Assembly (NCBI RefSeq): GCF_000025725.1
Contig: NC_013943.1
Span: 2,232,001 to 2,296,000, forward strand
DNA: 64,000 nucleotides
Origin: Denitrovibrio acetiphilus DSM 12809
GTDB lineage: Bacteria; Chrysiogenota; Deferribacteres; Deferribacterales; Geovibrionaceae
Direction of reading: 5' to 3'
Shown here piece by piece: positions 1 to 64,000 of the stretch. A program made the translations under genes and the position numbers. The notes beneath the pieces are model-generated. The model was not told the DNA's origin. It made no database searches and saw only the letters and a list, made by a program, of their open reading frames with translations. Every line of letters begins with the position of its first letter. The stretch's first letter is position 1.

Positions 1-867
1 TATTTCCCTAGACTGGCAGAAGACACCTCAACCTACATGGCTGAAAACCTTTTCCACACCACTGACTGGTTCCTTGACCACAAAACTAAAAAAGAACTCG
101 TGGGCAAATTTATAAATGTTGACCTCTGTAAAATCACCGAGGACTTTGTGTTCACAAATCCTTACGAAAAATCCGATACTAACTCCTTTAACCCGGAGCT
201 CACTCAGGAAAATATAGATTTCATCCAGAAAGACAGTGAGCTAAAGCTGGCTGTCGCAGAGATGAAATATAAATTTATGAACAATGCCGAAGCTCTCCTG
301 CACGGCGACCTGCACATCGGCAGCATAATGGCGAATGAAGATGAAACTTATGTTATAGACCCTGAGTTTGCCTTCTTCGGTCCGATAGGTTTCGACATCG
401 GTGCATTTATTGGCAATCTGATCATGGCTTACTTCTCACACGAACACCGCCAGAAGCTTCTCGGCAACGAACCGTATCAATACCGAAAATGGCTTCTCGA
501 CACAGTTGAAGCTACATGGGAACTCTTCGAGCAGAAATTTGATAAGCTGTGGGCTGACCATCAGGAGAAAGAAAACCTCCCCTACTGGCAGTATGAAGGC
601 GGTAAAGAAGCAGCAGCGGAGCAGCGTAAAAGATTTATCAGAAAGATATTCTCAGACACTGTCGGATTTGCAGCATGTAAAATGATGCGGCGGATACTCG
701 GTCTGGCAAAAGTTGCTGATATCGCAGATATAGAAGACCTCAAAGAGCGTGCCCGCATCGAGCGCATGACTCTTAAAATGGGCAAACAGATGGTAATCAA
801 CAGGGACAGCTACAGCTCTATACAGGAGCTCACAGCCCTCGCAAAAGAGTTATCGCCTTTAGTCTGA
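1..867 (+). CDS. mtnK: S-methyl-5-thioribose kinase, 5' end cut by window
   Basis: Phosphorylates 5-methylthioribose (MTR) to MTR-1-phosphate in the cytoplasm. The frame is open from base 1, so the true start lies outside; about 288 residues remain of a family that is usually near 400. The kinase catalytic loop is visible as LLHGDLHIGSI, followed by the metal-binding VIDPEFAFFGPIGFD segment, both diagnostic of MtnK within the aminoglycoside phosphotransferase-like fold. It is the first visible gene of a run that continues with an ABC importer, mtnA, a mutarotase and an aldolase, which places it in MTR/5-deoxyribose salvage. Identification is from recognised family motifs; the substrate range (MTR or 5-deoxyribose) cannot be told from sequence. 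Confidence 0.93.
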   Translation, partial: YFPRLAEDTSTYMAENLFHTTDWFLDHKTKKELVGKFINVDLCKITEDFVFTNPYEKSDTNSFNPELTQENIDFIQKDSELKLAVAEMKYKFMNNAEALLHGDLHIGSIMANEDETYVIDPEFAFFGPIGFDIGAFIGNLIMAYFSHEHRQKLLGNEPYQYRKWLLDTVEATWELFEQKFDKLWADHQEKENLPYWQYEGGKEAAAEQRKRFIRKIFSDTVGFAACKMMRRILGLAKVADIADIEDLKERARIERMTLKMGKQMVINRDSYSSIQELTALAKELSPLV

Positions 868-884
868 AAACACGGAGCAATGAC

Positions 885-2408
885 TTGAAAGAGAAAAAGC
901 CACTGGTTTCATTAAGAAATATAGGCAAATCATTTGGAGCCACCAGAGCACTGGATGGAGTTTCTTTTGACTTCTACCCAGGTGAAATATTCGCCATGGT
1001 GGGAGCCAACGGTGCGGGTAAGTCCACACTGATAAAGATAATATGCGGTTATTACCCCGACTATGAAGGGGAGATAACCATAGCAGGCGAGAACGTAAAA
1101 TTCTCAACCCCGCAGGATGCATACCAGAAAGGGATACAAACCGTCCATCAGATTATTAATCAGGGTGTAATCCCGAATATGACAGTTGCAGAAAATCTGG
1201 CACTGGCGCACATGCTGTCACCGGAGCAGTCCTTCTGGTACAAGCCAAAGGAAGTATCAGAGGTCGCCAGAGAAATTGCTGATAATATGGAGCTTGACCT
1301 GGACCTTAATGAAGAAGTGGAAAACCTCTCTCAGAGCGACCGTCAGCTTATAGCTATCGCAAGAGCACTGGCAGCAAAGCCAAAACTGCTTATTCTGGAT
1401 GAACCCACATCATCTATCTCAGAGAAAGAGTCAGAAAGACTCTTCGAAATGCTTCTCAAGCTTCGGGACAAAGGGGTGTCTATCCTTTACGTATCACACA
1501 GACTTCACGAGATTGAGCGCATCGCAGACAGAGTAGGCGTCATCCGCGACGGGAAACAGGGGGATCTCCTTATACGCCCCTTTAATGTGAAGCAGATAGT
1601 CACCTCTATGGTCGGCGAAATAGAAACACACAAACGTGCAGCGGCAGAAACCCTTGCCGATGGTGAAATAAAGCTTGAGTTCAGAAACCTTGTGGTAACG
1701 GAAAACACTCCTCCGATAAACATGAAAGTTATGGACGGTGAAATACTTGGGATAACAGGTCTTATCGGCGCCGGGAAATCAGAACTTGCCGAGGTGCTCT
1801 TCGGCATCAGAAAACCGATATCCGGTCAGATATTGATCGAAGGGAAAGAGTTTGAACCGAAAAATATTGCTGACGCCATAAAAAAAGGTGTTCACCTTGT
1901 ACCGGAAGACAGAAACAACAATGCGGTTATCCCTGAAAACAGCATCAGCTATAACGTCACAATACCTTTCCTGAACATGTTCTCCAAACTGGGGATAATG
2001 CACCCCGGCAGAGAAAACAAAATTACGGAAACAATGATAAAAGACATCGGCATAAAATGCAGCAGCAGCGATGCCCTTATAGAAAGCCTCTCCGGCGGAA
2101 ACCAGCAAAAGGTTATCGTCTCCAGATGGCTTTTCAAACAGTCAAAAGTTCTCATACTAGATGAGCCTTTTCAGGGGGTGGACATCCGCTCCAGACACGA
2201 CATATGTAAATATCTAGCCACATCATCCGGCGGGCGGGCAGTCATAGTGCTCGCTGCTGACCTGGACGAAATACTTGAAGTGGCAGACAGAATAGTAGTG
2301 CTTAACCATGGCATTATAGCTGGAGAACAGAAATATCAGGATGCAGACAGGTCAACTCTTCTGCACTGGATATCAAGGTCACCGGATGAAATACACATTG
2401 GGGATTAA
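885..2408 (+). CDS. Sugar-type ABC importer, double ATPase subunit
   Basis: Cytoplasmic ATPase of an RbsA/MglA-type importer. Two nucleotide-binding domains are fused: the first has Walker A GANGAGKST and Walker B LLILDEPTS; the second has a degenerate Walker A (GLIGAGKSE) and a clear signature LSGGNQQK, as is normal in this family. The start is TTG with GGAG seven bases upstream; the nearer ATG runs straight into a stop. It lies 17 bp after the MTR kinase gene and 1 bp before its permease. Because the operon is otherwise made of methylthioribose salvage enzymes, the likely cargo is MTR, 5-deoxyribose or a related 5-modified pentose; that is inference from context. Confidence 0.9.
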   Translation: MKEKKPLVSLRNIGKSFGATRALDGVSFDFYPGEIFAMVGANGAGKSTLIKIICGYYPDYEGEITIAGENVKFSTPQDAYQKGIQTVHQIINQGVIPNMTVAENLALAHMLSPEQSFWYKPKEVSEVAREIADNMELDLDLNEEVENLSQSDRQLIAIARALAAKPKLLILDEPTSSISEKESERLFEMLLKLRDKGVSILYVSHRLHEIERIADRVGVIRDGKQGDLLIRPFNVKQIVTSMVGEIETHKRAAAETLADGEIKLEFRNLVVTENTPPINMKVMDGEILGITGLIGAGKSELAEVLFGIRKPISGQILIEGKEFEPKNIADAIKKGVHLVPEDRNNNAVIPENSISYNVTIPFLNMFSKLGIMHPGRENKITETMIKDIGIKCSSSDALIESLSGGNQQKVIVSRWLFKQSKVLILDEPFQGVDIRSRHDICKYLATSSGGRAVIVLAADLDEILEVADRIVVLNHGIIAGEQKYQDADRSTLLHWISRSPDEIHIGD

Positions 2409-2409
2409 C

Positions 2410-3390
2410 ATGGAACGTTTCACATCTTTTTCTATTAAATACGGATTTCTCATTGTCATGGCAGTGCTCTTTGTGGCATTTGGTCTGGTAGAGCCGTCCT
2501 TCTGGCAATGGTCAAATCTCTTCTCTATACTCCTCGGGGTAACAATATACGGGATATTGGCGCTCGGAGTAACTTTTACTCTGGTCATAGACGGGCTTGA
2601 CCTCTCTGTCGGCTCAAACGCAGCCATGTCTGTCATGATGGCGTCATACTCTATGGTTGTTCTTAACCTCAGCGGTTTCGCGGCATTTGTTATCTGCATC
2701 ATGATCGGTGCGGCAATAGGGTTTCTGAACGGATTTCTTATCGTTAAAGTTAAAGTACCCGATCTTCTTGCCACGCTGGGAATGATGTTCCTTGTGCAGG
2801 GACTTCAGCTTATCCCGTCAGGCGGACGTTCCATAGGTACAGGGATGATCCTTCCGAACGGTGACGAGGCAGAGGGGATGTTCAGCGATGCATTTCTTTA
2901 TCTCGGTCAGGGACGTCTTTTCGACCTGATCCCTATCCCCGTTATTTTCATGCTCGTTCTCGCATTTGTTGTATACATAATCCTGAACCACACCAGATGG
3001 GGGCGTGTATTTTATGCCATAGGCGGAAACGCTGAAGCAGCAAGGCTTGTAGGTGCAAATGTAAACCTCTACAGAATGCTCGCTTATATAATTTCAGGTT
3101 CAATAAGCGCCCTCGGCGGTATACTCCTCGCTGCCAGAGTCGGACGGGGTGATGTTTCATCAGGCGGCGGGCTCCTTCTGGATGCTGTCGGTGCGGCTCT
3201 GATAGGCTATGCTGTGCTCGGCGCTAAAAAACCCAACCCTTTCGGCACTATCGTAGGTGCAATATTCGTTGGTATGCTCCTGAACGGTCTTACTATGCTC
3301 AGTATGCCGTATTATATTCAGGATTTTATAAAAGGGTGCGTGCTCGTTGCAGCGCTTGCCTTCACTTTTGGTCTTGCGAAAAAGAAATAA
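2410..3390 (+). CDS. Sugar-type ABC importer, permease (RbsC-like)
   Basis: Inner-membrane permease of about 326 residues with some eight to ten hydrophobic segments, of the BPD_transp_2 family (ribose/galactose/autoinducer permeases). The motif region GRVFYAIGGNAEAARLVG is typical of RbsC-like proteins and contacts the ATPase. The chosen ATG at 2410 sits one base after the ATPase stop, with a purine-rich GGGG upstream; longer readings in this frame would overlap the ATPase gene. Only one permease gene is present, so a homodimer is expected. Cargo is inferred to be methylthioribose-like from the flanking genes. Confidence 0.9.
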   Translation: MERFTSFSIKYGFLIVMAVLFVAFGLVEPSFWQWSNLFSILLGVTIYGILALGVTFTLVIDGLDLSVGSNAAMSVMMASYSMVVLNLSGFAAFVICIMIGAAIGFLNGFLIVKVKVPDLLATLGMMFLVQGLQLIPSGGRSIGTGMILPNGDEAEGMFSDAFLYLGQGRLFDLIPIPVIFMLVLAFVVYIILNHTRWGRVFYAIGGNAEAARLVGANVNLYRMLAYIISGSISALGGILLAARVGRGDVSSGGGLLLDAVGAALIGYAVLGAKKPNPFGTIVGAIFVGMLLNGLTMLSMPYYIQDFIKGCVLVAALAFTFGLAKKK

Positions 3391-3416
3391 GCATAATGAT
3401 GCTAAAGGAGAACTCT

Positions 3417-4466
3417 ATGAGAAAAATAATCTTAATCATTGCTGCTCTGGCACTTCTAACGACATCAACTGTCATGGCAGCAGGTCTGAAGGATGCTCCG
3501 GCACCTTTTAACGGCACAAAAAAGATACACATAGCACTCATCCGCCAGATGGTAGAAGGCGAGTTCATGCAGATGTACAGAGCCGGCGCACAAAGACAAG
3601 CCGACCTCATGGGTATAAAACTGACTGTATTCGGCAAGAATATGGACAATCAGGCTCAGGCAAACTTTATCTATCAAGCTATTAATATGGGCGTTGACGG
3701 CATCATTATTGACCACGGACTCACCGAAACAATGGTTAAACCGGCAAAAGACGCACTCGCAAAAGGCATACCTGTTGTTGCCTTTGATGTTGACCTTAAA
3801 AATCCGGAAATACCTCAGATAGCTCAGGATGATCATATGCTCGGACGTCTGTCTCTGGAAGCTATGATCAAAGACTTCGACGGTAAAGCAAACGTCGGCT
3901 ACGTATATGTTCCCGGCATACTCCCTCTGGATAAACGCGACGAGAGTTTCACAAAAATCAAAAAAGAATATCCGGGTATAAAAGAACTTGCCAGGACAGG
4001 AACTCTGGAATCCCCGTTCTCTGTTAAAAACGCTGATCAGGTAAAAGCTATTCTTCGTTCCAAACCTGAAATAAATGCTTATTTCGCTCCATACGATGAG
4101 CTTGCAAAAGGGGTTATCCTCGCTCTTCAGGAATCAAACATGACTAAAAAGATAAGGGTCTACAGCGCTGACATATCAACACAGGACATTCAGCTTATGG
4201 TCAGAGAGGGAAGCCCGTGGGCAGCAACAGCGGCAACAAACCCGGCAGCCATTGGCGCAGTAAGCGTGCGGGCAATCTGTAAAAAGATCGCCGGCGAGCA
4301 GCTCCCTGCGGACATACTTATCCCGCCTATGCTCTTCACTCAGGAGATGATCCGTGAGGCAGGAGTAAAAAACATGAAACAGCTCCGTGCGAAATTCCCA
4401 CAGTTTAACCATGTTGAACGTGCGATGGCTCCGTGGATACCTGTTGATAAAAAAGGATTATTCTAA
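3417..4466 (+). CDS. Periplasmic sugar-binding protein of the ABC importer
   Basis: About 349 residues. An N-terminal signal peptide (Met-Arg-Lys, then a hydrophobic stretch ending near TVMAAG) precedes a type 1 periplasmic-binding domain of the Peripla_BP_4 class: HIALIRQMVEGEFMQ near the start, GVDGIIIDHG in the first lobe, VAFDVDL before the hinge. The start at 3417 is supported by AAAGGAG at the right distance; the longer reading begins inside the permease. It delivers substrate to the adjacent permease. Probable ligand is methylthioribose or another 5-deoxypentose, inferred only from the operon. Confidence 0.9.
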   Translation: MRKIILIIAALALLTTSTVMAAGLKDAPAPFNGTKKIHIALIRQMVEGEFMQMYRAGAQRQADLMGIKLTVFGKNMDNQAQANFIYQAINMGVDGIIIDHGLTETMVKPAKDALAKGIPVVAFDVDLKNPEIPQIAQDDHMLGRLSLEAMIKDFDGKANVGYVYVPGILPLDKRDESFTKIKKEYPGIKELARTGTLESPFSVKNADQVKAILRSKPEINAYFAPYDELAKGVILALQESNMTKKIRVYSADISTQDIQLMVREGSPWAATAATNPAAIGAVSVRAICKKIAGEQLPADILIPPMLFTQEMIREAGVKNMKQLRAKFPQFNHVERAMAPWIPVDKKGLF

Positions 4467-4478
4467 TTACGATTTTAT

Positions 4479-4508
4479 GCCGGTTCGGGGGACTGAGCCG
4501 GCTTCTTT
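4479..4508 (+). terminator. Intercistronic hairpin with short T-rich tail
   Basis: Arms GCCGGTTC and GAGCCGGC (one mismatch) enclose an eight-base loop and are followed by TTCTTT. It sits between the binding-protein gene and mtnA. Such partial terminators commonly keep the binding protein more abundant than the enzymes downstream; that role is inference. Confidence 0.5.
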
Positions 4509-4539
4509 CACCGATAACGAAATAATAAAGGAGCAGTTA

Positions 4540-5604
4540 GTGCAAAACAATGCAAAAGGCAGTCTCCTGCCAAAAACTATAGAATTCATAGACGGCGAAC
4601 TTTATCTGCTGGATCAGACTCAGCTCCCTGTCAAAACCGTTATAGAGAAACAGATCAGCATTGAACAGGTCTGGGACTCCATCAAGGTTCTGAAGGTCAG
4701 GGGCGCACCCGCTATAGGTATAGCCGGCGCATACGGTCTGCTGTACGGCGTTAAGGACATGCAGAATGTTCCGGCAGATAAATTTTTGACCGTACTGAAA
4801 GAGAAAGCCGACTACCTGAACTCCTCCCGCCCCACTGCTGTTAACCTCAGCTGGGCTCTGAAGAGAATGGTGCAGAAGGCCGAAAGCCGGAAGGAGCTCA
4901 CCAGCACACAGCTTTATAAAGTGCTTGTTGACGAAGCAGTTCTCATACACGAAGAAGACAAGCACCTCTGTAAAAGTATCGGTCTAAACGGAGCACCGCT
5001 CATAAAAGAAGGGTACGGTGTTCTCACCCACTGTAACGCCGGAGCACTGGCGACATCCGAGCTTGGCACTGCCACAGCGCCTATGTATACCGCTCATGCA
5101 GCAGGGGTCAACTTTAAGGTTTATGCAGACGAGACAAGACCGCTTCTTCAGGGTGCAAGGCTGACAAGCTGGGAACTTCAGAAGTCGGGTCTGGACGTGA
5201 CGCTTCTCTGCGACAATATGGCTGCACACATAATGAGCCAGGGGCTCATCGACATGGTCATAGTAGGCACAGACAGAGTTGCCGCCAACGGAGATGTTGC
5301 GAATAAAATAGGCACAATGGGCGTTGCTATCCTCGCAAAACACTTCGGCATACCTTTCTATGTGGCATGTCCGTCATCCACCGTGGACATGGAAACACCA
5401 ACAGGCAGGGAGATCGTTATAGAGGAACGCGAGGCGGACGAGGTGTGTAACTTCGGAGCACGCAGAACAGCACCGGAAGGTATGAAAGTGCGTAACCCTG
5501 CATTTGACGTAACCCCGAACGAATTTGTCACAGGTATAATAACAGAAATAGGAATATTAAAGGCTCCATACTCTGAGAGTCTTGCAAAAGCTTATAAAAT
5601 ATAG
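4540..5604 (+). CDS. mtnA: Methylthioribose-1-phosphate isomerase
   Basis: Converts MTR-1-phosphate to methylthioribulose-1-phosphate. About 354 residues, normal family length. Visible family motifs are RGAPAIGIAGAYG near residue 55, HCNAGALATSELGTATAP carrying the catalytic Cys, and GTDRVAANGDVANKIGT carrying the catalytic Asp. The start is taken as GTG at 4540 because AAAGGAG lies six bases upstream; upstream extension runs through the intercistronic hairpin and the previous gene. It follows the ABC importer genes and precedes fucU and the aldolase by 12 bp, so it is the second enzyme of the operon after MtnK. Confidence 0.95.
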   Translation: MQNNAKGSLLPKTIEFIDGELYLLDQTQLPVKTVIEKQISIEQVWDSIKVLKVRGAPAIGIAGAYGLLYGVKDMQNVPADKFLTVLKEKADYLNSSRPTAVNLSWALKRMVQKAESRKELTSTQLYKVLVDEAVLIHEEDKHLCKSIGLNGAPLIKEGYGVLTHCNAGALATSELGTATAPMYTAHAAGVNFKVYADETRPLLQGARLTSWELQKSGLDVTLLCDNMAAHIMSQGLIDMVIVGTDRVAANGDVANKIGTMGVAILAKHFGIPFYVACPSSTVDMETPTGREIVIEEREADEVCNFGARRTAPEGMKVRNPAFDVTPNEFVTGIITEIGILKAPYSESLAKAYKI

Positions 5605-5616
5605 ACAGAGGTAACA

Positions 5617-6051
5617 ATGCTTAAAGGTATTTCACCGTTTTTAAGCCCTGAGCTTCTTGCCGAACTGCACAGGATGGGACATGGAGACGAGATAGTTCTC
5701 GGTGATGCACATTTCGCCGGACACGGGCTGAACAAAAACACTCTGAGAGCTGATGGATTGACAGTGGATCAGCTTCTCGACGCCATACTTCCGCTGTTCG
5801 AGCTTGATGCTTACTCTGATGACCCTCTGGTAATGATAACTCCTGTCGAGGGGGATACTCTTGATCCTGAAGTTGAAACAAGGTTCAGACATATAATTGA
5901 AAAACATCAGCCGGACGCGCCGGAAATAACACGCATAGACAGGTTTGCCTTCTACGACAGAACCAAACAGGCATACTGTGTTGTAATGACTGGCGAAACA
6001 GCAAAATATGGATGTATCATACTTAAAAAAGGCGTCACTCCTCAGGGGTGA
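5617..6051 (+). CDS. FucU/RbsD-family sugar mutarotase
   Basis: 144 residues, close to E. coli FucU (L-fucose mutarotase) in length and throughout the sequence: [28 protein letters not shown] with the catalytic His, [29 protein letters not shown]. The family interconverts anomers of free sugars. No fucose kinase or isomerase is nearby; neighbours are methylthioribose enzymes. The most economical reading is that it interconverts the anomers of imported or nuclease-released MTR/5-deoxyribose so that the anomer-specific kinase can use both. The fold and family are seen; the substrate is inferred. Confidence 0.88.
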
Positions 6052-6063
6052 CAGGAGTTATTA

Positions 6064-6708
6064 ATGCTGCTTTTAAAAGAGAGAAAACTTCTTGTGGAAT
6101 ACGGTAAGAAACTGGTCACAACGAACCTGACCAGCGGAACCGGCGGAAACCTGAGCATATACAACAGAGACGAAAATCTGGTTGCAGTCACACCTTCAGG
6201 GGTAGACTACATGAAAACAACCGTGGAAGACATTGTAATCACCGACATAGACGGTAACGTTGTTGAGGGAGATAACAGACCGACAAGCGAACTCTCCTTT
6301 CACCTCAGTCTTTACAAGGACAGGGCAGACGTTTGTGCTGTTGTGCATACTCATTCGGTCTATGCCACAACCGTTGCCTGTCTGGGGATGGAACTACCTG
6401 CTGTACACTATATGGTGGGCTACAGCGGCAGTAAAGTTCCCCTCGCTCCATACTGCACATTCGGCTCTCCGGAGCTCGCAGAAAGCATCATAGAACACAT
6501 AGGCGGTTATAATGCTGTGCTCCTCGCCAACCACGGTCTTGTGACTGTGTCGGGCAATATGCCAACAGCTTTTGCAGCAGCAGAAGAGATAGAGTTTGTG
6601 GCACGTATCTTCTGTCAGGCAAAGAGTATAGGCAGCCCAATCATACTTGACGACGTAGAGATGGAAACCGTCGTTGAGAAATTTAAATGGTATGGGAAAA
6701 AGAAATAA
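6064..6708 (+). CDS. Class II aldolase, FucA-like (DHAP-shunt aldolase candidate)
   Basis: 214 residues of the AraD/FucA Zn-dependent aldolase family. Visible are TSGTGGNLSIYN (phosphate-binding), VAVTPSGVDY, PTSELSFHL with the catalytic Glu, VVHTHSVYATT (two His metal ligands) and LANHGLVTVSG (third His). GGAG sits six bases before ATG 6064. Next to mtnK and mtnA it matches the role of the Ald2 aldolases of the MTA/DHAP shunt, which cleave methylthioribulose-1-P or 5-deoxyribulose-1-P to dihydroxyacetone phosphate plus an aldehyde. A fuculose-1-phosphate aldolase is the alternative, less likely without other fucose genes. Confidence 0.85.
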   Translation: MLLLKERKLLVEYGKKLVTTNLTSGTGGNLSIYNRDENLVAVTPSGVDYMKTTVEDIVITDIDGNVVEGDNRPTSELSFHLSLYKDRADVCAVVHTHSVYATTVACLGMELPAVHYMVGYSGSKVPLAPYCTFGSPELAESIIEHIGGYNAVLLANHGLVTVSGNMPTAFAAAEEIEFVARIFCQAKSIGSPIILDDVEMETVVEKFKWYGKKK

Positions 6709-6815
6709 TCACTGTATCGTAACTTTCCATTACCATCTGAATTTATGATCGGAATAAACGGCATATATTATACGACACCTGCACAAACAGACTTTAAAAT
6801 GCAGCGGGGCTGAAA

Positions 6816-7940
6816 TTACCTCTCGACACTTTCAAAAAGCTTGTGCAGCTCTTTCAGGTGCTCGATAATCGGAAGATGCTGCGGGCAATGATCTTCGCAT
6901 AAGCCGCACTCGATACATTCTGATGCGCTCCCGACCCCTTCTGCCCCTGCAAGGTTTTTGTAATAGATACTCTGTATCAGGTTATTGTTGTACTTCTTTG
7001 CCTGATTAAACATGCCGAAATAAGAAGGGATGGGTATATTTTTCGGGCAGTCATCCACACAATACTGACAGGCTGTGCAGGATATTGCTGTAGTAGCCCT
7101 AATGATCTCTCCTGCCTGTTCAATAGCCCTCATTTCATCTGCGTTTAGTTGTCTGAAACTGTCACTCGTCTTCATATTGTCTTCGAGCTGGCTCATCTCA
7201 GTCATGCCGCTGAGAACAACGGAGACACCTTCAAACGACTCTGCGTAACGCATTGCCCATGATGCCGGAGAAGCGTTCGGGTTAACCTCTTTTAAAACAT
7301 TCTCTGCATCTTCTGGAAGGTTCGCAAGAGCACCGCCTTTGACCGGTTCCATAATGATAATTTCCTTGCCGTGTTTTCTCGCTGTTTCGTAGCACTTTCT
7401 GGACTGGATAACACTATCTTCCCAGTCAACATAGTTTATCTGAAGCTGGACAAACTCAACACAGGGGTGAGCCGTCAATATTTCGTCGAGGAGCTCTGCC
7501 TTGTCGTGAAATGAAAAGCCAATGCGTTTTGCCCTCCCCTCCTCTTTCAGCTTTTGTATAAACTCAAAACCGCCGTTCTTCAGAGAATTTTCGTAAGTTA
7601 ACACTCCAAGATTGTGAAGAAGATAATAGTCAAAATACTCCACTCCGCACTTCTCTAGCTGTTCATCAAAAATTCTCTGATAATCGTCAGATTTTTCCAC
7701 GATAAAAGTAGGCATTTTATCCGCAAGCAGAAAGCTTTCTCTGGGGTGTCTTTCGACCAGAGCTTTTCTTGCCGCTGTTTCGCTCAATCCCTTATGGTAA
7801 GGGTAGGCAGTATCAAAATAAGAAAAGCCTCCCTCCAGAAACCGGTCAACCATCTCTGAAAGATGCGCATAATCTATGTCCGTAAGGTCTTCTTTATTTT
7901 TCAGCGGTAACCTCATCAGGCCGAATCCAAGTTTTTTCAT
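6816..7940 (-). CDS. Aldo/keto reductase with C-terminal 2x[4Fe-4S] domain
   Basis: 374 residues. The N-terminal TIM-barrel is an aldo/keto reductase: GFGLMRLPL, FDTAYPYHKG (catalytic Asp and Tyr), LADKMP (Lys) and YYLLHNLG (His). The C-terminal quarter has two ferredoxin-type Cys clusters, CTACQYCVDDCPKNIPIP and CIECGLCEDHCPQHLPI, which separates it from simple AKRs. This architecture is widespread in anaerobes and usually annotated as a predicted oxidoreductase; the substrate is unknown. It is convergent with the salvage operon, is preceded by a strong GGAGGGG four bases before the ATG, and looks monocistronic. Confidence 0.88.
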   Translation of the reverse strand: MKKLGFGLMRLPLKNKEDLTDIDYAHLSEMVDRFLEGGFSYFDTAYPYHKGLSETAARKALVERHPRESFLLADKMPTFIVEKSDDYQRIFDEQLEKCGVEYFDYYLLHNLGVLTYENSLKNGGFEFIQKLKEEGRAKRIGFSFHDKAELLDEILTAHPCVEFVQLQINYVDWEDSVIQSRKCYETARKHGKEIIIMEPVKGGALANLPEDAENVLKEVNPNASPASWAMRYAESFEGVSVVLSGMTEMSQLEDNMKTSDSFRQLNADEMRAIEQAGEIIRATTAISCTACQYCVDDCPKNIPIPSYFGMFNQAKKYNNNLIQSIYYKNLAGAEGVGSASECIECGLCEDHCPQHLPIIEHLKELHKLFESVER

Positions 7941-8021
7941 TCATCCCCTCCGGTTAAGTGTTTAAATTTCCAGACAATAAAATGCCCAGAACTAATTCTG
8001 CCATCTGAGTTTAATACATAC

Positions 8022-8054
8022 AAAAAATACCCGCCAGCAAAAAAAACTAACGGG
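8022..8054 (-). terminator. Rho-independent terminator of an unassigned minus-strand unit
   Basis: On the minus strand, arms CCCGTTAG and CTGGCGGG pair fully if two G-U pairs are allowed, and TATTTTTT follows. The nearest upstream minus-strand gene, arsC, already has its own terminator at 8319-8346, so this one ends some other transcript. Confidence 0.55.
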
Positions 8055-8318
8055 CTCCTGAGACTGTCAGAATAACTGTATAAAGCAAACTCTCTGAGTT
8101 CATTTCACATACCCATCTGCATCTTGCAGTATATAACCAGCATTATCTCAATTATATATGTGGCGTACCCCTTCCCCCTGTCATCTGCTCCTCATAATCC
8201 ATGATCCCAGAACACTCTTTCAGCTCAGTGTTATAGAAAGAAGCAAGGGCGGCAGGTGTTTTATACAATCCCGGTATCTGATTATTTTTAAGGCTCATTT
8301 CTGCAATTGCGGACGGAT

Positions 8319-8346
8319 AAAAAAAAGCGGTTTTTAACAAACCGCC
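8319..8346 (-). terminator. Rho-independent terminator of arsC
   Basis: Perfect seven-base arms GCGGTTT and AAACCGC around a five-base loop, with a run of eight T on the minus strand. It lies about 95 bp after the arsC stop codon and closes the acr3-arsC transcript. Confidence 0.85.
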
Positions 8347-8440
8347 TTAAATACCATATATTTAATAAAGTTCAACTCTTAATCGTTATCCAGTCTGTTA
8401 TCCGTTCAGAAAGAATAAGCCATGCGGTGAAAGCTGATGA

Positions 8441-8863
8441 TCATGACATTACGTCTATCCATTTCAGGATAGCTTCTTTTATTTCATCTCTGACTTTTCT
8501 GGCAAATGCCAGCTTTTCCTCCTCAGATCCTTTTGCAGATGAAGGGTCGGAAAAACTCCAGTGAATTCTTTCTGCTACACTGGGGAAGATAGGACACTTT
8601 TCAGCAGCTTCTTTATCGCAAACCGTTATGACATAACTGTACATACGTCCTTTTTTAAAAAAATCAAAAACAGAGTTAGTTTCGTTACCAGAAATATCTA
8701 TGCCATCTTCCTGCATTACCTTTACGACATAGGGATTCATAACACCAGGTTCAAGCCCTGCACTTTCAGCCTGAAACTTTTCAGGAGCAAAATGGTTTAA
8801 ATATGCCTCAGCCATCTGGCTTCTGGCACTGTTATGAATACATACGAAAAGAACTTTCTTCAT
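8441..8863 (-). CDS. arsC: Arsenate reductase, thioredoxin-coupled type
   Basis: Reduces intracellular arsenate to arsenite for export. 140 residues of the low-molecular-weight tyrosine phosphatase fold: P-loop C8-I-H-N-S-A-R-S, and the redox pair C82 ([10 protein letters not shown]) and C90, the pattern of the Staphylococcus pI258/Bacillus ArsC class that is recycled by thioredoxin. It lies 14 bp downstream of the ACR3 exporter gene, forming a two-gene detoxification unit divergent from arsR. This is separate from the respiratory arsenate reductase encoded a few kilobases away. Confidence 0.95.
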
Positions 8864-8877
8864 AGCGATCTCCTTTT

Positions 8878-9912
8878 TTATGCAAATAGTTTTCTTCTGA
8901 ACCAGAATGCGACATTCACGAGTGCTATCATCACCGGGACTTCGACCAAAGGTCCTATAACAGCGGCAAAAGCCACCCCTGAGTTTATACCGAAAACAGC
9001 GACTGCCACAGCGATTGCAAGTTCGAAGTTATTGCTTGCTGCTGTGAACGCGAGTGTTGTTGTCTTAGTATAGTCAGCTCCGGCTCTCTTGCCCATCATG
9101 AAAGAAACAATGAACATTATTATAAAGTAAATACAGAGAGGTACAGCGATAAGCATCACATCAAAAGGGATCTGAACAATGAGCTTCCCTTTAAGGCTGA
9201 ACATCACGACAATTGTGAATAAAAGTGATACAAGGGTTATTGGTCCTATCTTCGGGACAAATTCAGCATGATACCGCTCTCTCCCCATAGCCTTCACACC
9301 GATAAACCTTGTGAGCGCACCTGCGATGAAAGGAACTCCTAGATATATAAATACGCTTTTTGCTATCTCTCCTATTGATATACTGACCACAGAGCCTTCA
9401 AGTCCCAGCAAAGGAGGCAGGTACGAGATGAAAAACCATGCATAAACGCTGTAGAAAAATACCTGGAAAATAGAATTGAAAGCCACAAGTCCCGCTGCGT
9501 ATTCCGTGCTGCCTTCGGCAAGCTCATTCCAGACTATGACCATAGCAATGCATCTGGCGAGACCTATAAGTATGAGTCCTGTCATATATTCAGGGTGATT
9601 TGGTAAAAATATCACAGCCAGAGCAAACATCAGAACAGGGCCAATTATCCAGTTCTGCACAAGTGAAAGCATTAGTATCTTTACATTTTTAAAAACATCC
9701 GGCAGCTCTTCGTAGCGCACCTTTGCAAAAGGCGGATACATCATCAGGATAAGCCCGACTGCTATTGGAATGTTTGTTGTTCCAATCTGAAAGCGGTTAA
9801 TAAATCCCTCAGCGTTCTCTGAAAAATAACCAAGACCAATACCGGCTGCCATAGCACTAAATATCCAAAGTGTCAGAAAACGATCCAGAAATCCAAGTCT
9901 CTTTTTTATCAT
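8878..9912 (-). CDS. acr3: Arsenite efflux permease, ACR3 family
   Basis: About 344 residues with ten predicted membrane helices. The ACR3 hallmark [17 protein letters not shown] carries the conserved Cys of the arsenite path, and ALTRFIGVK plus [17 protein letters not shown] are also typical. The start at 9912 (ATG) is preferred over an upstream TTG because GAGGG lies five bases before it. It exports As(III) made by ArsC. It is the first gene of the minus-strand ars unit, facing arsR across 266 bp. Confidence 0.93.
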
Positions 9913-10096
9913 TTTTTCCCTCAAATTCAGTCCACGCTTCAAAGGTATATCTCACGACAGTCAATTGCAACGATATTTTCAGACACATCGAATAATTAAC
10001 AATCGCAAACCTTTTTTGTGACATTTATTTTACTTAAAAGCATCATCTCTAAAAATCAGCTCTCTTTACAGGCATAAATTCTTCGGCGTCTTTTAG

Positions 10097-10170
10097 TTGA
10101 TTTTCGCTTTTCTTTAACTTATACTTCTAGATATATCGAAACAACGAAAATGTCAAGGATATTTCTAGAG
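10097..10170 (+). promoter_or_regulatory. arsR-arrXSR promoter and probable ArsR operator
   Basis: TTGATT (10097-10102), a 17 bp spacer and TATACT (10120-10125) form a strong sigma-70 promoter. Starting at the last base of the -10 box is an interrupted inverted repeat: TTCTAGATATATC at 10125-10137 and GATATTTCTAGAG at 10158-10170 (about 11 of 14 positions complementary). Its position across the transcription start fits a repressor operator, most simply ArsR itself. A related but weaker sequence (ATTCGATG...AATATCG on the minus strand, about 9970-10000) lies nearer acr3. Confidence 0.7.
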
Positions 10171-10178
10171 GTGACGAA

Positions 10179-10532
10179 ATGTATAATTACGACAGCGTAA
10201 CAGATTTATTTAAAAACCTGTCAGACCCAAATAGATTAAGAGTTTTGCTTCTGCTGAGGAAAAGACCTGTATGTGTCTGCGAGTTCGACAATATACTCAA
10301 GATCAGCCTCTCCACAATCTCCACTCACCTGAAGCTTCTAAAAGCATCAGGACTTATCAGAAGCAAAAAAGACGGACGGTGGGTTATATACGAGCTTGCT
10401 GACAACAGCTCACTTGAAAAAATATTAGCAGATCTCGAATTGTCGCTGAAAGATGATTATCAATATAACGAAGACATGAAAAGGATATCAGAGATAACCA
10501 GAGACAACTGCACAAATCAGCAAAAGAGGTAA
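10179..10532 (+). CDS. arsR: ArsR-family arsenic-responsive repressor
   Basis: 117 residues with a winged helix (LSTISTHLKLLKASGLI recognition region). The metalloid site VCVCEF places C32 and C34 at the start of the helix that carries the CxC pair in classic As(III)-sensing ArsR. It is divergent from acr3-arsC and only three bases upstream of arrX, so its own transcript continues into the arrXSR sensory genes. It probably represses both directions until arsenite binds. Confidence 0.92.
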   Translation: MYNYDSVTDLFKNLSDPNRLRVLLLLRKRPVCVCEFDNILKISLSTISTHLKLLKASGLIRSKKDGRWVIYELADNSSLEKILADLELSLKDDYQYNEDMKRISEITRDNCTNQQKR

Positions 10533-10535
10533 TTT

Positions 10536-11378
10536 ATGAGATTTATTTTATTCACCATAGTTGCGATATGCCTAACTTTTTCCAGTGCGTTTGCTGAAAG
10601 CCCATTAAAATACGGTATATCCTCTATGCTGTCAGCATCCAATACTTTCATTCACTACGAAGAGCTGAACAGCTATATAGCAGAAAAGCTGGGTATCACC
10701 TCGGAAATAATACATAAAGAAAACTACAGCGACATGAACAGGCTTATTGAAAATCAGCAGGTGGATTTTGCAAGTATATGCACAGGAGCCATGCTGTACC
10801 TGAACGAAGGCAGTTATCAGCTGGTTGCAGCACCGGAAATAGACGGAAAAACGACCTACAGCTCACTTATAATAAAAAATAAAAACGTACAGGCAGACCT
10901 GCCGGAAGACCTGAAAGGAAAAACTTTTGCTATGACAGACAGGCTTTCAAACACTGGATTTTTATTTCCCACTTATTACTTTTCAAGAAACTTCTCCGCA
11001 CCTGAGCAGTTTTTTTCGAAAGTCTTTTTCACGGGGACTCACGACAAATCAATATACCTTGTTAATAAAGGCGTGGTCGATGCGGCTGCGGTGGACAATC
11101 TTGTGTATGACAACCTGAAAAGTCAAAGCGAAAATAATGTGAGAAATATTGAAATCATTCATGAATCACCTGAATTCGGCATCCCCCCTATTGTTGCATC
11201 AAAAAAAATGACCAGTGATGAAATTAAAATACTTCGCCAGATCCTGCTTAATATGCATCAGGACAAACAGGGCAAAAAAATACTCGAAGAGCTTATGATA
11301 GACAGATTTACAGTTCCGGACATAAGCGTCTACGCCAATGTGATAAAGATGAGAGACTATGTCGAAAATAATAAGTAA
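10536..11378 (+). CDS. arrX: Periplasmic arsenic-sensing protein, PhnD-like (ArrX)
   Basis: 280 residues: signal peptide (cleavage near AFA-ES) followed by a PhnD/AioX-type binding domain (VDFASICTGAMLYL, KGKTFAMTDRLSNTGF, YLVNKGVVDAAAVDN). In the AioX family, binding of arsenic oxyanions is passed to a partner kinase. The mature protein has a single Cys, C82, a candidate ligand by analogy with the essential Cys of AioX. Its last 20 bases overlap the start of the kinase gene. Function as the arsenic input of ArrS/ArrR is inferred from family and gene order. Confidence 0.85.
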   Translation: MRFILFTIVAICLTFSSAFAESPLKYGISSMLSASNTFIHYEELNSYIAEKLGITSEIIHKENYSDMNRLIENQQVDFASICTGAMLYLNEGSYQLVAAPEIDGKTTYSSLIIKNKNVQADLPEDLKGKTFAMTDRLSNTGFLFPTYYFSRNFSAPEQFFSKVFFTGTHDKSIYLVNKGVVDAAAVDNLVYDNLKSQSENNVRNIEIIHESPEFGIPPIVASKKMTSDEIKILRQILLNMHQDKQGKKILEELMIDRFTVPDISVYANVIKMRDYVENNK

Positions 11379-12720
11379 ACTGCTGCCAGACTCATTTAAA
11401 AACAGATTTCTTGTACTGTTTATACTCTTTGCGGTCATTACCGGCGCATTGAGCACGTCCATCCAGTACTTTTATGACAAAAACGTCTATCATTCCTACG
11501 CCTCTGAAACAATTATAAACATACATAAAAGTCTGGAGGGGCGACTGCGTGACGCTATACTTTACGACAACATCTATGCTCTTTTCAGTGCGGCAGAAAA
11601 TATCAGCAAAAGCGTTTCTGTCATCAGCAACGTATATATAACCGATCAGTTCGGGGTCTACATCACTGATGCGCTCGTATCAAAAAAACTGCCTCAGTCT
11701 TTTTCAGGAAATGCCGAGATTTTCGATATTACACTAAAAAACGGCAAATCCGTTGGCAAAGTCATTTATATCATAGACATGAAAGAGATAAGTAAAACAG
11801 TTCTGACCCACAGCCTTAGCAGCCTTTTTATTATTATTCCGGTAATAGTTATTTTTATATTTCTGAGTATCAGGTTTATACTCTATTTTACAAAGCCGCT
11901 GAACGTTATCTCTGCTAAACTGAAAAAAACAGACATCAGCAATCTATCCATAAAATTTGACCTCCCAACTCACGCTTCAGTAGAAGTTAAAAACTTGGCA
12001 GATACTTTTACATCGCTCTCAGCAGAACTGGACAGGAGCATAAAGATAAATATTGAACAAGAGAAGAATCTGGCAAAAGAAGAGAGGCTTGCAGCAATAG
12101 GCTCTATGTCTGCCGGACTTGCCCATGAACTGCGTAATCCTGCCATGAGTTTGCAAATGCTGATGCACAGCATCTCAAACTCTAACAACTCACTCGACAG
12201 CAAAGATATGGATGTAATAAACAGAGAGGTCTCCAGAATAACCGCAACAGTAAACGAATTTCTGCAGATAGCGAAAACTGTCGAAATAAACCCCGCCCAA
12301 ACAAATTCAGGCTTAATATGTGCGATGCTGGAAGACCATATAGCAAGAGTGATGAAAGAACGGCTCACACTTGGATATAGTAATGAGCACCTCGATTTCT
12401 GCTCTGATGAGATGCTTATATTTAATACTCTGGTAAACCTCATTAACAACTCATACGATGCCGGAGCAACGAAAATTCACATAAGTTTTGCAATGGATGG
12501 AGACATCATAACCATAACAGTTCAGGACAACGGAACAGGAATACCGGAAGGGAGCAGGGATAAAATCTTCCGTCCGTTTTACACAACAAAAAATTCAGGA
12601 ACAGGGCTTGGTATGAGTATGTGCGAAAAAATGGTATCAGCTTTGAACGGCAGCATCTCTCTTGATGCAGAATACATGCAGGGTGCAAAATTTATCATTA
12701 AGATTAAGGATATGAAATGA
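11359..12720 (+). CDS. arrS: Sensor histidine kinase for arsenate respiration (ArrS)
   Basis: 453 residues. One membrane helix at about 17-37, an extracytoplasmic domain to about 150, a second helix to about 177, a HAMP-like linker, the dimerisation box with H256 (GLAHELRNPAMSLQ) and a HATPase domain (NLINNSYDAGATK, DNGTGIP, GTGLGMSMCEKM). It overlaps arrX by 20 bp and arrR by 4 bp, implying translational coupling. By analogy with AioS/ArrS it reads the arsenic-loaded periplasmic protein and phosphorylates ArrR. Confidence 0.9.
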   Translation: MSKIISKLLPDSFKNRFLVLFILFAVITGALSTSIQYFYDKNVYHSYASETIINIHKSLEGRLRDAILYDNIYALFSAAENISKSVSVISNVYITDQFGVYITDALVSKKLPQSFSGNAEIFDITLKNGKSVGKVIYIIDMKEISKTVLTHSLSSLFIIIPVIVIFIFLSIRFILYFTKPLNVISAKLKKTDISNLSIKFDLPTHASVEVKNLADTFTSLSAELDRSIKINIEQEKNLAKEERLAAIGSMSAGLAHELRNPAMSLQMLMHSISNSNNSLDSKDMDVINREVSRITATVNEFLQIAKTVEINPAQTNSGLICAMLEDHIARVMKERLTLGYSNEHLDFCSDEMLIFNTLVNLINNSYDAGATKIHISFAMDGDIITITVQDNGTGIPEGSRDKIFRPFYTTKNSGTGLGMSMCEKMVSALNGSISLDAEYMQGAKFIIKIKDMK

Positions 12721-14096
12721 AAAAAATATTAATTATAGATGATGACACATCTCTGACCTACAGTCTGCAGAAGGCTTTTTCAGGCAAATACTGCATATTT
12801 ACCGCAAATAACGCAACAGCGGGCATGGATTTTATTGAAGCTGAATCAGACATCGGTCTTGTATTTCTCGACTATAAACTTGGTGATGAAAACGGTCTTG
12901 ATGTTTTGGAGCGCATACGAAAAGGCGGGTATACTGTCCCCGTCATATTCATGACTGCCTACGGCACCAGCGAAACAGTGCTGGATGCTGTTAAGCTGGG
13001 GGCATCTGATTTTCTTGTGAAACCTGTCTCTCCTGAAGAGTTTATAAAAACAGTGGAGAGCTATTACCACATACAGGTACAGTCTTGCGGCAAAGGATTT
13101 GAACCGGTACCGGAATATAATCCGAATAATAAATTAGTCGGCATATCAAGAGCAATCAGAGATGTTTTAAAACTCGCCGCCTCCGCTTCAATGTCTGACG
13201 CACCGGTGCTACTTGTCGGAGAGAGCGGAACAGGAAAGGATCTGATAGCAAACATCGTCCACTCCCATGGAGAGAGAGCTAATAAGCCATTTTTAGCGAT
13301 CAACTGCGCAGCCATACCGGAAGAACTTCTCGAAAGTGAACTGTTCGGTTATGAAAAAGGCGCATTCAGCGGTGCGATCAGCTCAAAAATAGGTCTTCTG
13401 GAGTCGGCAAACGGAGGAACTGTTTTTCTTGATGAGATCAGTGAGATGTCTTTTGACCTTCAGGCAAAGCTTCTGCGTTTTCTGCAAAACGGAACCGTTC
13501 AAAAACTTGGAGAACTCAAAGAGATACAGCTCGACGTACGAATTGTGGCTGCAACAAATAAGAATATCACCGATCTTGTGGAAAAGAATCTGTTCAGGTT
13601 TGACCTTTACCACAGACTGAGCGTTATAAACATATTTATCCCGCCACTGAGGGACAGACGGGAGGATATAAAAGATATAGCACTGCATTTGATAGCAAAA
13701 CATGTGGCAAGACACGTTAAAGATATATCATGTGTAGACAAATCACTGCTTGACCTTTTTATGAAACAACAGTGGCCGGGGAATGTGCGTGAGCTTGAAA
13801 ACAGAATACGTGAAGCAATAATTCTCGCAAAAACTAACTCCCTGACGGCTGATGATTTTAAACTCACACAACCTGCCGATGAACAGGAACATAAAAATCT
13901 ATTTACCTATTTCTCTGAAAAATACAGAGAAGACATCTTTGCAAAAAGTATCGAAGAGTGCGAAATAGAACTTATAAAAGGTGCCCTCGACAAGTACGAC
14001 GGCAAGTTGACTAAGGTTGCAGAATGGCTGAGTATATCACGGGTTACACTAAACGCAAAATTAAGGAAATACAATATCACACACAACCAAACGTAA
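12717..14096 (+). CDS. arrR: Sigma-54-dependent response regulator (ArrR)
   Basis: 459 residues in NtrC order: receiver domain with D52 (VFLDYKLGD) and the conserved Lys in [12 protein letters not shown]+ domain with Walker A GESGTGKD and the sigma-54 contact loop [13 protein letters not shown], a Thr-to-Ser variant of GAFTGA; then a C-terminal Fis-like helix-turn-helix ([19 protein letters not shown]). The stop codon is part of the first of two palindromes that precede a sigma-54 promoter for arrA, making ArrR the obvious activator of the arr enzyme operon. Confidence 0.93.
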
Positions 14097-14130
14097 AGAG
14101 TCTGTACGTTTTAGCGTAAAGATTCTTTAC
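14093..14130 (+). promoter_or_regulatory. Twin palindromic enhancer sites for ArrR
   Basis: GTAAAGATTCTTTAC at 14116-14130 is a perfect 7-1-7 palindrome. GTAAAGAGTCTGTAC at 14093-14107 is the same site with one mismatch. Centres are 23 bp apart, about two helical turns, so both lie on one face of the DNA. They sit some 97 and 120 bp upstream of the start expected from the sigma-54 promoter, the usual place for enhancer binding by an NtrC-type activator. The first site overlaps the arrR stop codon. Confidence 0.8.
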
Positions 14131-14192
14131 TTGCACGCCCTTCTGTTTTTACTGCATTCTTTATTTATAAAGGTTTTACCCCTTTTCAATTA

Positions 14193-14210
14193 TTGGCATG
14201 CCGGTTGCAT
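14193..14210 (+). promoter_or_regulatory. Sigma-54 promoter of arrABD
   Basis: TTGGCATGCCGGTTGCAT matches the -24/-12 consensus (TGGCAC-N5-TTGCA) closely, with the invariant GG (14195-14196) and GC (14207-14208) separated by exactly ten bases. It lies 35 bp before the arrA start codon. No competing sigma-70 promoter is evident between arrR and arrA. Confidence 0.88.
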
Positions 14211-14244
14211 ATACTCCTGTGACGTAAACTCGTAGGAGGTCTTT

Positions 14245-16782
14245 ATGAAATTAAGAAGACGAGACTTTCTGAAAGCTACAGCTGCTGTGAGCACTGTGGC
14301 TATGGTCGGATGTGGAGTACCTAAGAATAATGCTCTTGCTCCAATGGACCCAAAGAAAGCAATAGGCGAAGATCCGGGTAAATGGATTTCTACAACATGT
14401 CAGGGGTGCACAACATGGGACCCTATTCAGGTTTTTGTTCAGGACGGACGTGCTGTCAAAGTCAGAGGTAACCCGAACAGTAAAGCAAACTGCGGAACCT
14501 GCTGCCCAAGAGCCCACATGGGGCTACAGCAGCTTTACGACCCGGACAGGGTCAAAGTCCCGATGAAAAGAACCAACCCTGAAAAAGGTCGAGGCATCGA
14601 CCCTAAGTTTGTTCCAATAACTTGGGACGAAGCGCTCAACACAATAGCTGACAAGATGATGGAACTCCGAAACAACGGAGAAGCTCATAAGTATATGCTG
14701 AACAGAGGGCGTTATACTTACATGAGAGATATGATCTATGATGCTATGACAAAGATTTATGGTTCCCCTAACAACATCTCTCACTCTGCCCTATGTGCTG
14801 AAGCGGAAAAGTCAGGCGCATTCTATACTCACGGATACTGGGATTACAGGGATTATGACCTTACAAGGACAAAATATCTTCTGATATGGGGACTTGACCC
14901 ACTCGTATCGAATAGACAGGTTCCTTTCAGCATTAAAGTTTTTGGTGATGTTCTAGACAAAGCAACAGTCACTGTTGTTGATCCTAAACTGAATGCTTCC
15001 GCTGCAAAAGCCCACAACTGGCTTCCGGTTCTTCCGGGGACAGACGGCGCACTTGCTGTTGCTATAGCTCACGTTTTACTTACAGAAGATCTCTGGCACA
15101 AGCCTTTCGTAGGAGATTTCAAAAACAGTGTAAACCAGTTCAAAACAGGTGTGACACTCGATGAATCCGTATTTGAAGAGAAATATACTAACGGCATCAT
15201 CAAATGGTGGAACATTGAACTCAAAGATAAAACTCCGGAATGGGCAGAGCAGGAGTGTGGTATCTCCGCAGAAGTTATCTATAAAACTGCCAGAGAAATG
15301 GCTGCCGCTGCTCCCTCTATCTGCATATGGATGGGACCTGGTGCTGCTATGCAGGTTCGTGGGACGTATACCGCAATGGCTATCGAATCCCTCTGCGGAC
15401 TCCTCGGTAACCTTGATAACATCGGCGGAACAATGATGAAGGGCAAAACCCATGTCAACAAAATGCCTAAACTCGATGACTACAAAGATGAAGTTGCGAA
15501 AATAAAGCACAAATACAAAATTGATCAGCGTGGATATCTCCAGTTTCCTGCACTCAACAGCGGTAAGTCAGGGGGCGGTGTTGTAACAAACAACCTTGCT
15601 GACGGTATACTTCAGAAAAATCCGATGGAAATAAAGATGGGTATCGGCTACATGAACAACTTCGCATTCTCAGGCACAGGTGCTCAGAGATGGGAAGAGG
15701 CCATGAGCGGGCTCGAATTTTATGTCCATATAACCACAAACGCATCTGAGATGACTCAGTTTGCTGACATTGTTCTTCCTTCGGCAATTACAACTTTTGA
15801 AAAGTGGGGATATCTCAAGAGCAAAGGTAACTTACACTCGCAGGTATCACTGCTTCAGCCAGTTGTTGAGCCTCTTTTTGATGTACGTACAGATGAAACC
15901 GAGATCCCTTTTCTTATAGCTGAAAAACTTGCAGAAAGAGGTTTTGACAAGCTCCTGCGCTACTACAAAGAGCAGATAATCGATCCGGAAACAGGTAAGG
16001 GCGCATCCAATGCGAAAGAGTTCGCTGAGATCGCTGTTAAATACTATACTGCTCCGTCATGGGATGGCAAAAAAGACTTCCCGGGCGACAAGATAAAGGG
16101 CTGGGAAGCTTTCAAGGACGCTGGTGTATGGAACGATGCCAGACTTGAATACAAGAAAAGCTGGGGCAAGTTCAAAACTGTTACCAAAAAGTTTGAATTC
16201 TACAGCGAAACTCTTAAAAAAGCTCTTAAAGGTCATGCAGATAAACACAACGTCAGCATCGACAAGGTTCTTGATGTATGTAACTACGAAGCAAGGGGCG
16301 AAATGGCATTTGTTCCTCATTATGAAGCTCCATTCAGATATGGTTCTTTTGAAGAATATCCATTTACCTTCATCGACCACAAATCCAGATTGAACAAAGA
16401 AGGTCGTAGTGCTAATACACCGTGGTATCAGGAATTTAAAAAAGTAGACCTCGGCGATGAAAGCTGGGACGATGTGCTTAAGATCAACCCTGACGATGCC
16501 GCCGGATTAGGCATAAAGAACGGCGACATGGTACGCATTACTTCCACCAACGGCAGTTTTACCATTAAAGCGAAATTCTGGGAAGGTCTCCGCCCTGGTA
16601 CCGTAACAAAATGCTATGGTCAGGGGCACTGGGCTTACGGTCGTGTTGCGGCTCTTGACTACAAAAATGCCAAACCAAGAGGCTTTAACAACAATGAGCT
16701 GATGCCTTGTGACTATGACAGGATTTCAGGCAGTACAGCCAGAAACGGCGGCTTCTGCGGCGTTAAAATCGAAAAGGTATAA
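14245..16782 (+). CDS. arrA: Respiratory arsenate reductase, catalytic subunit
   Basis: 845 residues, the usual ArrA length. Twin-arginine signal (MKLRRRDFLK) exports the folded Mo-bis-MGD enzyme. Mo is expected to be held by the Cys in HSALCAEAEK, an ArrA/ArxA-type signature, with RGRYTYMRDM just before it. It reduces As(V) to As(III) as terminal acceptor. The N-terminal [4Fe-4S] motif reads C52-x2-C55-x3-D59-x27-C87: an Asp occupies the position of the third Cys. GTAGGAGG precedes the ATG. arrB follows after 10 bp. Assignment to ArrA rather than ArxA rests on overall resemblance and on the arrXSR-arrB-arrD context. Confidence 0.93.
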   Translation: MKLRRRDFLKATAAVSTVAMVGCGVPKNNALAPMDPKKAIGEDPGKWISTTCQGCTTWDPIQVFVQDGRAVKVRGNPNSKANCGTCCPRAHMGLQQLYDPDRVKVPMKRTNPEKGRGIDPKFVPITWDEALNTIADKMMELRNNGEAHKYMLNRGRYTYMRDMIYDAMTKIYGSPNNISHSALCAEAEKSGAFYTHGYWDYRDYDLTRTKYLLIWGLDPLVSNRQVPFSIKVFGDVLDKATVTVVDPKLNASAAKAHNWLPVLPGTDGALAVAIAHVLLTEDLWHKPFVGDFKNSVNQFKTGVTLDESVFEEKYTNGIIKWWNIELKDKTPEWAEQECGISAEVIYKTAREMAAAAPSICIWMGPGAAMQVRGTYTAMAIESLCGLLGNLDNIGGTMMKGKTHVNKMPKLDDYKDEVAKIKHKYKIDQRGYLQFPALNSGKSGGGVVTNNLADGILQKNPMEIKMGIGYMNNFAFSGTGAQRWEEAMSGLEFYVHITTNASEMTQFADIVLPSAITTFEKWGYLKSKGNLHSQVSLLQPVVEPLFDVRTDETEIPFLIAEKLAERGFDKLLRYYKEQIIDPETGKGASNAKEFAEIAVKYYTAPSWDGKKDFPGDKIKGWEAFKDAGVWNDARLEYKKSWGKFKTVTKKFEFYSETLKKALKGHADKHNVSIDKVLDVCNYEARGEMAFVPHYEAPFRYGSFEEYPFTFIDHKSRLNKEGRSANTPWYQEFKKVDLGDESWDDVLKINPDDAAGLGIKNGDMVRITSTNGSFTIKAKFWEGLRPGTVTKCYGQGHWAYGRVAALDYKNAKPRGFNNNELMPCDYDRISGSTARNGGFCGVKIEKV

Positions 16783-16792
16783 GGAGTAAATA

Positions 16793-17548
16793 ATGGCTAA
16801 AATGGCAATGGTAATAGACCGCCAAAAATGTGTCGGCTGCGGCGCCTGCGGAATAGCCTGCAAAACTGAAAATAATACTCAGGGCAGAAAAGACGGGCAG
16901 TCGTTCAACTGGGCGGATTTCATGTTAAAAACAGAGGGCAAATTCCCTGAAGTTAAATTCACAGCCCAACCTGTACTCTGCAATCACTGCACAAATGCTG
17001 CATGTGTTGATGCATGCCCGGTAACACCGAAAGCAATGTTTAAAACTGAAGACGGCATCACCATGCACAACGATGAAAGATGCATCGGCTGCCGCTCATG
17101 TCAGGATGCATGTCCGTACAGCGTATGGGATCTGCGTGAAGAGGGAGAATACAGCGTAATCAGCTTCAACTCTGATGAAGAGGAAACTCACTCTTTTTAT
17201 ACTGACAAATCAGCTCTCATCCCCGGGTGCACAGCGTCAGGAGCCGAGATGGCGGCAAAAGCAGGCGCAAAACCACCTATGATGACAGCTTACAAACATC
17301 CGGAATACGACAATGTCCGGCGCATGGGAATCGTTGAGAAATGTATCCTCTGTTCCCACAGGCTTGCAACCGGCGAAAACCCATACTGTGTGGACTCGTG
17401 TCCTTCAGGAGCCAGAACAGTTGGCGACCTTAACGACCCTAACAGCAAGGTTTCCATACTGCTGAAATCCTATGACTATGATGTTCTCAAACCAGAGGCT
17501 GGTACAAAACCTAACGTTTATTACATCAGGAATTACAACATAAAATAG
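16793..17548 (+). CDS. arrB: Arsenate reductase iron-sulfur subunit
   Basis: 251 residues with four ferredoxin-type Cys clusters for electron transfer to ArrA: CVGCGACGIACK, CNHCTNAACVDACP, CIGCRSCQDACP and CILCSHRLATGENPYCVDSCP. This is the DmsB/NrfC-like subunit of the ArrAB dimer; no signal peptide is expected because it is carried out by the Tat signal of ArrA. It follows arrA after 10 bp with AAGGAG. No NrfD-like ArrC gene follows, so a quinol-oxidising partner must be supplied from elsewhere. Confidence 0.93.
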   Translation: MAKMAMVIDRQKCVGCGACGIACKTENNTQGRKDGQSFNWADFMLKTEGKFPEVKFTAQPVLCNHCTNAACVDACPVTPKAMFKTEDGITMHNDERCIGCRSCQDACPYSVWDLREEGEYSVISFNSDEEETHSFYTDKSALIPGCTASGAEMAAKAGAKPPMMTAYKHPEYDNVRRMGIVEKCILCSHRLATGENPYCVDSCPSGARTVGDLNDPNSKVSILLKSYDYDVLKPEAGTKPNVYYIRNYNIK

Positions 17549-17621
17549 TAAACAACCTCCTTACTATGCGGGGCGCTGTAGCGAATGAGGCGTCCCGCTT
17601 AAATTTATAACGGAGAAAACA
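17549..17621 (+). promoter_or_regulatory. Hairpin between arrB and arrD
   Basis: GCGGGGCGC and GGCGTCCCGC form a GC-rich stem around roughly twelve loop bases, with no T run after it. It is more likely an RNA stability or attenuation element, lowering chaperone output relative to ArrAB, than a full terminator. Confidence 0.4.
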
Positions 17622-18239
17622 ATGACAACAGAGTCTTTATCTATAAATGCGGAAATATCCAGACTTTTTTCTATAATGTTTTATAATCCTGAGGAAACAT
17701 TTCTCTCTGAGCCTGAAACAGTGAAAGCACTTGCCGAACTTATAAAAGAGAAGGATGCTTCCTTTCGCGATGATGCGGAAAAGCTTGTTAACTCGCTGAA
17801 AGAGCTCGATGCACAAGAGCTTATGCTTGATTATGCTGCGCTTTTTGTTGGTCCTTTTCAGCTTCAGGCACCGCCTTACGGGTCGGTGTATCTTGATGTA
17901 GCTAAAACAGTAAACGGCGAATCTACAGCAGCAGTTACGGACATATACAGAAAGTTTGCTTTAAACGTGAAACCCGACATGAGAGAACCAGCCGACCATA
18001 TTGCAATTGAGCTTGAGTTTATCCATACTGCGCTCATTACTATAGGAAACATGAAGGCTGAAAATAAAGACACAACTGAAACTGAGAATGTTTTCAATGA
18101 TTTCATCTCAGATTATTATCATCCTTTCGTATCCAGAATGTGTGAGCTAATAGAAAAAAATGCATCCACTGACTTTTATAAATCCATAGGCGGACTGCTT
18201 AAAACTTTTTCAGATGAGTTGAAATTAGTCCAGGTATAG
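17622..18239 (+). CDS. arrD: TorD-family chaperone for ArrA (ArrD)
   Basis: 205 residues, all-helical TorD/DmsD fold. The family signature is visible as PPYGSVYLD in the middle and EPADHIAIELEFIH towards the C-terminal half. Such proteins bind the Tat signal of a molybdoenzyme and hold export until the cofactor is inserted. Its place after arrAB makes ArrA the client. Its last 15 bases overlap the end of the convergent phosphodiesterase-like gene. Confidence 0.87.
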   Translation: MTTESLSINAEISRLFSIMFYNPEETFLSEPETVKALAELIKEKDASFRDDAEKLVNSLKELDAQELMLDYAALFVGPFQLQAPPYGSVYLDVAKTVNGESTAAVTDIYRKFALNVKPDMREPADHIAIELEFIHTALITIGNMKAENKDTTETENVFNDFISDYYHPFVSRMCELIEKNASTDFYKSIGGLLKTFSDELKLVQV

Positions 18240-19010
18240 CCGCTCTATAAACGTCTTAAATTTATCAGGCAACAAGGCACTGTCAGGAATTTCAGGCAGT
18301 GCTTTGACACTTGAGTATACAATAAGCGGTCTTTTAAAGTCATCTGGATGATCTGATCCGTGTATCTTTGCATGTCCTGCATGATCAGATGTTATAACCA
18401 TCAGATACGTAGGGCTTGCTGATATTTTATTAAAAAAATCCGCAAGCTGCTCGTCGATAAAATTAAACTCTTCCATATACTCAGGTGAAAGCCAACCACT
18501 TTCAGGTCCCACAAAATCCAGCCCGCTTATGTGCAGAAAGATAAACTGCTTTTCAGCAGGGTTTAAGATGGCTGTTGCTTTTTCTATAGCATCGTCTCTG
18601 GAGTATATCTCTTTATCAGTGTAATCATTTGCCAGATAACCAAGTTTAGGTTTGCTGTATATTAGTGCGGTTTCATACCCTGCTTTCTTGGCTGTGGTTA
18701 GCATTGTTGGTTTTGAAACTCTCGCCTCACCTTTCTTCCAGATATTATCGACTTTTCCGTTTTTCTCAGGAGAGAGACCAGTCAGCATTGCAACATGTGA
18801 TATGAGCGTCTTCGGCGGGGTAGTGCTTTTGGCATCCGCAGAGTATCGACCTTTTTTGATAAAGTTATAAATATTAGGACAACTCTCTTCAGAAATAGCA
18901 TCCGGGTGAAGCGCATCGATTGATATAACCACAACTGATGAATAGTCTTTGTTTTCTGCAAAAGCTAAATTTACATTCAATAACAAAAGGATACATACGA
19001 TAATTTTCAT
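18225..19010 (-). CDS. Periplasmic alkaline-phosphatase-superfamily hydrolase
   Basis: About 261 residues from ATG 19010, chosen because it begins a good signal peptide (MKIIVCILLLLNVNLAFAEN). The mature part looks like type I phosphodiesterase/nucleotide pyrophosphatase: VVISIDALHPD (metal Asp), TTPPKTLISHVAMLTG with the nucleophile Thr/Ser, and ITSDHAGHAKIHGSDHPDD (His/Asp metal ligands). Substrate unknown. It is convergent with arrD, sharing 15 bp, and not obviously part of the arsenic system. Confidence 0.75.
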   Translation of the reverse strand: MKIIVCILLLLNVNLAFAENKDYSSVVVISIDALHPDAISEESCPNIYNFIKKGRYSADAKSTTPPKTLISHVAMLTGLSPEKNGKVDNIWKKGEARVSKPTMLTTAKKAGYETALIYSKPKLGYLANDYTDKEIYSRDDAIEKATAILNPAEKQFIFLHISGLDFVGPESGWLSPEYMEEFNFIDEQLADFFNKISASPTYLMVITSDHAGHAKIHGSDHPDDFKRPLIVYSSVKALPEIPDSALLPDKFKTFIERLYLD

Positions 19011-19078
19011 AACACACCATAAAATATTATAATACAACTAAGCCCCTTCAAATGAAGCTCCGGCACAAAATGCCTGTT

Positions 19079-19771
19079 CTAAAACCCAAGATAGAACAAA
19101 TATAATCCTGCGGCGAGAATTACTATTGCCAGCATATATTTAATGACCACCGTTGCCTGATGGTAGCGCTTCTGCTGCAGTATGCGATTGGCAAAGCTTG
19201 CTGACGTGCCGCAAGCTATCAACAGTATACTATGTCCGATCGAATATGAAAAAAGGAGTAATACTCCATATGCTGTGTTTCCACTCTTGGCGGCAATCGA
19301 CAATATAGCCACCAGAACAGGCGTGGAGCAGGGAGATGAGAAGAGCCCACTCAAAGCTCCGGCGACAATTGCCCCTGCATACCCCTTCCGTATGTCTCTT
19401 GATATAAAATTACCAGATGGGATAAATTCGAATACGTCCATTATCTGCAAAGCCATCATCGTCATTAATATACCCAAAATGATATACCACACTTTTGATA
19501 ATGCAATAAAACTGCCGGCAAATGATACAGTAAACCCAAGCAGCGTATAAACCACTGCTCCACCAATAGCAAAGAGCAGTGACAGCTTAAAGGCTTTTGA
19601 GCTGTTCCGAACATCTGTTCCGCCTATATAGCCTATCAGCAGAGGGATTCCGCCGACAGAACAAGGCGTAAATGATGTAGCAAGTCCGGCGGCGAATGCA
19701 ATCAAAGGTGCCCAGCCGGCATTACTGAGTATTACAGATGCAGCATAGTTTAAGTAAGCTTCTATGTTCAT
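19079..19771 (-). CDS. CcdA/DsbD-like thiol-disulfide membrane transporter
   Basis: 230 residues with about six membrane helices. Two membrane cysteines in the family motifs FTPCSVGGIPLL and SSPCSTPVLVAI form the redox pair that carries electrons from cytoplasmic thioredoxin to the periplasm. It overlaps the upstream thioredoxin-like gene by 4 bp, so the two likely work as one relay. Short CcdA-type length; no fused periplasmic domains. Confidence 0.85.
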   Translation of the reverse strand: MNIEAYLNYAASVILSNAGWAPLIAFAAGLATSFTPCSVGGIPLLIGYIGGTDVRNSSKAFKLSLLFAIGGAVVYTLLGFTVSFAGSFIALSKVWYIILGILMTMMALQIMDVFEFIPSGNFISRDIRKGYAGAIVAGALSGLFSSPCSTPVLVAILSIAAKSGNTAYGVLLLFSYSIGHSILLIACGTSASFANRILQQKRYHQATVVIKYMLAIVILAAGLYLFYLGF

Positions 19772-20292
19772 TGCGTTTCCATGTCGTTCAGTATGATTCT
19801 GAAGTCATCTTCTGCCAGACCGCCTTCATGAAATGTATAATGGATACCGCTGATAACAGCACTTTGAAAATTAATTTTAGACAGGACTTCATGTGAAGGC
19901 TTATAGCTTTCGCCCTTCGGATTTATAAAAATCTGTGTGGGAATGACCCTTACGGGGAAACCCTGAGCGAGGCTGCCGTACTTCCAGACATCGACAAATT
20001 TTATTATTGCTTTCCCCTGAAGTTCACTGTTCAAGGCAGCAAGTACAGGTGCCATCTTTTTACAAGGGATGCACGAGTCCGCACCGAAATCAATTATAAT
20101 CGGAATTTTATAGGATATTAGTTTGTTGAGATCAATCTTATCAACGACATTAAGTGAAAAATCGGAGGGGGCTGTGTTTGATTTTACAACTTCGCTGCTG
20201 GTATTAGATTTTTTTAAAAACCAAATCCCTGTAACACACATTAACACAACCATAAGAATAAGGATTTTACTAGCATGTTTATTTTTCAACAT
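19768..20292 (-). CDS. Membrane-anchored periplasmic thioredoxin-like protein
   Basis: 174 residues. An N-terminal hydrophobic anchor at about 9-26 is followed by a thioredoxin fold with active site C74-I-P-C77 (GADSCIPCKKM) and the cis-Pro loop VRVIPTQIFINPKG. It is likely the periplasmic acceptor of the adjacent CcdA-like transporter, keeping cysteines reduced, for example for cytochrome c assembly. The client is not shown by the sequence. Confidence 0.85.
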   Translation of the reverse strand: MLKNKHASKILILMVVLMCVTGIWFLKKSNTSSEVVKSNTAPSDFSLNVVDKIDLNKLISYKIPIIIDFGADSCIPCKKMAPVLAALNSELQGKAIIKFVDVWKYGSLAQGFPVRVIPTQIFINPKGESYKPSHEVLSKINFQSAVISGIHYTFHEGGLAEDDFRIILNDMETQ

Positions 20293-20516
20293 AGCAAACC
20301 TCTGCAGTTTTATTTTTAAAGGTACCGAGGTGAATATACGAAAATATAATATGAAACACCCTGCTGATCTAATTTCATATTATACACTTACAAGTGTTGA
20401 TCATATAACAGCAAAACAGAAAGTCAATAATTAATTTGATACATTTCGAAATATAGAAAAAGTTACAATAATAAGACTTAGCTAGTAGAATAGATTGAGT
20501 TATAACAACATAGATG
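20293..20516. other. AT-rich non-coding stretch
   Basis: Between the thioredoxin-like gene start and the interspersed repeat. I see no gene, terminator or convincing promoter motif here. Confidence 0.5.
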
Positions 20517-20741
20517 CCCACAGATAAATCCTTGGTTCTATTGCTTCGCACGTGCTTAACACACGGATTTACAACTTCGCTGTCACAGCCAGAGCATATG
20601 CAAAATACGTCACAGCGAAGCCCACAGGGCTGTGGCAGTCTCTGAACTCGTTAGTTAATCCTGAGATTGCTTCGCCATTACATTCCTCACAATGACTTAT
20701 AAGCTCTTAAGCTGTGATTAGCACATTTATACACGCATAAA
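20517..20741 (+). repeat. Interspersed palindromic repeat, copy 1
   Basis: About 225 bp, matching 60030-60253 in the same orientation. Over the right-hand 198 bp I count about 20 mismatches; the left 27 bp are more diverged. The core includes CAGCGAAGCCCACAGG, GTGGCAGTCTCTG, GAGATTGCTTCGCCATTAC and CTCACAATGACTTATAAG, so outer and inner arms can fold into a long cruciform. It sits directly downstream of the terminator of the 20796-21017 gene. Confidence 0.85.
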
Positions 20742-20765
20742 AAAGGCAGGGGGGCACCCTGCCTT
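20739..20765 (-). terminator. Rho-independent terminator of the small secreted-protein gene
   Basis: On the minus strand GGCAGGG and CCCTGCC arms are followed by TTTTTTATG. It closes the 73-residue gene and abuts copy 1 of the interspersed repeat. Confidence 0.8.
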
Positions 20766-20795
20766 AGGACATCATATGTTAACAAATAGTTTCAG

Positions 20796-21017
20796 TTATT
20801 TAAGCTTATCTTCTTCTCTCTGAAGCATCATTCCGGAATCTTTCTCTGACTTATCCATATTTTTGGATTTTTTATCAGTTTTCTGATCCCTTATCGTGTT
20901 TTCTGCAGGCATTTTCTCCTGAGGTCTTACATTTTTCTCTGACTTATCCTGTGCCATTGCTGTGACTGAGAGCAGCATAAGCATTCCCATAAGTACGATT
21001 GACATTGTTTTCTTCAT
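20796..21017 (-). CDS. Small secreted hydrophilic protein
   Basis: 73 residues. A clear signal peptide (MKKTMSIVLMGMLMLLSVTAMA-Q) is followed by about 50 very hydrophilic residues rich in Lys, Asp, Glu and Ser, probably disordered. Repeated KSEK/DKSEK segments are visible. AAGGAG precedes the ATG and a terminator follows, so the gene looks real and monocistronic. I do not recognise a family. Confidence 0.65.
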   Translation of the reverse strand: MKKTMSIVLMGMLMLLSVTAMAQDKSEKNVRPQEKMPAENTIRDQKTDKKSKNMDKSEKDSGMMLQREEDKLK

Positions 21018-21222
21018 ACTTTAACTCCTTATGATTTAGTTAACTTATATAAAGCAGAAACAATGCCAGAACGACACCAGCAGCTAAACTACTGGTAGAA
21101 CTTAAATATACACCAAAAGACTTTTTACCGGAGTTATAACTAAATTGACTGACTTCTCATACACAAATGAGCATTCTATATTATTGACAATAACTTATAA
21201 TGTATGAATTTCACTCCATACA

Positions 21223-21687
21223 TTATATTACTGTCTTTTTCCTGTATATAAGCATGTTTGGTATTGCTAAGCCGAACGCTATGGCGCCCAGAATAAATAT
21301 CGTTTCAATACCATTAACAACGGCCGACTGGAGGGTTTCATTTGTAAGGTCTTCTCCAGCCAATCCGACAACAGCTATCATTGTTTTATAAGCATACACT
21401 CCCGGGATCATCGGTATTATAGAAGCAACAGTTATCACCTTCGGATGTGCATTATGCCTTTTTGCCCACAAGACTCCATAAACGCTGACCACTGAAGCCG
21501 ATACAAATGTTGCCCAGATAATCTCAACCCCCGACTGCATCAGAAGAGTTCTGACAAAATAACTCAATAAACCGCCTATACTGCAAAAAACAAGCTGGTT
21601 CTTGGGCACGTTAAACAAGACAGCAAAACCTGTTGCGGCAAAAGCAGCAGCGAGACAGTTAAGTATAAAATTCCCTAATATAAACAT
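21223..21687 (-). CDS. YjjB-like exporter subunit (ThrE C-terminal half)
   Basis: 154 residues, about five membrane helices, of the ThrE_2/DUF3815 family (IIPMIPGVYAYKTM motif). In E. coli, YjjB works with YjjP; the pair has been linked to succinate export, while fused homologues export threonine/serine. It starts three bases after the yjjP stop, with GGGGGTG upstream. Substrate here is not known. Confidence 0.85.
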   Translation of the reverse strand: MFILGNFILNCLAAAFAATGFAVLFNVPKNQLVFCSIGGLLSYFVRTLLMQSGVEIIWATFVSASVVSVYGVLWAKRHNAHPKVITVASIIPMIPGVYAYKTMIAVVGLAGEDLTNETLQSAVVNGIETIFILGAIAFGLAIPNMLIYRKKTVI

Positions 21688-21690
21688 ACA

Positions 21691-22464
21691 TCACACCCCC
21701 ATAATGCTCATCGAAAACACCATCCCAAGGGCTGTGGATAAGGTTATCAGGCTTGCCGCAACCCATCTGGCGACCCCCATGTTCTTAAACCCTTTCAATA
21801 TGTCAGACAAAGCGTTCACCAGAGGGAAACCGGGAACAAGCATAAGTACAGAAGAAAAAACAGCGACAGCTGGTTCATTGCCTAGATTATATTTAATAGA
21901 CATAGCGGATATGCATGTACACATGAAAGCGGAGCAAAAGTAGCTAACCACAGGGTTAAAAAGACGTTTCTTAAACTCCTGCAATATAATCATGCCGAGA
22001 ACGGAAGCGGTGGATGTTATGCCGAAAATAACAAAGTCTCCTCCGGCAAGCTTACTGAAACATCCGCAGGACAACCCCACGATAAACACCACCAGCCATC
22101 TGTTGTAACTAGGAGTTCCGGGGTTATCTATCAACGTCTCCAGCTCACGAAGGGATATTTTACCGCTTTCCGCAAGAACAATAGCCCGCTCAACCTCCAT
22201 TACCCTGCTCATATCTATACCTCTGTCCGGACAGCGGACAGTAATAGTTATCCAGTCATCCCCTTTCATAGCAGTAATAACCATAGAGCTTGATGAAAGA
22301 GAGATTTCTGTATGATCCATGCCGTAAAGTTTCCCTGTTCTCTCCACAAAACCACGGATAAGAACACTTTCAGCTCCATACTCCAAAAGGTTTCTGCCAA
22401 CCTTCACGCAAGAACGCAAAACGTCATGCAGTTCATTATCTATCTCCGTCTTTATATCATTCAT
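21691..22464 (-). CDS. YjjP-like exporter subunit (ThrE N-terminal half)
   Basis: 257 residues of the ThrE/DUF1212 family. A soluble N-terminal domain (GRNLLEYGAESVLIRG, then HTEISLSSSSMVIT) precedes five or so membrane helices with LVPGFPLVNALSDI. Together with the downstream YjjB-like gene it forms a two-component small-solute exporter, with succinate, threonine or serine possible from family knowledge. A succinate role would suit the fumarate-reducing genes elsewhere in the window, but that is speculation. Confidence 0.87.
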   Translation of the reverse strand: MNDIKTEIDNELHDVLRSCVKVGRNLLEYGAESVLIRGFVERTGKLYGMDHTEISLSSSSMVITAMKGDDWITITVRCPDRGIDMSRVMEVERAIVLAESGKISLRELETLIDNPGTPSYNRWLVVFIVGLSCGCFSKLAGGDFVIFGITSTASVLGMIILQEFKKRLFNPVVSYFCSAFMCTCISAMSIKYNLGNEPAVAVFSSVLMLVPGFPLVNALSDILKGFKNMGVARWVAASLITLSTALGMVFSMSIMGV

Positions 22465-22884
22465 GACACTTCCTAAATAATCAATATATGCACGCGATTA
22501 AAGATTAAAATACCCGTTATTGACATAATTAACCAGTTGTAAATCACAAATTAAAGACTAGCACCGCATGTAGAAGCATAAAAATAAGATATTTTAACCT
22601 GATTAAAGTATCGTAGAAGTGAGTATGGCTTTTATGAATTTGCTGAAAAACTTAATTCCTATAATCTTGAAATTATTTAAAATTGATGTACTTTAGGAAG
22701 GTCGGGGCAGGGCTGTAAGCCATTAAAATGTCTGAGACTTTTACTGGAAGATCTCACAATTAGCGTTGGGTTGACATATTTAATTTACAAAAGCAGACAG
22801 CCCTCTCGGACCCCCGATGTTTTATGCAACATTATTAAAGTTGATATTGAATATCATTATCTTAATCTTATTTCAAGCACAAAC
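22465..22884. other. 420 bp non-coding region at the 3' end of the ferrosome-like operon
   Basis: No convincing gene. It contains TTAGCGTTGGGTTGACA at 22760-22776, a near copy in inverted orientation of the sequence upstream of the ferrosome-like operon, and a strong Fur-box-like sequence at 22843-22861. A 60-codon plus-strand frame at 22771-22953 has no ribosome binding site and runs antisense into the FeoA-like gene. Confidence 0.6.
22843..22861. promoter_or_regulatory. Fur-box-like sequence
   Basis: GATATTGAATATCATTATC agrees with the E. coli Fur 19-mer (GATAATGATAATCATTATC) at 16 of 19 positions. It lies 24 bp beyond the stop of the FeoA-like gene and about 380 bp upstream of yjjP. No gene start is close enough for an ordinary operator. 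Confidence 0.5.
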
Positions 22885-23583
22885 TTAATCAACGGTGATC
22901 TTTTCTGCCGTTGCATTAGAAATAAATATCCTCAGCCCGTCAGCAGTACATAAAACCATATCAGGAAAATCATCCATATGAACAGATCTGCCGGCTTCAA
23001 TCCCTTCCAGAGCAAGGACAGTGCCTTCATAAACACCTTTCGCTTCCATAACATTAGCGTAAGTATCTTTGCTGATAATGTGCCTGACCACAAACCTTGC
23101 ATCTTTCCTGGCAAACGAAAACTGAATTTCTTTCCCCTCGCATTCCCCCAGAATACATGCTGCGTGGGCTTCCGAAAGCCTGCACCTGACACGATGATCA
23201 ACAAGTGTGACATATTCCATGTGAGGCAGCTTCTTAAGCACTTTCACACTGTCCCCGCCGGCGATCCCGAGCTTAAGCATCTCTTCTGCGATCAGCTCCG
23301 GTATCTCAAGGATGAGTTCCTCACCCTGCTCTTTCTCATATACGCTCCGCTGCTGTCCCGAAGCGGATTTATAATACAAGTGTCTTGCCAGCGAGCCGCT
23401 TACAGTACGGCTGCCTTTGTCAGTTGACAGTTTCAGCGTAGCGAGGTCGAGATCCCCCTTATTAATCTTACATACAAGTATACCAGAAGTTATGCCGTAC
23501 ACGCTTAGTTTTCTAGCCAAATCTGCTTCATTTATTGATTCTACGGTAAAAAAACCGCCTGATCTTGCTTTCGTCAGCTTCAT
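22885..23583 (-). CDS. FeoA-like domain protein of the ferrosome-like operon
   Basis: 232 residues, no signal peptide or membrane segment. The middle (about residues 95-150) resembles an SH3-like FeoA domain: LKLGIAGGDSVKVLKKLP, then VTLVDHRVRCRLSEAHAACILG. The flanking parts have similar strand-rich character and may be degenerate copies. FeoA domains modulate ferrous-iron transporters or act in DtxR regulators. It overlaps the 3' end of the first P-type ATPase gene by four bases, with GGAGGGG upstream, so it is co-translated with a metal pump. A regulatory or adaptor role for that pump is inferred. Confidence 0.65.
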   Translation of the reverse strand: MKLTKARSGGFFTVESINEADLARKLSVYGITSGILVCKINKGDLDLATLKLSTDKGSRTVSGSLARHLYYKSASGQQRSVYEKEQGEELILEIPELIAEEMLKLGIAGGDSVKVLKKLPHMEYVTLVDHRVRCRLSEAHAACILGECEGKEIQFSFARKDARFVVRHIISKDTYANVMEAKGVYEGTVLALEGIEAGRSVHMDDFPDMVLCTADGLRIFISNATAEKITVD

Positions 23584-25670
23584 CTTTCCCCTCCGCTTCT
23601 CATCGCATAAAGGAGCGTCCCCACAGTGGTACCGTTGTGCATCAAAGCGGATTGAAGAGGAGTTATAAGCCCGAGGAAGGATAGAAACACGGTGACACTG
23701 TTCGCTCCGATATTAGTAATGGAAACCTGCTTGATGGTTTTAACTGTTTCGGCGGATATCTTTCTTGCCCGCAATATCCCATGCAGGTTGTTCCGCAGGA
23801 GGATTACGTCGGATGTTTCTCTGGCGAGGTCTGCACCTTCCGGCATACTTACACCAACATGAGAGGCAAGAAGCGCAGGGGCATCATTGACTCCATCACC
23901 GACAAAAGCAACTTTGCAACCCTGAGAATTCAGCTCTTTTACCACACTCAGCTTGTCTTCAGGTTTCATTTCAGAATAAACCTCAGTAATACCGAGTTCT
24001 CCGGCAATACACATGGCAGTATCCTTATGGTCGCCCGTGAGCATCACGACACGCTTAACCCCTTCCTCTCCAAGCCTCCTGATAACCTCACATGCCTCTT
24101 CCCTCGGTACATCCTTAAGTGCTATCAGTCCGGCAAGTTCTCCGTTAACAGCTATATATAATATACTGCGCCCTGTCTTCCTCAGCTCATCACTTTCAGC
24201 ATCGGAATGGGAACAATCGATATGTTCATCTTCATGTACAAAATGCCTGCTCCCTGCAAGGACATGGCTGTCCTCAACATATGCAGACACACCGTGGGCT
24301 ATGATAAAGTCCACTTCACCCGTTTCCTTAAGCGCAATCCCTCTCTTCAAAGCTTCCTGTACAACTGCGGAAGCAATGGGGTGGCTGTAGTGCTCTTCTG
24401 CGCTTGCGGCGATACAAAGCAGGTCTTCTTCGCTAAGACTGCCGTATGAAATTATCTCGGAAACCTCCAGTGAGCCTTTGGTGAGGGTTCCTGTCTTATC
24501 AAAAACAATTGTGTCAACTTCTGCAAAATTCTCGAGTGCCTGAGCACCCTTGATAAAGATTCCTTCTGAGCCTGCGGTAAATATCCCTGCTTTGATTGCA
24601 GTGGGTATCACAAGCTTCAGAGCACATGAATAATCAACAGAGAGCACAGACGAAGCACGCCTGAAATCTCTGGTCAGAAGAAGAGCGGCAAGACCTATTC
24701 CAAATGTCACCGGAACCATCTTGTCTGCTGTTTTAAAGGCACGCACTTCTGATGTTGACCTGTTTTTAAGCGACCCTGTTATAAACTTAGCTATTCTTGC
24801 TGATGTCGTTTCTGCACCAACTTTAGTAGCTGCAACAATGATTTTACCTTCTGCTACTACAGTTCCTGCATAAACTTCCGAATCCTTCTCCACACTGACA
24901 GGCAGACTTTCCCCGGTAACCGAAGACTGATTTATAAGCCCTTCGCCGGAATAGACAACTCCGTCAACAGAAATCATCTCTCCCGCACCAATTATCACAA
25001 GCGACCCTACACAAACATCATCAATAGATACCTTAACCTCTTTCTGCCCCTGAAGTACCCATACATACTCCACATCGGGCTTTATGAGACTGCGGAGCAT
25101 TTTGTCTGACTTATACTCCGTTGACGCTTCAAGATAGTGCCCGAGGTTCAGCAGGAAAGTTATAGAGCCCGCAGTAAAATAGTCCTTGCGCAGTAGCAGC
25201 AGAGAGATAACTGCAGCATCCAGAACTTCTACACGCAGTCCGTCCCTCACAAGTGTTTCCACTCCGCTGAAAAGAACAGGCGCAGCACCAGCATAGGTAA
25301 GAGGCACCTTAAACCACGACGGAAGCCCCATTTTCAGAACCCACATTGTCCCCGCCCAATAAACATTTATAAGATCCGGTGTGTCATTAAGTTCTTCGTC
25401 AGCATAAAAAACCGCATGAGTAAATGTACTCAGTGAGTTCAAAAGCTGTTCAGTTATATCTGCTTCAGGATCGTGCACAACGACAAGACTTTGCGCCTTC
25501 TGGTTTATGCGGACAGACTTCACACCGTCCAGACACTCCAGAGAAGACTCCATAAGAGTAATGTCCAGAGCAGGATTGCCGAGCACCTCCGCCCTGAACC
25601 TTATTCTCCCGTTAGTCCTGTGGGCAATATCCACCCGCTCCAGTCCAGTCAGGTATTTATTTAATGTCAT
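23580..25670 (-). CDS. P1B-type metal ATPase, FezB-like
   Basis: 696 residues. N-terminal HMA-like domain with H17-R-T-N-G-R-I-R; actuator TGES at 252-255; transmembrane metal motif Y347-S-C349 followed six residues later by Pro, where CPC is usual; phosphorylation site D391-K-T-G-T; H430-P431; GDGVND at 591-596. All catalytic motifs are intact. The SC-type motif fits the P1B-6 group to which FezB, the ferrosome iron pump of Desulfovibrio magneticus, Rhodopseudomonas and Shewanella, belongs. The FeoA-like gene overlaps its end; small putative membrane-shaping genes precede it. Likely moves iron into a membrane-bounded store. The substrate is inferred. Confidence 0.82.
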   Translation of the reverse strand: MTLNKYLTGLERVDIAHRTNGRIRFRAEVLGNPALDITLMESSLECLDGVKSVRINQKAQSLVVVHDPEADITEQLLNSLSTFTHAVFYADEELNDTPDLINVYWAGTMWVLKMGLPSWFKVPLTYAGAAPVLFSGVETLVRDGLRVEVLDAAVISLLLLRKDYFTAGSITFLLNLGHYLEASTEYKSDKMLRSLIKPDVEYVWVLQGQKEVKVSIDDVCVGSLVIIGAGEMISVDGVVYSGEGLINQSSVTGESLPVSVEKDSEVYAGTVVAEGKIIVAATKVGAETTSARIAKFITGSLKNRSTSEVRAFKTADKMVPVTFGIGLAALLLTRDFRRASSVLSVDYSCALKLVIPTAIKAGIFTAGSEGIFIKGAQALENFAEVDTIVFDKTGTLTKGSLEVSEIISYGSLSEEDLLCIAASAEEHYSHPIASAVVQEALKRGIALKETGEVDFIIAHGVSAYVEDSHVLAGSRHFVHEDEHIDCSHSDAESDELRKTGRSILYIAVNGELAGLIALKDVPREEACEVIRRLGEEGVKRVVMLTGDHKDTAMCIAGELGITEVYSEMKPEDKLSVVKELNSQGCKVAFVGDGVNDAPALLASHVGVSMPEGADLARETSDVILLRNNLHGILRARKISAETVKTIKQVSITNIGANSVTVFLSFLGLITPLQSALMHNGTTVGTLLYAMRSGGER

Positions 25671-25673
25671 ATA

Positions 25674-25868
25674 TCAGCTTCTGTTTTTGTAGAGCAGAGT
25701 ATGATAAACAGAGAGTCCCACCAATGCAGTTCCGGCAGCGATATGAAGGGATCTTGACGTTCTGCCCCTCTGCATACCGGTATAAACCAGAACACCCATA
25801 GCACCCGCCATGGCGTATTTGGCATATCTGCGCTTTTTCTGTAACGGGGGTAAGCTCTTTTTCGGCAT
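25674..25868 (-). CDS. 64-residue small membrane protein
   Basis: Starts at ATG 25868, one base after the stop of the preceding gene, with GGAG six bases upstream; longer readings start inside that gene. A basic N-terminus (MPKKSLPPLQKKRRYAKY) is followed by a glycine/alanine-rich helix (AMAGAMGVLVYTGMQ) and a second helix (HIAAGTALVGLSVYHTLLY). Ends three bases before the ATPase gene. No family recognised. Its size and position in the operon suggest a membrane accessory of the compartment. Confidence 0.65.
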   Translation of the reverse strand: MPKKSLPPLQKKRRYAKYAMAGAMGVLVYTGMQRGRTSRSLHIAAGTALVGLSVYHTLLYKNRS

Positions 25869-25869
25869 A

Positions 25870-26196
25870 CTATTCTCCGCCCATCTCTGCCTGTACATCT
25901 CTTATCTGCTCTTTGAGCTCTTCGACTCCGCCCTGAAGACCTCCCCAAACTTTGACAACACCTTTCACAAGTGCTTTTTTCACAGCAGGATTTGTCAAAA
26001 CAAGTGCCAGCCCTGCACCAACCGCAAGACCTTTCACATATGAAGGCTCACGAAAGTTAAACCATTCTTTCAGATGATAGGCAGGATTAGGCTGGTAGTA
26101 CGCCTGCTGAGGATGAGACGGAGTATTCTGATAATAAGTCTGCTGGGGCTGAGCCTGATATTGCGGGTTTTCGTGTGATTCTTTTTTGTGATCCAT
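25870..26196 (-). CDS. 108-residue Gln/Tyr/Pro-rich protein with one membrane-like helix
   Basis: Residues 1-40 are low complexity, rich in Gln, Pro, Tyr and Asn (YQAQPQQTYYQNTP). A segment VKGLAVGAGLALVLTNPAVKKALV resembles the GMLVGAGVAMLMSSETVRSAL stretch of the 187-residue protein encoded upstream in the same operon, so the two are probably paralogous. The C-terminus is amphipathic and acidic, possibly coiled coil. Similar Gly-zipper helices occur in magnetosome- and ferrosome-type membrane proteins. Function unknown; a structural role at the compartment membrane is inferred. Confidence 0.7.
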   Translation of the reverse strand: MDHKKESHENPQYQAQPQQTYYQNTPSHPQQAYYQPNPAYHLKEWFNFREPSYVKGLAVGAGLALVLTNPAVKKALVKGVVKVWGGLQGGVEELKEQIRDVQAEMGGE

Positions 26197-26208
26197 TGTT
26201 ATATCTCC

Positions 26209-26541
26209 TTATTTCTTAGCTGGTTCGCATTTAGGTTCTGTTGTCTTTACGGAAGAATCCCAGAGATACTTCACCCCTGCGGATGCCGCTGTCATAACAA
26301 GTATAGAGCCCACAAGCCCCATCCCAAGTCCGCCGGCAAGAACCATTCCCGCCGCTGTGGCGACACCTGCGCCTGCAGCATCTTTTGCAGTGTTTGCAAC
26401 CGCTTCTTCTTTAGTTATTTTATTCTCTTTAACACTCTTCGCCTGTTTAGCGGCAGAGACTGCACCACCGATCACTGCTCCTGCCACCGCACCGCCTATT
26501 GCTATTCTGCCGGCGGGTATTCCTGTCACATGCCCTTTCAT
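26209..26541 (-). CDS. 110-residue glycine-zipper membrane protein
   Basis: Start chosen at ATG 26541, one base after the upstream stop and preceded by GAGGAGG; an earlier TTG in frame would lie inside the upstream gene. It has two glycine-zipper hydrophobic stretches: RIAIGGAVAGAVIGGAVSAA and AGVATAAGMVLAGGLGMGLVG, separated by a charged helix (KQAKSVKENKITKEEAV). Short glycine-rich hairpin proteins are a recurring part of organelle-forming gene sets. No catalytic motif is visible. The last residues carry a single Cys. Confidence 0.7.
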   Translation of the reverse strand: MKGHVTGIPAGRIAIGGAVAGAVIGGAVSAAKQAKSVKENKITKEEAVANTAKDAAGAGVATAAGMVLAGGLGMGLVGSILVMTAASAGVKYLWDSSVKTTEPKCEPAKK

Positions 26542-26542
26542 T

Positions 26543-27106
26543 TTATGCTTCCTCCTCTTCGCCACCAAGCGTTTTGGTAAATATATCAGTTAGTGCGGAA
26601 CGCACTGTTTCACTGCTCATAAGCATAGCCACACCAGCCCCTACCAGCATCCCTTTCAGGAAATCACTTCCGGTGGAGTTGACCATTTTTGAAACTTCGT
26701 TGAGCTGCGGATTATTCCCGAGCATATCTCCAAACATCCCCATGACTCCGCTGAGCGGATCCATCTCCTGATGATGTCCGCACCCTTCCCCGCCTGCCTG
26801 AGGCGGCTGATAGCCGTGTTGTACCGGTTCCTGCGGATAATACCCCTGAGGAGGCATTACAGGCTGCTGCGGGTACATCATCGGCTGAGGCATATAGCCG
26901 TATGCAGGCTGCTGCATATAATACGGAAATCCCTGCGGAGGCATCATCTGCTGCGGGTTCGGCATATATGGCTGCTGAGGGTATCCCCCCATCATTCCCA
27001 TCTCATAAGGATTAGCATACTGCTGAAACTCCGGTCGCCCGCCCTGAGGTTCTTCGGAACCCATTTGCTGTTGATGCTCTTCTTCGTGAGCATGTTCATC
27101 TTTCAT
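26543..27106 (-). CDS. 187-residue Pro/Gln/Met/Tyr-rich protein with C-terminal helix
   Basis: Start chosen at the third in-frame ATG (27106), which has GGAGGA seven bases upstream; ATGs at 27121 and 27133 are alternatives. The first 30 residues are acidic and His-rich (KDEHAHEEEHQQQ). Residues about 35-120 are low complexity, with repeated YPQQP, PPQGYYP and PQQMMPPQG units. The C-terminal 65 residues contain LKGMLVGAGVAMLMSSETV and an acidic tail (GGEEEEA). Such a tether-plus-membrane-helix design could scaffold or bind metal at a vesicle surface. No known enzyme domain. Confidence 0.72.
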   Translation of the reverse strand: MKDEHAHEEEHQQQMGSEEPQGGRPEFQQYANPYEMGMMGGYPQQPYMPNPQQMMPPQGFPYYMQQPAYGYMPQPMMYPQQPVMPPQGYYPQEPVQHGYQPPQAGGEGCGHHQEMDPLSGVMGMFGDMLGNNPQLNEVSKMVNSTGSDFLKGMLVGAGVAMLMSSETVRSALTDIFTKTLGGEEEEA

Positions 27107-27135
27107 GGCTTTTTCCTCCATACGATCCTCCATAT

Positions 27136-27435
27136 TTATTTTATCAAGTCTTTATACTTATCAAGAATCTTCTTGCTTACTTCAATATCAGGTGACCCCA
27201 GCAGTGCCTGCATGTCCTGCGGCGGAACGACAGAGGGGTCATAGCGCAGCACAACTGACTTCGCCATCATATTTATCCTTTTATCAAGAACTCCCGGAAG
27301 GCTCCCGCTTATCTCTCCGAGTTTTTTGCTCAAAGGGTCTTTCATAATCGCCGGATTAACCTTCAGACGGATTCGTCCGTCAACATGATGTACTACGGAT
27401 ATATATTTCTTAAGGTTAAGCAGGTCTTCAGTCAT
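27136..27435 (-). CDS. Stand-alone HMA-like domain protein
   Basis: 99 residues. It matches the N-terminal domains of both neighbouring ATPases: VVHHVDGRIRLKVNP aligns with IVHSSDGRVRLKYAG and IAHRTNGRIRFRAEV, and VLRYDPSVVPPQDMQALL aligns with their later HMA strands. It lacks the CxxC of copper chaperones, so it is an HMA_2-type fold, not a classical chaperone. It overlaps the end of the upstream ATPase gene by 8 bp. Likely a partner or delivery domain for the pumps. Confidence 0.75.
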   Translation of the reverse strand: MTEDLLNLKKYISVVHHVDGRIRLKVNPAIMKDPLSKKLGEISGSLPGVLDKRINMMAKSVVLRYDPSVVPPQDMQALLGSPDIEVSKKILDKYKDLIK

Positions 27436-29584
27436 GTTCCTCTCCTTTATACGCTGTCAATCTGGATGAATTGGCGAGAACACCGCCCGTGTGAGCTATA
27501 TGCAGCAATCCCGCCATAACGGGATTTATCAGACCGAAAAGCCCAAGCCCGGCACCTATTACATTTGAACCTGCCGCCAGCATAAAATTCTGATTAATTA
27601 TCTCTTTTGTCTTATGACTGAGGTCACGAAGGTAAATTATCTTTTCAAGGTCATCGTCCACCAGAGCGATATCAGCGGCCTCTATAGCCACATCAGAGCC
27701 TGCCGCCCCCATAGCTATCCCAAGGTCAGCCTGAGCAAGTGCAAGAACGTCATTAATGCCGTCCCCTATCATTGTTACTTTGTGCTTCTGCTGAATTTCA
27801 GCTATGATTTCTGCTTTTTTATTAGGAAGAACAGAACAGTATGTTTTATCAAAACCAAGCTTTTCAGAGAGGGGCATTGCAGTCTGCTCCTCATCTCCGG
27901 TGACAAGTATCAGTTCCTTCACCCCGTCAGCCCTAAGGCTATTGATAACGTTGCCGACACCGGCTTTTTCCAGCGTTCTAACAGCTACCATACCTACAAT
28001 TTTCTTCTCTCTGGCGACATAGAGCACACTGCTTCCGTCTTCTGTCATTTTTAATTTCTGTTTATCCAGATGAGATGTTTTAATATTGAACTTTGACATC
28101 AGCTTACGGCTTCCCACATACACTTTGCCATACTCCGTATCCGCCACAACCCCCATACCGAGGATAGTTTCGCATACGGCATGTTTCGAACCTGTAATCC
28201 CTTCACTTTCAGCAAGGGCGCGAACAGCGGCAGCCATAGGGTGCCTGTTGTGAAGTTCTGCGGCATAAGCATATTTGAGCAGTTTTTCCCTGCTGTAGCC
28301 TCTGGCGATGTAAACATCTGTAACTTCAGGAATATCTGTTGTGATCGTACCTGTTTTATCGAAGCAGAACGACTCCTGCGAGCCTGCCTCTTCGAGATAT
28401 CTGCCGCCTTTGATAAGTATCCCCTTTGAAGCGGCGTTACCTATAGCGGCACTCACGGCAGAAGATGCGGCAAGTATTGTTGAACAGGGGCATGTCATTA
28501 CCAACATGACAGAAAGCGTACGATAAAAGCTTCTGGTCAGAAGCCATGTACCCAAAGTCATAACAAAGCCGGCACTGACAAGTTTCTTTGCAAGTCTGTC
28601 CGCTGCAAGCTCCATAGGTGCTTTGTTTACTAGTGATTCTTCCACCGCCTGCAAAATTCTGGACAGATACGTACAGTCGCCTACTTTCTCTGCCTGAACA
28701 TATACAAGCCCTTCCTGAACATAGGTTCCGGCATAGACATAGTCACCTTTTTTACGATGCATAAGTTCCTGCCTGCCATTTACAGGAGCTTCGTTTATAA
28801 GCGCTTCACCTTTAAATATCTTTCCGTCTACAGATATCTTCTCACCTGTCCGTATGCTTACTACATCTCCGCAGCAGACTTTTTCAACAGGAAGCTCTAT
28901 CTCTTCGCCATCACGCAGAACAAAAGCCGTTTTGGCTGTTAAATCTAGGATATTTTTGATAGATTTTCGTGATTTCTCAGTAACATATCCCTGAATAAGC
29001 TCAGATCCGCTGTTCACCCATAATATCTCAAGAGCTGTCATAGTCTCACCGGCTCCGAGAGCGGCGGCAACACCCGTTCCGAGAAAACCGCTGAGGGCGA
29101 TCTTCTTCTCTTTGACAATTTCTCTGGAAGCTTTGATGAGCAGTGGGAGTGCGAAAAGAGATGTTACAAACCATAGAGGCGAAAAGACTGTGGATGCAAC
29201 AGTTCTACCGAGAAGTCTTTTAGAAAGCACCGATACTCCGAGAGCGGCGGAAAGTCCGGCAAACTCTACCTTACGGCTTCCGAAAGTGGAGTTTTTCGTT
29301 ATATCCTCACACTCGCAGTGACAGGATTTTGTGTCACAGCTCTTTTGTATGGGAGCAGAAGCATATTTACGCAGGACTATGTCTGCGATAGAGTTTGTAT
29401 TGATAACATTTTGATCAAAACCGACGATAATACTTCTGCACGGTAAATTACACCGAACATAGCTTACGCCTGCTTTGTTTAAGAGTGTCTGCTCAATGGA
29501 TGCAGCCTGACTGCCGGACAGCCCTGCATATTTAAGCCTTACACGTCCATCTGATGAGTGAACTATTTTTAACACATTAACCAC
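27428..29584 (-). CDS. Second P1B-type ATPase with degenerate actuator motif
   Basis: 718 residues. HMA-like N-terminus with H9-S-S-D-G-R-V-R; a Cys cluster C83-D-T-K-S-C88-H-C90-E-C92; transmembrane CPC at 365-367; phosphorylation site D409-K-T-G-T; RHPM; GDGIND. The actuator motif that should read TGES is N269-G-R-Q, so the Glu needed for dephosphorylation is missing. The membrane motif also lacks the usual downstream Pro. GTG start with AGAGGG upstream. First gene of the operon. It may be a slow, regulatory or partner subunit rather than a full pump; metal unknown. Confidence 0.82.
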   Translation of the reverse strand: MVNVLKIVHSSDGRVRLKYAGLSGSQAASIEQTLLNKAGVSYVRCNLPCRSIIVGFDQNVINTNSIADIVLRKYASAPIQKSCDTKSCHCECEDITKNSTFGSRKVEFAGLSAALGVSVLSKRLLGRTVASTVFSPLWFVTSLFALPLLIKASREIVKEKKIALSGFLGTGVAAALGAGETMTALEILWVNSGSELIQGYVTEKSRKSIKNILDLTAKTAFVLRDGEEIELPVEKVCCGDVVSIRTGEKISVDGKIFKGEALINEAPVNGRQELMHRKKGDYVYAGTYVQEGLVYVQAEKVGDCTYLSRILQAVEESLVNKAPMELAADRLAKKLVSAGFVMTLGTWLLTRSFYRTLSVMLVMTCPCSTILAASSAVSAAIGNAASKGILIKGGRYLEEAGSQESFCFDKTGTITTDIPEVTDVYIARGYSREKLLKYAYAAELHNRHPMAAAVRALAESEGITGSKHAVCETILGMGVVADTEYGKVYVGSRKLMSKFNIKTSHLDKQKLKMTEDGSSVLYVAREKKIVGMVAVRTLEKAGVGNVINSLRADGVKELILVTGDEEQTAMPLSEKLGFDKTYCSVLPNKKAEIIAEIQQKHKVTMIGDGINDVLALAQADLGIAMGAAGSDVAIEAADIALVDDDLEKIIYLRDLSHKTKEIINQNFMLAAGSNVIGAGLGLFGLINPVMAGLLHIAHTGGVLANSSRLTAYKGEEHD

Positions 29585-29615
29585 CGTTTGCCCTCTGTCC
29601 GAAAAGAGGACTTAA

Positions 29616-29684
29616 AACGCTAATGTGTCAACCCGAACGCTAACTTAAGTAAATATCATATAAGGTTAAATGTCAATCATATTA
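29616..29684 (-). promoter_or_regulatory. Candidate promoter and operator of the ferrosome-like operon
   Basis: On the minus strand TTGACA (29676-29671), 17 bp, then TTTACT (29653-29648). Across the expected start are direct repeats of TTAGCGTT (29643-29636 and 29623-29616), 20 bp apart, the first inside TTAGCGTTCGGGTTGACA. A weak Fur-like sequence (11 of 19 positions) at 29666-29684 overlaps the -35 box. Confidence 0.5.
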
Positions 29685-29831
29685 ACAAAAGCTTAAATCA
29701 GCAGATATCAATTTTAATATTGGTATGCGGAGGTTTTTTAAGTATAATCACATGCATGACCAGCTCTTTTTTGGCACAGAGAACACTCTTACAGCCAACG
29801 CTGAATCTGCGCCGGACAGATATTAACCGCT

Positions 29832-29846
29832 CATTAACGATTAATG
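29832..29846. promoter_or_regulatory. Short perfect palindrome upstream of the metallo-beta-lactamase gene
   Basis: CATTAACGATTAATG is a 6-3-6 palindrome 38 bp before the start codon at 29885. The rest of 29685-29884 shows no gene. A regulator binding site is possible; nothing more can be said. Confidence 0.35.
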
Positions 29847-29884
29847 TAATCACCTGAGACAACTATCAACAGCAGGTATATTTG

Positions 29885-30814
29885 ATGAAACAACATACAG
29901 CCGGCACACCATATTGTGTTGGTGATGTCCACTTTTATACACTTGAGACTGAAACAGGCTTTGTGATGTTCGACACCGGACCTCCCACAACAGAAATGCG
30001 GGATTACCTGAACAATAACTTAAACCTGCAAAAACTCGAAAAAGTATTTGTCACACACTGCCACATAGATCACTGCGGAATGCTTGACTTTCTGGCTTCC
30101 AATTCAGACGCCGAAATATACATCCCCAGAGTCGATTCTATTATGTGCAGAAACAACCTAAAGCGTCTTAAAACTATACGGACACTGTGTATCGACATGG
30201 GTTTCAGTGCAGAAATAACAGAAAAAATGCTAGGCATGTACGATCACGTGAATTTTATTCCCGACAAACACAACATCCTCGAGGATTCGGTCGATGCACT
30301 CAAAGAGCTTAACCTCAGCTATACCTCCTTTAAATGGCATTCCCAGAGCGATATTGTCTTCATGCATGAAAACCTGGCAATTTCCGGCGACATAATGCTT
30401 CAGGATATATTTACAACACCGCTTATAGACTCAGACGCAAACGATCTTCAGTTGAGATTCAACAACTATGGGCACTTCTGCGAAGCTCTCGTAAGGCTGT
30501 CAAAAATAGGCAGCTATAAGCTCTTACCCGGGCACAGGAAAACTCTGGATGATCAGAAGCAATGGCTTATCTTTTATATTTCAAAAACGCTCCAGAGAAC
30601 GATAAAACTCCTGCCAAGATTAGGCAAGGAAAGCCCGGCAGAGATTGTACGTTCGATTATCTGCGATATGGATTCAAAACCTTATGACGCCTTTATAAAA
30701 TTATCAGAGATAATGTTTTTTAAGGATATACTGGCTAAACCGGAACTGTTGAAAGATACATTGAGCACCATAGGCTTATATGATAATTTCAGGCAGCAGC
30801 TCGACCTGCTCTGA
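29885..30814 (+). CDS. Metallo-beta-lactamase-fold hydrolase
   Basis: 309 residues. The metal motif THCHIDHCGM supplies HxHxDH; further ligands are the Asp in ISGDIM and the His in LLPGHRKTL. The C-terminal 100 residues are helical and may determine substrate. The ATG at 29885 is chosen over the TTG one codon earlier. Homologues are annotated only as MBL-fold proteins (glyoxalase II-like). It lies between the ferrosome-like operon and a nitroreductase/ferredoxin pair in the same direction. Substrate unknown. Confidence 0.8.
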   Translation: MKQHTAGTPYCVGDVHFYTLETETGFVMFDTGPPTTEMRDYLNNNLNLQKLEKVFVTHCHIDHCGMLDFLASNSDAEIYIPRVDSIMCRNNLKRLKTIRTLCIDMGFSAEITEKMLGMYDHVNFIPDKHNILEDSVDALKELNLSYTSFKWHSQSDIVFMHENLAISGDIMLQDIFTTPLIDSDANDLQLRFNNYGHFCEALVRLSKIGSYKLLPGHRKTLDDQKQWLIFYISKTLQRTIKLLPRLGKESPAEIVRSIICDMDSKPYDAFIKLSEIMFFKDILAKPELLKDTLSTIGLYDNFRQQLDLL

Positions 30815-30841
30815 CAGTTTAAAACAATATGGAGGTCTGAA

Positions 30842-31360
30842 ATGATAGATATACTCAGAAACAGAAGAAGCGTGCGGAAATTTACGGATAATAAAATTGA
30901 AACTGAAAAAATAAATATATTACAGGAAGCACTGCTGTTGTCCCCAACTTCCAGAAACATTGACCCCTGCGAATTCATAATGGTGCGGGACAAAATTACA
31001 CTGGAGAAGTTGTCAAAACTCAAACCTCACGGGGCGGCATTCATTAAAGAATGCGATACAGCTTTCGTAATATGCGGTGACACAGCCAAAAGCGATGTGT
31101 GTGTCACTGACTGCAGCATAGCATCAATAATCCTCCAGCTGGAAGCTGAATCGATAGGTCTTAAAAGCTGCTGGGCACAGGTGAATAAAAGATTTCATAA
31201 CGAAGAAATGTATGCCGAACAATATGTCAGAGAGCTTTTACACATCCCTGAAAACTTTACTGTTGTATCTGTAATCGCTGTTGGGTATCCCGCAGAGACA
31301 AGACCGCCAAAGACATCCGACAGTCTCAAAAAAGAAAAAATACATAATGAACGCTTCTGA
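30842..31360 (+). CDS. Nitroreductase-family flavoprotein
   Basis: 172 residues, short for the family. The FMN-binding start NRRSVRKFTD and PTSRNIDPCEFIMV are clear, and ESIGLKSCWAQVNKRF plus VSVIAVGYPAE complete the fold. It has GGAGG at a good distance and overlaps the ferredoxin gene by 14 bp, so the ferredoxin is the probable electron donor. Substrate unknown. Confidence 0.85.
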   Translation: MIDILRNRRSVRKFTDNKIETEKINILQEALLLSPTSRNIDPCEFIMVRDKITLEKLSKLKPHGAAFIKECDTAFVICGDTAKSDVCVTDCSIASIILQLEAESIGLKSCWAQVNKRFHNEEMYAEQYVRELLHIPENFTVVSVIAVGYPAETRPPKTSDSLKKEKIHNERF

Positions 31361-31562
31361 ATATATTGCAGAGATAAGCAGCAGATGCACAGGCTGCGGT
31401 GTATGCATATCAAAATGCCCTGAAAAGGCACTGGAATTTTTCACTGAGGATTATGTTAAAAGGGCGCGATGCATTGAAACGATATGTACCGGATGCGGTA
31501 TATGCGCCAGTCATTGCAGTTTCTACGCAATAAAAATCGTCAAAAAAAAGCCGACCAATTAA
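31347..31562 (+). CDS. 2[4Fe-4S] ferredoxin
   Basis: 71 residues from ATG 31347. Two clusters are visible, CTGCGVCISKCP and CTGCGICASHCS. In the second the usual Pro after the fourth Cys is Ser. The gene overlaps the 3' end of the nitroreductase gene, and the two probably form an electron-transfer pair. It ends 26 bp from the end of the convergent Fur-family gene. Confidence 0.88.
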   Translation: MNASEYIAEISSRCTGCGVCISKCPEKALEFFTEDYVKRARCIETICTGCGICASHCSFYAIKIVKKKPTN

Positions 31563-31587
31563 AGCCGGCATTAAGTCCAGTAATTTA

Positions 31588-31989
31588 TCAGTTGTTGCAC
31601 TTCGGGCATGCACCCTGAAGCATAACGGCGACACGCTCGTACTTGCGCCCTGTCTGCCTGACAGCCTCTTTGATAAAAGGCTCAGTATCAACATCCATAA
31701 GATCTTCAACATTACCGCAGTGCGGGCATGTCACATGAACATGATCTCCGATGTTGATCTCATAAACCGGCTTTCTGCCGTGGACAGGCACTTCAGTAAG
31801 GATATCTTCTTCAACGAGAAGATGGATATTCTTATAAATTGTCGCAAGACTTACGGAAGAATAGAAGTTTTTCACTTTTTCATGAAGGTCTTCAACACTC
31901 GCATGTCCCATTTTTTTGATCTCCTCCAGAATAAATATTCTCTGAGGAGTGACCTTGAGGTCCTTTTCTCTTAAAATTTTGTCATACAT
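31588..31989 (-). CDS. Fur/PerR-family metalloregulator
   Basis: 133 residues from ATG 31989 with GGAG eight bases upstream. N-terminal winged helix (VTPQRIFILEEIKKMGHASVEDL, SLATIYKNIHLLVE recognition helix); C-terminal metal domain with HVHVTCPHCGNVEDL and a second CxxC (ACPKCNN), the structural zinc site. Fur, PerR and Zur cannot be separated by eye. It is divergent from the Mn/Fe-type ABC importer, which is a natural target, and lies 2 kb from the ferrosome-like operon. Confidence 0.88.
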   Translation of the reverse strand: MYDKILREKDLKVTPQRIFILEEIKKMGHASVEDLHEKVKNFYSSVSLATIYKNIHLLVEEDILTEVPVHGRKPVYEINIGDHVHVTCPHCGNVEDLMDVDTEPFIKEAVRQTGRKYERVAVMLQGACPKCNN

Positions 31990-32099
31990 AACGCACACTC
32001 CGGCTTTTCACAATACATAATAATCAGCTTTTAAACATTGTCTAGTGATAATTTTACTTATTGAGCTTATATTTACCATTAAATATTAAATGCTCGTGA

Positions 32100-32142
32100 A
32101 GAAATAATTTCTAATGTTACCCGCATGGATTTCAGATATAAT
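32100..32142 (+). promoter_or_regulatory. Promoter and palindrome of the metal importer operon
   Basis: ATGTTA (32114-32119), 17 bp and a perfect TATAAT (32137-32142) form a plausible promoter. The 13 bp palindrome AGAAATAATTTCT (32100-32112) abuts its -35 box and could bind the divergent Fur-family protein or the DtxR-like domain encoded in the operon. Confidence 0.5.
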
Positions 32143-32193
32143 AAACACAGGGTTTTTAAATTTCAATATATTTATTTACACAAAGGAAAATAC

Positions 32194-33081
32194 ATGCTCA
32201 AAAAAATAATCTTTTACACATTTACACTTATGCTGTTTTTCTCAACAGCATACGCAGAAAAAACAGTCGTTGTCTCCACAACCCAGATATACGACCTGGC
32301 ATACAACATTGCAGGGGATAACGTAAAGGTGATAAGTATCTTGTCGCCGGGGCAGGATCCGCACACGTACCAGCCTGTTCCTAACGACATCGACAAAGTG
32401 AGAAACTCTGACCTTGTGATAGAAAACGGATTTCATCTGGAAGGGAAAAACTGGATGAAAACTCTGGCAAATGACGCAGGCAAGCCTCTGGTAACAGCTA
32501 CGGATGGGATTAAGCCACTCATCATGGAGCTTGGAGGAATGGAAGTACATGACCCTCATGCATGGTTTACACCAAGGAACGCCGCAGTATATGTCAATAA
32601 TATAACAAAAGCTCTAATAGAACTTGCCCCCGAATATAAAAACAACTTCACAGCACGCGCCAAGCTCTATCTCGCAAACCTTAAAGCACTCGACGGGTGG
32701 ATCCGCTCAGAAGTGGCAATTATCCCTCCTGAGAAGCGTGTACTTGTTACTAACCATGATGCATTCCAGTATTTTGCAGCGGAATACGGCTTTGTAAATA
32801 CTTCCCCCATAGGCTGGTCAACCGGAAGCGAGATAGGCGGAGGAGTAACACCACAAAGACGTGAAGCAGTCGTCAGTGCTATAAAAATGATGAATGTCCG
32901 CTCTATATTTGTAGAAACCACTATAAACCCTAAACTGCTCAGAGAGATAGCAAAAGATGCCGGAGTGTCAATAGGCGGCTCTCTCTATTCCGACTCTATG
33001 GGTGACAAAGACTCCCCAGGAGAATCCTACATAGGAATGATGCGGGAAAATGTACTCACTATTGTCGGGGGGCTGCGGTAA
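32194..33081 (+). CDS. Metal-binding protein of a Mn/Fe-type ABC importer
   Basis: 295 residues from ATG 32194 (AAAGGA upstream) with a signal peptide ending at AYA-EK. Cluster A-I binding protein (TroA/PsaA/MntC/ZnuA). Metal ligands are visible as His in DPHTYQP, His in HDPHAWFTP, Glu in FVETTINP and Asp in YSDSMG. The His-His-Glu-Asp set and absence of a His-rich loop favour Mn(II)/Fe(II) over Zn(II). It feeds the ATPase and permease encoded downstream. Confidence 0.9.
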   Translation: MLKKIIFYTFTLMLFFSTAYAEKTVVVSTTQIYDLAYNIAGDNVKVISILSPGQDPHTYQPVPNDIDKVRNSDLVIENGFHLEGKNWMKTLANDAGKPLVTATDGIKPLIMELGGMEVHDPHAWFTPRNAAVYVNNITKALIELAPEYKNNFTARAKLYLANLKALDGWIRSEVAIIPPEKRVLVTNHDAFQYFAAEYGFVNTSPIGWSTGSEIGGGVTPQRREAVVSAIKMMNVRSIFVETTINPKLLREIAKDAGVSIGGSLYSDSMGDKDSPGESYIGMMRENVLTIVGGLR

Positions 33082-33563
33082 TGCGTTTTGTACTGACAAT
33101 AGCAGTATGGGCTGTGATACTTTCTGCCGTGGGTTTCCTGTTCAGCGCACGCTCGGACATCGACAGAGTACAGGAGGTAAACGGCAGCACAAACACCTAT
33201 CCGGTAACTTTTGAGCTTACAACAACATTCTCAGTGGAAGAAGATCCTTTTGCCCTGCAAATAGATGACACAGCCTCCCCTTTCATCCTGACCCTTGACG
33301 GAGAAGTTATACTCAGCAAAAAGCAGGGTATAAAGGACAGAGAAATGTTTATTACAGAAAAATATGAGCTTAAACCGGGCAGACACGAACTATTTATAAA
33401 GGCTAATCCTTCAGACACCAGCCTTAATAATGCCGTACATATACGGGTGCTGCAAAACGGTAATCCGATAAACGAAAATACATACTGGTTCACTCCGGGG
33501 CAGACAGTGAATGCCGCTCACTCCTTCACACTGGAAACAAAGGATAATAAAGATGAACACTGA
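33081..33563 (+). CDS. Hypothetical membrane-anchored periplasmic protein in metal importer operon
   Basis: 160 residues. One N-terminal membrane helix (VLTIAVWAVILSAVGFLFS) and a strand-rich exported domain, ending HSFTLETKDNKDEH. Its ATG overlaps the binding-protein stop by one base and its end overlaps the ATPase gene by 11 bp, so it is translated together with the transporter. No family recognised; it could be an accessory that docks the binding protein. Confidence 0.75.
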   Translation: MRFVLTIAVWAVILSAVGFLFSARSDIDRVQEVNGSTNTYPVTFELTTTFSVEEDPFALQIDDTASPFILTLDGEVILSKKQGIKDREMFITEKYELKPGRHELFIKANPSDTSLNNAVHIRVLQNGNPINENTYWFTPGQTVNAAHSFTLETKDNKDEH

Positions 33564-34299
33564 TTATGCCATACAGGTACGCAACCTTACAGTCAGCTAC
33601 GGTCCCAAGCCCGCACTGCTTGACGTAAGCTTTTTCATAAATAAAGGTGAGCTGGTCGGGATAATAGGTCCCAACGGAGCAGGAAAATCAACACTTATGA
33701 AAGCGATACTCGGTTTTGTCAAAAGGGATATAGGCGAAGTCTTCATATTCGGCAAACCGGTAGAACATACAAGAGGGCTTGTGGCATATGTGCCGCAAAG
33801 GGGAACAGTTGACTGGGACTATCCGGTAACGGTACACGATGTTGTAATGATGGGGCGTTATGGTCACCTTAAGTGGTGGCAGAACGAAACAAAAGAAGAT
33901 CACGATATAGTAGACAGAAGCCTTGAAATGGTTCGTATGTCAGAATTCCGCAACAGACAGATAGGACAGCTCTCCGGCGGGCAGCAGCAGCGTGTCTTCA
34001 TGGCGAGGGCTCTTGCGCAGGGTGCTAAAATCCTGCTTCTTGATGAACCATTTGCCGGAGTGGATGCAGCTACAGAAAACGCTATTCTTGACGTTCTTTC
34101 TGAAGCGAAGAAAGCAGGGATAACACTTGTCGTTGTCCACCACGACCTTGCAACCGCATCAGAATATTTCGACAAGCTTCTTCTTATCAAACAGAGACTT
34201 TATGCTGCGGGGCCCCCGTCGCTTGTCTTCAGGCAGGAACTTCTGACCGAGGTTTACGAAGGGAAGCTTAAAGTATTTACTGATCTCATAAAGGATTGA
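33553..34299 (+). CDS. Mn/Fe-type ABC importer ATPase
   Basis: 248 residues from ATG 33553. Walker A GPNGAGKST, signature LSGGQQQR, Walker B ILLLDEPFAGVD, H-loop VVVHHDL. The stretch VPQRGTVDWDYPVTVHDVV is typical of MntB/TroB/ZnuC-like subunits of the metal (A-I) importer class. It overlaps the upstream gene and is three bases before the permease gene. Confidence 0.92.
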   Translation: MNTDYAIQVRNLTVSYGPKPALLDVSFFINKGELVGIIGPNGAGKSTLMKAILGFVKRDIGEVFIFGKPVEHTRGLVAYVPQRGTVDWDYPVTVHDVVMMGRYGHLKWWQNETKEDHDIVDRSLEMVRMSEFRNRQIGQLSGGQQQRVFMARALAQGAKILLLDEPFAGVDAATENAILDVLSEAKKAGITLVVVHHDLATASEYFDKLLLIKQRLYAAGPPSLVFRQELLTEVYEGKLKVFTDLIKD

Positions 34300-34302
34300 T
34301 AT

Positions 34303-35793
34303 ATGGATATATTTTTCACATCTTTAATAGAACCGCTTACCAAGATGTACTTTCTGAAAGCACTAATAGGCGGGAGCATTGTCGCTGTGGTATGCGCTGT
34401 CGCAGGGTGTCTTGTAATACTTCAGCGGATGGCATTTTTGGGTGACGCACTCTCTCATGCCATGATAGCAGGGGTCGGTGCCGGATATTTGTTTATGAAA
34501 GTTTTTTTCGGCATAGAGGCAGCAGCGGGGGCGATGCTTGTAGGGTCTCTGATAGCAGCAATGATTACGGTTTTTATGATAGGCTTTGTAGCAAAGGTTT
34601 CACGCATAAAGGAAGATACGTCGATAGGGATAATGTACACTGGTATATTTGCCGCCGGCGTGGTTCTTGTCTCTGTTTTCAGTAAATATATCCACATAGA
34701 CATTGTTCACTTCATTATGGGGGATATACTCGGGATATCAGATACAGATATGATTGTGTCTTCCATAGTTTCGGCAACAGTTCTTTCTGTGATCATCCTC
34801 TTTTTCAGATATTTTAAGCTGACAAGCTTTGACCCTGTAATGGCCGCTTCCATAGGTGTTCCGGTTTTATTTTTTAAATATCTGTTCACCGGATGCGTTT
34901 CACTGATAGTTGTCTCCGCTGTAAGTATGGTGGGGGTAATACTTGTCGTGGGACTCCTTATAACACCGGCAGCAACAGCATACCTTCTCACCGACAGACT
35001 CGAAAAAATGATGGCGCTCGCGGCTCTCTTCGGGTTCACAAGCATTCTCGGCGGACTGTATCTTTCTCTTTGGATGAACTCCGCAGGGGGCGGTGCAATA
35101 ATGCTGTTTGCAACCGTACAGTTCCTTGCGGTTCTGATTTTCGCACCGAGATACGGAATGCTTGCAGACATGCTGCGCAGCAGACGTGCAGTACCGCAAC
35201 AGCTCACAGAGGATATAATAGGAAGCGTATTTAAATCCAATGGAGAAATTACTCTCCAGTCACTCACAGGTTATGTTGAAGCCGGCAAAAAGCAGTTTAA
35301 AAATGCACTGAACAGACTAACAGCAGATGGACTTATAATTAACAAAGGTGAGACAATAAGCCTCACGGAAAAGGGAAAAGCAGAAGCTTTACGCCTTAAA
35401 AAAGCACACAGGGTTTGGGAAACATATCTGCACCATATGGGTGTTCCTTCTGACCAGCTCCACGAACAGGCGCACGTCCTTGAGCATTATAATGATGCAG
35501 ATGCTATTCAGTATATATATGAACAAATGGGCTCCCCCGTCACAGACCCTCACGGAGCGGTGATACCCGACATATACGCAGACGGTTCCTTCTGTCTGAC
35601 TCAGATGTTCGGCTTTTCAGGAAACAAAGTAGTTGTAGTAACAATAGATACTGACAAAGGGATAAAGCCCGGAGATATCGTAAAGGTTTCGCAGGACGAT
35701 GAGGGATTTGTTGTGGAAAAGGACGGTCAGACAATAGAGCTTACCCAAAAAGAAGCCGCCAGTCTCACCGTAAAACTGCCGGATAATCTTTGA
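34303..35793 (+). CDS. Metal ABC permease fused to a DtxR/MntR-like regulator domain
   Basis: 496 residues, against about 280 for an ordinary ABC-3 permease. Residues 1-290 hold some eight membrane helices with the family motif QRMAFLGDALSHAMIAGVG. After PRYGMLADMLRSRR a cytoplasmic part reads as a DtxR-family protein: helix-turn-helix (TLQSLTGYVEAGKKQFKNAL...LTADGLI), a dimerisation/metal segment (HEQAHVLEHYNDADAIQYI, PVTDPHG) and an SH3/FeoA-like end (GIKPGDIVKVSQDDEG). The fusion could let cytoplasmic metal close the channel. A dual transporter/regulator role is inferred. Confidence 0.9.
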   Translation: MDIFFTSLIEPLTKMYFLKALIGGSIVAVVCAVAGCLVILQRMAFLGDALSHAMIAGVGAGYLFMKVFFGIEAAAGAMLVGSLIAAMITVFMIGFVAKVSRIKEDTSIGIMYTGIFAAGVVLVSVFSKYIHIDIVHFIMGDILGISDTDMIVSSIVSATVLSVIILFFRYFKLTSFDPVMAASIGVPVLFFKYLFTGCVSLIVVSAVSMVGVILVVGLLITPAATAYLLTDRLEKMMALAALFGFTSILGGLYLSLWMNSAGGGAIMLFATVQFLAVLIFAPRYGMLADMLRSRRAVPQQLTEDIIGSVFKSNGEITLQSLTGYVEAGKKQFKNALNRLTADGLIINKGETISLTEKGKAEALRLKKAHRVWETYLHHMGVPSDQLHEQAHVLEHYNDADAIQYIYEQMGSPVTDPHGAVIPDIYADGSFCLTQMFGFSGNKVVVVTIDTDKGIKPGDIVKVSQDDEGFVVEKDGQTIELTQKEAASLTVKLPDNL

Positions 35794-35840
35794 TTTTCAT
35801 CTCTTTTTCTGATAGTTTCATGAACCGGTCCGGAGGAACA

Positions 35841-36335
35841 ATGAAGAAGATCAAATATATTCTTTTCCCGTTATTGCTGTTTGGATGCGTTTCTGCAAAC
35901 TTTTTCCTTAATCAGCCCCCAATGCAGCAGATAGTTACTATTTCACAAGGGGAAAGGAGCCTTAAGTTTGAAGCCGAATCCCTAATACAAGACAATACGA
36001 TAAGAACAAAGCTAACTTCCGATCTCTATCGCGGTTATGCAGAGATAGTATACGACCACGGACAGTACAAAATTAAATCCAGAGCACTGCCGATAGACAA
36101 GAAGAAAGCTGGCTCACTAAAAGGCGACCTTTATGCTGCTTTCTTTGCAGGAGACTATCCTTTTAAATCTGATGAAAAAATGTTCGGTAAAGTTGAAATC
36201 ACCAACATTAAAAAAAGCATCTATGCAGAAGACGGGTACCATCTCTATGACGTCTTTTACAACGGGAAAGAGATCCGTATTATGAATTATGTAAAAGAAT
36301 ACATCATTACAATATTCTCCGACAAAGAATATTAG
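35841..36335 (+). CDS. Putative lipoprotein
   Basis: 164 residues from ATG 35841, which has GGAGGAAC directly upstream; an in-frame longer version starts inside the permease gene. Lipobox LLLFGC gives a signal peptide II site at Cys16-17. The mature part is strand-rich and resembles small outer-membrane lipoproteins of the DUF3261 type, though weakly. It is last in the metal importer operon. Function unknown. Confidence 0.75.
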   Translation: MKKIKYILFPLLLFGCVSANFFLNQPPMQQIVTISQGERSLKFEAESLIQDNTIRTKLTSDLYRGYAEIVYDHGQYKIKSRALPIDKKKAGSLKGDLYAAFFAGDYPFKSDEKMFGKVEITNIKKSIYAEDGYHLYDVFYNGKEIRIMNYVKEYIITIFSDKEY

Positions 36336-36380
36336 CTAAACCCTGTGAAATCTCAGACGTAAAGTTGATATCCTGATATA

Positions 36381-36432
36381 TTTTGAATCATTCAAAATCA
36401 AATTGACAACACAGGATTATATAGACAATAAT
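36381..36432 (+). promoter_or_regulatory. Promoter with perfect palindrome for the nucleoside importer operon
   Basis: TTGACA (36403-36408), 18 bp and AATAAT (36427-36432) form a good sigma-70 promoter. Five bases before the -35 box is TTTTGAATCATTCAAAA (36381-36397), a perfect 8-1-8 palindrome. A leader of about 90 bp follows; I found no purine-riboswitch fold in it. Confidence 0.65.
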
Positions 36433-36526
36433 ATGTCTCTGACAATTGACGTAATTGCGTATTATCAAACCTTTTTGATCTGCTTTTACTGATCGGTTTC
36501 AATACAAACTACAGGAGTCCATAAGT

Positions 36527-37639
36527 ATGAAAAAACTGATGCTTCTTGCCGTAATTTCGGCATTTCTCGCTATAACAGGCTGTTCTGACAAGCCGAAAGA
36601 AGAGTCTCAGACCGAGGCTGCAAAAACTGCTGAAACAGCAAAAGACATCAAAGCCGCATTCGTCTATGTCGGACCGGTTGGCGATGCAGGCTGGACATAT
36701 TCACACGATCTCGGACGCAAAGTTATGGCTGAACTCCCATTCGTAAAAGAGACTAACTACATCGAATCTGTTCCTGAAGGGGCAGAATCTGTCAGAATTA
36801 TAACAAGCCTCGCTCAGAAAGGCTACAACCTCATCTTCACTACCAGCTTCGGATACATGGATCCTACCATTGAGGTAGCTTCTAAATTCCCTGAAGTAAC
36901 ATTTATGCACTGCTCAGGATACAAATCATCCGACAACGTGGGCACATACTTCGGACGCATGTACCAGCCTAGATATCTTTCAGGAGTTTTAGCAGGCAAA
37001 ATGACCAAAACAAACGTTATAGGGTACGCTGCTGCTTTCCCAATTCCTGAAGTTATCAGAGGCATAAACGCATTTACTCTCGGAGTCAGAAGCGTAAACC
37101 CTGACGCAGTCGTTAAAGTTGTCTGGACACAGACATGGTTTGACCCTGCAAAAGAGCGTGACGCAGCGGAATCACTCCTTGACGTTAACTCAGATATTAT
37201 AGCAATGCATCAGGATACACCTGCGGCTCTTCAGGCTGCTGAAAAACGCGGTGCTCTTGCCATCGGGTACAACACTGTAATGCAGGAACAGGTTCCCAAT
37301 GCATGGCTCACAGCTCCTGTATGGAACTGGGGATCAGTTTACACAAAAATCGCTGAAGAAGTACACGACGGTACATGGAAATCTCAGGATCTCTGGGGGG
37401 GGATAGCTGAAGGATATGTTGATATATCCCCGATGTCGGATAAAATACCGGCAGATGTTCAAGCCTATGTGCTGGAACAAAAAGCCAAGATCGCATCCGG
37501 TGAGCTGCACGTCTTCTCCGGTGAGATCAAAGACAATAAAGGTAATATCGCTGTCGAAGCCGGTAAGACCATGACAGACGGAGAAATGCTCGGAATGAAT
37601 TTCCTCGTTGAAGGTGTTCAGGGTAACATCCCAGGCTAA
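36527..37639 (+). CDS. BMP-family nucleoside-binding lipoprotein
   Basis: 370 residues. Lipobox AITGCSD, a short acidic/Ala-rich linker, then a Bmp/PnrA domain: AAFVYVGPVGDAGWTYSHDLG, TSFGYMDPTIEVASKFP, GRMYQPRYLSGVLAG, IAMHQDTPA. Such proteins bind purine nucleosides or related solutes for YufNOPQ/NupABC-like importers. A terminator-like hairpin follows, then the ATPase and two permeases. A xanthine phosphoribosyltransferase at the end of the operon supports a purine cargo. Confidence 0.9.
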   Translation: MKKLMLLAVISAFLAITGCSDKPKEESQTEAAKTAETAKDIKAAFVYVGPVGDAGWTYSHDLGRKVMAELPFVKETNYIESVPEGAESVRIITSLAQKGYNLIFTTSFGYMDPTIEVASKFPEVTFMHCSGYKSSDNVGTYFGRMYQPRYLSGVLAGKMTKTNVIGYAAAFPIPEVIRGINAFTLGVRSVNPDAVVKVVWTQTWFDPAKERDAAESLLDVNSDIIAMHQDTPAALQAAEKRGALAIGYNTVMQEQVPNAWLTAPVWNWGSVYTKIAEEVHDGTWKSQDLWGGIAEGYVDISPMSDKIPADVQAYVLEQKAKIASGELHVFSGEIKDNKGNIAVEAGKTMTDGEMLGMNFLVEGVQGNIPG

Positions 37640-37667
37640 CAAACTAAATAAAATAAAAGACTTATAC

Positions 37668-37702
37668 GCCCCCCGCCTTAAAAACGGGGGGCATCTTTTT
37701 TC
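37668..37702 (+). terminator. Strong hairpin with T run inside the nucleoside importer operon
   Basis: GCCCCCCG and CGGGGGGC arms around a nine-base loop, followed by ATCTTTTTT. It lies between the binding-protein gene and the ATPase gene. Partial readthrough would give excess binding protein over transporter. Confidence 0.8.
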
Positions 37703-37713
37703 AAAGGTATATC

Positions 37714-39222
37714 TTGAAACCTATACTCCAGATAGAAAAAATTACAAAAACCTTCCCGGGTGTGAAGGCACTGGACAACGTATCGCTCAGTGTCTACGAA
37801 GGAGAAATACACACCCTGCTTGGTGAAAACGGCGCCGGCAAAAGCACACTGATGAATGTCCTGAACGGACTTTATAAGCCGGACAGCGGACAGCTCGTCA
37901 TTGACGGCAAACCACAGCTATTCAACTCTCCAAAGGATTCCATAAAGGCGGGCATAGGCATGGTGCACCAGCACTTTATGCTGGTACGAAACCATAGCGT
38001 TCTCGAAAATATCCTCCTTTCTGTGGAAGGTCTTAAATCGCTCTTTAATAAAAAACTTATTATCAAGCAGGTAGAAGACATCTTAACCCGCTTTGATATG
38101 GACATAGACCTTAACGAACCTATGTGGAAACTCTCCATAGGCTCACAGCAATGGGTCGAGCTTATTAAACTTCTTATCAGGGACTGCCGTGTTCTTATCC
38201 TTGATGAACCAACAGCAGTTCTCACCCCGCAGGAAGCAGATAAACTATTCTCCTTCCTTCTGAAACTTCGCAGTGAAGGTAAATCTATAATATTTATTTC
38301 CCACAAAATGCGCGAAGTCATGGCTCTTTCAGACAGGGTTACGATACTTAAAAAAGGCACTACTGTTCAGGAGCTGACCAAGGGCAATTTCGACGAACAT
38401 AAGCTGGCAAACCTCATGATTGGCGGCGATGATGTTCCTGCATGGGAACGCAAGCATAAGGACATAGGCAGCGAAACCCTCAGAATTGAAGGACTGAGTG
38501 TAGATAATGACAAAGGGCTGAGCGACCTTGAAAATTTCACAATATCCCTTCGCAAAGGCGAAATCCTTGGTATCGCAGGGATTGCAGGAAACGGACAGAA
38601 AGCTCTCGCCGAGGTTATGACAGGGCTGAGAGAAGCAAAATCAGGTCGGATACTGCTGGAAGGTCAGGATATCACAAGGGACAACAGCCGTAAGAAACAT
38701 ATTGCAGGGATAGCGCACGTTCCGGAAGACAGAAAAAGTATGGGGATAGCTCCGGAAATGCCTATAGCCGAAAACCTCATTCTTAAAAGCTACAAAGACA
38801 AGAAATTCAGAAGATCATTCCTACAAAACAAAAAAGCAATAAACGAAAACGCAGTAAAACTTATAAAAGACTTCGCTATAAAAGCAGGTCCGGCAGGAAC
38901 CCCTGTCCGCCTGCTTTCCGGTGGGAACATCCAGAAAGTAATCATAGCACGGGAGCTGTCACTTGAACCGTCCGTTCTGGTAGCGCTTTACCCAACGAGA
39001 GGTCTGGACATAGGCTCTGCGGAATACGTACACAAAGTCATTATGGATGCACGGGACAAAGACATGAGCACTATACTTATATCTGAAGACCTGGATGAGC
39101 TCCTAAAGCTTTCAGACAGAGTGGCAGTCATGTTCAGGGGCGGAGTTACAGGCACCGTAGACCCTAAGAACACGACCAGAGAAGAGATCGGTCTTCTCAT
39201 GAGCGGGGAGAAACAGAAATGA
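37714..39222 (+). CDS. Nucleoside ABC importer, double ATPase (NupA/YufO-like)
   Basis: 502 residues with two fused ATPase domains. First: GENGAGKST, LILDEPTAVLTP. Second: GIAGNGQKAL in place of Walker A and LLSGGNIQKVIIAREL, as usual in this family. The start is TTG at 37714 with AAAGG six bases before. It overlaps the first permease gene by four bases. Partners are the BMP lipoprotein and both permeases. Confidence 0.9.
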   Translation: MKPILQIEKITKTFPGVKALDNVSLSVYEGEIHTLLGENGAGKSTLMNVLNGLYKPDSGQLVIDGKPQLFNSPKDSIKAGIGMVHQHFMLVRNHSVLENILLSVEGLKSLFNKKLIIKQVEDILTRFDMDIDLNEPMWKLSIGSQQWVELIKLLIRDCRVLILDEPTAVLTPQEADKLFSFLLKLRSEGKSIIFISHKMREVMALSDRVTILKKGTTVQELTKGNFDEHKLANLMIGGDDVPAWERKHKDIGSETLRIEGLSVDNDKGLSDLENFTISLRKGEILGIAGIAGNGQKALAEVMTGLREAKSGRILLEGQDITRDNSRKKHIAGIAHVPEDRKSMGIAPEMPIAENLILKSYKDKKFRRSFLQNKKAINENAVKLIKDFAIKAGPAGTPVRLLSGGNIQKVIIARELSLEPSVLVALYPTRGLDIGSAEYVHKVIMDARDKDMSTILISEDLDELLKLSDRVAVMFRGGVTGTVDPKNTTREEIGLLMSGEKQK

Positions 39223-40277
39223 TTAAGTTTATCAAACGCAGAAACAGATCAAAGCTTTTCACCTTCACCGCTCCATTTGTCTCCGTACTGCTGGCTCTGG
39301 CAACTGCCGGAATCATCATGCTCTTTGCAGGGGTAAACCCTCTGGAGGCATATGCAGGTATGCTTCAAGAGTCAGTTGGCTCTTTTTACGGGCTCAGCGA
39401 AACACTTGTGAAAGCAACTCCTCTTATCCTTACAGGGTTGGGTGTTTCACTCGCATTTCGTATGCAGATATGGAACATCGGCGCAGAAGGACAGCTTATG
39501 ATGGGCGCAGTAGGTGCTGCATGGGTGGCTCTTTATTCAGGCATAAGCGGATACGCTATCCTTCCGGTAATGTTTTTCACCGCTGCTGTCTTCGGTGGTC
39601 TATGGGCTGGCGTTGCCGGCTTTCTCAAGGCAAAATTCAGAGTGAACGAGATAATCGTAACACTTCTTATGAACTATATAGCAATATCAATAGTATCTTT
39701 CCTGATCTATGGACCGTGGAAAGACCCTAAAGGTTTTAACTTCCCCCTGACTCCGCAATTCGCTGAATTTGCCAGACTCGGCTCAATTTTCAACACACGT
39801 CTTCATTACGGTTTCATAATGGCGCTCGTGCTGGTACTGGTTATGTACATTTTCATGGAAAAAACCATATGGGGCTACGAAATAAGAGTCATAGGCAACA
39901 ACCCGAACGCTGCGAAATATGCCGGTATCAAAATAGACCGGTCTATAATAGGGGTGCTCTTTCTCAGTGGAGCACTTGCGGGTGTTGCAGGTTTCTCTGA
40001 GGTAGCAGGGATTCAGTTCAGGCTTCAGGAGGGGATATCCAGCGGATATGGTTATACGGCGATAATAGTCGCATGGCTGGCTGGCAGAAGCGCTCTCGGA
40101 GTGCTTTTAGTTTCTATAATAATGAGTATAATCCTTGTGGGCGGCGACAGTCTCCAGATACTTATGGGGCTGCCTGTGGCATTTGTTAATCTCTTCCAAG
40201 GGCTGATACTCTTTTTCATCCTTGCATCTGACTTTTTTATTAATAACGAAATAAAACTTATCAGGGAAAACCAATGA
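39219..40277 (+). CDS. Nucleoside ABC importer permease 1 (NupB/YufP-like)
   Basis: 352 residues, about nine membrane helices, BPD_transp_2 family. Characteristic segments are IWNIGAEGQLMMGAVGAA and NPNAAKYAGIKIDR. It forms the membrane heterodimer with the next gene product. Four-base overlaps at both ends (with the ATPase and with permease 2) indicate translational coupling. Confidence 0.9.
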   Translation: MIKFIKRRNRSKLFTFTAPFVSVLLALATAGIIMLFAGVNPLEAYAGMLQESVGSFYGLSETLVKATPLILTGLGVSLAFRMQIWNIGAEGQLMMGAVGAAWVALYSGISGYAILPVMFFTAAVFGGLWAGVAGFLKAKFRVNEIIVTLLMNYIAISIVSFLIYGPWKDPKGFNFPLTPQFAEFARLGSIFNTRLHYGFIMALVLVLVMYIFMEKTIWGYEIRVIGNNPNAAKYAGIKIDRSIIGVLFLSGALAGVAGFSEVAGIQFRLQEGISSGYGYTAIIVAWLAGRSALGVLLVSIIMSIILVGGDSLQILMGLPVAFVNLFQGLILFFILASDFFINNEIKLIRENQ

Positions 40278-41194
40278 TAGAAGTGCTCCTGTATGCAACG
40301 ATAAAAGCCGGAACTCCGATACTTTTCGCAACACTCGGTGCAATAATAATGGAACGTTCAGGTATTATAAACCTCGGGATAGAAGGGTTGATGCTGATAG
40401 GCGCACTTTCAGGGTTTGCTACAGCGCTCTTCACAGGAAACCTGTTTCTTGCTGTGCTGGCTTCATTCTTTGCCGGTGTTGCGGCGGGTTCAATCCACGG
40501 GGTCATCACCATCTACCTCAGAGGCAACCAGATCGTAAGCGGACTGTCCCTTACGATGTTCGGTGTTGGGGTAACAGCTCTTTTCGGTCGCTCCCTTGTG
40601 GGGCGCACTATCGACGGGTTTTCAAAGGTCGATATACCTGTTCTTTCAAAAATACCTGTGATAGGTCCGGGACTTTTCAACCATGACATACTTGTATATT
40701 TCAGCGTGCTTCTGGTAATACTTATCAGGCTGTTTTTTTATAAAACCAAATGGGGTCTGTATCTTCGTTCTGTTGGAGAAAACCCCTCAGCAGCAGATAC
40801 ATCCGGCATCAACGTAAACAGATACCGCATGTGGGCTGTTCTGGTAGGCTCTGGTCTGGCAGGTGTAGGAGGCGGTTATCTTTCGCTGGCATATACCCCA
40901 TTCTGGGCGGAAAACATGTCCGCAGGACGCGGATGGATTGCCGTTGCCCTTGTTATCTTTGCCCAGTGGAACAGCACAAGAGCACTTGCCGGTGCTTACC
41001 TTTTCGGCGGAATAAACGCAATACAACTCCGGATGCAGGCCATGGGAACAACAATCTCAGCCCACATTTTGGAGATGCTTCCATATATCTTCACTATAAT
41101 CGTGCTTGTAATAGCAACGATGAGACTTGAAAAGGGCTCAACGCCTCAACCCGAAAGTCTGGGGCTGCCGTATGACAGGGAGGACAGAAAATGA
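40274..41194 (+). CDS. Nucleoside ABC importer permease 2 (NupC/YufQ-like)
   Basis: 306 residues, about eight to nine membrane helices. Family segments include GAIIMERSGIINLGIEG and VGENPSAADTSGINV. It pairs with permease 1. Its end overlaps the start of the xanthine phosphoribosyltransferase gene by four bases, tying uptake to salvage. Confidence 0.9.
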   Translation: MIEVLLYATIKAGTPILFATLGAIIMERSGIINLGIEGLMLIGALSGFATALFTGNLFLAVLASFFAGVAAGSIHGVITIYLRGNQIVSGLSLTMFGVGVTALFGRSLVGRTIDGFSKVDIPVLSKIPVIGPGLFNHDILVYFSVLLVILIRLFFYKTKWGLYLRSVGENPSAADTSGINVNRYRMWAVLVGSGLAGVGGGYLSLAYTPFWAENMSAGRGWIAVALVIFAQWNSTRALAGAYLFGGINAIQLRMQAMGTTISAHILEMLPYIFTIIVLVIATMRLEKGSTPQPESLGLPYDREDRK

Positions 41195-41730
41195 GAAAAG
41201 CTCAGCAGACACTGATAGACCTTATAAAGAAATTCGGCGAGGTCAACGGAGAAATAGTCAAAGTTGACAGACTGCTGAACCACATGGTGGACATAGACCT
41301 CATCAAAGAGATAGGGGAAGATATCGCTGAAAAATTTGCAGATGTCTCAGTTGATAAGATCCTCACGGTAGAAGCAAGCGGTATACCGGGCGCACAGGCT
41401 GCTGCCTTCAGCATGCATAAGGACTATATATTTGCTAAAAAGAAAAACCCTATCACGATGAAAGGTTTCTTCTCTGCCGAAAGCTTTTCATTCACCAAAA
41501 ACGAACACACAACGCTCTACGTATCTAAAGAAGTTCTTAAAAAAGGTGACCGCATCCTCTTTGTTGATGACTTTTACGCAAAAGGCAATACCCTTAAAGC
41601 AATTAAAAAAATTATAGAACAAGCAGAAGCAGAACTTGTCGGAGTAGCTGTTATAGTTGATAAAAACGATACACCCGACATACACAGCATCCTGACTCTC
41701 AGCCAGCTTAAATCAGCTATGGGTAAATAG
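41191..41730 (+). CDS. xpt: Xanthine phosphoribosyltransferase
   Basis: 179 residues; converts xanthine and PRPP to XMP. Similar along its length to Bacillus Xpt: DRLLNHMVDIDL, VEASGIPGAQAAA, the PRPP loop ILFVDDFYAKGNTLKA and the preceding flexible region FSFTKNEHTTLYVS. An adenine phosphoribosyltransferase is the alternative, but the N-terminal NHMVD motif favours xanthine. Embedded in the nucleoside importer operon by four-base overlap. Confidence 0.87.
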   Translation: MRKAQQTLIDLIKKFGEVNGEIVKVDRLLNHMVDIDLIKEIGEDIAEKFADVSVDKILTVEASGIPGAQAAAFSMHKDYIFAKKKNPITMKGFFSAESFSFTKNEHTTLYVSKEVLKKGDRILFVDDFYAKGNTLKAIKKIIEQAEAELVGVAVIVDKNDTPDIHSILTLSQLKSAMGK

Positions 41731-41733
41731 GTT

Positions 41734-42006
41734 ATGCTTAATCTGGTAATAGCTCTTACAGTCGGAGTTGCTGTAGGTTTTTTTATGCCAAGCGGTTTTA
41801 TGAGCAAACCTAAATCTCTGATATTCTACACCGCCCTTCTCGGTCTGCTCTTCTTTATGGGGGTTAATCTGGGGCGAGACCCTGAGCTCCTCTCAAAACT
41901 TGCTCACTTCGGTATAATATCACTCGTGATGAGCTTCACTGTTGTCGTTTTCAGTGTTATTTCAGTGGTTGTTCTTGTAAAACTTTTCAGCGGGCAAAAA
42001 CAATGA
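41734..42006 (+). CDS. LysO-like exporter, N-terminal half
   Basis: 90 residues with three membrane helices: VGVAVGFFMPSGF, LIFYTALLGLLFFMGVNLG and a third ending VVLVKLFSGQ. It matches the N-terminal part of the DUF340/LysO family (single chain of about 300 residues in E. coli). It starts three bases after xpt and overlaps the second half by four bases, so the protein is encoded as two chains. Confidence 0.75.
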   Translation: MLNLVIALTVGVAVGFFMPSGFMSKPKSLIFYTALLGLLFFMGVNLGRDPELLSKLAHFGIISLVMSFTVVVFSVISVVVLVKLFSGQKQ

Positions 42007-42596
42007 TGATATTTCTTATGCTCACGGCTGTTATCGCAGGGACAGCACTTTCATACACACATATACTCTCCGCCGCTCTTATAGCAGGCTGTCTTAGTAT
42101 TACTCAGACCTCACTCATAATACTACTCTTCCTCATAGGCTTCGACATAGGGAACAACCGGGAATCACTGCGTGCGCTCATCAAAGCTGACAGGAATGCA
42201 CTTCTCATACCGGCAGGAACTATAATCGGGACGCTTGCCGGCGGTTTTGTTGTTTCGCTGATAACAAGCCTTTCTGCAAACGAAGGGATGGCTATTGCTG
42301 CGGGGTTCGGCTGGCATTCACTTTCAGGGATAATGCTTGCAGAGATGAAAGGGAGCGATATAGGAGCGATTGCGTTTCTGTCAAACGTCTTCAGGGAGAA
42401 TATAGCCATACTGTCTATGCCCCTGCTCGCCAAAATGGTTGGTTCTCATGCAGCGATAGCCACAGGCGGAGCCACAACAATGGACGTGACACTGCCTGTT
42501 ATTGAAAAATTCTGCGGTAAAAATGCCGCAATACTCGGCTTTATCAACGGCGTGATTCTGTCTACACTGGTACCTATTATACTTCCGCTCTTTTAA
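42003..42596 (+). CDS. LysO-like exporter, C-terminal half
   Basis: 197 residues, six to seven membrane helices. LFLIGFDIGNNRESLRAL, AAGFGWHSLSGIML, AFLSNVFRENIAIL and TTMDVTLPVIEKFCG are typical of the core of LysO-type exporters, which in E. coli exports lysine. As part of a purine uptake/salvage operon its substrate here may differ. Its end overlaps the convergent terC gene by four bases. Confidence 0.82.
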   Translation: MMIFLMLTAVIAGTALSYTHILSAALIAGCLSITQTSLIILLFLIGFDIGNNRESLRALIKADRNALLIPAGTIIGTLAGGFVVSLITSLSANEGMAIAAGFGWHSLSGIMLAEMKGSDIGAIAFLSNVFRENIAILSMPLLAKMVGSHAAIATGGATTMDVTLPVIEKFCGKNAAILGFINGVILSTLVPIILPLF

Positions 42597-43315
42597 ACAG
42601 CAGGTTTGCTTGTGTTACTGCGCATCTTTATATTCAGTATTTCAACACACGAAGAAAATGCCATTGCAAAATACAGGTAACCTTTTGGTATATGAAAGTG
42701 TAGGCTCTCCCCGATAAGGCTCATACCGATCAGGATAAGAAATGAGAGCGCAAGAACCTTCAGTGTAGGGTGTTTGCCGATAAAATCACTGATAGCTCCC
42801 GAAGCAGCCATCATCACGCCAACAGATATGACAATAGCCACAACCATTATCCAGACATGACTGACCATACCGACTGCAGTTATCACTGAATCAATAGAGA
42901 AAACCATATCCACCAATACTATCTGGACTATCACTTTTGAAAATGATGTAATCTTCTTCTTGCCCGCCAGCTTATCTTCTGCAACTTCTACTGCATGGTG
43001 GATCTCTGTTGTGCTTTTAGCCAGCAGAAAGAGCCCTCCGCAGAAAAGTATCAGATCCCGCAGCGAAACAGCAAAGCCGCGCACTTCGAAGAGAGGCTTT
43101 GTCATGCCAACGATAACGAATATCATGAAGACAAGCCCTATACGCATCAGCATGGCAAGGGCAAGCCCTATGATTCTGGCCTTATCCTGCTCGCTCTCCT
43201 CCAGCCTGCCTGTGAGTATGCTTATGAAGATTATATTGTCGATTCCAAGTACAATCTCCAGCACTGTCAGAGTCAGCAGAGCAACAATAACTTCAAAACT
43301 AAAGATAAATTCCAT
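42593..43315 (-). CDS. TerC-family membrane protein
   Basis: 240 residues from ATG 43315 (GGAGAG upstream; nine extra codons are possible). Seven or so membrane helices with the acidic metal-coordinating motifs LEIVLGIDNIIF and VLVDMVFSIDSVITAVG. TerC/Alx-family proteins are linked to tellurite resistance and to manganese efflux that helps metalate exported enzymes. Monocistronic and convergent with the nucleoside operon. Confidence 0.9.
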   Translation of the reverse strand: MEFIFSFEVIVALLTLTVLEIVLGIDNIIFISILTGRLEESEQDKARIIGLALAMLMRIGLVFMIFVIVGMTKPLFEVRGFAVSLRDLILFCGGLFLLAKSTTEIHHAVEVAEDKLAGKKKITSFSKVIVQIVLVDMVFSIDSVITAVGMVSHVWIMVVAIVISVGVMMAASGAISDFIGKHPTLKVLALSFLILIGMSLIGESLHFHIPKGYLYFAMAFSSCVEILNIKMRSNTSKPAV

Positions 43316-43441
43316 ATACTCTCCGATCTTTCTGTACGGCACTGGCTGATAAGCTGATAACTTAGCAGGTACTCACTATCCCACAGAAACAACAGCACAT
43401 TACATACTTATCCTTAATCTAACGGTATCCCCGTTGCCATT

Positions 43442-44167
43442 CTAAAGGATCTGACTGAGAAACAACTTCAGACGCTCACTTTTAGGGTTGTGGTAAATCT
43501 CTTCCGGAGTATCCTCTTCAATCTTCATTCCTTCATCCATAAAGATTATCCGGTCTGCGACCTCTCTTGCAAAGCCCATCTCATGAGTGACAACAACCAT
43601 TGTCATCCCATCTTTAGCGAGATCCTTAATAACATCCAGAACCTCCCCTATCATCTCCGGGTCAAGGGCAGATGTGGGCTCGTCAAAGAGCATAACCTTC
43701 GGCTTCATGGCAAGTGCTCTGGCGATAGCAACACGCTGCTGCTGCCCACCGGAGAGCTGTCCGGGATAAGAATCGCGTTTGTCGGACAGTCCTACTTTTT
43801 CAAGAAGTCCTTCGGCAATGATTTCAGCCTGTGCTTTCTTTATCCCTTTAACGTGTATAGGCGCCATAGTGATGTTCTGAATTACAGTCTTATGAGGAAA
43901 GAGGTTAAAAGACTGAAAAACCATCCCCACCTCTTCTCTGATCTTGTTAATATTAGTTTTCGGATTTGTAAGAGCCTCGCCGTCAATGCTTATGTGCCCA
44001 CCCTGAACCTCTTCAAGCAGGTTAAGCGAACGCAGGATCGTAGACTTACCAGACCCCGAAGGACCGATAATAACGAGCACTTCGCTCTTTGCAACTTCCA
44101 GTGAGACACCTTTCAGAGCTTTCACTCCATTTGGATATATTTTTATTACGTCATTAGCTTTTATCAT
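43442..44167 (-). CDS. Polar amino acid ABC importer ATPase
   Basis: 241 residues, GlnQ/HisP-like. Walker [11 protein letters not shown]-loop [15 protein letters not shown], signature [12 protein letters not shown], Walker [15 protein letters not shown]-loop VVTHEMGFA. It lies 11 bp after the permease gene and ends the four-gene operon. Confidence 0.93.
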
Positions 44168-44178
44168 TTCATCCCCCC

Positions 44179-45129
44179 TTATCTGTCCATTGCCGACATT
44201 CTTTTTTCAAGACGCTGCACCAGATACGAGAGTGCAGATGTAAGAACCAGATAAAGAGCCGCAACTGTAAACCACACCTCAAAGGGGCTGAATGTTGAAG
44301 CAACAACTTCGCGCCCTGCTTTGGTAAGGTCTGTGATCGATATAACAGAAACAAGTGATGAATCTTTGATAAGAGAGATAAATTGTCCTGCCATAGGTGG
44401 CAGGGTTCTGCGGAAGGCCTGCGGAAGGATAACCAGAACCATAGCCTTAGGATAGCTCATACCAAGGCTTCTGGCTGCTTCCATCTGCCCTTTATGCACA
44501 GACTGAATCCCGGCACGCACTATCTCTGCGATATATGCCCCCGTAAACACCGACAAAGCGGCAACCCCCGCCGTCATCCGCTCAAGATTAAAAACTGTCC
44601 CAATAAAGAAGTAAAATATAAATATCTGCACCAACAGAGGGGTTCCCCTGATGATTTCAATATAAAAGACTGAAAGTTTTTTCAGAAAGGGATTTTTTGA
44701 TATCCTTGCAAGTCCGGTCATAACACCGATAATGATGGCGAAGAATATAGAATATATGGATATTTCGAGAGTAACAAGAAGGCCCGACAGCAGCGGGCCC
44801 ATCCTGTAAAATTTATGTTTGGCTATAACGTCGCCTTCAAAAACAGTATCTCCGTCTGAAATAACCAGCCCTTTTCCTGCTTTAACCTCTGCGGGTGTTG
44901 CTCTGTCGCCCGGAGGAGTTATTTTAACAGTATTCCCATTAATACTGGCAGTGCCGTCTATGGGTGCTCTGATTTCATCAAAGCCTGAATAGACAACATA
45001 CTGCGGCAGCCTCTCCCATCTCCAGATATAATCAATGCTCTTGCTGGCACCGTAAATTCCGGCAGCAACAGACGCCAGAAACAGAACCAGAACGATATTC
45101 CAGAATAAATTCTTGTTTTTTAAATTCAA
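44179..45129 (-). CDS. Polar amino acid ABC importer permease with N-terminal insert
   Basis: 316 residues. The C-terminal 200 are an ordinary HisM/GlnP permease ([63 protein letters not shown]). Between the first helix (residues 9-27) and this domain are about 75 exported residues including [15 protein letters not shown] and [16 protein letters not shown], which resemble a lipoyl/barrel-sandwich hybrid. That insert may contact the binding protein. Only one permease gene, so a homodimer is expected. Confidence 0.88.
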
Positions 45130-45146
45130 CGTATTAAACCTCTGAT

Positions 45147-45959
45147 TTACTGCTGTATATCTTTAAGCCATTGGTCAGTGCCAAACCACTTGTCGTAGAT
45201 TTTCTGATATCTTCCGTCACCTTTCATCTGAACAAGAATGTTGTTAAGGAAGTTCATGAAATCAGGGTCACCTTTTCTGATCGCCCAAGCAAGTGGTTCA
45301 TACGTGAAAGGCACATTAAGGAAAGCAAGGTTTTTTGAGTTCTGAGCAAAATAGAGTGAGTTGTATGGAAGGTCATAAACGAAAGCATCTGCTTTGCCGT
45401 TAACAACTTCCATAGCGCCTTCCTGCTCTGTTTCAAAAAGGTTTATCTTAGCGTTGCCTATATATTTTTTTGTTGCATAGTCCCCTGTGACACCAAGCTT
45501 TGTCGCTACAGTGTATTTAGGGTCGTTGAGGTCTTTATAGCTTTTGATCTTGCCTGCGAGCTCTTTTCTGATGAGGATTGTCTGACCGACTACGATGTAC
45601 GGGTCAGCAAAGTTGACCTGAAGGTTTCTCTGTGGAGTAATGGTCATACCGGACATGATGATGTCATACTTGTCAGTAAGCAGAGAAGAGATGATACCAT
45701 CCCATGCGGTGTTCACGAGTGTAAGCTTAACACCCATCTCTTTGGCAAGTTCTTTAGCCATATCGACGTCAAAGCCGATGATTTCACCCTTTTTGTTTTT
45801 AAGTTCAAATGGCATATAGCCTGCTTCCATACCAACTCTGAGCTCACCTCTTTTGAGTACCTGATTCAGAGTGGACTTTTCCCAAAGGGAATTGTCATTT
45901 GCAAAAGCTGTAACACAAGCCATTGCAAAAACGAGTAGAGTAACAACAATTTTTTTCAT
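45147..45959 (-). CDS. Polar amino acid binding protein
   Basis: 270 residues with a signal peptide (cleavage near AFA-ND). SBP_bac_3 fold: LRVGMEAGYMPFELKNKKGEIIGFDVDMAKELA, NTAWDGIISSLLTDKYDIIMSGMTIT, DPYIVVGQTILIRKE. The Arg in this last part normally binds the amino-acid carboxylate. Ligand cannot be specified beyond a polar amino acid. AAGGAGG precedes the start and overlaps the end of the zinc-ribbon gene. Confidence 0.92.
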   Translation of the reverse strand: MKKIVVTLLVFAMACVTAFANDNSLWEKSTLNQVLKRGELRVGMEAGYMPFELKNKKGEIIGFDVDMAKELAKEMGVKLTLVNTAWDGIISSLLTDKYDIIMSGMTITPQRNLQVNFADPYIVVGQTILIRKELAGKIKSYKDLNDPKYTVATKLGVTGDYATKKYIGNAKINLFETEQEGAMEVVNGKADAFVYDLPYNSLYFAQNSKNLAFLNVPFTYEPLAWAIRKGDPDFMNFLNNILVQMKGDGRYQKIYDKWFGTDQWLKDIQQ

Positions 45960-45974
45960 ATTACAAATGCCTCC

Positions 45975-46136
45975 TTAGCATGATTTGCCTTCTTCAAGAA
46001 TTTCGTGGATATTCATCTTTACCCTGTGCACCGGGCAGAGAGGAATTTCCTCTTTCGGGATGTAAACGATCTCCGTATGATCGCACTTCGGACACTTCAC
46101 CTCAACCATAGTGGTTTCTTCTTTTTCTGATGACAT
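45975..46136 (-). CDS. 53-residue zinc-ribbon-like protein
   Basis: Reading from ATG 46136: an acidic start (MSSEKEETTMVEVK), CPKC at residues 15-18, CPVH at 34-37 and an amphipathic end (NIHEILEEGKSC). CxxC plus CxxH spaced by about 15 residues fits a small zinc ribbon. AAGGGGG lies seven bases before the start. It is 15 bp before the amino-acid binding-protein gene and shares its direction, so it is the leader gene of that operon. Family not recognised; a regulator or adaptor is possible. Confidence 0.65.
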   Translation of the reverse strand: MSSEKEETTMVEVKCPKCDHTEIVYIPKEEIPLCPVHRVKMNIHEILEEGKSC

Positions 46137-46348
46137 AGTGCAGCCCCCTTGAATAATTGCGAAAAGCAGATTTTAAAAAAAAGTAACAAAAAAATAAAGA
46201 CCTAAGTTAATTTAGACTATATTTTAGCAGAAAACATATAAAATACGTACTAAAAAAATCTTAAAATCAGACAATCACTTAATATGCATTAGCAGCAATT
46301 TTGTTCATATTTAACATAGGCTCTATTCATAAAAACAGTCTGTACCCG

Positions 46349-47350
46349 CTAAACCAAGTTCAAAAGCGAATTAACATCCTGCTCTGTTGTGGCAAACGAA
46401 CACATAAATCTGCATAATCCTGTCTCTTCGTCCCACACATAAAAGCCAAAGTTTCTTTCAATTTTGCTTATAAGGCTGTCCGGCAAATAAACAAAAACGC
46501 CGTTACTGTTAACAGGATAAGCCAGCTTCAGTCCTGCTTTCACAAATCCGGAAGCAAGCTTTGCTGCCATACTGTTTGCTTGTACGGCATTTTCACGCCA
46601 TATGCCATCACGCAGATACGGGATGAACTGGGCGGACAAATAGCGCATTTTGGAGAAAAGCTGCATCCCCTGCTTGCGGTAATATTTTATATTCTGACCT
46701 ATTTCAGGGTTCAGCAGTAACACTGCTTCTCCCATAAGCATACCGTTTTTGGTTCCGCCAAATGATACCAGGTCTGCCCCTTTAACAGCTTCCCCCATTG
46801 AACAGCCAAGGTGTACTGCAGCATTAGCGAGCCTTGAGCCGTCTATGTGAAGAAGTAAGTTATGTTCGGATGCAAATTTACTAAGAGCTGATACCTCCTG
46901 CGGGGAATAGGCAAGCCCTGTCTCCGTTACCTGTGAAATAGAAATAACATACGGCTGAACATGATGCTCGAACCCTTCAGAATGCAGCAGAGGTGTTATA
47001 TCCTCTGGAGCAAGCTTTCCTAACTCAGTCCTAACACTAATCAGTTTACTGCCGAGAAAACGTTCAGGAGCACCGCACTCATCGACATTAATATGTGCAG
47101 ATTCAGCACAGATGACTGCCTGAAAAGGAGAGAGCACCGAAGCCAGCGAAATAACATTTGCACCCGTACCGTTCATAACGGGATAAAATTCCGCATCCGC
47201 TCCAAACTCCGACCTGATAAGCAGCTTTGCCTCATTTGTCCACTTATCATAACCATACGGCTTTTCAAAACCTGTGTTTGCTTCTTCAAGAACTCTCAGG
47301 ATCCTGAAATCAACAGGAGCGGTATTGTCACTCATAAATGCTTCATTCAT
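46349..47350 (-). CDS. Low-specificity L-threonine aldolase-like PLP enzyme
   Basis: 333 residues from ATG 47350 (GAGG five bases upstream). Beta-eliminating lyase/threonine aldolase fold: FMSDNTAPVDFRIL, MNGTGANVISLAS, LLLHIDGSRLANAAVHLG with the PLP Asp, and VSFGGTKNGMLMGEAVL carrying the Schiff-base Lys. Cleaves threonine or allo-threonine to glycine and acetaldehyde. Monocistronic. Confidence 0.88.
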   Translation of the reverse strand: MNEAFMSDNTAPVDFRILRVLEEANTGFEKPYGYDKWTNEAKLLIRSEFGADAEFYPVMNGTGANVISLASVLSPFQAVICAESAHINVDECGAPERFLGSKLISVRTELGKLAPEDITPLLHSEGFEHHVQPYVISISQVTETGLAYSPQEVSALSKFASEHNLLLHIDGSRLANAAVHLGCSMGEAVKGADLVSFGGTKNGMLMGEAVLLLNPEIGQNIKYYRKQGMQLFSKMRYLSAQFIPYLRDGIWRENAVQANSMAAKLASGFVKAGLKLAYPVNSNGVFVYLPDSLISKIERNFGFYVWDEETGLCRFMCSFATTEQDVNSLLNLV

Positions 47351-47412
47351 ATCGACCTCTAAATTACTTTTGTTAATAAGTATTATAGTATCAACAGACA
47401 AATAATTTCAAA

Positions 47413-47447
47413 TTATAAAAAAGAAGGGCAGCGTTTATAAGCTGCCC
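47413..47447 (-). terminator. Rho-independent terminator of the first chemoreceptor gene
   Basis: On the minus strand GGGCAGC and GCTGCCC enclose an eight-base loop and are followed by TTCTTTTTT. It lies ten bases past the end of the 47458-49104 gene. Confidence 0.88.
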
Positions 47448-47457
47448 TGGCAGGTAC

Positions 47458-49104
47458 TTATGTTCTGAATCTGCGCACCAGTGCGGACAGCTCTTCCGTC
47501 TGCATCTGTAAATCCCCTATAGTTCTGGAAACTTCCCCGATAGCACCGTTACTCTGCTCAAGTCCGTTGCTCAGGGTCTGCACATTATCATTTATATTAT
47601 AGATAGCACTGTTCTGTTCGTTAACAGCGCTTTCGATATTCATACTTGAATCAGTAATAAGAGTTACTGCCTCAATGATACTCTCAAACATATCCTCCAC
47701 ATTATTGATACTGACAACACCGTTTTCAACTTTTCCGCTGGCAGCATCCATATTTGCAGACGCAACCCGCGACTCATTCTGAAGATTCAGTATTATAACC
47801 TCTATCTCTTTAATCGCATCCTGTGAGCGTTCTGCAAGTTTCCGCACCTCGTCTGCCACCACAGCAAATCCGCGTCCGTGCTCGCCCGCCCGCGCTGCTT
47901 CTATGGCTGCATTAAGAGCCAGAAGATTTGTCTGATCTGCAATATCATTTATGACATTCAGAATATTACCAATCTCCAAAGAAGAGTTGGTAAGCTGTTC
48001 GATAGTTCTGCTGAGGTCTGAAACCCCTTCTTTTATTGAAGTCATGCAGGACACACTCTCCCCGAGCATAACTTTACCATTATTTATAAACTCATTTGCC
48101 TGTCCTGCTCTTTCGGCAACCTGCCGGACGGATATTCCAACTTCTTCCGCAGATGTACTCATTTGTTCAGTAGCCGATGCTATAGTCACAAGCTGACTTG
48201 TCTGCTCATTAAAACTCAATGCAAGCTGCTCCGTGGCAGCAGATAGCTCTGTGTTACCGGAAGCAATGCTTTCAGAATTAATCTTTACAGTGCTGATGAC
48301 GGCATGAAGCTTAGCAATAAAACCATTAAAATAAGTTGCAAGCTTGCCAACTTCATCCTCACTATTAACAGGTAATGTTGCTGTGAGATCACCCTCGCCT
48401 TCAGACACGTCTTTAAGCACATCTGACGTACTGGTAAGACTGTTAACAAGGTTAGCTGCAAGCCTGTTACCCACAATAAAACTTATAAACAGTCCAATAA
48501 GAATGGTTATTGAGAAGAGAACTGCCGTTGTTTTATAATATTTGTCAGACTCTTTATCGTTAAAATCTGCATTTGCAAGACTCTGTTCAGTCAAAGCATC
48601 TATGCTTCCTCTTGCTTTCTCAAAGAGAGCCTCTGTCTTACCAAATGAAAGGGCGGATGCCTCTTTTATAGATTCCGCAGTACCTTCATTAACCAACTCA
48701 ATAACTCTGTCTGACGATTTCTTCCATGCAGCAAAATCTTTATAAAACTGAGCAATAATAGTTGCATTCTCTTCTTTGACTGAAAGTTTCTCATATTTTC
48801 CAAATCTCATAGTTACCTGATCTCTGTTTGTCGAGTAATCATCAAGATATCTTTTAAAATTTTCGCTGCTCTTAGGCGTAACCAACAAAGCTCTCTCAGC
48901 TATCAACATTTGATGGTAATCCCTGTCTGCCTCAATGAGATAATCAATCGATGGAAGTTCGACTTTAAAAATCATCTCCAGATTATTATGAATTCCACTC
49001 AGCCCGCCAAAACCTATCAACCCGTTCAGGGAGATAATAATGAGAAGTATCCCAAAACTGACATACAATTTTATTCTTACTGATAAATTTCTAATAAATC
49101 TCAT
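47458..49104 (-). CDS. Methyl-accepting chemotaxis protein 1
   Basis: 548 residues. Helix 1 at about 10-32, a periplasmic four-helix-bundle type sensor to about 190, helix 2 at about 192-213, HAMP, then a long cytoplasmic coiled coil with the conserved tip [35 protein letters not shown]. Signals to CheA/CheW encoded elsewhere. Ligand unknown. Downstream is a strong terminator. Confidence 0.93.
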
Positions 49105-49490
49105 AGCGCCACCCTATAAAGTATTTATACACGCAGAAGCCTTTCCGCATGCAATATCAACCCGATCTTCAATCTTTATGTCGCATAAGTATAACCTTAT
49201 ATCTCTTCATAATCAATGTAATATTGTTTCTATATCAGTTGTTTATCTTAAAAGGTATAAATAAAATATTTCTCATAATAATTAACATTATAAGATTTTA
49301 ATAATGATAAACTTAAGTATCATTACCAATATAACTGAGTATTATAACAAAATCATAAACAAATGCTCATAAACAGTTGATATCATTGAATCATTTGCAG
49401 GCATATTTTGCCTTTACATAGAACTTAAAAAACATTAAGATTGTTTGTTTTGTGCCGATTTTTCAAAAACCGACAGGAGGACTATAGAAA
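49105..49490. other. 386 bp intergenic region between chemoreceptor and uracil genes
   Basis: AT-rich. The only signal I can support is the plus-strand promoter at 49413-49441. No sigma-28-type promoter for the chemoreceptor and no riboswitch fold is apparent. Confidence 0.5.
49413..49441 (+). promoter_or_regulatory. Candidate promoter of uraA-upp
   Basis: TTTACA (49413-49418), 17 bp spacer, TAAGAT (49436-49441), about 50 bp before the uraA start codon, whose ribosome site is AGGAGG. Confidence 0.5.
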
Positions 49491-50720
49491 ATGCAGGACA
49501 GCTTTATTAAAACTCTTATACTTGGTGTGCAGATGCTCTTTGTAGCATTCGGCGCATTGGTTCTCGTACCTCTGCTTACAGGATTTGACCCTTCCATTGC
49601 TCTTTTTACAGCGGGCGCAGGTACTCTGCTCTTTCAGATAATCACAAAGAGGATGGTACCGGTATTTCTCGCAAGTTCATTTGCTTTCATTGCTCCTATT
49701 TCTTTTGGAGTGAAGGAATTCGGCATGGGCGCAACGCTGGGCGGTCTTGCCTGTGCTGGACTCGCATATATTGTCTTCTCTATCATGGTTAAAACAGGCG
49801 GTGTCGAAGCCATCGAAAAGTATCTGCCGGCGATAGTCACCGGTCCGGTAATTATGGTCATAGGGCTGAACCTTGCACCAACAGCAGTCAACATGGCAAA
49901 AAGCTTCGACGGATCCGGTAATTACAATGGTCAGGCAATGCTTATCGCAACTGTCTCACTTCTCACAGCAATACTCACAGTTACATACGGCAAAAAGATT
50001 TTCAGCCTTATCCCTATATTGTCAGGGATTGTTGTCGGATACGTATTTTCAATAATACTTGGTGTTGTCAACTATGATGCCATAACAAATGCAGCATGGT
50101 TTTCAATACCTTGGGTTGCAGCAATGAAAGCGGGGACATATGCTGTTCCTGTTTTCGACATAGCTGCAATACTCTACATTGTACCTGTTGCAATAGCCCC
50201 TGCCATCGAGCACGTGGGTGATGTTCTTGCCATCTCCAGCGCAACAGGCAAAAATTATATCAAAGAACCTGGGCTCCACAGAACACTTCTCGGTGACGGT
50301 CTGGCGACATCACTGGCATCTGTTCTCGGCGGACCTCCTAATACAACATACTCAGAGGTTACAGGTGCTGTCGCCCTTACAAAGGCTTTCAACCCTATGT
50401 ATATGACAATAGCAGCCATAACAGCAATCATTCTCGCTTTCGTAGGTAAACTCGGCGCTGTTCTCAGAACAATCCCCGTTCCTGTTATGGGCGGTATCAT
50501 GATCCTCCTTTTCGGAATGATTGCATCTATCGGTGTAAGTACACTTGTCCGTGATAAAGTAGACTTTTCCAAATCACGAAACCTTATTATCGCCTCTGTG
50601 ATCCTCGTGATCGGTATAGGCGACCTCTCATTCACAATGGGCAAGGTTACACTTGGCGGGATCGGTCTTGCAGGTATAATCGGCATAGTCCTGAACCTCA
50701 TACTTCCTAAGGAGAAATAA
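49491..50720 (+). CDS. uraA: Uracil permease (NCS2 family)
   Basis: 409 residues, about 14 membrane segments. NCS2 features are visible: [24 protein letters not shown] near the start, [19 protein letters not shown] and the substrate region [18 protein letters not shown]. The overlap by one base with the uracil phosphoribosyltransferase gene makes uracil the likely substrate rather than xanthine. Confidence 0.92.
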
Positions 50721-51355
50721 TGGATTTTAATAACTTCAGCGTAGTAAAGCATCCGCTCATAGAGCACAAACTAACCATCATCCGTGACAAAAATACCTCT
50801 AAGAAGGAATTCAAAGAGCTGGTGGACGAAGTCGCAATGCTCATGGCATATGAAATCACAAAAGATTTTCCACTTGAAGAAGTGGAAATTGAGACACCGA
50901 TGGGCATGACAAAAGCAAAAATGGTTTCAGGCAAAAAAGTTGCACTTGTGCCTATCCTGCGTGCAGGGCTCGGCATGGTTGACGGCTTTCTTCGTCTTAT
51001 GCCGTCAGCACGTGTGGGACACATAGGTCTTTACAGAGACCATGAGACTCTTCAGCCGGTTTCATATTATTTTAAAGTGCCGCCCAATGCCGAAGACAGA
51101 GACTTTATCCTGATAGACCCTATGCTCGCTACAGGAGGCTCTGCCATTGCATCTGCCGACAAACTGAAATCAGAAGGTATCAAAAACATTAAGTTTATGT
51201 GTCTGATAGCTGCTCCGGAAGGCGTTAAAGCTTTCTGTGAAGCTCACCCCGACATACATGTTTATGCTGCAGGACTGGACGAAAAACTTAATGAAATGGG
51301 TTATATTGTCCCAGGGCTTGGGGACGCAGGAGACAGACTTTTCGGTACTAAATAA
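50720..51355 (+). CDS. upp: Uracil phosphoribosyltransferase
   Basis: 211 residues, normal length. Converts uracil and PRPP to UMP. Motifs: [16 protein letters not shown], the PRPP loop [12 protein letters not shown] and the uracil-binding end [17 protein letters not shown]. Translationally coupled to uraA, so uptake and salvage are one unit. Confidence 0.96.
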
Positions 51356-51411
51356 GTATCACGACGATGTTTCTGAATAAAAATACACTTTCATAGACAA
51401 AATAGTATTCA

Positions 51412-51444
51412 TAGGGGTGGTCACACGACCACCCCTATTTTTTT
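51412..51444 (+). terminator. Terminator of uraA-upp
   Basis: Perfect arms GGGGTGGTC and GACCACCCC with an ACAC loop, then a run of seven T on the plus strand. It also sits directly at the 3' end of the convergent chemoreceptor gene, but the minus strand has no T run after the stem. Confidence 0.9.
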
Positions 51445-53061
51445 CTATATTTTAAAACTATCTGAATGGTCCGATAAAGAAGCAGCGTTATCCTGAAGAC
51501 CTGCAGCCGCTTCTGCAATCTGTACGACAGCGGAAGATGCTTCCTGAATACTGGCAGATATCCCCTGTATTGAATAATCCACCATTTCTATATTCTTCGC
51601 TGAATCAGACATACCTTCTGATATTATTCTCTGCTCTGAATTGATCGTCTGCATATTGTCTGAAACCCTCTTGTAGAAGGACTCCAGATTCCGGATAAGA
51701 CTCATCCCTTCTTCTACTTTCGCAACAGAAACTTCCATAGACTCTTTAGCACTGGCAGTATCATTCATCAGATGAGACACTATGCCTTCCACTTCGCCTG
51801 TTGCTTTCTGTGTACGCTCAGCCAGCTTGCGCACTTCGTCTGCAACAACAGCAAATCCGCGTCCTGCATCCCCCGCTCTTGCTGCTTCTATTGCAGCATT
51901 CAGAGCCAAAAGATTTGTTTGCTCTGCTATATCATTTATAACATGCAGAATATTCTCAATCTCGCTGGATGAATCCACGAGACGTACCATAACGTCAGCA
52001 AGCTGTGCTGTATCAGAGCTTATCTCTTCTGTTTTATTAATAACCTCTTCCAGGTGGTCAAAAGCCTGTCCGGTCTCGTTATTTGTGCTTTCCACAAGCC
52101 CAGTCATCCCATCAAGCCTGCCTATAATATCCTGCGACGAATTAGACAGCATCGTCATGGAAGCCGCTATATTGGATATCTCTGCTGACTGCTGACCGAA
52201 TGTTACAGAAAACTCTTCTGAGGCTGACGAAAGTGTGGAACTGTTTTCAGTTATACTTATAATTGTTTCTTTCTGTGTCTGAACAAGCTTCCTGAGCGAA
52301 CGGGTAAAGCTGTTAAAGCTGTCTGAAAGCTCGCCAATCTCATTTTCCTCGCTATAATCAACCTGAGTTGTCAAGTCTCCTGAAGCACCTTTCATAAAAC
52401 TTTGTCTAAATAGGAAAAGCGGAGAGAGAACTGATTTGGTAATAACAAAAGATAAAATCCCTGCAACCAAAAGCGCAAAAGCCCCGAACAATACTGACAT
52501 CATCATAACTTGCCCCTGCTTATCTGTGAGGTCTTCAAGAGCTTTTTCAAGGTGTTGTTTATGTTTTAAGACTATCTGGTTGATTGAGTTGCCAAGCTTT
52601 TCAGCATAGGGGTCAAACTGCCCCATAAATTCATTACCAGCAATGTGACCGGAACTGACGTAAACCTCCGCCATCTGCTTTCCGACACGGTAAAAATCAT
52701 CTATTTCTCTTTTAATACCTGCGAGAGTACCTTTCATACCAGGCATTGAGGCGTTTTTTGAAAGCTTTGCGATAAGCTCGCCTGAGTGTTCGTAATAAGT
52801 TCTCGCCTCATCAAATCCGTCATCATACCCCTCTGCCCCTCTGGTGGCAGATACATCTGTGAGCCACTGCTGTATCTGGACAACATCAAGATTTAACTCC
52901 ATCAGGAGAAGGGTCTGATCCACCGTCTCTATTTTCAGTAATTTAAGCTGCTGAAGTGATCTGTTTGTAGTAAAAATATTATATATGCTAAGCAGCATTA
53001 TTAACACAGACAGCCCGACGAAACCGCCTATGATGCGGGTACGTATTTTAACTCTGAACAT
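51445..53061 (-). CDS. Methyl-accepting chemotaxis protein 2
   Basis: 538 residues from ATG 53061, preceded by AGGAGGAG. Helix 1 at about 9-30, helical periplasmic sensor, helix 2 at about 185-210, HAMP ([27 protein letters not shown]) and the signalling tip [35 protein letters not shown]. Different sensor domain from chemoreceptor 1. Ligand unknown. Confidence 0.93.
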
Positions 53062-53190
53062 TGGAAATCTCCTCCTTAAAAACAAGCGCAGAAAAATTAA
53101 TAAATATGTTTTGGTTATGGTTTTCGCGCATGATATAAAATAAATAATTGAATTATCTAAGATATAATAAGGAGTTGGTTCAGTTTTTCA

Positions 53191-53862
53191 TCATCTTTTT
53201 TGAGCTGTTACAACAAGTGTATAGCTATCCTCTGAGGCAAATGCGGCACTGTCAAATCCACCGAATATACGTATATTACTAAAATTATTATTTGACAATA
53301 ATTTACATACAGAAACGCTACTTAAAGGATACAGCAAAACTGATGATTCCGTAGATTCGTTTCCTCTCTGTAACTTTCCTGAAAACCTAATACTGTCAGC
53401 TAAATAATCATATGTTCTCAAAAACTGAAAGTCGCCTGTCTGAATGACTGGAAGTTCAGCCGGCTGTTCCCGCATTATCCTGTCATAATTAAGAATCTGC
53501 AATACAAGTCCCCCCCCAGGCTTTGTTACTCTGGCGAACTCCTTTATTACCACTGAAGGTTCTTTTGAGTGAACCAGTGTGTTCCCCGTGCATATCACAC
53601 CGGAAAAATCGCCATCCGCAAACGGCAACCTGTGCATATCCCCCAAAAGAGTCCTGTCCGGAAATCCAACAAGTTCCGGAACATACTCCACCCCCCATGC
53701 ATCTTTCCCTTCCGAACACAACCGCCTCAGAAGGTCACCTTTTGCACAGCCAACATCAAGTACCCGATCTCCACTTATATTATCTAAAGTAAATTTCAGC
53801 ATATTTTCGCTGACCGGAAATATCTCTCTATAATTTTCAGAAAGCATTCTGTAAAATTCCAT
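53191..53862 (-). CDS. Class I SAM-dependent methyltransferase
   Basis: 223 residues. SAM-binding motif I VLDVGCAKGDLLRRL near residue 35, motif II LLGDMHRLPFADGDFSGVICTGNTLVH, motif III FARVTKPGGGLVLQIL. The first residues (EFYRMLSENYREIFP) resemble methyltransferases that act on small molecules. Monocistronic with AGAGG before the ATG. Substrate unknown. Confidence 0.85.
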   Translation of the reverse strand: MEFYRMLSENYREIFPVSENMLKFTLDNISGDRVLDVGCAKGDLLRRLCSEGKDAWGVEYVPELVGFPDRTLLGDMHRLPFADGDFSGVICTGNTLVHSKEPSVVIKEFARVTKPGGGLVLQILNYDRIMREQPAELPVIQTGDFQFLRTYDYLADSIRFSGKLQRGNESTESSVLLYPLSSVSVCKLLSNNNFSNIRIFGGFDSAAFASEDSYTLVVTAQKR

Positions 53863-54099
53863 ATATCACCTCTTTGCATATAAAATATCACACACAACTT
53901 ATGATGTTTTGATTTTGGTCAATAATCCCAAATAACATTGTAATTTTGACTCTCGCCTGACTTTTTTAAAGCTGGATTAACTCATTTTACAAATGATTTA
54001 TATTTATCCATTTTTTAAATACATACTATTACATTTCTCATTGAGAATTTTTCGATGCATTATTATTTTAACAATATAACTATTTTTACAGGTGCAGGC

Positions 54100-54678
54100 A
54101 TGAGCGTATCAACCGAAATCAAATGCTTCCCTGGCGTTATCAGCAGCATAAGGGAAGTGCGTAATTTGACTGAATTGATAGAGTATATACTTCCATACAG
54201 TATTGCTAAAATCTATCTCACAGCAAACAGGAGATGGTCTTTTCTGGAGAAAAACAGGCGAAACAAAGCCCTTGCACTGCTCATAAACAGAATAATAAGA
54301 CGCTTTGCATTTAACATATGGGATGTCCGTGCAGCCGGAGGCGGTTTTATTGAGGATTTTCACACCATGCCGATCATAGGCATCATAAACATACTCGCCA
54401 CTGAATATGCAAAACAGGAAAACATGATCACCGAATCAGCCGGTCTTAATCTGGCTACTTTTAAGCTGTGCGGTAACGGGTATATCTCTGCTGATCTGAA
54501 ATCATCAATCGATAAACTCTACATGCTGAAAATGCTTAAAGAGCATAACAGCAGACAGCCAAAGCCAGAGATCAGAACCAAACCATACCTTTATGAAGAA
54601 GCAGTGAACTCTCTTTATGAACTTGAGGAAAGCCTAATCAGAAGTCATAATAAAATAAGCAGGGTACAGAATACCTAG
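54100..54678 (+). CDS. Hypothetical protein
   Basis: 192 residues from ATG 54100, preferred because AGGT lies six bases upstream; the in-frame ATG at 54055 has no ribosome site. Cytoplasmic, helix-rich, basic in the first half (LTANRRWSFLEKNRRNK, NRIIRRFAFNIWDVRAAGGGF) and charged at the C-terminus (EEAVNSLYELEESLIRSHNK). No family recognised. It is convergent with yrbL, leaving four bases between stops. Confidence 0.6.
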   Translation: MSVSTEIKCFPGVISSIREVRNLTELIEYILPYSIAKIYLTANRRWSFLEKNRRNKALALLINRIIRRFAFNIWDVRAAGGGFIEDFHTMPIIGIINILATEYAKQENMITESAGLNLATFKLCGNGYISADLKSSIDKLYMLKMLKEHNSRQPKPEIRTKPYLYEEAVNSLYELEESLIRSHNKISRVQNT

Positions 54679-54682
54679 AAAA

Positions 54683-55282
54683 TTACCTAATACTTTCGTA
54701 GTCCTTCCAAAGTTTTCTGATCTGCTCTCTAATGCGTATTCTATTTATAAGCCACACATGATTATGAATCCACTCTTTAAGCCCGAGTCTCCTCGCGCCA
54801 AGCCCGTCAATTATAACCAGCCTGAAGTTCTCTTCGTCAATTCTCATAAGGAGTATGTTGTTTGTTGTTGCATCAGCAAAAAGTATTTTGTTACCTGAAA
54901 GATACTGTGTGAGCTCATCCAGAAGTTCTTGCTCTTTATCTTTAGAGAGCAGCTTTTTCCGCACAGCTTCCCTGAACGTCAGAACTTCTGAACCATCGTA
55001 ATTCTGAACTCTGTCAACAACCAGCCCAAGACCTTTCGAAGTTTCCACCCAGCCATAACATCTTGTTATAAAAGAATAGTCCACAACTCTATTCTTTATC
55101 GAATTAAAATACCGGTAGTCTATAATATTGTCGTTACGACGGTTTTGTTCCTTCTTTTCGAATCTGTAAATACCATGATTTGCTCTGGTCACCTTAATAA
55201 CTTTCGTGTTGTCTTCCGGATGAATATAGCATTCACGCTGCCCGCCAGATGAAAGATATAAAGAATTATCAAGACTTAACAC
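54683..55282 (-). CDS. YrbL-family protein
   Basis: 199 residues. The start is taken as GTG 55282 because the protein then aligns from residue 1 with E. coli YrbL (SSGGQRECYIHPEDNTKVIKV matching its start); a TTG five codons upstream is possible. Kinase-like fold remnants are visible (NNILLMRIDEENFRLVIIDGLGARR). In enterobacteria YrbL is PhoP/BasR-regulated and of unknown activity. Confidence 0.78.
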   Translation of the reverse strand: MLSLDNSLYLSSGGQRECYIHPEDNTKVIKVTRANHGIYRFEKKEQNRRNDNIIDYRYFNSIKNRVVDYSFITRCYGWVETSKGLGLVVDRVQNYDGSEVLTFREAVRKKLLSKDKEQELLDELTQYLSGNKILFADATTNNILLMRIDEENFRLVIIDGLGARRLGLKEWIHNHVWLINRIRIREQIRKLWKDYESIR

Positions 55283-55441
55283 ATCTGCACTTCCCAATTA
55301 AAATTACAGAAAATATACTATGAAAAACATTAATAATGCGACTTTTCTCACGGGCGTATAATACAGGCAATTAAGTTTTTTTTGCAACCGGCAATGAGTA
55401 TTAAAACAAAATAACTTATTAAAAATAATGCTTTACAGAAG

Positions 55442-55471
55442 AAAAAGCTGCCCCGTGGGGGCGGGACAGCT
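55442..55471 (-). terminator. Terminator of the cytochrome/flavoprotein operon
   Basis: Minus-strand arms AGCTGTCCCG and CGGGGCAGCT (one mismatch) around a short C-rich loop, then TTTTTC. It lies about 25 bp past the cytochrome stop codon. Confidence 0.85.
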
Positions 55472-55496
55472 CACTTGTTAGAAGGAAGTCCGCTTA

Positions 55497-56003
55497 TCAG
55501 GGGACTTCAGGAATCCAGCCTTCACCGTGACAATCTGCACAAAAACTAACGGAAGGCTTGTGCATTTTATGACACATATTGCACTCCATCTCGCCGAGGT
55601 GAGAATCATGCGGGTTATAAGCTTTAAGATATGCACTCTGCTCCACAATATCCTCAAGGTCGTGACATTCGCCAAGACATGATTTTGCAGAACCAAATTT
55701 CTCCCTCTCTTTGAAAGGAAACTCATAATCACCAGTCACAAAAACAAATGCTTCCCGCATAGCTTCTGTCACCGTTGCTTTGTGGCAGTCTTTGCATACA
55801 AGGTCTGCCTCTTTGTGTGTGTTTGCAAGTTCGCCTTCATGGTTGTATGTTTCAACATATTTATCCATAACATGGCACATACCGCATACTTCCGGATGAT
55901 GGCTAACTTTCTGGTATATCGGGTCAGCCAGCACTACCCCTACGATGAGGAGCAGCACCAGTATCCCGAAAATTATTGCTAATTTCTTTTTTTTCATAAA
56001 CAT
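55497..56003 (-). CDS. Membrane-anchored multihaem cytochrome c (NrfH/NapC-like)
   Basis: 168 residues from ATG 56003 (ATG 55997 is an alternative). One anchor helix (LAIIFGILVLLLIVGVVLA), then four CxxCH haem sites: CGMCH, CKDCH, CNMCH and CADCH, plus CLGECH, a CxxxCH sequence that may hold a fifth haem. The first site reads CGMCHVM, the CxxCHxM form of NrfH. It should take electrons from quinol and pass them to the flavoprotein encoded immediately upstream, 11 bp away. Confidence 0.88.
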   Translation of the reverse strand: MFMKKKKLAIIFGILVLLLIVGVVLADPIYQKVSHHPEVCGMCHVMDKYVETYNHEGELANTHKEADLVCKDCHKATVTEAMREAFVFVTGDYEFPFKEREKFGSAKSCLGECHDLEDIVEQSAYLKAYNPHDSHLGEMECNMCHKMHKPSVSFCADCHGEGWIPEVP

Positions 56004-56014
56004 ACTCAACGACT

Positions 56015-57517
56015 TTACGCCTGTTCCTTTGCAGCATTCTGAGCAGCAATACGCCCGAAGGTCACACAGTCACCGACAGCATTACCACCGAGTCTGTTTG
56101 TTCCGTGTATACCGCCTGTACATTCGCCGGCAGCATACATACCTTTAATAACATTGCCGTCAAGGTCAATAACCTGACCTTTAGTATTGATTCTGACCCC
56201 GCCCATTGTATGGTGTATCGCAGGTTTAACTCTGATTACATAAAACGGCCCTGTAAGGAGTGGTCTCTCAAGGTTTTTTCTGGCATACACAGGATCTTTC
56301 CCAGCTTTAACATATCCGTTATACTCCTTGAGAGTAGCTGCGAGAACCACAGGGTCGAGACCTGCTTTTTCAGCAACTTCTTTGAGAGTCTCGCCTTCAA
56401 AGACCAAACCTGACTTCTTATAAGCCTCGACTTTAGGGTGATATGTTTCTTTACTGCCTATGAGATACGCATATTTACCAGGCTGGGCAAGAATGGCTGC
56501 GGAAACTACATCTCTCCTGTCAAGATCCTGAACAAAACGTTCTCCATTTGTATTAACAAGTATGAATCCCTCACCTCTGAGCCCCTCAGTGATAAGAATA
56601 TTATTTTTGCCGGGTGTATTAGAGAAAGTCGGATGGATCTGGATATAATTTATACCTGAGGTATCAACGCCATTTTCCATAGCAGAGATCATTACCTCGC
56701 CTGTGGAAGCATCTTTAAAGTTAGTTGTTTCATAGCCCACAAGAGAGGGATCATATCTTTTAACAAGCTCAGCATTAGCGCCAAAACCACCGGCAGCAAT
56801 GATCACAGCTTTCTTAGCTTTTAACCTCTTTGTCCCTTCGCCGTCTTCGACAACAACGCCGTCCAGAGTTCTCATCCCGGTTTTTTCATCCTGACTGACA
56901 ACAAAGTCTATTACTTTAGTTTTCTTTCTGAATTCAACATCCAGTGCTTTTGCACGGCTGTAGAGAAGTTTCACAAGCCCTCCGCCATATTCATCAGAAG
57001 GGGCGTGTGCTCTCTTCCTGCTTGCACCGCCAAGCATAGTGATTTTTGAAAAAGGAGCACCTAGACCTTTCAGCCACTCTACACTCTCAGTCACTTTATC
57101 CGTAAGTTCTCTGACCAGAACAGGATCATTTTTATAGTCACCGCCCTTCAGTGTATCCTGATAGTGCAGCTCGTGAGTGTCATTGGTAATACCGAACTTT
57201 TCTCTCTGAATTGATGTTTCAGCAGCGTTCAGCCATGCAGTAGAAAGAACTGAGTTCCCACCAATGAGTGATCTTTTTTCCAGAACAACCGGGTTGCCGC
57301 CATTCTCTTTTGAAAATATAGCGGCTGTCAGACCTGCAAAACCTGATCCTATAATAATTGTATCAAGCTCTTCGTCCCATTTCTCTTTTTTGGAACCTCC
57401 AAACAATCCGGCATTTGCCTTGGGTGCAATTGATGCCGCAGTAAGACCTGCCACACCAGCGGCCATACCTTTAAGAAACTGTTTTCTTGTAATACCTTTT
57501 TCAGATTTATTGCTCAT
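56015..57517 (-). CDS. Exported fumarate-reductase-like flavoprotein
   Basis: 500 residues. A Tat-like signal (TRKQFLKGMAAGVAGLTAAS) is followed by an FAD domain (TIIIGSGFAGLTAAIFSKENG). All catalytic residues of the Shewanella flavocytochrome c3 type are recognisable: His in QIHPTFS, Glu and Arg in ITEGLRGEG, the proton-donor Arg in DLDRRDVVSAAI, His in AIHHTMGGV and Arg in GTNRLGGNAVGD. No haem domain; electrons come from the separate cytochrome. Substrate is fumarate or a related enoate (methacrylate, acrylate, urocanate cannot be excluded). Confidence 0.87.
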   Translation of the reverse strand: MSNKSEKGITRKQFLKGMAAGVAGLTAASIAPKANAGLFGGSKKEKWDEELDTIIIGSGFAGLTAAIFSKENGGNPVVLEKRSLIGGNSVLSTAWLNAAETSIQREKFGITNDTHELHYQDTLKGGDYKNDPVLVRELTDKVTESVEWLKGLGAPFSKITMLGGASRKRAHAPSDEYGGGLVKLLYSRAKALDVEFRKKTKVIDFVVSQDEKTGMRTLDGVVVEDGEGTKRLKAKKAVIIAAGGFGANAELVKRYDPSLVGYETTNFKDASTGEVMISAMENGVDTSGINYIQIHPTFSNTPGKNNILITEGLRGEGFILVNTNGERFVQDLDRRDVVSAAILAQPGKYAYLIGSKETYHPKVEAYKKSGLVFEGETLKEVAEKAGLDPVVLAATLKEYNGYVKAGKDPVYARKNLERPLLTGPFYVIRVKPAIHHTMGGVRINTKGQVIDLDGNVIKGMYAAGECTGGIHGTNRLGGNAVGDCVTFGRIAAQNAAKEQA

Positions 57518-57576
57518 TGTAACCTCCTAACTTTACAAACTTCGCTAGGATTAAAATACGAAATAAGTATTTATCT

Positions 57577-57640
57577 GTAAACTATACGTAATTAAAGATT
57601 TTTAAGTAGTTTACGTATATTTTGTTCATATTGTTCATAC
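57577..57640. promoter_or_regulatory. Inverted and direct repeats between divergent operons
   Basis: GTAAACTA (57577-57584) and TAGTTTAC (57607-57614) are perfect inverted arms 22 bp apart; each is flanked by ACGTA. Just to the right is TTGTTCATATTGTTCATA (57622-57639), two perfect tandem copies of a nine-base unit. They lie between the flavoprotein gene and the DcuS-like kinase gene and are candidate binding sites for the DcuR-like regulator. Confidence 0.55.
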
Positions 57641-57703
57641 AAAAAAGATAAAAAAACAGTTATTCTGATTAATAAGACATAGAATCAATTATTTGGTGTA
57701 ATT

Positions 57704-59329
57704 ATGATCATATTAGCTCTTGCGGAAAGGATATCATCCAAGTCATTAAAAACACAGATGTTTATCATGATAAGCTTTATTGTGCTTTTTCAGGTACTTT
57801 TAAGCGGCATAATACACTATATCCAGATGTCCGCTTATATAGAATCTTGGACAGGAAAGAGAGCAATGGACATTGCTTCCACTTTTGCAGAGGATGAAAC
57901 TGTACGGAATAATATCGAAAACATGGACAGTTACGGTCTTATACGCGAAAAAGCAAAGAAAGTGAGAGAAACTGTAGGTGCAAGATATATTGTAGTAGCC
58001 AACAAAAACAAAATCAGGCTCTCTCACCCCAAACCGGAAAGAATAGGTGGTAAATTCGCAGGGGGGGACAGTGATAGGGCTCTCAAAGGTGAAACATATT
58101 TCTCTATGGGAACAGGCACCCTTGGACCTGCTCTAAGGGGGTTTGCTCCTGTGAAAAATGATCAGGGGCATGTCATAGGCTTTGTTGCTGCGGGAGTTCT
58201 TCTGAAAGATGTCAAACACGACATTAACAATAATATATTCAGTCCGCTGGTCTATGTTCTGCTTATGACCCTCACTGCCATATGTGCTACTCTATTTATT
58301 ACCGAATACCTAAGACGTCAGACGCTCGGACTTGACCCTGCCGACATTACGTCACTCTATATACAAAAAGAAGGTATTATACATTTCGTTCGTGAGGGCA
58401 TAATAGCCGCTGACAATAACGGTCATATCATGACAATAAATCCTTCTGCGATGGAGTATCTTAATATAAGCACCCCTGAGGAAATCATCGGAAAAGATAT
58501 AACGGCTCTCCCCTTCTTTGATACTATGGAGAGTGTGTTGTCCCTGGGTATTCAGGAGCTGGACATGGAGCTGGTAGTAAGAGGACATATTATGATATTC
58601 AACTTTATCCCTGTCTTTTATGAAGGTCAGATAAATGGGGTTGTGGCAAGCTTCAGACGTAAGGATGAGACAGACTTTCTTTATAACAGGCTTTGTCAGG
58701 AGCAGGAATATTCAGAGATGCTCCGTTCTCAGGCACACGAATTTTCAAATATTATGCACACAATCGGGGGACTGCTTCAGGTCGGAGAGGTTGACGAAGC
58801 TCTGAGTATGATCCTTCAGGAATCAACTGACTACGACCATCTGGTTAAATTCCTGAAACATTCCATAAAAGAGAAACGACTTAATGCGCTCTTGCTGGGT
58901 AAGTATAATAAATCTAAAGAACTGAAAATATCTCTGGAGATAGACGTGTCAAGCAGTTTGAAAGAACTTCCGGCAACCCTCAGCAGAAAAAGCCTGCTCT
59001 CAATTGCAGGCAACCTCATTAACAACAGTTTTGATGCACTGAAAGACAGACATGAAACGGAAAAGAAAATAGTATTTTTCATTACTGATATGGGATCAGA
59101 CTTAATGATAGAAGTTGAAGACAACGGAAGCGGAGTCCCTGAAAAATTATATGACACAGTATTCGAAAAGGGTTTCAGCCTGAACAAAGGGGTAAAACGG
59201 GGGCTGGGACTTTTTTTAGTAAAACAGGCTGTGCAGGAAGCAGGCGGGGAAGTCTTCTGCGGTAAATCAGAACTCGGAGGGGCACTTTTTACAGTTATAG
59301 TCCCTAAGGAGAAAAATATATGCGACTGA
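57704..59329 (+). CDS. DcuS/CitA-family sensor histidine kinase
   Basis: 541 residues. Helix 1 at about 18-43; periplasmic PAS/sCache ligand domain with ARYIVVANKNKIRLSHP and GTLGPALRGFAPV, typical of di/tricarboxylate sensors; helix 2 at about 185-205; cytoplasmic PAS; then the SpoB-like box RSQAHEFSNIMHTIGGLLQ with the phospho-His, and a HATPase domain (NNSFDAL, EDNGSGVP, KRGLGLFLVKQ). Divergent from the fumarate-reductase-like operon, 186 bp away, and overlapping its response regulator by ten bases. Ligand is probably a C4-dicarboxylate. Confidence 0.9.
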   Translation: MIILALAERISSKSLKTQMFIMISFIVLFQVLLSGIIHYIQMSAYIESWTGKRAMDIASTFAEDETVRNNIENMDSYGLIREKAKKVRETVGARYIVVANKNKIRLSHPKPERIGGKFAGGDSDRALKGETYFSMGTGTLGPALRGFAPVKNDQGHVIGFVAAGVLLKDVKHDINNNIFSPLVYVLLMTLTAICATLFITEYLRRQTLGLDPADITSLYIQKEGIIHFVREGIIAADNNGHIMTINPSAMEYLNISTPEEIIGKDITALPFFDTMESVLSLGIQELDMELVVRGHIMIFNFIPVFYEGQINGVVASFRRKDETDFLYNRLCQEQEYSEMLRSQAHEFSNIMHTIGGLLQVGEVDEALSMILQESTDYDHLVKFLKHSIKEKRLNALLLGKYNKSKELKISLEIDVSSSLKELPATLSRKSLLSIAGNLINNSFDALKDRHETEKKIVFFITDMGSDLMIEVEDNGSGVPEKLYDTVFEKGFSLNKGVKRGLGLFLVKQAVQEAGGEVFCGKSELGGALFTVIVPKEKNICD

Positions 59330-60015
59330 TACAGGTTTTAATAATTGAAGACAATGAAAGAATTCTGAAGCTCCATAGATTGTTTCTTGAGAAGGTTGAC
59401 GGTTTTGAGCTGGTAGGTATAGCAAAATCTCTCAAAGAAGCAGAAGAGACAATAGCTGTACTTCAGCCGGATCTGATACTTCTGGATCTCTTCTTTCCTG
59501 ACGGTCACGGCATGAGCTTTCTGAAGCATATGAGAATGCAGGATATTAATTTCGATGTAATTCTCATTACTGCTGACAAAGATGTCAACTCTCTGCAGGA
59601 TGCGCTTCGTAACGGTGCGTTTGACTATATTGTCAAACCTGTTGTCTTTGACCGTTTCAAAGAATCTCTTGAGAAATACAAAACCTTTAAAACAGGGATC
59701 TCGGCAAAACAAACTATAGAACAGAAGGATGCCGACTCAATATTTATGTCTGCACAACAAGTTGAATATACTGATGACGATGTCCCCAAGGGGATAGACC
59801 CTCTAACCCTGAAAAAAGTAAAAGACACCTTAGTGGAGTACGGAGAACGGGGAATATGTGCACAGGAAACAGGTAAGCTCATAGGAGCCAGCAGAATCAC
59901 CGCAAGGCGATACCTCGAATACCTCGTCAGCGGGGGCTTCATATCAGCCGATATCACATACGGCTCTGTCGGACGCCCAGAGAGGAAATATTTCTATAAA
60001 CCTGAAAAGAACTAG
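59320..60015 (+). CDS. DcuR/CitB-family response regulator
   Basis: 231 residues. Receiver domain with the acidic pair in IIEDNERI, phosphorylated Asp in DLILLDLFFPDGHG and Lys in DYIVKPVVFDRF. C-terminal helix-turn-helix of the CitB type (GICAQETGKLIGASRITARRYLEYLVSGGFI). Pairs with the overlapping kinase. Expected targets are the divergent flavoprotein/cytochrome operon and perhaps a dicarboxylate carrier elsewhere. Confidence 0.92.
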   Translation: MRLIQVLIIEDNERILKLHRLFLEKVDGFELVGIAKSLKEAEETIAVLQPDLILLDLFFPDGHGMSFLKHMRMQDINFDVILITADKDVNSLQDALRNGAFDYIVKPVVFDRFKESLEKYKTFKTGISAKQTIEQKDADSIFMSAQQVEYTDDDVPKGIDPLTLKKVKDTLVEYGERGICAQETGKLIGASRITARRYLEYLVSGGFISADITYGSVGRPERKYFYKPEKN

Positions 60016-60029
60016 ATCGAACATAAATT

Positions 60030-60253
60030 CCCACGTGGAAACCCGGGGCTCTACGCTTCGCTCATGCTTGACACATGAAGTTACAACTTCGTTGTCAAAA
60101 CTAGAGCATATGCAAAATACGTCACTGCGAAGCCCGCAGGACTGTGGCAGTCTCTGGACTCGTTAGTTAATCCTGAGATTGCTTCGTCATTACATTCCTC
60201 GCAATGACTTATAAGCTCTAAAGCTGTGATTAGCTCATTCGTACACGCATAAA
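60030..60253 (+). repeat. Interspersed palindromic repeat, copy 2
   Basis: Second copy of the element at 20517-20741, same orientation. GTCACTGCGA (60121-60130) can pair with TCGCAATGAC (60199-60208), and GCAGTCTC with GAGATTGC inside, giving a long interrupted hairpin. It follows the response-regulator gene and, as in copy 1, abuts the terminator of a minus-strand gene on its right. Confidence 0.85.
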
Positions 60254-60278
60254 TGCGTGGTGTTCTGCCTTCGAGCGC

Positions 60279-60306
60279 ATAAAAAAAAGGGCGGAAACTC
60301 CGCCCC
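60279..60306 (-). terminator. Terminator of the dms-like operon
   Basis: Minus-strand arms GGGCGG and CCGCCC with a short loop, followed by eight T. It lies just beyond the TorD-family gene. Confidence 0.85.
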
Positions 60307-60313
60307 GACATTT

Positions 60314-60946
60314 TTATTTTTGAAGAAGCCTCACAGTCTCTTTAAAGGAACCGCGAAGCATATACGCTATGCCTTTATAAAAATCAGTCAGCGAATTCGC
60401 AAGCATAAGATCAGTAAACTCATCTACCCATGTCATCGGGTGTTCTTTAATAAAATCTATAATCTCTGCTTTTATATCTTCGCTATCCTCAGCAGATGCA
60501 GCACCGGCACAGAGATAATTCAGATAAGCACATTCGTAGGCAATATGGTCATCCGGTTCTTTATTAAGATTGTTAATCTCAATCCCGAATTTTTTATAAC
60601 GTTTCCGCACTTCAAGTGTAGCAGCACCAAATATTGTCTTATCCTGTTCTTTATAAACGGATTCCCATGGCGGTGCAAATAGATGCCCCGGCCCTATGAA
60701 CAACTTGTTAAAGTTATCAAGCAATGCAGGAAAAGCCTCATCATCATACTTTTTCATATACTCTATGAGGATTTTCAATCCCTTAACAGAGTCATCATCA
60801 GAAAACGGCCATTCTTCGAACAGCTCAAGGTTTCCTTTGACTGACTGCATGTATTCTTTGTCTGGAGCATCAAGCAGCACTTTGTTAAAAAAACTGAACG
60901 CTGCCATCATCTCAAGATATATCTCACTGTCAACTACCTTGTTCAT
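60314..60946 (-). CDS. TorD/DmsD-family chaperone
   Basis: 210 residues, all-helical. Family signature: APPWESVYKEQDK and EPDDHIAYECAYLNYL. Binds the Tat signal of the molybdoenzyme encoded upstream and holds it until cofactor insertion. It is the third gene of the operon after the DmsA-like and DmsB-like genes. Distinct from ArrD, with which it shares fold and motif spacing. Confidence 0.88.
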   Translation of the reverse strand: MNKVVDSEIYLEMMAAFSFFNKVLLDAPDKEYMQSVKGNLELFEEWPFSDDDSVKGLKILIEYMKKYDDEAFPALLDNFNKLFIGPGHLFAPPWESVYKEQDKTIFGAATLEVRKRYKKFGIEINNLNKEPDDHIAYECAYLNYLCAGAASAEDSEDIKAEIIDFIKEHPMTWVDEFTDLMLANSLTDFYKGIAYMLRGSFKETVRLLQK

Positions 60947-60964
60947 ACTATTTCCTTATATAGC

Positions 60965-60986
60965 AGGCAGGGGGGGTACCCCTGCC
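60965..60986 (-). promoter_or_regulatory. Intercistronic hairpin before the chaperone gene
   Basis: AGGCAGGGG and CCCCTGCCT arms with a tiny loop and no T run, between the iron-sulfur subunit and chaperone genes. Like the arrB-arrD hairpin it may reduce chaperone output or protect the upstream message. Confidence 0.45.
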
Positions 60987-61003
60987 TAACTGTTAACTGA
61001 TTA

Positions 61004-61618
61004 TTAAAATACTTCTTCTTTATTAACTATAGTTGTGCCTGATGAAGCATCTTTATGAGGTTCATAAACAACGTTAGGATCTGTTGTATTTATGAAACTT
61101 GCAATTGTGTTCAGTGAACCGTATTTTTCCTTAAGCTCTTCCATTTCTCCGAAATCAAGAGCTCTGGAAGGGCATGCTTTTACACATGCAGGATTAGGTA
61201 CACCATCGACACCTGTTTCATCTGAACACATGATGCATTTTTTCATATGTCCTGCTTCATAGTCGTATACAGGTGCAGTATAAGGGCAAACCTGCTGGCA
61301 GCCGAAGCATGAGATACATTTTTCAGCATCATATACAACGATACCATCTGATTCGCGTTTAGTATACGCATTTGCAGGACATATGTTCAGACATGCTGGA
61401 TCATCACATTGGTTACACGCCATAGAAACGTAAAATGCATATACACTCTGGCTGTATGCATTAGCGTCTTCTTTATTCCATGTACCGCCTGAAAATTCAT
61501 ATACTTTTCTGTACTTTTCACCTGAATTCAGATTTTGTCTGTCTTTGCAGGCTACAAAACAAGCCTTGCAACCTGTGCAATGTTTAGTATCTATATAAAA
61601 TCCGTACTGTTTGCTCAT
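61004..61618 (-). CDS. DmsB-like iron-sulfur subunit
   Basis: 204 residues, the same size as E. coli DmsB. Four Cys clusters: CTGCKACFVACKD, CNQCDDPACLNICP, CISCFGCQQVCP and CIMCSDETGVDGVPNPACVKACP. The second of two adjacent ATGs is preferred because AGGAGG is then five bases away. Receives electrons for the DmsA-like subunit. No DmsC-like anchor gene follows; the chaperone gene does. Confidence 0.9.
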   Translation of the reverse strand: MSKQYGFYIDTKHCTGCKACFVACKDRQNLNSGEKYRKVYEFSGGTWNKEDANAYSQSVYAFYVSMACNQCDDPACLNICPANAYTKRESDGIVVYDAEKCISCFGCQQVCPYTAPVYDYEAGHMKKCIMCSDETGVDGVPNPACVKACPSRALDFGEMEELKEKYGSLNTIASFINTTDPNVVYEPHKDASSGTTIVNKEEVF

Positions 61619-61628
61619 CATATCCTCC

Positions 61629-64000
61629 TTATCCGACTTTTTCTATGCTGGCAAGAACACTGTGCTGACAGTTACCTTTTGAAATAGGTCCCGGTCTCAG
61701 ACTTGTCAGAACGTTCATACATCCGCCATGGTCAACAACGCTTGTGTTTCCTATTTCTGCTTCAGAAAGAGTCCCCACGTGCTCAATATCACTGTTATAC
61801 CATTTGCCGCCAGGGTTATACCATGCCCCCTGAGGAAGACCGATAACACCGGGCATTACCCTTGATGTAACTTTAGCAACGATTCTTACTCTACCTCTGT
61901 CATTGTAGATATCCACTATATCGCCATGGGATATCCCGAGGTTCTGAGCATCTTCAGTGTTGATCCATGCAGCCTGCTGGCTAGCCTCTCTGTTCCACTC
62001 AGTGTTATAATATGTTGAGTGTGTTCTTTGTTTATGGTGGAAGCCAACAACCTGAAACGGATATGTGCTGATAGTAGGATCCTCATAGCCGTCCCAAGCA
62101 GCATAGTATTCCGGCAGAGCTGTGATCTTATCCTTGCCGTCCTGATACTCAGCAGGGAAGCTCCACTGATGGCTGAGGTTGTAAAGTCTTTTTGAGAATA
62201 TTTCAAATTTACCAGAAGGAGTAGATACTCTGTTAGATGAAGGATCTGAAACAAAGTCTTCAAAAGCTACAGACGGTACTGCTGTGGTGCTGTAATGTTT
62301 GATGAGACCTTTTTCATGACATTTGGCAAATGTATCCTGTCCTTTTTCAGCTGTAAATACACCCTGATCACCATATGTCGCTATAGATTGATCAAACAGG
62401 TACTCAAGCCATTCTTCCTGTGTTCTTCCTTCAGTAAATTCACCTTCGATACCAAGTTTAGCAGCGATGAGTGACATCATTTCGTAGATTGTTTTACACT
62501 CAAACATTGGCTCAATTGCTTTGTTCTGAAATTTAATATCACAAGTGTTACCACCGCTGTTTGTTGATATATCATTCTGTTCAAAGTTAGTACAGTCAGG
62601 CAGAATGTAATCAGAAATCATCGCAGAAGGGGTAAAATAGTTATCAATTGTCACTATGCACTCAACAAGACTTTCATCTTTGTACATCTCCATAGTGTTG
62701 TTTATATCGCCGTGCTGGTTGAGCATACAGTTACCTGCATAGTTCCAGATGAATTTTATCGGTTGTGGAAGAGCGTCGTCAGGTGTAGGAAGGCCTCTTA
62801 CGCCCCATGTCTTCCCTGTCATTACTGTATTGTCTTTTATAGCCTGTGGCCATGCGTAGTTTGATATAGTCTGAGGCACTGGATTTGCAGGAAAAGTGCT
62901 TACCCATTTGTTCATGCGGATACTTACAGAGGCTGCGCCTTCTCTGGCTGCTGTACCGCCGCCTGTAATACCGATGTTTTTAGTAAGAATAGTTATAAGA
63001 CCGATAGCTCTGCAGTTATTACCGCCAAGTGAGTTTCTCTGTGGCCCCCACCCCTGAATAACCATTGCCGGAGACTGATTTAAAAGTTGTTTTGCAAAAT
63101 CCTGAATAGTTTTTTCAGGGATACCAGTAATGTTAGAAGCCCATGCGGTGTCTTTGACAACGCCGTCTGCGCCAAGCCCCAGTAAGTATGATTTATATGA
63201 ACTTTCAGGAGCAACAGGAGGTTCAGTAGTGTCTGTGTCACCCCATGCTTTATCATATGCAGGTGCATATCCTGATTCTTCGCCTTCAAATACTTCTTTA
63301 ACATTAGCAAAAGATGCTTCACTCCAGCCTACGCTGCGTTCATCAATCCAGTCTTCATCAAGAAGGTTCTCAGAAAGAAGATAGTGTGTCATACCTGCAA
63401 CAAGCGCAGCATCTGTCCCAGGGCGGATTGAAATCCAGTCTGCTTCAAGGGCAAGAGCTGTATCTGTGTAGAACGGGTCAACAACTATAAATTTAAGATT
63501 AGGGTTAGCTTCTTTCGCTTTCTGGAGGTGATATGTCCAGTGTCTTCCAGAACCCATACGAGTATTTGCAGGGTTATTACCCCACAGAACAACAAGATTA
63601 CTGTTCACTGCGTCTGTAATAGTATTGTTACTAAAGCTTGAGCCTTCAAGGAGGCAGAGACTTGCAGTAATCTGGGATGTAGAGTAATCTGAATAGTGGT
63701 TCAGCCACCCGCCCCAAAGGTTGTGCAGTCTTGCCATAGGTGTTGATGCCGGCGGCCATGAGCAGGCGATGGAAGCATCAATTGTCCCTGTAGCATATTG
63801 GATATAAAACGAATCGGGCCCGTAGTTAGATTTTACAGACTGCATTTTAGCAGAAATCTCATTAATAGCTTCTTCCCATGTAATGCGCTCATACTGACCG
63901 GCACCTCTTGGGCTTCCGGCAACTCTTCTCATAGGGTATTTCAGTCTGTCGGTATTGTAGATTCTCTGGCGCACAGAACGTCCTCTGACGCAGGAGCGCA
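61629..64000 (-). CDS. DmsA/YnfE-type molybdoenzyme, N-terminus beyond window
   Basis: About 790 residues visible; the reading frame is open to the window edge, so the Tat signal and most of the [4Fe-4S] motif are missing, only CVRGRSVRQRIYN remaining. The enzyme follows E. coli DmsA along its length: LNHYSDYSTSQIT with the Mo-ligand Ser, LVVLWGNNPANTRMGSG, IRPGTDAAL, QGWGPQR, WNYAGNCMLNQHGDIN, GFHHKQRTHSTYYN. Reduces an S-oxide, N-oxide or, as shown for YnfE-type enzymes, possibly selenate. The substrate cannot be set from sequence. Confidence 0.88.
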   Translation of the reverse strand, partial: RSCVRGRSVRQRIYNTDRLKYPMRRVAGSPRGAGQYERITWEEAINEISAKMQSVKSNYGPDSFYIQYATGTIDASIACSWPPASTPMARLHNLWGGWLNHYSDYSTSQITASLCLLEGSSFSNNTITDAVNSNLVVLWGNNPANTRMGSGRHWTYHLQKAKEANPNLKFIVVDPFYTDTALALEADWISIRPGTDAALVAGMTHYLLSENLLDEDWIDERSVGWSEASFANVKEVFEGEESGYAPAYDKAWGDTDTTEPPVAPESSYKSYLLGLGADGVVKDTAWASNITGIPEKTIQDFAKQLLNQSPAMVIQGWGPQRNSLGGNNCRAIGLITILTKNIGITGGGTAAREGAASVSIRMNKWVSTFPANPVPQTISNYAWPQAIKDNTVMTGKTWGVRGLPTPDDALPQPIKFIWNYAGNCMLNQHGDINNTMEMYKDESLVECIVTIDNYFTPSAMISDYILPDCTNFEQNDISTNSGGNTCDIKFQNKAIEPMFECKTIYEMMSLIAAKLGIEGEFTEGRTQEEWLEYLFDQSIATYGDQGVFTAEKGQDTFAKCHEKGLIKHYSTTAVPSVAFEDFVSDPSSNRVSTPSGKFEIFSKRLYNLSHQWSFPAEYQDGKDKITALPEYYAAWDGYEDPTISTYPFQVVGFHHKQRTHSTYYNTEWNREASQQAAWINTEDAQNLGISHGDIVDIYNDRGRVRIVAKVTSRVMPGVIGLPQGAWYNPGGKWYNSDIEHVGTLSEAEIGNTSVVDHGGCMNVLTSLRPGPISKGNCQHSVLASIEKVG

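Follow-up and report, generated by a model that had tools for sequence, protein, structure and literature searches.

A probable ferrosome-type operon of Denitrovibrio acetiphilus encoding homologs of FezB, FezC and the magnetosome protein MamC

The ferrosome operons of Desulfovibrio magneticus, Rhodopseudomonas palustris and Shewanella putrefaciens are reportedly the subject of Grant 2022, and the fez genes of C. difficile are said to be that of Pi 2023. Compared by description, the operons of all four species share with the locus of D. acetiphilus a P1B-6 pump accompanied by small membrane proteins, and that of D. magneticus also shares FezC. Ferrosomes and magnetosomes have been described as separate iron organelles. 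Homologous membrane proteins in the two would give a handle on a common origin and would bear on the role of MamC before magnetite. One review, in the passage available, treats the two as independent entities, and the literature passages that mention both ferrosomes and MamC, a set that lies outside the primary ferrosome papers, draw no link between them.

The eight-gene operon and its conserved proteins

All positions refer to the window, the whole 64-kb stretch of DNA that was analysed. The fez operon consists of eight minus-strand genes between 29584 and 22885, in which neighbours overlap or are separated by 1–12 bases. They are given here in the 5′ to 3′ order (ATP1, HMA protein, PQ-rich, MamC-like, PQ-rich, FezC, FezB, FeoA-like).

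27428–29584, minus strand: ATP1, second P1B-type ATPase, 718 aa, GTG start (Pfam/NCBIfam; own clade, 100/100)
27136–27435, minus strand: lone HMA_2-like protein, 99 aa, without CxxC (Pfam HMA_2, below cut-off)
26543–27133, minus strand: PQ/M-rich protein with a C-terminal glycine-zipper hydrophobic segment, 196 aa (position and type as in the Vibrio cluster)
26209–26541, minus strand: MamC-like glycine-zipper protein, 110 aa, gene start at 26541 (NCBIfam MamC)
25870–26196, minus strand: PQ-rich single-TM protein (PQ108), 108 aa, of the YtxH/DUF6110-like scaffold type (HMM chain)
25674–25868, minus strand: FezC ortholog, 64 aa, two heme-ligand-type histidines (phmmer to D. indicum FezC)
23580–25670, minus strand: FezB, P1B-6-type ATPase, 696 aa, TGES and HN motifs kept (FezB clade, 100/100)
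22885–23583, minus strand: FeoA-like protein, 232 aa, probably three tandem FeoA/SH3-like domains (Pfam FeoA, domain 1)

Eight further genomes of this family encode FezB orthologs (64–73% identity), and the entire gene set is present in unchanged order in all of them, giving nine genomes in total. The dN/dS values for ATP1, FezB and the FeoA-like gene were 0.02–0.10 (measurable pairs only). Gene order kept in eight other genomes together with these values indicates that the arrangement is not due to chance; the eight-gene operon is real and conserved as a unit. Its absence from two other Denitrovibrio genomes counts against a ferrosome reading.

P-type ATPase domains were detected in both pumps by Pfam, and HMA_2 scored above cut-off in FezB and just below it in ATP1 and in the lone HMA protein (for the latter E = 1.7e-6, 28.5 bits against a cut-off of 30). 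The two P1B ATPases and the HMA-like and FeoA-like proteins named in an earlier note on this DNA were recovered, as were its eight closely spaced minus-strand genes. The 64-residue membrane protein listed there is present, and its identity as FezC had been overlooked. The description of the small proteins as low-complexity or glycine-zipper proteins falls short for 26209–26541, a MamC homolog that had been missed, as had the loss of TGE in ATP1 and the RNA downstream. Across the genomes covered, fez is joined by ATP1 and the FeoA-like gene in this family alone, in agreement with the variant fez architecture proposed there.

Downstream of the operon, two adjacent minus-strand genes at 21223–22464, with ThrE_2 in 21223–21687 (Pfam), resemble a threonine/serine exporter gene split in two. 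A YoeB/YefM-like toxin-antitoxin gene pair was seen by eye directly after the operon in the second genus (L042, 11894–12395; L043, 10782–11304).

Both features looked for in a P1B-6 pump were found in the product of 23580–25670. Its TM4 reads VDYSCALKL where Cu and Zn pumps have CPC, and LMHNGTT near the C-terminal end places in the last TM helix an HN motif, the published mark of P1B-6 pumps (PMC9374683). In maximum-likelihood trees the protein falls into a clade of 26 members from several phyla (support 100/100), including the pumps of D. indicum, Arcobacter, Azospirillum, Vibrio and others; ATP1 and the CPC pumps encoded in these genomes lie outside it. A search of Alphaproteobacteria, with few candidates scored per genome, found one FezB. 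Motifs and phylogeny identify 23580–25670 by sequence as a FezB ortholog. The phylogeny put forward as a check in the earlier note was carried out, and the ATPase joined FezB at 100/100 and not the Cu or Zn/Cd pumps; the comparison of the small proteins with other fez clusters likewise gave matches. The fez-type pattern suggested there, a P1B-6 pump with small membrane proteins, is borne out by both results. A minimal two-gene version was seen on a Deinococcus plasmid (L061, 3488–6118), consisting of a DUF6110 protein and a FezB-clade pump with VDISCVLK in TM4.

The genome G003, with a FezC-like gene 3′ of FezB, is one that we take to be Desulfurispirillum indicum. The 64-aa membrane protein matched D. 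indicum FezC (WP_013506634.1) at 2e-9 by phmmer. Heme b binding has been demonstrated for D. indicum FezC, whose histidines are conserved and which forms a homodimer in models (PMC11334425). Among the fez and magnetosome-cluster FezC members, invariance is confined to four columns, two of them His42 and His56, 13 residues apart. Pfam DUF4405 gave E values of 0.005–0.2, and only 0.076 for the heme-verified D. indicum FezC itself; DUF4405 alone is therefore too weak to call FezC. By orthology and by its invariant histidines, the 64-aa protein is a FezC ortholog, a predicted two-histidine cytochrome encoded with FezB.

Homologs of the lone HMA protein stand first in the fez clusters of Vibrio, Arcobacter and D. 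indicum, and the protein is likely to serve in metal hand-over. Counterparts of 26543–27133, of the same position and type, occur in the fez clusters of Vibrio and two other gammaproteobacteria. A PQ108-like protein adjoins FezB in all phyla examined, and PQ108 itself is connected by an HMM chain to DUF6110-type neighbours. The small membrane proteins have homologs at the matching place in other FezB clusters and are candidate proteins of the FezA/FezX or DUF6110/YtxH kind. In the FeoA-like protein, Pfam FeoA matched domain 1 (E = 1.7e-7, 31.6 bits against a cut-off of 23), and domains 2 and 3 gave weak matches or none, the weak match of domain 2 being to FeoA. An AlphaFold model (pLDDT 83, from only three sequences) displays the strand-helix pattern three times, and Foldseek returned only weak matches, including weak FeoA structures. 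The modelled protein probably consists of three tandem FeoA/SH3-like domains.

A MamC homolog and its magnetosome relatives

The NCBIfam MamC model (NF038051, equivalog) matched the product of 26209–26541 at E = 1e-16 and 61 bits, below the cut-off of 100, and three of its relatives at 44–69 bits. Because the score lies below the cut-off, the protein is regarded as a homolog and not as MamC proper. With an HMM of true MamC only, the fez proteins scored 35–67 bits (window protein 63.7) against at most 10.0 in 3300 shuffles. The MamC model matched in 9 of 51 genomes of the phylum, once each and every time within the fez operon, and in none of 14 control genomes. A tblastn-confirmed genome scan with the protein gave, among the matches listed, loci of Deferribacterales, MamC genes from two Magnetospirillum loci and one additional MamC-type locus from an alphaproteobacterium, and identity to MamC at the Magnetospirillum/alphaproteobacterial loci was 32–37%. 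MamC as read from the loci served as alignment reference.

A profile trained on the fez proteins matched 16 of 398 Pseudomonadota genomes. Two of these have fez clusters and 14 have MamC-type proteins, one being a Magnetospirillum and the others, where checked, being confirmed by MamC, MamD or magnetochrome models; the 398 genomes offered no third setting. The MamC-like gene lies between the PMP-rich and PQ108-like genes in the clusters of Vibrio and two other gammaproteobacteria, and in one alphaproteobacterium and Arcobacter it is followed by a YtxH- or PQ108-like gene and then FezB. No match was obtained by tblastn of plasmids with the protein, and the MamC HMM found one on an Arcobacter plasmid. 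The structure model is of low confidence (pLDDT 62), which counts against the explanation proposed below. On profile scores and context, 26209–26541 is a homolog of the magnetosome protein MamC. Of the magnetite-binding acidic pair (Glu66/Asp70), the Asp is replaced in all three aligned fez proteins, twice by Asn and once by Lys. Since this Asp is not conserved, a magnetite role is not implied.

With a FezC profile trained on fez members, small proteins adjacent to MamC were detected at three magnetotactic loci, scoring 18–28 bits (best of 3000 shuffles, 12.6). In a wider search, FezC-type proteins were present in 9 of 11 MamC-bearing genomes of the class to which these loci belong, as against 8 of 37 others (Fisher p = 0.0005, or 0.007 without the three training genomes, with relatedness not corrected). 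Two new cases adjoin magnetosome genes, MamX, MamZ and MamH in one and MamH in the other, with MamD/Mms6-like genes near both. In a 4,719,581-bp genome, the FezC-type gene is distant from MamC. No FezB was found in the three MamC stretches, nor in these MamC-bearing genomes by the genome FezB search. The presence of a MamC-family protein and a FezC-type cytochrome in the clusters of both organelles hints, at the level of sequence, at common parts.

Two-histidine FezC-type proteins in magnetosome clusters were located at L176 5045–5374, L177 4919–5218, L145 9272–9595, L147 7543–7917 and L149 5583–5861, with MamX, MamZ, MamH, MamC or MamD-like neighbours. DUF2202 (ferritin-like) adjoins MamC in a magnetosome cluster (L147, 5966–6835) and was also seen, as a weak match (E = 0.0024), within the Arcobacter fez cluster (L056, 4336–5019). 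It is perhaps a third family common to ferrosome and magnetosome clusters.

ATP1 and the RNA downstream of the operon

ATP1 has an HMA_2-like N-domain, a linker with a conserved CxC pair and CPC in TM4, and it forms its own clade in maximum-likelihood trees (100/100). Full-length orthologs (59–64%) occur in exactly the nine operon genomes among 51 of the phylum, and DKTGT, TGD, GDGIND, HP and CPC are kept in all nine. In the same nine proteins the TGE of the A domain is replaced by NGR; TGE is retained by all the other pumps in the alignment. The TGE glutamate drives dephosphorylation in P-type ATPases, and ATP1, which is without it, is thus predicted to be phosphorylated with poor or no dephosphorylation. 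Its dN/dS of 0.04–0.09 denotes strong purifying selection and indicates that the gene is not decaying. ATP1 departs from turnover-capable P-type ATPases in its A domain, and from CtpC-type P1B6-like pumps (CPC in TM4 and HN in TM6) in having CPC with HI in place of HN. Its relatives on actinobacterial plasmids are CtpC-like, are paired with DUF1490 genes and keep TGE. As the phosphorylation site is kept and TGE is lost, ATP1 is most likely a metal-responsive phospho-switch or a partner of FezB and not an ordinary pump. An intact FezB next to a conserved ATPase whose dephosphorylation motif has been lost would offer a natural experiment on P-type pumps.

A Fur box follows directly after the last stop codon of the operon, and the elements associated with it are as follows.

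22843–22861, minus strand: Fur box GATAATGATATTCAATATC, best match in the whole window, 17–18 of 19 positions in five relatives
22876–22848, minus strand: sigma70-like promoter TTGAAA-N17-TATTCA, overlapping the Fur box
22700–22842, minus strand: structured noncoding RNA (covariance model, covarying pairs, no Rfam family)
22760–22780, minus strand: invariant RNA loop TGTCAACCCAACGCTAA, complementary to the operon leader
29622–29643, minus strand: target element TTAGCGTTCGGGTTGACACATT in the 5′ leader, 59–38 bases before the ATP1 start codon

In the window, the Fur box is found only downstream of the operon and none precedes the first gene, which counts against the explanation proposed below. 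Six genomes keep this promoter at the same spacing, the -35 box varying slightly. The structured stretch measures 139–143 bases, and a covariance model trained without Denitrovibrio found the window RNA at E = 1e-12 as its sole match in the D. acetiphilus genome, with no match in 45 other genomes. Twelve of 41 pairs have changed on both sides and are still paired, against 1–3 in slid-partner controls. Rfam holds no family for the RNA (one chance match, E = 2, in L039). The near-invariant loop UGUCAACCC[A/G]ACGCUAA is complementary to the ATP1 leader in six genomes. Pairing was scored by local complementarity, full-length RNA duplex energies being uninformative, and was the best local match in 6/6 genomes, with 0–5 of 1000 shuffles equally good; no second exact copy of the leader element's pattern exists in the D. 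acetiphilus genome. The RNA occurs in six genomes only, and it and the loop and leader elements are absent from the three second-genus genomes carrying the operon. These sequence data suggest that a Fur-controlled downstream RNA probably tunes the operon by leader pairing.

The gene at 31588–31998 (minus strand), situated 2 kb upstream, encodes a Fur-family regulator that may act at the Fur box. Between it and the operon, on the plus strand (29882–31562), are genes for MBL-fold, nitroreductase-family and 2[4Fe-4S] ferredoxin proteins.

Proposed function and comparison with known systems

The operon probably encodes a ferrosome-type iron-storage system. Counted in favour are the FezB clade, the HN motif, FezC homology, the gene order in nine genomes, the operon-bound MamC-like protein, the core order in other phyla, the covarying RNA and the conserved leader pairing. 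Three ferritin-family genes are present in the D. acetiphilus genome, which therefore has other iron stores; this counts against a ferrosome. In the proposed mechanism, the PQ-rich single-TM proteins (25870–26196 and 26543–27133) would gather FezB into patches that become vesicles, and the HMA protein would pass Fe(II) to FezB for pumping into the lumen. FezC, as a two-histidine b-type cytochrome, would carry electrons across the vesicle membrane and set the Fe(II)/Fe(III) ratio, and the MamC-like hairpin may coat the vesicle and limit or organise the mineral. The FeoA-like protein would be a cytosolic adaptor, ATP1 a metal-responsive phospho-switch or partner of FezB, and the Fur-controlled RNA would tune the operon through pairing with the leader.

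The small proteins might instead cluster the pump into an iron efflux platform in the plasma membrane, without a vesicle, as in mycobacterial PacL1-CtpC, where PacL1 is a small single-TM scaffold clustering the P1B6-like pump CtpC. DUF6110 proteins related to this type accompany P1B-6 pumps, and PQ108 resembles them. FezB homologs are, however, tied to organelles in the literature on D. magneticus and C. difficile, and reportedly in R. palustris and S. putrefaciens, and descriptions of PacL-CtpC systems include neither FezC nor a MamC-family protein; an efflux platform is considered unlikely. It is somewhat less doubtful, though still improbable, that ATP1 is a normal second metal pump for other cargo (Cu or Zn) in which the NGR change is tolerated. 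Its CPC, linker CxC, remaining catalytic motifs and purifying selection would fit such a pump, but the dephosphorylating glutamate is Arg in 9/9 orthologs and is retained in the other aligned pumps.

Convergence of glycine/alanine-rich membrane hairpins as the source of the MamC similarity is very hard to sustain. Both proteins are indeed Gly/Ala-rich and the score is under the equivalog cut-off, but shuffles of the same proteins stay at or below 10 bits against 64, the polar motifs KITxEEA, KDAAGxGxAT and KYLWD are common to the fez protein and MamC, and neither the control genomes nor the 398 genomes supplied a match in another setting. The two copies of the loop-leader element face inward like terminal repeats and could be read as transposon ends or a protein-binding site flanking the operon, with no independent RNA downstream. 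Against this, no target duplication was seen, the downstream copy belongs to a loop that is invariant in a covarying RNA, this RNA is preceded by a promoter and Fur box that are themselves conserved, and in L040 loop and leader have changed together (GCGTC with GACGC). Transposon ends were dropped since the downstream copy sits in the covarying RNA, and the alternative as a whole is quite unlikely. The ferrosome-type system remains the preferred reading. Whether it forms part of an inherited ferrosome/magnetosome toolkit, one organelle being built partly from its counterpart or the two having arisen from one shared iron-vesicle module, with the non-cycling ATPase switch and the iron-regulated leader-pairing RNA added in this lineage, is evenly balanced in our judgement. 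As a cultured type strain with a complete genome carries the operon, all these readings are testable.

In the passages of ferrosome literature on D. magneticus, R. palustris, S. putrefaciens and C. difficile, ATP1, a triple FeoA and the RNA are not described. The zinc efflux platform CtpC-PacL1 of M. tuberculosis resembles the present locus in combining a P1B6-like pump, with CPC, and a small single-TM scaffold. CtpC-type ATPases are among the closest full-length plasmid relatives of ATP1, which differs from them in NGR for TGE and HI for HN and lies outside the CtpC-type pumps in the tree. The magnetosome genes (MamC, or Mms13; mamGFDC/mamXZ) have in common with the operon a MamC-family protein and a FezC-type protein adjoining MamX/MamZ/MamH; they differ in that no FezB was found in the stretches searched and the magnetite-binding Asp is absent from the fez protein. 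In the Vibrio sp. THAF190c plasmid cluster (L059) and in L085, ATP1 and the FeoA-like gene are lacking and no FezC was found between the genes, which is true also of the gammaproteobacterial L086; the order HMA, PMP-rich, MamC-like, PQ108-like, FezB in the first two, and PMP-rich, MamC-like, PQ108-like, FezB in L086, is that of the present operon. The D. indicum fez cluster is without ATP1, has no MamC-like protein by HMM and contains extra genes for a 206-aa and a YtxH-like protein, but it shares a FezB 37% identical over the full length, a FezC ortholog with both histidines, an HMA protein, a PQ108-like protein and adjoining feoAB.
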